From a virus, in the IMG/VR virus record IMGVR_UViG_3300047497_000279, positions 1 through 23,747 of that record: a DNA stretch of 23,747 bases; one strand, 5' to 3'. This document shows, one piece after another, positions 1 to 23,747 of the stretch. The position numbers and the translations under genes were made by a program. Position 1 is the stretch's first letter. The number at the start of each line of letters is the position of its first letter. A model generated the notes under the pieces. It was not told the DNA's origin and made no database searches. It saw only the letters and a program-made list of their open reading frames with translations.

Positions 1-291
1 TTGCGCGCAGGTGTGATTTGGACGGCGGCGTTGGACGAGCGGGTGCGGACTTTGCGGCAAGCGGGCCTGACCTGGGATGCGCTGGCGTTCGACATGGGTT
101 TGGGGCGCAACACCGTGCTGGAGCGCGGCCGGCGCTTAGGGTCTCAAAAATCGCCGCGGCAACGGATCGTACCGCCGGCGGAAGCACTGGATCGGCCGCC
201 GCGGCCGCCCGGGCATCCGGAATGCTGGGACCTGATCACCGCCGGAACGGTGCTGGATGGTGCTCCCTACCCCTACCCGGTTTATCTTTAG
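1..291 (+). CDS. GcrA-like small HTH DNA-binding protein
   Basis: This 96-aa protein (from TTG at 1; GTG at 13 is an equally good start and the gene could begin before the window) has one recognisable region. Residues about 7-47 begin with a Trp-Thr and run through ERVRTLRQAGLTWDALA, then GLGRNTVLERGRRLG. That is the arrangement of the GcrA-type helix-turn-helix, where an ERV..L...G helix is followed by a recognition helix ending in RLG. The rest is a proline-rich linker and a short tail with GHPECW and a PYPYP motif, which I recall from prophage HTH proteins of Acetobacteraceae. Known GcrA acts with sigma70 at methylated promoters; whether this homologue does so is inference. Its stop overlaps the Shine-Dalgarno of the next gene, so the two are probably translationally coupled. 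It is likely a phage or prophage regulator. Confidence 0.6.
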   Translation: MRAGVIWTAALDERVRTLRQAGLTWDALAFDMGLGRNTVLERGRRLGSQKSPRQRIVPPAEALDRPPRPPGHPECWDLITAGTVLDGAPYPYPVYL

Positions 292-323
292 GAGAACATA
301 TCGCGACCACGCACCAACGCGAC

Positions 324-812
324 GTGCAGGATTTCGGACGGCCAGGCGCCGACAGGGTCGACGCGGCTTTCGTGACCTACCGACTGGAAGAGGCGGGCGC
401 TACGCTGCTGGCGCTGCCCGGCACGGGATATTCAACCAGGCTGCGCCTGTCGCAGCTGGAGGTGGTGGCGTGTGCGGCGGAAGCCTATGGCCAGAGCCCT
501 GGCAGGATACGGCCCGCCATTCCGCCAGCGTCGCGAATCACTCGGATGGACGAGGCACTGGGCTGGATCACGCTGATCCCCCAAGACCGCGTGGTGATTC
601 GCCGGATCGTTGGAGCGCGCAGCCTGGTGAGCCCGGTGACGGAGCGGCACCTCTATTCGTGGCGGCGCCTTGGCGAAACGGTCGGGGCCGACCACAAGGC
701 GGTGCAGCGATGGCATCGGCAGGGCATCGATATGCTGGTGGCCGCTCTTGGCGCGTTGCGGCGGGTGGAGCAGCGTGGCGCCATCAGCACGAAGGAAGCG
801 GTTCTTTTTTGA
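324..812 (+). CDS. DUF6362-like phage protein
   Basis: From GTG 324 the protein has 162 aa. Near the N-terminus TYRLEEAGATLLALPGTG matches the start of the DUF6362 family (RLEEA..TL..LP). The middle has RITRMDEALGWI followed by DRVVIRRIV, and the C-terminal part SWRRLGETVGADHKAVQRWHRQGIDMLV looks like a helix-turn-helix. DUF6362 proteins sit beside terminase genes in alphaproteobacterial prophages; their role is not established, though the HTH suggests DNA binding. The start is uncertain: the only strong Shine-Dalgarno, AGGAG at 290-294, is 5 nt before an in-frame ATC at 300, while GTG 324 has no clear ribosome site. The last codons run into the inverted repeat at 794-915. The family assignment comes from motif recall. 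Confidence 0.62.
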   Translation: MQDFGRPGADRVDAAFVTYRLEEAGATLLALPGTGYSTRLRLSQLEVVACAAEAYGQSPGRIRPAIPPASRITRMDEALGWITLIPQDRVVIRRIVGARSLVSPVTERHLYSWRRLGETVGADHKAVQRWHRQGIDMLVAALGALRRVEQRGAISTKEAVLF

Positions 813-915
813 AAAAAAGAATCAAAAAACTTTTATTGTCAGGGCATTACGCGGCTACGCGGCGTACGCAAAGTCGCAAAAGTTTTTGCTTCTTTTTTCA
901 AAAAGAAGCGCTTCC
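794..915. repeat. Long imperfect inverted repeat, probable bidirectional terminator
   Basis: The left arm (794-834) and right arm (878-915) are reverse complements over about 38-41 bp, differing by single-base indels in A/T runs and a few substitutions. Each arm begins with GGAAGCG and ends in AACTTTT, and carries its own T-run/A-run palindrome (TTCTTTTTTGAAAAAAAGAA in the left arm). The 43-bp loop is GC-rich. It lies between two convergent genes, and the T-runs on both strands suit Rho-independent termination in both directions. I recall near-identical intergenic elements in Acetobacteraceae chromosomes, so it is probably a dispersed host repeat. That last point is memory, not a search. Confidence 0.75.
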
Positions 916-929
916 TTGCTTCCTGCCGC

Positions 930-1301
930 TCAAGGTGCCGCCCTCATTTCGACGGTATAGCGGCAGCGCGGCGTGACATAGGTGCCGGAGACGGTTTGGC
1001 CGGAGAGCGTGGCGGAAAGCGCAAGGCGGTAAGGCTTTCGATCGGCGCCGGGCGCGGTTGTTTCTGCGGCGATCTGGCCGGCCGGGGATACCTGGCCGTC
1101 GAGGATCAGGACGCCCTGGCGCGGCGTGAACTGGATGTAGTGGCCGCGCCGAATGAGTACGGCGCGGCCTGGAGGATCGCAGGTGCCGGCGGTCGGGGTG
1201 AGATCTCCCGCGTAGGTGACCGGAGCGTCGGCGCTGCAGCCGAAGAGCGCGAGAGTCACCAGCACTAGGATCGCTTGGGATAAAAGTCTTTGAGTGTGCA
1301 T
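930..1301 (-). CDS. Small lipoprotein, candidate moron
   Basis: This 123-aa protein is encoded against the direction of every other gene here. It starts with a lipoprotein signal peptide: MHTQR, a hydrophobic stretch (AILVLVTLALFG) and a lipobox with the acceptor Cys at residue 22 (LFG-C). The mature part is short, with further Cys residues in GTCDPP and PRCRY that could form a disulfide, and a beta-rich pattern (YIQFTPRQGVLILDG, LSATLSGQTVSGTYV). An AAGGA ribosome site lies 5-6 nt before the ATG. Its exposed cell-envelope location, reversed orientation and place between the upstream block and the late operon resemble a lysogenic-conversion gene, for example one affecting superinfection or the host envelope. 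No specific function can be read from the sequence. It converges on the inverted repeat at 794-915. Confidence 0.72.
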   Translation of the reverse strand: MHTQRLLSQAILVLVTLALFGCSADAPVTYAGDLTPTAGTCDPPGRAVLIRRGHYIQFTPRQGVLILDGQVSPAGQIAAETTAPGADRKPYRLALSATLSGQTVSGTYVTPRCRYTVEMRAAP

Positions 1302-1308
1302 TTTTTCC

Positions 1309-1338
1309 TTGCCCGATTACCCCAATTTTCGGTATATA
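1309..1338 (+). promoter_or_regulatory. Possible sigma70-type promoter for the late operon
   Basis: TTGCCC at 1309-1314 and TATATA at 1333-1338 are separated by 18 bp in a locally AT-rich patch, just before the first rightward gene. A start of transcription would fall near 1345, leaving almost no leader before the ATG at 1349. The same TATATA reads as a -10 on the minus strand towards the lipoprotein gene, but I see no matching -35 there. The call rests only on hexamer resemblance and position. Confidence 0.33.
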
Positions 1339-1348
1339 TCACTCAACG

Positions 1349-1619
1349 ATGGCGGTTTGCGCGCTGCGGTGTGGCGCGGAGCGGCAATCCTGGGCCGCTG
1401 GAGCGGAGCAGATCGTGGCGGCGCCGCCCTCCCCTTTGGACATCTTGATGACGGTCATGCGCGACCGGTTCGAGAACAAGGATTTCAGCGCGGCGGTGGC
1501 GATAGCCGCGCGCCCGCGAGGGCAATGTGACGCTCGGCACGTTGAGGGACCAGCAGCTTGTCGAACTCTGCGAGTCCGGCGTGGCAGGAGCGGTTCCTGC
1601 GGCGGAGGATACGGCTTAG
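1349..1619 (+). pseudogene. Frame-disrupted small-terminase-like gene
   Basis: The frame from ATG 1349 gives a plausible N-terminal half: PPSPLDILMTVMRDRFENKD, then FSAAVAIAA. This resembles alphaproteobacterial phage small-terminase-like proteins, in which PLD-hydrophobic-MRD is followed by AA..AAPYVHPRL. Around 1506-1520 the sense switches frame: the continuation GNVTLGTLRDQQLVELCESG to a stop at 1617-1619 lies in another frame, while the first frame becomes Arg-rich and runs into the terminase. The expected APYVH-like segment is missing, so an internal deletion with frame loss is likely. The position, directly before the large terminase, fits a small terminase. A sequencing error or an unrecognised frameshift are alternatives. 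I see no ribosome site before 1349. Confidence 0.42.
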
Positions 1620-2952
1620 CCTGGAGGCGTGGTCGCGGTTCGTCCTGGAAGAGCGCGGCGAGGTACCGGCGCAGCATCATGTCGCGGTGATCCGCGCGCT
1701 GGAGGAATTGTCGGCGGGCCGGATATCGCGGTTGATGCTGCTGCTGCCGCCGGGCTCGGCGAAGAGCACCTATGCCAGCGTGTTGTTTCCGGCGTGGTGG
1801 ATGGCGCGCAACCCGCGTGGTGCGGTGATTGCGGCGAGCCACACGGCGGCGCTGGCGGAACATTTCGGGCGGCGGGTGCGCGCGTTGCTGATGGCGCACG
1901 GGCCGCGGCTGGATTTGCGCTTATGCCGCGATGCGCGATCGGCATCGCGCTTCGCGACGGAGACGGGCGGCGAGTATTTCGCCATCGGCGTGCAGGGCGC
2001 GGTGACGGGGCGCCGCGCGGATCTGGCGCTGATCGACGATCCTGTTGCTTCCTTCGAAGATGCCGAGCGGCCGGCCAACCGGGAGCATTTGTGGAACTGG
2101 TACCGCAGCGAGTTGCTGACCCGGCTGAAGCCGGGTGGGCGCGTGGCATTGGTGATGACACGCTGGCACCAGGACGATCTGGCAGGGCGGCTGGAGGCGC
2201 AGGGCGGATGGCGCGTGTTGCGGCTGCCGGCGCTGGCGGCGGCGGACGATCCGCTCGAACGGCAGATCGGCGATGCGCTGTGGCCCGACTGGGAGAGCCG
2301 TGAGGCGCTGCTGGCCAAGCAATTGGCGATGGGCGATCGCAGCTTTGCGGCGATGTTCCAGCAGACGCCGCTGCCGGATAGCGGCACGATGTTCCATGTC
2401 GGCAGGCTGGAAATGGTGGATTGCACCCCTGCGGGCGATGCGGTCCGGGGCTGGGATTTCGCTGGCGGGACAGATAGCGCACGCGATCCGGATTGGACCG
2501 TGGGCGTGCTGTTGTTTCGTGACGCGCAGGGAAGATTCTTCGTCGATGACGTGCGGCGCGTGCGGGTGGGGCCGGAGGCGCTCGACGATTTCGTGGTGCA
2601 GGTGGCGCAGCAGGATGGCGCGCAGGTGATTGTGGGACTCCCGCGCGATCCCGGGCAAGCGGGCATGCATCAGGCGAGCAATCTGGTGCGGCGGCTAGCC
2701 GGGTTTCGCGTGCGCGTGAGTGCCGAAACGGGGTCAAAGCGGTTGCGCGCGGACCCGCCTGCATCGCAGGTGGCGGCGGGGCGCGTGAGCTTGCGCCGGG
2801 CCGATTGGAACCGTGTGTTCATCGAGGAGCTGGCGGCATTTCCGCACGGGCGGAAGGATGACCAGGTGGATGCGTTTTCCCGCGCCTTTGGTTTGCTGGC
2901 ACCGGCGGATAAGCCGGCCCGGTTCATGACCATGCCGTTCTTCGAGCGCTAA
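1558..2952 (+). CDS. terL: Terminase large subunit
   Basis: This 464-aa protein is the DNA-packaging motor: an ATPase that drives DNA into the prohead and a nuclease that cuts the concatemer. Visible motifs are Walker A PPGSAKST (residues 64-71), Walker B LALIDDP (156-162), and a coupling motif TRWHQDDLAGRL (201-212). The RNase H-like nuclease has acidic residues in RGWDFAGG (D300), LPRDPG (D364) and GRKDDQVDAF (D434, D435, D438). All key residues are present and the length is normal. The start is TTG 1558 with GAGGG at 1544-1548, so the gene begins inside the disrupted small-terminase-like gene. The portal gene follows after 66 bp. Confidence 0.95.
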   Translation: MSNSASPAWQERFLRRRIRLSLEAWSRFVLEERGEVPAQHHVAVIRALEELSAGRISRLMLLLPPGSAKSTYASVLFPAWWMARNPRGAVIAASHTAALAEHFGRRVRALLMAHGPRLDLRLCRDARSASRFATETGGEYFAIGVQGAVTGRRADLALIDDPVASFEDAERPANREHLWNWYRSELLTRLKPGGRVALVMTRWHQDDLAGRLEAQGGWRVLRLPALAAADDPLERQIGDALWPDWESREALLAKQLAMGDRSFAAMFQQTPLPDSGTMFHVGRLEMVDCTPAGDAVRGWDFAGGTDSARDPDWTVGVLLFRDAQGRFFVDDVRRVRVGPEALDDFVVQVAQQDGAQVIVGLPRDPGQAGMHQASNLVRRLAGFRVRVSAETGSKRLRADPPASQVAAGRVSLRRADWNRVFIEELAAFPHGRKDDQVDAFSRAFGLLAPADKPARFMTMPFFER

Positions 2953-3018
2953 AGCTGCTTTATCGCCCAGGGACGCTTCGCGATTCCAGCCGGACCTATA
3001 TTGACCCAGGAGGCCGCG

Positions 3019-4401
3019 GTGTTCGCGACGATTTCCGACATGGTGCCATGGGACCGCGATTTTCCCGACCGCGCGCGGCGGCTGGAATTACTGCGGCTGG
3101 TACTCGATGGCTCGTTGTATAATTATCTTCCCTATGAGTTTCACGAGGAACGCACCGCAGGCGGGGCGTATATTCCGCTGCGGCAAAGGCGGCCATCCGT
3201 ACGCTATGCGTTGCCGCGCGTGGTGGTGGAAGACAGCGTGGCGCTGCTGTTCAGTGAAGGCCATTTTCCGGGCATCGACTCGGCCGATGCCGATGTGCGG
3301 GCGGCGGCGGCGGCGCTCGCGCGGAGCACGCGGCTGAATTCGGTGATGACCGAGGCGGCGTTACGCGGGAGCATCGGATCGGTCGCGATCCTGATGCGGG
3401 TGTTGCGGGGCCGGGTTTTTCTGGACGTGATGGATACGCCGTATTTAACGCCGGAATGGGATCCGGCGGCACCCGATACGCTGCTGCGGGTGACGGAGCG
3501 TGTGAAGGTTTCGAGTGCGGCGCTGGCTGCGCAGGGCTATGACATCGGCGATCCGGACAGTCTGTGGTGGTTCTGCCGGCAATGGGATTCCGAGGCGGAG
3601 AGGTGGTTTTTGCCGATGCCGGCTGGAACCGCCTGGACCGAGACGATCGACCCCGCGCGCAGCGTGCGGCACGGCCTTGGCTTCGTGCCGATTGTGTGGA
3701 TCCGCAACCTGCCTGGCGGCGACGCGACCGACGGGCTGGCGACGTTCAGATCCGCCATCGAAACCTCGATCGAGATCGATTATCAGCTCAGCCAGGCCGG
3801 GCGTGGGCTAAAATATAGTAGCGATCCGACCTTGCTGATCCGCGAGCCGGCGGGGGTCGACGGCACGATGGTGCATGGCGCGGCAAATGCACTGGTCGTG
3901 AGCGAGAAGGGCGATGCGCGGCTGCTGGAAATCGGTGGCACGGCGAGCCAGGCGGTGATCGATTATGTGCGCGTGCTGCGCGAACTCGCGCTAGAAAGCG
4001 TGCATGGCAACCGGGCGGATGCGAGCCGGCTGACGGTGCCCGCGAGCGGACGGGCGCTGGAGTTGATGAACCAGGGATTGCTGTGGCTCGCCGATAATCT
4101 GCGCATCAGCTACGGCGAGAATGGATTGTTGCCGCTGATGCGCATGATGTTGCGGGCGGCAGGGGTTTATGCACTGGACGTGGATGGGGTGGCGCTGCCG
4201 CGCCTGGACGCCACCGCGCCCATCAGCCTGCGCTGGCCGGATTGGTATCCGCCGGATGCGGCGGACCGGCAGAAGGATGCGGCGACGATCGTTTCCCTTT
4301 TGCAGGCCGGCCTGCTGTCGCGGGAGACGGCGTTGCGCATTCTGGCGCCTGATTACGACATCGCCGACCCCGGGCAGGAATTGGGGCGCATCACAAGCTG
4401 A
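3019..4401 (+). CDS. Portal protein
   Basis: The protein (460 aa from GTG 3019) is assigned as the dodecameric portal at the DNA-entry vertex. The reasons are its place directly after the large terminase, its portal-like length, and its features: an acidic/aromatic N-terminus, a core with SAIETSIEIDYQLSQAGRGLKY, and a C-terminal helical part with RALELMNQGLLWLADNLRIS, as in SPP1 gp6-like portals. I chose GTG 3019 because a perfect AGGAGG (3008-3013) sits 5 nt before it; the in-frame TTG at 3001 has no ribosome site and would contain that signal. The C-terminus (DAATIVSLLQAGLLSRETALRIL) is the usual portal tail helix pair. The next gene begins 10 nt after the stop. Confidence 0.88.
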   Translation: MFATISDMVPWDRDFPDRARRLELLRLVLDGSLYNYLPYEFHEERTAGGAYIPLRQRRPSVRYALPRVVVEDSVALLFSEGHFPGIDSADADVRAAAAALARSTRLNSVMTEAALRGSIGSVAILMRVLRGRVFLDVMDTPYLTPEWDPAAPDTLLRVTERVKVSSAALAAQGYDIGDPDSLWWFCRQWDSEAERWFLPMPAGTAWTETIDPARSVRHGLGFVPIVWIRNLPGGDATDGLATFRSAIETSIEIDYQLSQAGRGLKYSSDPTLLIREPAGVDGTMVHGAANALVVSEKGDARLLEIGGTASQAVIDYVRVLRELALESVHGNRADASRLTVPASGRALELMNQGLLWLADNLRISYGENGLLPLMRMMLRAAGVYALDVDGVALPRLDATAPISLRWPDWYPPDAADRQKDAATIVSLLQAGLLSRETALRILAPDYDIADPGQELGRITS

Positions 4402-4411
4402 GGGAGTTTCC

Positions 4412-4828
4412 ATGGCCGGAGACGACGGGCTGGACGGCGGCGCGCCGGATCCGGCGGAGGAGCTTGCTGCCTTGCGGGCACGGAACGAGGCGTTGGAAAA
4501 TAGCCTGAAAGAAGTGCGCGAGAGCAGCGACAGGCGGGTGATCCAGACCGAATTGCGGGCTGAGGCGACACGCCGCGGCATGGTGGATCTCGACGGGCTG
4601 AAACTCATCGATGACGGCGAGATCGTGATCGATGCCAAGGGCGTGGTGCACGGCGTGGCCTCGGCGATGACAAAGCTGCGCCGCGACAAGCCATTCCTGT
4701 TCGGCGCGCCGAATTCCAGCAGCGTGGCCGGGGTGCCGGCGGCGGCGCCGGTGCGTACGAAGCTGGCGACGGAAATGACGCTGGACGAATGGCGCGTGGC
4801 GCGGGCGGACCTGCTGCGACGGGGATGA
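4412..4828 (+). CDS. Scaffold-like protein (GP20-like)
   Basis: This 138-aa protein lies between portal and major capsid, the usual scaffold position. Residues about 15-50 form a charged coiled-coil segment (EELAALRARNEALENSLKEV), followed by RRVIQTELRAEATRRGMVDLDGLKLI and a short conserved-looking stretch ending KPFLFGAP. The order (coiled coil, RGMVDLD, then a region ending in YLFG/FLFG) matches GP20-type minor capsid/scaffolding proteins that guide prohead assembly. The C-terminus is basic (EWRVARADLLRRG), as expected for a coat-binding tail. The start ATG 4412 has GAGGGA at 4400-4405. No head-maturation protease is seen nearby, so the scaffold may leave without cleavage or remain as a minor component. 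Confidence 0.72.
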   Translation: MAGDDGLDGGAPDPAEELAALRARNEALENSLKEVRESSDRRVIQTELRAEATRRGMVDLDGLKLIDDGEIVIDAKGVVHGVASAMTKLRRDKPFLFGAPNSSSVAGVPAAAPVRTKLATEMTLDEWRVARADLLRRG

Positions 4829-4905
4829 GTGACGCGTTCTTCCTGGTTCACGACTTGGGCGGCTGTGGCGTCTGCCCTGCCGATGATTTCTCTTTGGGGG
4901 CATGA

Positions 4906-6234
4906 ATGGGTATCCAGAATTTTCCGCTCGCGCTGCAGCCGATCATCCAGCAGGGTTTCCTGGAACGCGAATTCCAGCAGGCGTTGCGGTCGCGGCTCGG
5001 GTATCGCGCATGCGCCGATCGCGAGGCGTTCGCGGTGGGTATCGGCGAAACACTGACCAAAACGCGCGCCGGGTTGCGGCCGGCGGTGACGACGCCGCTG
5101 GCGCCTTCGACGAACACCAACCTCGATAACGGCATGACGGCCAGCACCTGGGGGGTGGAGCAGTATACGCTGACGATCAACCACTACGCCTCGACCATGG
5201 ATCTCAACATGGTGACAAGCCGGGTGGGGATCGCGAGCCAGTTTCTGCAGAATGCCTACGTGAACGGCGAGCAGGCGGCAAGGAGCCTGGATGACCTGGC
5301 GCGCAATGCGCTGTTCGCGGCATATTTCGGTGGCAATACCCGGGTGCGGGTGACGCTGACGGCCGCGGGACCCGCCGTCGCGGTGGACGATGTGCGCGGC
5401 TTCCAGGCGGGGTTCGTGAACGGCGTGCAACAGCCGGTATCCCCGGCCAATCCGCTGTTGGTCACCATCGGCGCCGATGTGTATACGCTGATCGGCACGG
5501 CGGCGGACGCAACCAACGTTTCGACGGCGCCCGGGGGCATTTCCGGCGTGCTGACGCTCTCGGCCAATGCCTCGGTGAGCGATGCGACGGCGGGCATTTC
5601 CGTGCAGTCGGCGACGGCGTCGTTGATCCTCCGGCCGAATGCACGGACCAATACCGGCCTGATCCAGGCTACCGACACGCTGACGATGAGCAACGTGCTG
5701 GATGCGGTCGCCAATCTGCGGCTGAATGCGGTGCCGGACGTGGATGGCGCCTATAATTGCTACATGGATCCGATCAGCGCGCGGCAATTGTTCGCGGATC
5801 AGGATTTCCAGCGCCTGTTCATCGGCGCGACGTCGGCCAACGAGGTGTTCAAGCCGGGCCAGGGGGTTGTGAACGACTTCCTGGGCCTGCGCTTTGTGCT
5901 GACCAACGAGGCCTATGTGCAGCCGCATCCGACCATTGCGGGGGCCATGATCCGGCGGCCGATCGTCGTGGGGCGGGGGGCGCTGGTGGAAGGCGATTTC
6001 GCCGGCATGGCGGCGGCGGATGTGGCGCCGGCCGATGCGATCGTGTCGGTGGTGGACGATGTTTGCATGGTTACGCGCGAGCCGATCGACCGGCTGCAGC
6101 AGATCATTGCGCAATCCTGGTATTGGATGGGCGGATTCTGCGCCCCGTTGGATACGACGACGACCAGCCTGACCGTGCCGACGGCGACCAATGCCAGCTT
6201 CAAGCGCGCGGTGATGATCGAGCATATCGGCTGA
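4906..6234 (+). CDS. Major capsid protein (N4-gp56/HK97-fold type)
   Basis: This 442-aa protein is assigned as the shell subunit from its position after portal and scaffold and from motifs of the N4-gp56 capsid group. Residues about 50-145 run through TLTKTRAGLRPA, the QYTLTINHYASTMDLNMVTS strand-and-helix segment and LARNALFAAYFGGNT. The P-domain-like helix TLTMSNVLDAVANLRLN (258-274) and DPISARQLFADQDFQRLF follow. Between them, residues about 145-245 form a Thr/Ala/Val-rich beta stretch that looks like an inserted domain. The C-terminus returns to the core with RRPIVVGRGALVEGDF and ends AVMIEHIG. The ATG at 4906 has GGGGG 5 nt upstream; the ATG at 4902 is out of frame. The 77 bp before it hold no gene. 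Confidence 0.85.
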   Translation: MGIQNFPLALQPIIQQGFLEREFQQALRSRLGYRACADREAFAVGIGETLTKTRAGLRPAVTTPLAPSTNTNLDNGMTASTWGVEQYTLTINHYASTMDLNMVTSRVGIASQFLQNAYVNGEQAARSLDDLARNALFAAYFGGNTRVRVTLTAAGPAVAVDDVRGFQAGFVNGVQQPVSPANPLLVTIGADVYTLIGTAADATNVSTAPGGISGVLTLSANASVSDATAGISVQSATASLILRPNARTNTGLIQATDTLTMSNVLDAVANLRLNAVPDVDGAYNCYMDPISARQLFADQDFQRLFIGATSANEVFKPGQGVVNDFLGLRFVLTNEAYVQPHPTIAGAMIRRPIVVGRGALVEGDFAGMAAADVAPADAIVSVVDDVCMVTREPIDRLQQIIAQSWYWMGGFCAPLDTTTTSLTVPTATNASFKRAVMIEHIG

Positions 6235-6276
6235 CGCCGGACATCGTTTCGCGGCTGTCTTGCGCCAGGAGATGCG

Positions 6277-6651
6277 ATGTTCACCGATCAGCAGAAAGTG
6301 GATATCCGCCGGTATTGCGGATACCCGGCCTACGGCGCAGCGCCCGACGGCAATATGGGGTGGCGGTTCTTCACCGCGTATGGGGCGCTCGAATACCGCA
6401 TGAACAACCTCTCCAGCAACGAGGTTGCGGTAGTGCTGACGTATTTGGCCACGCTGTCGCAGCTGGAGACGGCCGTGCCGGCAGCCAGCGATACTCTGGA
6501 CAGCGATGCGGCCGCTTCGTGGACCCACAACAGCAACGAAGTCGCCGACCGGCTGCGCCTGTTCGATGGCTGGCGCCGTCGGCTTTGCGCGTTCATGGGT
6601 GTGCCGCCGGGCGAAGGACTGGGGCTGGGTGGCCTCAGCCTGGTGGTGTGA
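6277..6651 (+). CDS. Head-tail connector / adaptor protein
   Basis: A 124-aa mainly helical protein directly after the capsid gene. It opens MFTDQQKVDIRRYCGYPAYG, the kind of short helix seen at the start of head-completion adaptors, and contains a central helical block (EVAVVLTYLATLSQLETAV) and a C-terminal GVPPGEGLG loop. By position it should join the ring beneath the portal. ATG 6277 has AGGAG (6267-6271) 5 nt upstream. The stop overlaps the next start by one base (TGATG), which points to translational coupling. Sequence alone does not tell adaptor from stopper. Confidence 0.62.
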   Translation: MFTDQQKVDIRRYCGYPAYGAAPDGNMGWRFFTAYGALEYRMNNLSSNEVAVVLTYLATLSQLETAVPAASDTLDSDAAASWTHNSNEVADRLRLFDGWRRRLCAFMGVPPGEGLGLGGLSLVV

Positions 6652-7274
6652 TGGATGGCCCGGCGCTGCAGAATCTGATCAGCAAGGGCATGGGCGTGGC
6701 GGCGCGGCGGCTCGGCGCGCCGTTCATCGTGTATCGGCCGCGCTCGGCATGCGACCCGCTCGCGAGCGGCAACCGGGTGATCCTGCTTTACGCCAGCTTC
6801 AATGCCGAGGATGAACGGTTCCGGCGGCCGGCCGGCTATGGGCAGGCGGTTTGGTGGGGCGTGTTCGACTCGCTCTATACGCAGCCAGGGGATTATTTGT
6901 CGGGGCCGGGTGCGGTATATTTCGTCGCGGCGCAGCGGCCGCTGCTGCCGGCGCAATGCGTCAGGACCAACAGGGTCGTGACGGTGGCACGGCCGCCGGC
7001 ACCGCAGAATGGCGGGTATGGCGGCATGGTGGCGGAAACAGCCGTGACGATCATCGATGGCTGGCCGGCAAGTTTGCTGGCGCTGAGCGCGCATGTGTCG
7101 GGCGGTTTGCCGGACTCGCGATATGGCATGTGGGCGTTGCTCCTGCCGGCGCTGCCCGCCGATCCCCTAGTGGGCGATGTGGTGAACGACGACCTCGGAC
7201 GCGATTTCCTGGTGGCGGCGGCCGAACAAAGCGATCTGGGCTGGCGGCTGACGGTTCGGCAGGTCGCCGGCTAG
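6651..7274 (+). CDS. Phage neck/head-completion protein, putative
   Basis: A 207-aa protein of the head-tail junction block. I do not recognise a named family. It is a soluble mixed protein with VYRPRSACDPL near the N-terminus, a middle with VWWGVFDSLYTQPGDYL and GAVYFVAAQRPLLPAQCVRTNRVVTV, and a C-terminal LVGDVVNDDLGRDFLV. This pattern of short strands carrying 'equipment' phrases such as VFDSLYTQPGDY and YFVA resembles the small beta-barrel-like neck proteins placed between connector and tail terminator. It starts at ATG 6651, overlapping the previous stop, and depends on coupling since no Shine-Dalgarno is visible. The frame stays open far upstream through the capsid gene, but only the portion from 6651 reads like protein. 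Confidence 0.6.
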   Translation: MDGPALQNLISKGMGVAARRLGAPFIVYRPRSACDPLASGNRVILLYASFNAEDERFRRPAGYGQAVWWGVFDSLYTQPGDYLSGPGAVYFVAAQRPLLPAQCVRTNRVVTVARPPAPQNGGYGGMVAETAVTIIDGWPASLLALSAHVSGGLPDSRYGMWALLLPALPADPLVGDVVNDDLGRDFLVAAAEQSDLGWRLTVRQVAG

Positions 7275-7297
7275 CACAGGAGCTTCGGGGGTGGATC

Positions 7298-8110
7298 GTG
7301 GCGGACCTTGCCGATGTAGAGGCGGCGCTGGTGAGCGCGATTCTGGCGTTGGCGGGACAGGGCTCCCTGCCCTGCCCGCTCCTGGGCGGCTACGCGGTGC
7401 GGGTATTTCGTGGCGGACCGCCGACCACGGCGCTCGCGGTGGACCGGGCCGCGGGCGTTGTGGAGATCACCGTGTTCCCGGTGGCCGATACCGCGCGCAA
7501 CACGACGCGATGGGGTGTGCAGAGCGCCACGCTGGGCATTTCGGCGGGGCTCGCCGCCGCGGCAACGGGACAGACGGCGACATTTTCGGGTGTGGCTGTA
7601 GCCGGAGAGCTGGCAGGCGTGCTGGTGAACGAGCAGGCGTTTGTTTACCAGGCGCAAGCGGGGGATAGCGCGGCGCTGGTGGCGGCGGCGCTGGCGGATC
7701 TGGTGCGCGCCTCGGGCTTCATCGTGTGGCTGCAGAACGCGAGCCTGACGATCCCGGCGGCGGTGCGGATGGTGGCGCGCAGCGCCGGTGTGGCCGCGGT
7801 GTTGCAGGAATGGGCACGGCAGGAACAGGAGATCCGGGTTTCTGTTTGGGCACCATCGCCGCAGGCGCGCGATGCGGTGTGCGGCGTGCTGGGCGCGGGG
7901 CTGGCGCAGATAGCCTTTCTGGCGCTGGCCGACGGATCGGCGGCGCGGCTTCGCTACACGATGACGGCCAGCGATGACGGCGATCAGGTGGCCTCCGTCT
8001 ACCGCCGCGATCTGGTGTTCAACGTGGAATACGGCACGACGGTGACGGTGCAAACACCGACGATGCTGTTTGGCGACCTCGATTACAACGGAACGACATC
8101 CTTTGGCTGA
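7298..8110 (+). CDS. Tail completion/terminator-like protein, putative
   Basis: This 270-aa protein lies just before the sheath block, where the tail terminator or completion protein is expected. It starts at GTG 7298 (MADLADVEAALVSAILAL), a typical opening helix for tail-completion proteins, with GGGGG (7287-7291) 6 nt upstream. Strands such as YAVRVFRGGPP and AAGVVEITVFPV follow, then a second half containing VSVWAPSPQARDAVCGVLGAGLAQIAF and a C-terminal YRRDLVFNVEYGTTVTVQTP. These phrases recall tail-terminator folds in which the ends of the tail tube are capped. The longer upstream frame is a shadow of the preceding gene. Function is inferred mainly from gene order. Confidence 0.58.
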   Translation: MADLADVEAALVSAILALAGQGSLPCPLLGGYAVRVFRGGPPTTALAVDRAAGVVEITVFPVADTARNTTRWGVQSATLGISAGLAAAATGQTATFSGVAVAGELAGVLVNEQAFVYQAQAGDSAALVAAALADLVRASGFIVWLQNASLTIPAAVRMVARSAGVAAVLQEWARQEQEIRVSVWAPSPQARDAVCGVLGAGLAQIAFLALADGSAARLRYTMTASDDGDQVASVYRRDLVFNVEYGTTVTVQTPTMLFGDLDYNGTTSFG

Positions 8111-8123
8111 CGGGAGTGTGCCG

Positions 8124-8288
8124 ATGAACGGTGCGTTGGTGGTGGTGCGGCCGTTCGGGCGGTACAAAATCGGCGATCTCATTACCGAAACCGGCCCGAT
8201 GCGGGAGGTTTTGCTGGGTGAGCATGCGCGCAGCGTTGTGCAGACGCATCTTCCGGCACAGCCGGCACCGCATCCGCAGGAGGGTTGA
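8124..8288 (+). CDS. Small conserved phage protein
   Basis: A 54-aa protein starting at ATG 8124, with GGGAG at 8112-8116 seven nt upstream. It contains VVVRPFGRYKIGDLITE and then REVLLGEHARSVVQT. The pattern of a beta strand, a 'F.....GD.I' turn and a short helix ending with a basic patch recurs in small proteins found just before the sheath gene in many myovirus-type prophages. The function is unknown. Its stop lies inside the strong AGGAGGG ribosome site of the sheath gene, two nt before the sheath ATG, so the two are tightly linked. Confidence 0.62.
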   Translation: MNGALVVVRPFGRYKIGDLITETGPMREVLLGEHARSVVQTHLPAQPAPHPQEG

Positions 8289-8290
8289 GC

Positions 8291-9856
8291 ATGACGATCT
8301 ATCAGCAAGGCAGCATCAATACTGCCGGCCTGGTGGTACCCGATCTCTATGTGCAGATCGTGGCGCCACAAAACCTGGTGCTGAACGGCGTGCCGACCAA
8401 TGTGGTGGGCGTGGTCGGCACGGCGAGCTGGGGGCCGGTGAACCAGCCGGTGGTGGCCGGCTCCATGGCCGATTACGCGGCGGCCTTTGGGCCGGTGATG
8501 ATGCGCAAATACGACATGGGCACGCAGGTTGCCACCGCTGTGCAGCAGGGTGCGAGCGGATTCCGCTGCGTGCGCGTGACGGACGGGACGGACACCGCCG
8601 CGAGTTATGCGATCGGGTTCGCGAGCGGGAGTTATGCCGCGCTGCTGACGGCGCGCTATACCGGCTCACTCGGCAACAGCATCAGGGTGACGCTAAGCGG
8701 CGGATCGCAGGCGGGCACGTGGAAGCTGACCTTGGCCATGCCGGGCGGGTTGCCCGAGGTGTTCGACAATCTCGCGGCGTCCGGCACTGCGACGTTCTGG
8801 CAGGTGCTGGTGAGCGCGGTGAATAATGGCACAGGACCGTTGCGGGGGAATTCGCAGCTGGTGGTAGCGACGCCCGGCTCGGCCGGGACGACAGCGCCCG
8901 CGGCGATCGCGAGCCAGCCCTTGCTGGGTGGCACAGACGGGCCCGCCGGGGTGACCGCGGTGACACTGGTAGGGCAGGACACTGTGCCGCGCCAGGGCAT
9001 GTATGCGCTGCGCGGACAGGGCTGCAGCATCGGCGTGCTCGCGGATAGCGACGATCCGACGCAATGGGTGACACAGGCGGGATTTGGCGCGTCGGAAGGC
9101 GTGTACATGATCCTGACCGGGCCGGCCGGTGACACCATTACCGATGCCGTGAGTGTGAAGCTCGGGGCGGGATTGGATTCGCCATCAGCGAAACTGATGT
9201 TCGGCGATTGGGTGTATTGGTCGGATCAGACCAACGGTGTGACACGCATTGTCTCGCCGCAGGGCTTCGTGGCTGGACGGCTGGGGAATTTGTCGCCCGA
9301 GCAATCGAGCCTGAACAAGCCGCTCTATAGCGTGATCGGCACCCAGCGCTCCGGCTTGCCGGGCAGCGGCCAGGTTGCGACCTATAGCGAGACGGAGTTG
9401 CAGACGCTGTTCCAGGCGGGCATCGACGTAATCGCCAACCCGCAACCGGGAGGCGCTTACTGGGGGGTTCGATGCGGCCATAATACGTCGAGCAACCAGG
9501 CGGTGAACGGCGACAATTACAGCCGGATGACGAATTTCATTGCCGCCACGCTGGCTGCGGGGATGGGGCCCTTCGTTGGCCAAGTGATCAACGGCCAGCT
9601 GTTCCAGCAAATTCGCGCAACGCAACTGAGTTTCCTGCAGGCGCTGCTGAGCCAGGGAGTACTGGGGCTGAACGGCACCGGGCAATTGCCATTTTCGGTG
9701 ATCTGCGACAGCAGCAACAATCCGCCCAGCCGCACCAGCCTCGGCTACGTGCAGAGCGATGCGCAGGTGCAGTATCAGGGCATCAACGAGAAATTCATCG
9801 TCAACGTGGAAGGCGGCCAGACGGTCGTTGTGCAGCAGCAGATTTTGCCGAGCTGA
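8291..9856 (+). CDS. Contractile tail sheath protein
   Basis: The 521-aa protein forms the contracting outer sheath. The N-terminus has the sheath signature: PDLYVQIVAPQNLVLNGVP followed by VGVVGTASWGPVNQPVV and the DYAAAFGP helix. The centre holds GVYMILTGPAGDTITDAVSVK and GDWVYWSDQ. The C-terminal region QVQYQGINEKFIVNVEGGQT is the strand that joins neighbouring sheath subunits. Length is typical for the family. AGGAGGG at 8278-8284 lies 6 nt before ATG 8291, which is preferred to TTG 8285. The next gene is the tube, as in P2-like and Mu-like tails. Presence of a sheath makes this a myovirus rather than a siphovirus or gene transfer agent. Confidence 0.93.
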   Translation: MTIYQQGSINTAGLVVPDLYVQIVAPQNLVLNGVPTNVVGVVGTASWGPVNQPVVAGSMADYAAAFGPVMMRKYDMGTQVATAVQQGASGFRCVRVTDGTDTAASYAIGFASGSYAALLTARYTGSLGNSIRVTLSGGSQAGTWKLTLAMPGGLPEVFDNLAASGTATFWQVLVSAVNNGTGPLRGNSQLVVATPGSAGTTAPAAIASQPLLGGTDGPAGVTAVTLVGQDTVPRQGMYALRGQGCSIGVLADSDDPTQWVTQAGFGASEGVYMILTGPAGDTITDAVSVKLGAGLDSPSAKLMFGDWVYWSDQTNGVTRIVSPQGFVAGRLGNLSPEQSSLNKPLYSVIGTQRSGLPGSGQVATYSETELQTLFQAGIDVIANPQPGGAYWGVRCGHNTSSNQAVNGDNYSRMTNFIAATLAAGMGPFVGQVINGQLFQQIRATQLSFLQALLSQGVLGLNGTGQLPFSVICDSSNNPPSRTSLGYVQSDAQVQYQGINEKFIVNVEGGQTVVVQQQILPS

Positions 9857-9909
9857 CGCGTGTGGCGGCGGCGGCGCCTGGCGGGTTTTGAGACGGGGAA
9901 CAGCAGATC

Positions 9910-10338
9910 ATGCCGATCAATTCGTTTTCGATAGGGCGCGATTGCCAGCTCGTGGTCATGGGACCGCAAGGGCGGGTGGATCTGACCTACGTGACCGGCT
10001 TCGATAGCCGGCAGGTGACGCAATCCGTGCGGCTCGATCGGCTGGATGGGGTGCCGATGGGCGCGGAATTGCCGAAGGGGTGGGAAGGCAGTTTCGAGGT
10101 GGAGCGCGGCACCAGCGCGGTGGATGATTTCATGTCCACAGCAGAGCAGGCGTTCTTCACGCAGGGGTATCTGCCGGCCGGAACGCTGTATCAGTATGTT
10201 CAGGAAGTGGATGGCTCTACCTCGACTTATCAATATTCGGGGGTGGTGTTCAAGCTGGCCAATGCTGGAACGTGGCGCGGCGACGCGAGCGTGAAGCAGA
10301 AGCTGGAATTTTTCGCGACGCAACGGCAGCGCATCTGA
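9910..10338 (+). CDS. Tail tube protein
   Basis: A 142-aa beta-rich protein directly after the sheath. It begins MPINSFSIGRDCQLVVMGPQGRV, continues with LTYVTGFDSRQVTQ and has an inner repeat of strand-turn-strand units (GWEGSFEVERGTSAVD, YQYSGVVFKLANAGTWRG) typical of the hexameric inner tube under the sheath. The order sheath-tube matches P2 FI/FII and Mu L/M. GGGGAA (9895-9900) lies 9 nt before ATG 9910. The stop codon overlaps the next gene's ATG by one base (TGATG). The 53 bp before this gene have no features I can support. Confidence 0.88.
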   Translation: MPINSFSIGRDCQLVVMGPQGRVDLTYVTGFDSRQVTQSVRLDRLDGVPMGAELPKGWEGSFEVERGTSAVDDFMSTAEQAFFTQGYLPAGTLYQYVQEVDGSTSTYQYSGVVFKLANAGTWRGDASVKQKLEFFATQRQRI

Positions 10339-10682
10339 TGCAAACGCCTTCGGAACGGGTGATGGCCGCGGCCGCGCGCGACATCGCAGCGACCGACGCG
10401 GCGGGGCGGGTGCTGACGATCAGACGGCCGGATGCACTGGACCGGTTGCGGCTGTTTAAGGCGCTGGGCGCCTCGCTGTCGTTGAACACGCCGTATCTGG
10501 GCATGGCGCTGCTGGCATTCTCGGTGACGGCGATCGATGGCGTGCCGGTGCCGCCGCCGGTGACGGAGGATCAATTGGAGTCGCTGGTGCAGCGGCTTGG
10601 CGATGACGGTATCGCGGCGGCGGCGGATGCGCTGGAGGCGGCGGATGCCGCGGAGCCTGGCGGCGCCGACCCGGGAAACTGA
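10338..10682 (+). CDS. Tail assembly chaperone, short (G-like) product
   Basis: This 114-aa protein lies between tube and tape measure. There lambda has G and P2 has E, helpers that bind the tape measure during tail assembly. It has PDALDRLRLFKALGASLSLNTPYLGMALLAFSVTAIDG, a conserved-looking core seen in such chaperones, then TEDQLESLVQRLGDDG and an Ala/Glu-rich end. The reading frame ends with GGADPGN and UGA. Immediately before the stop is the slippery sequence described separately; a minority of ribosomes should shift -1 there and make the longer fusion. ATG 10338 overlaps the tube gene stop. Confidence 0.86.
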   Translation: MQTPSERVMAAAARDIAATDAAGRVLTIRRPDALDRLRLFKALGASLSLNTPYLGMALLAFSVTAIDGVPVPPPVTEDQLESLVQRLGDDGIAAAADALEAADAAEPGGADPGN

Positions 10683-10849
10683 GCCGGCACCCCGATCTGG
10701 TAGAATGTTTGTACCTGATCCGGAACGGGGTGCCGTTCGACGTCGCTTTTGCTTTGCCCGCGCCGGACAGGCTCGCCTGGGTGGTGGCGCTCGGTGAACT
10801 GGACGGACACGCATTCGACTGGGCGGCGATGGCGTGGGCCGATGCGTGA
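10338..10849 (+). CDS. Tail assembly chaperone, frameshift fusion (GT-like) product
   Basis: A -1 shift at 10673-10679 joins the 114-aa short product to 56 more residues read in the overlapping frame from CTG 10679 to TGA 10847-10849, giving 170 aa. The extension reads LSRHPDLVECLYLIRNGVPF, then DVAFALPAPDRLAWVVALGE and LDGHAFDWAAMAWADA. It has a typical T-domain style of hydrophobic clusters with few rare residues, and no start codon of its own is needed. It ends exactly on the tape-measure ATG (TGA/ATG overlap at 10849). In lambda the T part binds tail tube protein while G binds the tape measure; the same division is inferred here. The product is predicted from frame analysis, not observed. 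Confidence 0.83.
10673..10735 (+). promoter_or_regulatory. Programmed -1 ribosomal frameshift signal
   Basis: The heptamer GGGAAAC (10673-10679) is in the canonical X XXY YYZ phase: zero-frame codons are GGA AAC, re-pairing as GGG AAA after the slip. The zero-frame UGA follows at once (10680-10682). A stem then starts after 5 nt: CGGCACCCCG (10685-10694) pairs perfectly with CGGGGTGCCG (10726-10735) across a 31-nt loop. Heptamer, spacer and stem are all in textbook positions, as in lambda G/GT (which uses GGGAAAG). Confidence 0.9.
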
Positions 10850-11961
10850 TGTCGCAAAATGCACCGGCCTGGGCCGGGCTTGACGGGAGCGGTGCCATGG
10901 CGAACGCGGCTTCACGAGGTGAGGCGCTCGTGAAGCGGCTGGCGGTGGCCCAGGGTGTAGCGGCGGCACGGCGGGCGGCCGCTCTTGCCGCTGCCGGCCT
11001 GGTGGCATCGAGGATCGATGTGGGGCGGCTGGACGCGGCGGCCACGCGGGCGGCCCGCGCGGTATCCGGCCGGCGCCCAGGTGCCGTCGCTGCCCAGGGC
11101 GTGATCGTGCCGGCCGACGGCGTTAGCGCGAATGCGGTGGCGGGAGGTGTGCGAGCCGATGCGGGCGGGCGCCTGTCGGCGGCCGCCGAAAGTGCGCCGA
11201 TGACGGCGCGGGCGGGCGTCGTCACCTCAGCAGCAACGGGAAAGGCGCCGCAGCAGGGTCGGCCTGCGGGTGCTGCCGGGCCATCGCGGCTGATCGTGAC
11301 CATGATGGACGGGACCCATGCGACGAACGCCGATAGGCGCCCGCCCGTGACGCCGGGCGGCTCGCCGCGCGCCGCAGGTGCCTCGGCTGGCGCGGGCTTG
11401 GCGATGCGTGGCGCGGCCGCTGGCCTGCGAGCGGCCACGGGCGTCGCCGGTGGCCGCATCGGCGCCGCATCATCGGCGAGACAAGCCGAGGGCGCGCAGG
11501 GCGAGCGGGCGTTGGCATCCGTGGTGGCGACCGTGACGCGGCAGTCGGGGCGAGGCACGCCGGACATGACGGCTGGTGCCTCGGCGGCGCCCGCTCCGGG
11601 GCGGGCGGGGCTGCCGGCCAGTCCGCAGATAGGGATGGCGCGGCGCGGCGCAGGCGGATCCACTGCACTCGTCCCGCGTACGGCAATGGCGACAAAGGAT
11701 GAGACGGGCCCGGAGCACAGCGCCGTTGCCGCTTTGGGGGGCGGCGCGACAGATCAAACGCCGGCGGGCGGCCGGGATGAGACAGCGCCGCAGGGCGGCA
11801 GCGCCAGCCCGGTGGGGGGCGACGTGTATTTGGATGGCGCCCTGATGGGGAGATGGCTCGCACGCACCCTGGCGGACCAGGCGGGACGGCCGGCCAGTGG
11901 CGGCACCGGCTTCGACCCGCTTCGGGGGGTGTTTCCGACCGGCGCCATGATCGGGGGCTGA
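10849..11961 (+). CDS. Tape measure protein, unusually short, putative
   Basis: The 370-aa protein occupies the tape-measure position between the chaperone and the baseplate genes. It is strongly biased to Ala, Gly, Arg and Thr. The first 75 residues look helical (EALVKRLAVAQGVAAARRAA and following), the middle is low complexity and probably disordered, and the last about 45 are the only conserved-looking part: GDVYLDGALMGRWLARTLAD, then TGFDPLRG. I see no membrane helices, lysozyme domain or long coiled coil, which typical tape measures have. If it does set tail length at about 1.5 angstrom per residue, the tail would be about 55 nm. ATG 10849 overlaps the fusion stop; GTG 10834 is a less likely start. 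A different function cannot be excluded. Confidence 0.6.
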   Translation: MSQNAPAWAGLDGSGAMANAASRGEALVKRLAVAQGVAAARRAAALAAAGLVASRIDVGRLDAAATRAARAVSGRRPGAVAAQGVIVPADGVSANAVAGGVRADAGGRLSAAAESAPMTARAGVVTSAATGKAPQQGRPAGAAGPSRLIVTMMDGTHATNADRRPPVTPGGSPRAAGASAGAGLAMRGAAAGLRAATGVAGGRIGAASSARQAEGAQGERALASVVATVTRQSGRGTPDMTAGASAAPAPGRAGLPASPQIGMARRGAGGSTALVPRTAMATKDETGPEHSAVAALGGGATDQTPAGGRDETAPQGGSASPVGGDVYLDGALMGRWLARTLADQAGRPASGGTGFDPLRGVFPTGAMIGG

Positions 11962-11962
11962 C

Positions 11963-12643
11963 ATGGGCGTGACACTGGGCGGCATTTTCCTGGACGGATT
12001 CGAGGTGTCGGCGCGGATCAGCTTCGGCGGCGCGCAGGCGCTCGCCGTGCATAAATTGCCGGGGGGAAGCCGCGTCATCGACGCGATGGGCCAGGATAAC
12101 GGGCTGATCAACTGGCACGGCATTCTTTCCGGGAGCGATGCGACGGACCGGGCGCGGGCGCTGGATGCCATCCGCACTGCGGGTGCGCCGGTTCCGCTCG
12201 CCTGGGATGTGTTTACGGCGACGGTCATCGTTTCGTCCCTGGACCTGGAATATTGCAACAGCTGGTGGATTCCGTATCGCGTGGCGTGCACGGTGCTCGT
12301 CGGCACACAGATGGCGGGGGCGGTGCTGCCGGCTGCCGGCACGCTCGCGGACGTGGTGGCGGATCTGGCCGCGGCGGCGAGCGCAGGCGGCGTGGCGCAG
12401 GCGCTGGCGGCGGTGAATGGTGCGGGCGCCACGGTGCCGGGTAGCCAGGCCTATGCGGCGGCGGTTCAGGCACTCAGCGGCGCGCAAGAGTCGGTTGCCG
12501 CTGCGATCGCCGGAGCGGATGCGCAGATGGGTGGCGCCGACTTGACGGCGCTGACGCAGACATCCGGCACGCTGGCCACGCTGAGTGCTGCAGCGGGGTA
12601 TATTGGGCGCGCGGCAGCGAATTTTCAGGATGCGGGGTTCTGA
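11963..12643 (+). CDS. Baseplate protein (gpU / DNA-circularization-N-like)
   Basis: A 226-aa protein directly after the tape measure. The N-terminal half has strand-rich phrases: LGGIFLDGFEVSARISFGGA, GLINWHGILSG, DRARALDAIRTAGAPVPLAWDVFTA, then WWIPYRVACTVLVG. A 'glycine-rich strand, helix ARALDAI, short-range limit G.P..L' order is what I know from gpU and DNA-circularization/N-type tail proteins that sit between tape measure and hub. The C-terminal half (from about 120) is Ala-rich and helical and probably connects to the hub. Start ATG 11963; its stop overlaps the next ATG by one base. Confidence 0.6.
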   Translation: MGVTLGGIFLDGFEVSARISFGGAQALAVHKLPGGSRVIDAMGQDNGLINWHGILSGSDATDRARALDAIRTAGAPVPLAWDVFTATVIVSSLDLEYCNSWWIPYRVACTVLVGTQMAGAVLPAAGTLADVVADLAAAASAGGVAQALAAVNGAGATVPGSQAYAAAVQALSGAQESVAAAIAGADAQMGGADLTALTQTSGTLATLSAAAGYIGRAAANFQDAGF

Positions 12644-12816
12644 TGCAAACGCTAACGGTTTGCGGCGGCACACTGTTCGATATCGCTTGCCGGTATTTGG
12701 GTGATGCGTCGCAATGGGACAGCATCGCGTCGCTGAACGGCATCGACGATCCATGGTTGAGCGGGCTGGTGACGCTCGTGATCCCAGATACGGGGGCGAG
12801 CATTGCCGGACAGTGA
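12643..12816 (+). CDS. LysM-like tail protein (gpX-like)
   Basis: A 57-aa protein that is easy to miss because of its size. It is almost entirely one LysM-like module: TLTVCGGTLFDIACRYLGDA, SQWDSIASLNGIDDP, then LVTLVIP. This matches the tail protein X pattern (GDTL.DIA..YLG....W..I..LN.i..P....G..L.IP). In P2 and relatives gpX binds the hub and connects it to the sheath or tube ends rather than to peptidoglycan. The ATG overlaps the previous stop (TGATG), and the next gene starts within its last codons. The order gpU-like, X, D matches P2-group tails. Confidence 0.85.
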   Translation: MQTLTVCGGTLFDIACRYLGDASQWDSIASLNGIDDPWLSGLVTLVIPDTGASIAGQ

Positions 12817-13804
12817 CGCGCGGCAGCCTTTGCCGGTGGTGCTGGTCAATGGCCAGACGGCGGCCGGCATCATGGCGGTGGATATCGAGGCGGACAGCTT
12901 TCTTTCCGCCGACCGGTTCAGTGTTCGGGCGGCCTTGTCGGCCGCGAGTGCCGCGTTCTGGTCCGCGGTGCCATTGCTGGTGGAGATCCAGCTCGCTGTG
13001 GACGGGGTGCAGGCGAGCCTGATCACGGGCAATGCCGATCGCGTGTCGATCGACCCGATCCGTGGCGAGGTGCGGGCGAGCGGACGGGATTTTACATCCC
13101 TGTTCGTCGGCGCGCAGATCGACGAAAGCTTCGAGAACCAGACATCAAGCCAGGTGGTGACCGCGCTCGCCGCGCGGCAGGGGCTGAGTGCGGCGGTGAC
13201 GCCGACGCAGACGCTGGTCGGACGGTATTACCAGAATGGCCGCACCCGGACGGCGATGACGCAGCATGCGCGGGCGACGACGCAGTGGGATCTGATCTGC
13301 TGGCTGGCACAGCTGGAAAATTACGATGTCTGGGTGAGCGGGCAGACGTTGTATTTTCAGCCCGCAGGGCAGAACGCGGGCGGCGTGGCAATTTCGCCGG
13401 CTTCCTGCATGAGCCTGCGGATGGATCACGCGCTGGATATCGCCGCAGGGGTGACGGCCGTGGTGCGGAGTTGGGATTGCGTGTCGCAAACCGCGATCGT
13501 GCAGACCGCGTCGAATGGTGGCGGGAGTCCGGCACGGACGGTCATCAGGCCGAATTTGTCGTCCGGTGAGGCGCAAAGTCTGGCCTCGCGCATCGTGTCG
13601 CAGATTTCCAGCCACGAACGGGTGTTGACGATCGAGATGCCGGGCGATGTGACGACTGCACCGCGGATGAACCTGGCGCTGGCTGGCAGCTTCACGGACT
13701 TCGATGGCACCTACGGTATTTGCGCCGTCGAGCGGCATCTGTCGGTCGGGCGGGGTTTCGTGCAGACCGTGCAAGCAAGGAGCCTGCCGTGGACAGCTTC
13801 CTGA
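12803..13804 (+). CDS. Baseplate hub / gpD-like late control protein
   Basis: This 333-aa protein is the gp27/gpD-like hub that holds the spike. N-terminal strands (PVVLVNGQTAAGIMAVDIEA) lead to the barrel region with VRASGRDFTSLFVGAQIDES, a typical D-protein phrase (GRD.T..L). Then come SSQVVTALAARQGLSAAVTP, WDLICWLAQLENYDVWVSGQ and a C-terminal strand block ending in FVQTVQARSLPW. The alternation of two similar barrels is seen in P2 gpD. It is read from TTG 12803, inside the end of the LysM-like gene, with a G-rich ribosome site just upstream; a GTG at 12836 is possible. It overlaps the spike gene by 16 nt. Confidence 0.82.
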   Translation: MPDSDARQPLPVVLVNGQTAAGIMAVDIEADSFLSADRFSVRAALSAASAAFWSAVPLLVEIQLAVDGVQASLITGNADRVSIDPIRGEVRASGRDFTSLFVGAQIDESFENQTSSQVVTALAARQGLSAAVTPTQTLVGRYYQNGRTRTAMTQHARATTQWDLICWLAQLENYDVWVSGQTLYFQPAGQNAGGVAISPASCMSLRMDHALDIAAGVTAVVRSWDCVSQTAIVQTASNGGGSPARTVIRPNLSSGEAQSLASRIVSQISSHERVLTIEMPGDVTTAPRMNLALAGSFTDFDGTYGICAVERHLSVGRGFVQTVQARSLPWTAS

Positions 13805-14313
13805 ACCTGCTGCGCGGGCATGCATCGCAGCTCGACCAGAGCTGGGCGCATCCACGCATCGCAGTGGTGACATCGGCGGATCCGGCGACCGCGACGGTGC
13901 GGGTGACGGTGCAGCCGGAGGGGGTGCTTTCCGGATGGTTGCCGGTGGCGAGCCAATGGGTGGGGCAAGGCTGGGGATTGGTGTGCGCGCCCATGCCGGG
14001 CGATCAGGTGGTGGTGATCTGGCAAGAGGGCGATGCCGAGCAGGGTGTCGTGGTGGGACGGCTGTGGTCGAACAGCGTGCCGCCGCCGAATGCGCCAGGG
14101 GGCGAGCTATGGCTGCTGCATGCCAGCGGCAGCTGCATCAAGCTGCGAAACGACGGCTCGATCGCCAGCACGGCGCCCAACTGGACGCATACGGGCGATT
14201 TGCATGTGAGCGGTGATGTGTACGATCAGCACGGATCGCTCGCTCAACTGCGTGGCCATTACAACCAGCATGGACATCCGCCCAGCACGACACCGCCGGT
14301 TCCGACGGATTGA
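13789..14313 (+). CDS. Baseplate spike protein (gpV-like)
   Basis: The 174-aa protein is the trimeric central spike. The first 110 residues are an OB-fold-like barrel (IAVVTSADPATATVRVTVQP, GLVCAPMPGDQVVVIWQEGD, VVVGRLWSNSVPPP). The next part (GSCIKLRNDGSIA, HTGDLHVSGDVYDQHGSL) is a beta-helix with hydrophobic repeats. At the tip is YNQHGHPPS, an HxH motif that in P2-like spikes coordinates an iron ion at the sharp apex. Start GTG 13789 is chosen because AAGGAG (13777-13782) lies 6 nt upstream; the frame upstream is a shadow of the hub gene. It overlaps that gene by 16 nt. Confidence 0.88.
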   Translation: MDSFLNLLRGHASQLDQSWAHPRIAVVTSADPATATVRVTVQPEGVLSGWLPVASQWVGQGWGLVCAPMPGDQVVVIWQEGDAEQGVVVGRLWSNSVPPPNAPGGELWLLHASGSCIKLRNDGSIASTAPNWTHTGDLHVSGDVYDQHGSLAQLRGHYNQHGHPPSTTPPVPTD

Positions 14314-14372
14314 GGCGCGGCCGGGCCCGTTGGTGGGTTCGGCTTCCTGTTTACTGGCGTGGGAGTGTCGCG

Positions 14373-14741
14373 ATGGCCGATGCAGATCTGGTGTGGAGCG
14401 GCGATCTTGCTGTGAGCCCGACCGGCGACCTGAGCATGGTGGACGGCACGATCCTTGGGCAGCAACGGGTATTGCGGCGGCTGCTGACGAACCCCGACGA
14501 TTATACCTGGCAGCCGAGCTATGGCGGCGGGCTTGGGCAGTTCGTGGGCCAAGTCGCTGGCACGCGGGCGATCACCGGCAATATTCGCGGCCAGCTTTAT
14601 GCCGAGGCGGCGGTGGCGCATCAGCCCGAGCCGACGGTGACGGCGAACACACTGCCCGACGGCAGTGTTTTTGTCGACATCACCTACGCCGATGCGGTGA
14701 CGGCGACGACGCAGACGCTCACATTCTCCATAGGTATCTGA
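14373..14741 (+). CDS. Baseplate wedge protein (gp25/gpW-like)
   Basis: A 122-aa protein of the gp25-like family. Seen are LVWSGDLAVSPTGDLSMVDG (the 'D..L...GD......G' opening), GQQRVLRRLLTNPDDYTWQP and YGGGLGQFVGQ. The phrase with QRVLRRLLTNPGDY is the family hallmark, followed by a strand region ITYADAVTATTQTLTF. In T4 and P2 it forms part of the baseplate wedge, next to gpJ, and sets the first sheath ring. ATG 14373 has GGGAG at 14361-14365. The 59 bp before it hold nothing recognisable. The next gene starts immediately after the stop. Confidence 0.86.
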   Translation: MADADLVWSGDLAVSPTGDLSMVDGTILGQQRVLRRLLTNPDDYTWQPSYGGGLGQFVGQVAGTRAITGNIRGQLYAEAAVAHQPEPTVTANTLPDGSVFVDITYADAVTATTQTLTFSIGI

Positions 14742-14742
14742 C

Positions 14743-15864
14743 ATGCAGCTTCCGGTGATGAGCTTCTCCGGTCTGGTGCAGCAGATGGCGGCAGGGCTGC
14801 AAGGGCGCGCAGTACAACTGATCGATCTTACAATCGGCAGCGTCTTGCGGGCCATCCTTGAATCCTGTGCGTCGGTGGGGCTGTGGTTGCAATGGCTGGT
14901 GTTGCAGGTGCTGACGATGACGCGTGCCGCGACGAGCGTCGGCAGCGATCTGGATAGCTGGATGGCCGATTTTTCGTTCACTCGGCTGCCCGGTGTTGCG
15001 GCCTCCGGCCTGGTGACGTTCGCGCGCTACACCGTTGGATTGCCGGTGACGGTGCCCGTGGGATGCACCGTGCTGACGACGGATGGCACGCAGAGCTTTC
15101 TGGTGATCGAAGACGATTCGAATCCGGCGTGGAATGGCGCCGGTGGGTATACGTTGCAGGTGCAGCAGGCGAGCGTGACCGTGCCAGTGCAATGCGCGGT
15201 GGTGGGACCCGGAGGCAATGTTCAGGCGGGAACGATCGGATTGCTTGCCTCGCCGCTGGCCGGCGTGGATACGGTTTCCAACGCCGCGGCATTTGTGGGC
15301 GGCGCGAGCGCGGAGCCGGACGCACAGTTCAGAGCGCGATTTCAGCTCTATATCAATAGCCGTTCTCTGGCGACGGTGACGGCCATCCTGAACGCCGTGG
15401 ACTCCGTGCAGCTCGCGCTGCGGACGATTGTGATCGAGAATGTGGATCCGACGCTGGCGCCGCAGAATGGCAGTTTTCTGGTGGTGGCCGATGATGGCAC
15501 GGGGTTTCCAGGGGCGGCGCTGCTTTCCGCCGTGCAGGGCGCGGTGGATGCGGTGCGGCCGATAGGCTCGGTGTTCGCGGTGCAGGGACCAGTGGTAGTG
15601 CCAGCCTCGGTGGTGGTGGTGATCGAAACGTCGAACCCGGCGACCCATGCGGCGGTTGCGGCCAGTGCGCAGCAGGCGATTTTGGGCTGGATTCAGGCCT
15701 TGCCGATCGCCGGCACATTGGCGGTTTCGAAGATCGACGCGCTGGCGCATGCGGCCGATCCGAGCGTGATCAGCGTGACGAGCAGCTTGATCAACGGCGC
15801 AGCGCAGGATCTGACGGCCCCGGCGAATGGCGTGATCATCGCCTCGAACGTGGTGGTATCCTGA
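14743..15864 (+). CDS. Baseplate J-like protein
   Basis: A 373-aa protein of the baseplate J/gp6 family, the main wedge component. The N-terminal helices (TIGSVLRAILESCASVGLWL, RAATSVGSDLDSWMADFSF) are typical: S.LRA..E......LQ...... then A.G..LD....... Beta domains follow with GLPVTVPVGCTVLTTDGTQSF and VPVQCAVVGPGGNVQAGTIG. The C-terminal helical domain contains ARFQLYINSRSLATVTAILNAV and later VAASAQQAILGWIQALPIAG. Length is close to other gpJ-like proteins. ATG 14743 follows the previous stop by one base, and the next ATG follows its own stop by one base. Confidence 0.9.
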   Translation: MQLPVMSFSGLVQQMAAGLQGRAVQLIDLTIGSVLRAILESCASVGLWLQWLVLQVLTMTRAATSVGSDLDSWMADFSFTRLPGVAASGLVTFARYTVGLPVTVPVGCTVLTTDGTQSFLVIEDDSNPAWNGAGGYTLQVQQASVTVPVQCAVVGPGGNVQAGTIGLLASPLAGVDTVSNAAAFVGGASAEPDAQFRARFQLYINSRSLATVTAILNAVDSVQLALRTIVIENVDPTLAPQNGSFLVVADDGTGFPGAALLSAVQGAVDAVRPIGSVFAVQGPVVVPASVVVVIETSNPATHAAVAASAQQAILGWIQALPIAGTLAVSKIDALAHAADPSVISVTSSLINGAAQDLTAPANGVIIASNVVVS

Positions 15865-15865
15865 C

Positions 15866-16507
15866 ATGAAGGGCGATGCGGACGACATGGCGAGCCGCCT
15901 GCTGGCGATCCTGCCCGCAGGCTGGTTCGGCGACACGGCGCCCACCCTGCAAGCCCTTCTGGCAGGGCTCGGAACGGCGTTCGCGGCGTTCTGGTCGCTG
16001 CTGCAGACGGTGATCGCGCAGGCGCGGATCGCCACGGCCAGCGGCATATTTCTCGACATGATCAGCACGGATTATTTCGGCTACAGCCTGCTGCGGTTCG
16101 CCGGCGAGTCCGACAACGCTTTCAGGGGCCGGATCACCGAGGCGCTGTTGCGGCCGCGCGCCACACGGGCGGCGCTGGCGTTGGCGCTCCTGCAACTGAC
16201 GGGGCGGGCACCGGCGATCTTCGAGCCGGCGCGCACGAGCGACACCGGCGGATACGGCGCCGGTGGCGTGGGATACGGCGCCGGTGGCGGCTGGGGCAAT
16301 CTTGCCCTGCCATTCCAGTTCTTCCTGACTGCCTACCGGCCGAGCGGCGGCGGCATTGCCGAACTGGCAGGCTATTCCGCTGCCGGCATTCCGGTTTACG
16401 GCAGCCTCGCGATGGAGGTGGCCGGCGTTCCGGACAGCGTGATCCAGGAAGCGGTGTTGCCGCTTCTGCCCGCCGCGAGCACGGCCTGGATGCGCATATC
16501 GAACTGA
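15866..16507 (+). CDS. Tail protein I-like
   Basis: A 213-aa protein after gpJ, the normal gpI position at the baseplate edge where fibres attach. The N-terminal portion has LLAILPAGWFGDTAPTLQAL, then a helical part ASGIFLDMISTDYFGYSLLR and RGRITEALLRPRATRAALAL, a pattern (LP..W.......D..G.......E.D..FR.RI) found in gpI and related tail proteins. Residues about 127-144 carry a Gly/Tyr tandem repeat encoded by an exact DNA repeat. The C-terminus PVYGSLAMEVAGVP resembles a fibre-binding strand region. Start ATG 15866, one base after the previous stop. Confidence 0.78.
   Translation: MKGDADDMASRLLAILPAGWFGDTAPTLQALLAGLGTAFAAFWSLLQTVIAQARIATASGIFLDMISTDYFGYSLLRFAGESDNAFRGRITEALLRPRATRAALALALLQLTGRAPAIFEPARTSDTGGYGAGGVGYGAGGGWGNLALPFQFFLTAYRPSGGGIAELAGYSAAGIPVYGSLAMEVAGVPDSVIQEAVLPLLPAASTAWMRISN
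16250..16288 (+). repeat. 21-bp tandem repeat inside gpI-like gene
   Basis: An exact 18-bp direct repeat, GGATACGGCGCCGGTGGC, occurs at 16250-16267 and 16271-16288, so the period is 21 bp and the reading frame is kept. It encodes GGYGAGG followed by GYGAGG. Gains or losses of units would lengthen or shorten a flexible Gly/Tyr linker without frame loss. Confidence 0.8.
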
Positions 16508-16555
16508 CAAGCGACGGGCACGCCGCGCCAGATCATCGAGCTGAAAGGCCATTTC

Positions 16556-17800
16556 GTGGACAGACAGATCGTCTATCCCGGCGGAATTCCGCTGGACACC
16601 GATATCCTCAACATCGAACGCAGCGTGATGGTGGGTTTGGGATACCTGGCGCAGGCTGTACTGGGCACGAATACGGTTGCCGATGGGCTGGCTTGCTCAC
16701 CGACCGCTCCGGCCTCAATGAGCGTGACGGTGGGACCGGGCAGCATCACGCAATACGGCGCGGTCGATTCCTTGCCGTTCGGCTCGTTGCCGGCCCAGCC
16801 GGCCGAGCCGCTGCTGCGAATGGGCGTGAATCTGAGTGCCACCACATTTGTGCTGACAGCACCTGTAGGGTCTGGCCAGGCAATCAATTATTTGATCGAG
16901 GCGAGCCTGCTGGAGAACGACGGCACGCCGGTGGTGCTGCCCTATTACAACGCCGCCAATCCGGCGCAGCCCTATAGCGGGCCGGATAATGCCGGCACAC
17001 CGCAGAACACGCAGCGCCTGCAGAGCGTGCAACTGCAGATGAAGGCCGGTGCACCTGGGGGCGGCGGCACACAACAGACGCCACCGGTGGATGCAGGGTG
17101 GGTGGGACTCTATGTCATTACCGTGCAAGCCGCGCAGGCCAGTATCACGGCGGCCAATATCGCGGTGTTGCCGCAAGCGCCGTTCATCACTGTAAAATTG
17201 CCGCAGCAGACGCCAGGAACGCGCAACCTGGCGATCTTCACGCCGGCGACGCAGGGGAATTGGCTGGTGCCCCAAGGGGTGGGCACGGTGAAATTGCGCA
17301 TCTGGGGCGGCGGCGGCGCGGGCGGTTCGGGACTGGGCGGCGCGGGGGGCGGCGGCGGCGGCGGCGGTTACTCGGAAGGGTTCTACACCGTTACCCCGGG
17401 CCAGGCGTATTTCGTCAAGGTCGGCAATGGCGGCGTGGGGGCTGGCACGGCGGGCGGCAATTCGGCGTTCGCCGCTCTGGCCTCGGCCACCGGCGGCGTG
17501 GCGGGCGCCGGTGGAAGTAGTGGTGCCGGGGGCGCAGGAGGCGCTGGTGGTGCCGGCGCCGGAACGGGGCTTCTCATAGCGGGCCAGGCGGGCGGTGCGG
17601 CCATTGTGACCGGCACGCTGCTGATCGGCGGCGGCGGCGGCGGCGCTTACAGCGGCGCCGGGGCGCAGCAGGCGGTGGCGGCGCCGGGGACGGCGCAGGA
17701 TGGTGCGGCAGCGAGTTTGCCCGGCGCCGGCGGCGCGGGTGGCCTGGGCAGCGGGCTCGGCGGCCAGGGCGGCGCAGGGCTGGTTCTGGTGGAATGGTGA
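16556..17800 (+). CDS. Tail fibre protein with glycine-rich tip domain
   Basis: This 414-aa protein begins MDRQIVYPGGIPLDTDILNI, a baseplate-attachment segment shared by prophage fibre proteins of this type, with ERSVMVGLGYLAQAVLGTN. Residues about 50-210 are a beta-rich shaft region (SMSVTVGPGSITQYGAVD, INYLIEASLLENDGT, GLYVITVQAA). From about 245 it turns to a glycine-rich domain (RIWGGGGAGGSGLGGAG and further GAGG repeats) ending GLVLVEW. That architecture resembles polyglycine-helix adhesins such as phage S16 gp38, where Gly-rich helices carry variable receptor-binding loops. Two runs of GGC codons lie in it. GTG 16556 has AAAGG 7 nt upstream. Receptor binding is inferred. Confidence 0.76.
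   Translation: MDRQIVYPGGIPLDTDILNIERSVMVGLGYLAQAVLGTNTVADGLACSPTAPASMSVTVGPGSITQYGAVDSLPFGSLPAQPAEPLLRMGVNLSATTFVLTAPVGSGQAINYLIEASLLENDGTPVVLPYYNAANPAQPYSGPDNAGTPQNTQRLQSVQLQMKAGAPGGGGTQQTPPVDAGWVGLYVITVQAAQASITAANIAVLPQAPFITVKLPQQTPGTRNLAIFTPATQGNWLVPQGVGTVKLRIWGGGGAGGSGLGGAGGGGGGGGYSEGFYTVTPGQAYFVKVGNGGVGAGTAGGNSAFAALASATGGVAGAGGSSGAGGAGGAGGAGAGTGLLIAGQAGGAAIVTGTLLIGGGGGGAYSGAGAQQAVAAPGTAQDGAAASLPGAGGAGGLGSGLGGQGGAGLVLVEW
17348..17365 (+). repeat. GGC trinucleotide run (six units)
   Basis: Six in-frame GGC codons followed by GGT and TAC in the fibre gene. The encoded run is eight glycines before a Tyr-Ser. Length change by slippage would keep the frame. Confidence 0.8.
17627..17644 (+). 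repeat. Second GGC trinucleotide run (six units)
   Basis: Six in-frame GGC codons followed by GCT TAC AGC. Its context (Gly run then Ala-Tyr-Ser) mirrors the first run, consistent with repeated adhesin loops built on the same scaffold. Confidence 0.8.
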
Positions 17801-17827
17801 GCGCGCACGCCGATTGATCGGGAAAGG

Positions 17828-17867
17828 CCAGGGCTCTGCCCTGGACCCGCTGGGGACAAGTCCCCAG
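17828..17867. repeat. Tandem palindromes, REP-like element
   Basis: Two adjacent hairpins lie after the fibre gene: CCAGGGC-TCT-GCCCTGG (17828-17844, 7-bp arms) and CTGGGGAC-AA-GTCCCCAG (17850-17867, 8-bp arms), both perfect. They lie in a 231-bp gap (17801-18031) without a gene. The surrounding text (an accounting of 'gggctctgccctgg' type) resembles intergenic palindromic repeats I recall from Acetobacteraceae and other alphaproteobacteria. No terminal T-run follows, so they are not classic terminators, though they could act as mRNA 3'-end stabilisers. Confidence 0.7.
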
Positions 17868-17989
17868 ACCCAATGTGTGGCGGGAACGGCGGCGGGCGCG
17901 CTGTCGCAGGGCGCCCTGTCCTGCAGATCGATTCGATATGAAAAGCCCGAAAGCAGCTTTTCCGACGCTTGAAGACTCTTGACGGTTTG

Positions 17990-18012
17990 CCGCGGCGGAC
18001 GAACCGCCGCGG
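17990..18012. repeat. GC-rich hairpin ahead of fibre adaptor gene
   Basis: A perfect 9-bp inverted repeat, CCGCGGCGG and CCGCCGCGG, with a 5-nt loop (17999-18003), lies 19 bp before the ATG of the next gene and just upstream of its ribosome site. No T-run follows. It could stabilise the downstream message or limit ribosome access; neither is shown. Confidence 0.7.
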
Positions 18013-18031
18013 CCGGCGCATGGAAGCGACA

Positions 18032-18517
18032 ATGGCAACTCAAGCGACATATACGTGGATACCCTCCACGGCGCGGGTGGTAACGCTGCCCGGATTTGGC
18101 ACGATCCCGCGTGGCACGCCGCCATGCCAGCCAGCGGCGCTGTGCTGGCCGGCAAAAGACCCGGGCGACACGCTCGACTTCGTTCTGGATATTTCCGAAG
18201 CCATCGCCGGCAACGAAGGCGATGCGATCGCCACACTGGATGTGGTGATCAGCCCGGCCAATCCCGGCGATTTGACTCTGCAGGGCACGAGTGCCGATGG
18301 CGATTTGGCCATCCTGTGGTTTTCGGACGGGTTTGCGGGAACGATTTACCAGGTGACCGTGACCGTCGGCACCAACAGCGGACGGACCATCGGGCGGACG
18401 ATCAACCTGCCTGTGGTGGCGCTGGCCACGCCGCCAGTGCCGCCAGGCACGCTGACCGACCAGACCGGCGCGCCGATCACCGACCAGACCGACCAGCCGA
18501 TCATCACCACGTCCTGA
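18032..18517 (+). CDS. Fibre-tail adaptor-like protein
   Basis: A 161-aa protein from ATG 18032, with GGAAG 5 nt upstream; the in-frame ATG at 18020 and TTG 17969 lack ribosome sites. Residues about 40-130 look like an Ig-like domain: DPGDTLDFVLDISEAIAGNE, DVVISPANPGDLTL, then WFSDGFAGTIYQVTVTVGTN and GRTIGRTINLPVV. This pattern (LD...D....L.GD..I....W.......L, then WLSGG..G..Y.VT......GRT..R...L.V) is what I know from phage fiber-tail adaptor proteins. The C-terminus repeats an ITDQT/LTDQT motif. It probably links spikes or fibres to the baseplate. It lies directly before the two spike genes, with a 16-nt gap. Confidence 0.7.
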   Translation: MATQATYTWIPSTARVVTLPGFGTIPRGTPPCQPAALCWPAKDPGDTLDFVLDISEAIAGNEGDAIATLDVVISPANPGDLTLQGTSADGDLAILWFSDGFAGTIYQVTVTVGTNSGRTIGRTINLPVVALATPPVPPGTLTDQTGAPITDQTDQPIITTS

Positions 18518-18533
18518 CACGCGCGGAGGGCCA

Positions 18534-21008
18534 ATGCCCACCATCGATGAATTGCCGCCGGCCGTTTCGGTCAGCGATACGGATGAGCTCGTGGTTTCGC
18601 AGGCGGACACGGCACGCAAAGCGACACGGGCGCAATTGCTGGCCGGCGTGCAGCCTGCGCTCGCCATTCCGTCCGGTACGCTGCTGGGACGCGTGAGTGC
18701 AGGGATCGGGGCACCGGAGACCCTGGCGCTCGGCGCCAATCTGACGGTGGGCAATGGGGCGATCAGCGCGCCGGCACCGTTCGTGATTGATGCGCTGACG
18801 GCGGGTGGCGCGCCCGGTGCCGCAGACCAGGTGCCGATCGGACAAGGCGGCCAGAACGCGGCAATCCCGTATGCAACATTCATGGGCGGGCTGAGCGGCA
18901 TCAGCGGCATTGACGGGTCGAACGTGACGGTAGCGACAACTGGGGCTGGCCTTCCGCGACGGCTCGCCGACAGCATGGCCGATGCGTTGAGCATCGAGAG
19001 TTTCGGCGCTGTTGGCGACGGCGTGACGGACGACGCGGCGGCTTTCACCGCGGCCTTGGCGAGTGGCCGGCCGGTGCGGCTGGACGGCCGGATCTATGTC
19101 GTGAACGGCGTGCTGGCGGTGGCGGCGAGCACGGCCATGCAGGGCATTGCCGGCGCCACGATTATACGCCGCTTGCAACTCACCGCGCCGACCGGCTGGA
19201 TCACCATTACGGCGCCGGCATTCCAGGCGAGCGGCATCATCTTCGATGCCGGCAGCCTGGCGGGTGGCGACGCACCGGCGGTAAGCGTGGGTGCCACGTG
19301 CATGGACGCGCAATTTACCGGGTGCGGCTTTGCCAATGCCCAGGGCGCGACATTGGGCAGCGGCCTGAGTGTTGCGGGGGCGGCCGGGTCGGCGTGCGTT
19401 GTGTCCGCGTGCAGTTTCGACGGCAATATGTTGCATGGCGTATACGCCACGGGCGGCGGCAGCGTGACGATCGAGGCCTGCCAGGCCTCGGCGAATGGCG
19501 GGTGCGGCATCCGCGTGGACCCTGGCGTGGCCTGCATGGTGCAGGATAATGGCTGCGCCGGGAATGGCGAGGGGATCAGCATCGGCGCCTGGAGTGCGGG
19601 GCCGGCGACGCCGCAGGCCGGGCCAGGCTGCATGGTGACGGGCAATGTGTGTTCCGGCAGTGCCGGGTGGGGCATTGCGGTGGCGGCGACCGGTGCGCTG
19701 ATCGTCGGCAATACCGTGACGGCTTCGGGCGCCGCCGTGCAAGGCGGCATTCTGGCGCGGCTCGGCGCCTCGCGGTTGGCCGACAACATCGTGAATGGCG
19801 GCGGCACGGGGATCGATGCCCGCGGCAGCTGGGGCAGCATGATTGCCGGCAATCACGTGGCCGGCGCTGCGACAGGGGTGACGGCCGGTGGCAGCCAGAA
19901 TCTGGTGGTATCCGGCAATGTGCTGCTGATGAATGGCTGGGCCTTGCGGATTTCCGCCATCGAGCCGGTGTTGTCGTTCCTGCCGACCGGGCCGCTCACC
20001 ATTTCCGCGAATTGGATCGGGTTCACCACGGCGCAGGGCGGCGGTATTTGCGTGCTGGATGGCGCGCAGGGTGTGGCGGTCGTTGATAACGACATCAATG
20101 GCTGGGGCAGCGCTACGGTGGATCAGGCGCTGTGGTTGCACACCGATTGCGCGGTTCTGCGTGGGAATCGCTGGAACAACCAGACGCATTTCCGGGTGCA
20201 GGCGAATACGGTCGCGGGACTTCAGGCGCTGATCGTGCCGGACATGGCAGAAGACGTTCTGGTGACCAGCGCGGCGTCGCCGGTGAATTCGGTGATGACG
20301 GCGCACCAGGCCGATACGCTCGGGCAGATCGCCTTCATCAAGGTGAGCAATGGCGGCGCCGGCTATACCACCGCGCAGGTGACGATCGGCGGATCAGGAA
20401 CGGGCGCCACGGCGAATGCCGTGGTCGGCAATGGGCAGGTGCTGTGGATCGTGGTGAGCAATCCGGGATCCGGCTACGGCCTGATCGGCAGCGCGGCCCC
20501 AGTGACGATCAGCGGTGACGGCGACGGCGCCGTAGCGCAGGCCTTCGTCGGCCTGCCCGTGCTGGACGGGAAAAGGCTTCGGCTGAGCTGCAATTGCCAG
20601 CTCCAACTGGCGCTCGCGGGATCCTCGCCTGCACAGCAGAGCTGGACCGGGTTCGAATCGACAGTCCCCGCCTACGGCGCGATGGAATTGGAGGGCGCGT
20701 TCGGCGCGTGGCGGGCGGTGGCGTTTCCGCCGGTCGATTATCTGGCGCCGACCGGTGATGGCGGTGTGGTGCTGCAGAGCGTGAGCGGCGGTGCGCTGAC
20801 GTTGCGGCCCGGAAGCGGCGGCACGTTGCATCTGGCGAGCGCCGTGGAGGCGGTTGGGTGCACGTCCTCGGTCGGGCGGGGATCGCCGCTGGGGATGGTG
20901 AGCGCGCCGCCAGGATCGGATTTCCGCAACCTCAATGGCGGCGCTGGCAACACGTTCTGGGTGAAGCAGGCGAATAGCGACGCCACGGGCTGGGTCGCGA
21001 TCGGCTGA
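18534..21008 (+). CDS. Tailspike 1, beta-helix, possible depolymerase
   Basis: An 824-aa protein. Residues 1-60 form an anchor module (MPTIDELPPAVSVSDTDELV, then RATRAQLLAGVQPA-like text and LLGRVSAG) that recurs in the next gene. At about 156-170 FGAVGDGVTDDAAAFTAAL is the entry motif of pectate-lyase-3-type parallel beta-helices. The stretch to about 560 is a long series of short turns (SVTIEACQASANGGCGIRVD, GCMVTGNVCSGSAGWGIAV). Residues about 603-660 have two NGG/NPG-SGY units (VSNGGAGYTTAQVTIGG). The C-terminus has LTLRPGSGGTLHL and a WV-type end. Such spikes often cleave surface polysaccharide; no catalytic residues can be assigned here. ATG 18534 has GGAGGG at 18525-18530. Confidence 0.84.
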   Translation: MPTIDELPPAVSVSDTDELVVSQADTARKATRAQLLAGVQPALAIPSGTLLGRVSAGIGAPETLALGANLTVGNGAISAPAPFVIDALTAGGAPGAADQVPIGQGGQNAAIPYATFMGGLSGISGIDGSNVTVATTGAGLPRRLADSMADALSIESFGAVGDGVTDDAAAFTAALASGRPVRLDGRIYVVNGVLAVAASTAMQGIAGATIIRRLQLTAPTGWITITAPAFQASGIIFDAGSLAGGDAPAVSVGATCMDAQFTGCGFANAQGATLGSGLSVAGAAGSACVVSACSFDGNMLHGVYATGGGSVTIEACQASANGGCGIRVDPGVACMVQDNGCAGNGEGISIGAWSAGPATPQAGPGCMVTGNVCSGSAGWGIAVAATGALIVGNTVTASGAAVQGGILARLGASRLADNIVNGGGTGIDARGSWGSMIAGNHVAGAATGVTAGGSQNLVVSGNVLLMNGWALRISAIEPVLSFLPTGPLTISANWIGFTTAQGGGICVLDGAQGVAVVDNDINGWGSATVDQALWLHTDCAVLRGNRWNNQTHFRVQANTVAGLQALIVPDMAEDVLVTSAASPVNSVMTAHQADTLGQIAFIKVSNGGAGYTTAQVTIGGSGTGATANAVVGNGQVLWIVVSNPGSGYGLIGSAAPVTISGDGDGAVAQAFVGLPVLDGKRLRLSCNCQLQLALAGSSPAQQSWTGFESTVPAYGAMELEGAFGAWRAVAFPPVDYLAPTGDGGVVLQSVSGGALTLRPGSGGTLHLASAVEAVGCTSSVGRGSPLGMVSAPPGSDFRNLNGGAGNTFWVKQANSDATGWVAIG

Positions 21009-21036
21009 CCGACCATTTCCGGCACGAGGACATCAC

Positions 21037-23307
21037 ATGCCTACCATTCCGCAATTGCCTGTGGCGGCCGCTTCCGGTGCGCAGGACGAATTTCCCGTGA
21101 GCCAGGGCGGTATTACCCGCTCCGTTACCACGGCGGATCTGCTGAGCGGCACGCAGCCGGCGATCGAATTGCCGAGTGCGGCTCTGCTGGGCCGGGTATC
21201 GCTCGGGCCAGGGGGCCCTGAGCCGGTGACGGTAAGCACCGGGCTCGCGATGGCAAATGGCGGGCTCGCCGCGAATGGCGGGGATCATGCAGGCTTCGTG
21301 CTGGAGACGGCGTTGAACCTGTCGGACGAGGTGATCGTGAATTCGGCCGGCACACCGTCACGCGTGCCGATGCCGTTGTTGCGCGGGCTGTATTCGCCGG
21401 GCACGAATATCGGCATCAGCAATGCGGGAACCATTTCGGCGAGTACCGATCCTTCGGTGACCGCCGGTCTGGCTTCGTTAAATAGCGGACTTTCTACGAC
21501 GGAGGCGAATGTTGCCGCGCTGGCGGCGAAGATCCCCTCCGGCGGTTACGTGTCCTTGAATGCGCAGGGACAGATCACCGCGCCCATGGCGGGCCCGGTG
21601 ACGCTGGGAACAGTCGCCGTGACGGCGGGCGCACCGAGCCGAACCTTGCAGGCGATGGCGCTGGACACGCTGAATGTTATCGATTTCGGCGCCTCGACCA
21701 GCGGCGGCGATTGCACGGCGGCGTTCAATGCGGCGTTCGCGGCGCTGCCGGCCTCGGGCGGCGAGATCTTCATCCCGGCGGGCGACTACCATCTGGCGAG
21801 CAGCCTGGTGTGGGCCGGCAAGCCCGTGACCATACGCGGCGCGGGCAAGGGCATCAGCCGGGTGCATTTGCAGCACACGGGCATCGGCTTCGACATTTCT
21901 CAGACCGTGCCGACCAACCGCGTCGTGCTGCGGGATTTTTCGGCGTTCGCCGAGAACACGACGGGGCAGACTGCAGCAGTCGCACGGCTGACCTATCCGC
22001 AGGAGATATCGTTCGGCTACGTCTCCGGCTTCATCAGCGATATCGAATGCTTCGGCTACCCAAACGGATCCAACGGCGTCGCTCCGTTTCCGCAGACCTT
22101 CCTGCGCGGCTTCGTGCTGAACAATTGCTGGAGCGTGCAGGTAAACAATGTGAGCTGGTTCGGACCGTCGGCAGCGGCCGGCTCGACCAGCTCGGCGGTG
22201 ATCGAGGTGAACGGCACCATCGACACGCGGATCAGTGGGCTGCAGGCCTATTTCGGCCATGCGGCCGTGTTGCAGACCGGGTATTGCGAAGGCATCTACT
22301 TCACCAACCCGCTGATCGTCGGCGTGGACTATTTGTTCGCCCAGACGGATATCACGACGTGGCAGGGCTATGCGCCGACACGGCTGATGCTCCTGGGACT
22401 GTGGGCGGCGAATGGCGAGCTGAATTGCAATCTGGGGACAGTACAGGCCGCGGCGGTGGGCGGCGGGTTCTTCGTCGGACTTGATATCACGCGCGATGGC
22501 GGCCCGAATACGGCGCAGGCGCTGTTCGATCTGACCAACGTTTCCGGGTTTTCCGTGGTCGGCTGCAATTTCGTGGGCGGGCCGTCCGGCGGCAACAATC
22601 AGGATATCGCCTTCCAGTTCAAGAGCACGTTCAACTCATCCGGGAATGTGATCGGCGGATGCAATTTTCAGGATATGGCGACGATCATCAGCATCGGCAC
22701 GGCCAACGGCACGGTGGGCCTGACGACGTTCGCGCTGAACCCGAACAATGTGCCGATCGCGACCGCGTTTCTCGACAATTCGGCGGCGAGCAACAGCAAC
22801 CTGATTACCTTCCAATCACCGGCGACCAGCACCGCCCCGTCCGGCATTGCCAACACCAAGGATCACCTGTTCACCGCCGCCGACGGCTCGCCCTTGCTGC
22901 GCATCAACGCCGCGCCTGGCGCAAAAAACTTCCTGCGAACTCAGGCCGTGACGTCAGGCAACCCGCCGACCATCATCTACGATGGCACGGACGGCACGGT
23001 GAACGGCGTGATTCAAACGAAGGGCGGCGACCTGTTCATCAACGCAGCGGGCGGCACCAGCAATAGCGGGAATATGTTGAGCCTGTTGAATATTCCGGGC
23101 TCGGTGAACTGGATCGTCATGCAGAATGCGACTTCAGGCAATCTGAGCGAAATCACCACCAATGCCGGCGGCATCGGGATACAGCCTAAGGGTGCGTTGT
23201 GGCTTTCCCCTGGATCGGGGCTCTTCACGTCCGCCCTGCCAACCACGAAGCCGATCGCTGGTTCCGGCCAGATCTGGAACAATGGCGGTGTGCTGAGTGT
23301 CGCATGA
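21037..23307 (+). CDS. Tailspike 2, beta-helix, paralogous anchor
   Basis: A 756-aa protein with the same anchor module as tailspike 1 (MPTIPQLPVAAASGAQDEFP, VSQGG, LLSGTQPAIELPSAALLGRV). Residues about 100-190 add a different linker with helical text (ASLNSGLSTTEANVAALAAK). At about 213 NVIDFGASTSGGDCTAAFNA and GEIFIPAGDYHLASSLVW open a second parallel beta-helix, with VTIRGAGKGISRVHL. The body shows no obvious identity to tailspike 1. The C-terminus LPTTKPIAGSGQIWNNGGVL is a common tail-protein ending. GAGGA (21026-21030) lies 6 nt before ATG 21037. It should recognise or cut a surface glycan different from that of spike 1; this is inference from divergence. Confidence 0.84.
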   Translation: MPTIPQLPVAAASGAQDEFPVSQGGITRSVTTADLLSGTQPAIELPSAALLGRVSLGPGGPEPVTVSTGLAMANGGLAANGGDHAGFVLETALNLSDEVIVNSAGTPSRVPMPLLRGLYSPGTNIGISNAGTISASTDPSVTAGLASLNSGLSTTEANVAALAAKIPSGGYVSLNAQGQITAPMAGPVTLGTVAVTAGAPSRTLQAMALDTLNVIDFGASTSGGDCTAAFNAAFAALPASGGEIFIPAGDYHLASSLVWAGKPVTIRGAGKGISRVHLQHTGIGFDISQTVPTNRVVLRDFSAFAENTTGQTAAVARLTYPQEISFGYVSGFISDIECFGYPNGSNGVAPFPQTFLRGFVLNNCWSVQVNNVSWFGPSAAAGSTSSAVIEVNGTIDTRISGLQAYFGHAAVLQTGYCEGIYFTNPLIVGVDYLFAQTDITTWQGYAPTRLMLLGLWAANGELNCNLGTVQAAAVGGGFFVGLDITRDGGPNTAQALFDLTNVSGFSVVGCNFVGGPSGGNNQDIAFQFKSTFNSSGNVIGGCNFQDMATIISIGTANGTVGLTTFALNPNNVPIATAFLDNSAASNSNLITFQSPATSTAPSGIANTKDHLFTAADGSPLLRINAAPGAKNFLRTQAVTSGNPPTIIYDGTDGTVNGVIQTKGGDLFINAAGGTSNSGNMLSLLNIPGSVNWIVMQNATSGNLSEITTNAGGIGIQPKGALWLSPGSGLFTSALPTTKPIAGSGQIWNNGGVLSVA

Positions 23308-23321
23308 GGGAGGGCGTGGTC

Positions 23322-23747
23322 ATGTCGAATCCCGACCTCAACACGCTGTATCAGCAGATGGGCGAGGTGCTGCAGGGCTTGCGGGCACTCGGGGACACGA
23401 TCGAGATCCGGCATTCGCAGGCGGAGAAGCTGCACGATTTGATCCGCGGCGACATGGCGACATTGCGGCAGGATCAGAGAGATCTGGAAGAGAAGCTCGA
23501 TTGCGTCATCTGCGTGATGCAGCACGATCTGGAGAGTCTGCGCACCGGCGCCTCGGCCAACGGACGGGCCGTCGATGAGTTACTGCGCGTGGTGCAGGAG
23601 CTGCGGGCGCCCGTGGCGGAGATCGTGGCGTTGCGGTCTCGCGTGGCGGGCGTCGTGCTGGGGCTGGGTGTTCTCGGCAGTGTGGCGATGTGGCTGGCCG
23701 AGCCGCTGTACCGGTGGATCGTCGAGCAGCACTACCTGAAACAGTAG
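23322..23747 (+). CDS. Coiled-coil protein with C-terminal membrane helix
   Basis: A 141-aa protein from ATG 23322, with GAGGGAGGG at 23306-23314. Residues about 1-105 are amphipathic and charged (LYQQMGEVLQGLRALGDTIE, LIRGDMATLRQDQRDLEEKL), probably coiled coil. Residues about 108-130 are a single hydrophobic helix (VAGVVLGLGVLGSVAMWLAE), followed by a short basic/aromatic tail. Small proteins of this plan, including DUF1515-like ones, often follow tail genes in alphaproteobacterial prophages, where a lysis or holin-related function is suspected. One membrane helix with a long cytoplasmic or periplasmic coil does not fit classical holins well. The gene ends at the window edge with TAG. Confidence 0.65.
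   Translation: MSNPDLNTLYQQMGEVLQGLRALGDTIEIRHSQAEKLHDLIRGDMATLRQDQRDLEEKLDCVICVMQHDLESLRTGASANGRAVDELLRVVQELRAPVAEIVALRSRVAGVVLGLGVLGSVAMWLAEPLYRWIVEQHYLKQ

Follow-up and report, generated by a model that had tools for sequence, protein, structure and literature searches.

Tail gene region and elements of the cassette

The window, by which we mean the whole 23,747-nt stretch of viral DNA analysed here (IMG/VR record IMGVR_UViG_3300047497_000279), contains a tail gene region whose features are listed in Table 1. A probable chaperone gene is located between the tube and tape measure genes, the sheath being recognized by its phrog_23 match, the tube by its position, and the tape measure by a shared motif together with its counterpart in the cultured Komagataeibacter phage phiKX1. 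The TGA of the tail tube gene overlaps the zero-frame ATG at 10338.

Table 1. Features of the tail chaperone locus in window coordinates.
Feature	Position	Strand	Basis or remark
Tail sheath gene	8285..9856	+	phrog_23 tail sheath, E 1.9e-50; contractile tail context
Probable tail tube gene	9910..10338	+	Position after the sheath; phrog_12993 (function not assigned), E 1.6e-41
Zero-frame ORF, probable tail assembly chaperone, gpG/gpE-like	ATG 10338 to UGA 10680-10682	+	114 aa; phrog_20383, AlphaFold model, 2ob9
Slippery heptamer G_GGA_AAC	10673..10679	+	GGGAAAC or AAAAAAN in 128/131 distinct homologous loci (set includes the best 80 of 468 viral relatives)
Zero-frame stop UGA adjoining the heptamer	10680..10682	+	Read in the sequence; abutting in 85/128 loci
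Putative stimulatory stem, 5' arm CGGCACCCCG	10685..10694	+	Synonymous-codon shuffles, z -3.3; pair counts
Putative stimulatory stem, 3' arm CGGGGTGCCG	10726..10735	+	Inside the NGVP codons; near-fixed Gly/Val codons in the clade
-1 frame extension, gpT/E'-like domain	10679..10849	+	56 aa plus stop; model pLDDT 92; third-position substitutions
Probable short tape measure protein	10849..11961	+	370 aa; position; C-terminal motif common with ORFs of relatives

The first-pass annotation, made from the letters of the window, had described a complete -1 frameshift cassette in this gene, and each of its elements could be located. The heptamer GGGAAAC is in exact X_XXY_YYZ phase and adjoins the zero-frame stop, the zero frame reading CCG GGA AAC UGA across it. 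The 5-nt spacer UGAGC separates the heptamer from a stem whose arms, CGGCACCCCG and CGGGGTGCCG, form a perfect 10-bp complement around a 31-nt loop, and the -1 frame stays open for 56 codons (10679-10846) before the stop at 10847-10849. The 56 residues of the extension, LSRHPDLVECLYLIRNGVPFDVAFALPAPDRLAWVVALGELDGHAFDWAAMAWADA, would bring the fusion to 170 aa, with LGDDGIAAAADALEAADAAEPGGADPGNLSR as the predicted peptide across the junction. The annotation had also placed the end of the extension at the tape-measure ATG. This holds in the window, where the -1 frame stop shares bases with the ATG of the next ORF at 10849 (TGATG overlap); however, the direct overlap is not general, because phiKX1 and several relatives carry a further ORF of 120-170 aa between extension and tape measure (phrog_26, tail completion/neck, in phiKX1). 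The tape measure itself is named by position and shared end motifs, the 370-aa ORF having no family match. Related ORFs at the same place (about 295 to 470 aa) share the C-terminal motif GDVYLDGxxxGRW...RP.xGxTGFDPR, and some have an N-terminal motif in common with a phiKX1 protein (742 aa) whose match is to the tape measure family phrog_28. Alanine and glycine together make up 42% of the probable tape measure protein of the window.

In the window genes, in-phase X_XXY_YYZ heptamers (Y = A/T) number 7 in all 6842 codons, and GGGAAAC at 10673-10679 is the only one that abuts a stop. A perfect 10-bp stem beginning 4-9 nt downstream is found at 0.3% of window positions. Jointly, chance would give about 6e-5 such arrangements in about 21 genes, with the open -1 frame and the conservation not counted in; the arrangement of the cassette is far beyond chance. 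In addition, the RNA from 10680 to 10745 folds at -32 kcal/mol (z -4.0), none of 200 dinucleotide shuffles being as good, and this fold lengthens the helix beyond the perfect 10 bp. A second in-phase heptamer of the window, GGGTTTC at 13753-13759, lies 42 nt upstream of the stop of the gene at 12803-13804.

The zero-frame protein matches phrog_20383 (function not assigned; E 4.8e-24), as do all 39 representatives, and single family members give weak matches to the tail assembly chaperone families phrog_508 and phrog_344. Pfam and NCBIfam yielded no credible match for it, the Pfam scan no lambda-family match, and annotated phage genomes no direct match. The top PDB fold match of its AlphaFold model (pLDDT 91) is the HK97 tail assembly chaperone 2ob9, at a level reachable by unrelated folds (E 0.15, TM about 0.5, Z 5.3, 96 residues), and BFVD matches include Mu FS-gp41 and several tail assembly chaperones. 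These moderate scores become more persuasive because of the gene order. For the extension, the model shows a compact, helical domain. The extension matched nothing in Pfam or PHROG, the fold search returned no significant named match, and among annotated phage genomes relevant matches were confined to phiKX1 and phiKX2. The analysis thus brings out a conserved 56-residue domain that Pfam and PHROG scans miss.

Conservation of the heptamer, the -1 frame and the stem

Homologous loci were collected with protein queries only, none of which contained the heptamer. The zero-frame protein gave 22 viral loci, the extension profile 468 viral relatives of which the best 80 were taken, and the extension consensus 61 loci in bacterial genomes, mostly Acetobacteraceae and Rhodospirillales assemblies. 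Pooling left 131 distinct loci, and in this set, with its best 80 of 468, a canonical slippery heptamer is present in 128. Its distance to the downstream NGVPFDVAF motif is exactly 51 nt in 127 of the 128 and 102 nt in one, L136, where a 17-codon insertion separates the heptamer from the conserved extension. An indel error would also give a frame change between two ORFs, and the gene might accordingly have been split by a disabling mutation or a sequencing error, with the cassette incidental; but 131 distinct loci, drawn from many assemblies, show the identical frame change at this position. The homologues refute such a split, which we regard as practically inconceivable.

The heptamers of the 128 loci are AAAAAAC (58), GGGAAAC (48), AAAAAAG (12), AAAAAAA (9) and AAAAAAT (1). 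In a protein tree from which the junction residues were left out, the site changed between GGGAAAC and AAAAAAN at least 14 times, slippery throughout. The AAAAAA runs of many relatives would suit slippage of the RNA polymerase on a homopolymer in place of ribosomal slippage. However, the homopolymers of GGGAAAC do not exceed three, and the runs of the relatives are of six or seven A, whereas transcriptional slippage is associated with A stretches of more than 7 (PMC3711429). The strict X_XXY_YYZ phase and the downstream stem are, moreover, ribosomal signals, and slippage during transcription appears extremely improbable. In the branch outside the HPDL-type group described below (L023-L161), the base 5' of the heptamer is T in 55/57 sequences, giving TAAAAAAN.

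Three distinct loci lack a canonical heptamer. L094, like L159 (both Candidatus Glomeribacter), reads AAAGAAG UAG, L155 reads GGGGGAA UAG, and L157 has no heptamer. These four relatives are possibly decayed prophages or users of another recoding signal.

Compared with relatives, substitutions in the extension fall mostly on the third positions of -1 frame codons (e.g. 3/0/12 and 13/9/26), and the extension is therefore translated in that frame. It might be so as a gene of its own, if ribosomes reinitiated at the UGA or beyond it (e.g. on an overlapping CUG) or at an internal GTG. The CUGA overlap is indeed found in many clade members, the GTG of NGVP is common in the clade, and the phiKX1 record divides the cassette between the hypothetical proteins BCZ76063 and BCZ76064. 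Nevertheless, no start codon near the beginning of the extension, or at any fixed position, is conserved among the homologues: the first extension codon varies (CTG, CTC, CTT, CTA, GTA, ATA, CGC), and 26/50 other-branch sequences have GTT or GTC in place of the NGVP GTG. In addition, the peptide conservation extends upstream of any possible start, and the 128 slippery heptamers would have no explanation under reinitiation. Two separate genes are thus highly unlikely. The phiKX1 cassette itself reads AAAAAAC UGA GC and then has the same stem, GGCACCCCG/CGGGGTGCC.

The clade of the window, an HPDL-type group of 64-65 sequences, keeps the stem. Between columns +8 to +15 and +47 to +54, pairing is seen in 97-100% of its sequences, and neighbouring registers pair much less. 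When synonymous codons were shuffled with the protein held constant, the mean z of 64 clade sequences was -3.4, close to the value of the window (Table 1). Codon choice in the 3' arm is nearly fixed, the Gly codon being GGG in 62/64 clade members (27% elsewhere in these genes) and the Val codon GTG in 64/64 (50% elsewhere). Stem pairs covary across the family: in a set of 82 sequences, 85.5% of cells are paired, as against 38-48% in slid registers, with changes on both sides in 33 cells; the number of stem pairs with a change on both sides is three, no excess over shuffles. A U-A pair replaces C-G in L153. Outside the clade, pairing in the same register with compensatory changes is seen in, for example, L023, L052 and L061, and the helix may be a different one, as in L023 (GACGCCG/CGGCGTC) and L052. 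Together, the sequences indicate that the RNA structure of the stem is under constraint in the clade of the window. As for other stimulators, Shine-Dalgarno-like sequences upstream were not enriched over synonymous shuffles (window z +1.2), an Rfam search for the element returned no family, and no structure beyond +62 was found in the stem-less branch (mean z about -1 at most). The first-pass annotation had proposed a -1 shift to a 170-aa extended chaperone, to be checked by conservation of heptamer and stem among homologues; these agree with it, the heptamer being kept in 128/131 extension-bearing loci and the stem across the clade.

Position of the zero-frame stop codon

The first zero-frame stop follows the heptamer at 0 nt in 85 of the 128 loci, at 3 nt in 27 and at 18 nt in 16. 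It may be UGA, UAG or UAA, and its placement has changed at least 11 times on the protein tree. The PRFect study puts the mean distance between slippery site and zero-frame stop at 26 nt in its training phages and at 36 nt in the phages of Xu et al. (PMC10885494), so that the 0-nt distance is at the short end; on a stop abutting a bacterial -1 heptamer, the literature search yielded general statements only. The abutting stop is common, but it is not required in the clade of the window, because 14 sequences there have both heptamer and stem although their first stop comes 18 nt on, and their stems are as strong (mean z -3.7).

The variation among branches raises an addition to ribosomal frameshifting, namely that the abutting stop is a functional stimulator able to replace the stem. 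One branch combines A_AAA_AAN and UAG with no constrained stem, related lineages have a stem and a moved stop, and the clade of the window has both elements. Slow termination, with UGA or UAG in the A site, might give the P- and E-site tRNAs time to slip. Outside the clade, 29/31 abutting-stop loci are without a constrained stem and 21/26 later-stop loci have one (Fisher p 7e-9, uncorrected for relatedness). Meanwhile, the rare codons CTA, GTA and ATA, to which the abutting stop outside the clade can be traced, account for 31/52 Leu/Val/Ile first extension codons, compared with 4-9% elsewhere. However, the tree offers only 1 to 5 phylogenetically independent contrasts, and the pattern of stops and stems could therefore reflect shared ancestry. 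Stem and abutting stop also coexist in the clade of the window, where the 14 sequences mentioned above do without the latter, and a nearby stop could be favoured just to fix the end of the short form. The association of an abutting UAG with the lack of a stem in one branch thus hints, without proving it, that the two stimulators can take each other's place. We consider it unlikely on balance that the stop adds to the signal in this way, and quite unlikely that throughout the phrog_20383 family a heptamer-abutting stop itself stimulates the shift and can stand in for the stem. If it did, the ratio of the tail chaperones would depend on release factor speed.

Proposed mechanism and known frameshift systems

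As far as sequence can tell, the locus has the signs of -1 frameshifting: a heptamer in phase, a downstream stem at suitable spacing, and conservation of both the signal and the -1 frame. We conclude that it is very probably a programmed ribosomal frameshift cassette making two tail assembly chaperones from one gene. The heptamer, the stem, their conservation, the moderate HK97 fold match and the order sheath, tube, chaperone and tape measure assign it to the lambda G/GT type (P2 E/E'). Under this mechanism, most ribosomes would read CCG GGA AAC UGA and terminate, releasing the 114-aa gpG/gpE-like protein. A minority would be held up at the heptamer by the stem-loop 5 nt downstream, and the tRNAs on GGA AAC would slip back one base and re-pair to GGG AAA. 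These ribosomes would pass the UGA out of frame and continue for 56 more residues, to a gpGT/E+E'-like protein of 170 aa. If the roles resemble those in lambda, the short form would cover the tape measure protein, and tail tube subunits would be recruited by the extension. Both the slippage itself and the role of each product are what we infer from these features. In E. coli, G_GGA_AAC does not rank as the strongest class of heptamer. Its AAC codon in the A site has precedent, since haloarchaeal viruses are reported to use G_GGA_AAC and A_AAA_AAC as frameshift sites in tail genes (PMC5009743). In an HK97-like bacterial cluster, frameshifting of the tail chaperone was measured at 6-7% (PMC3711429).

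The frameshift trick is already well known in phages; what is new here is the unannotated family and its unusually compact and conserved signal. The analysis offers a likely function for phrog_20383. In addition, the heptamer swaps, the varied stop placement and the presence or absence of a stem, all at a constant 51 nt, provide a ready comparative set on what bacterial frameshift signals need.

Among known systems, P2 has the gene order sheath, tube, chaperone, extension and tape measure, and the order in the window is alike. The P2 heptamer is a T-run and Mu uses a -2 shift, both unlike the window heptamer. Mu FS-gp41 is among the fold matches of the zero-frame model, but the protein families of P2 E/E+E' and Mu gp41/FS-gp41 differ from that of the window. 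HK97 2ob9 is the best PDB match of the predicted fold, but with 12% identity over the structural alignment. In lambda G/GT the heptamer is of the GGGAAA class, as in the window cassette, and the zero frame continues beyond the slip site, where the window cassette has a stop. The window cassette also differs from lambda in lying in a contractile-tail operon, in a heptamer that ends in C and in a strong stem 5 nt downstream. The two are alike in their position between the major tail protein and tape measure genes, in the -1 direction, and in an abundant short and a rare long product (PMC5009743, citing Xu et al. 2004). In lambda and many other phages, -1 slippage produces a minor chaperone whose extension brings subunits of the tail tube to a tape measure coated with chaperone (PMC5009743). 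Finally, some bacterial dnaX genes have a zero-frame stop directly 3' of the shift site (PMC5009743), which is like the stop placement in the window, although the gene is unrelated.
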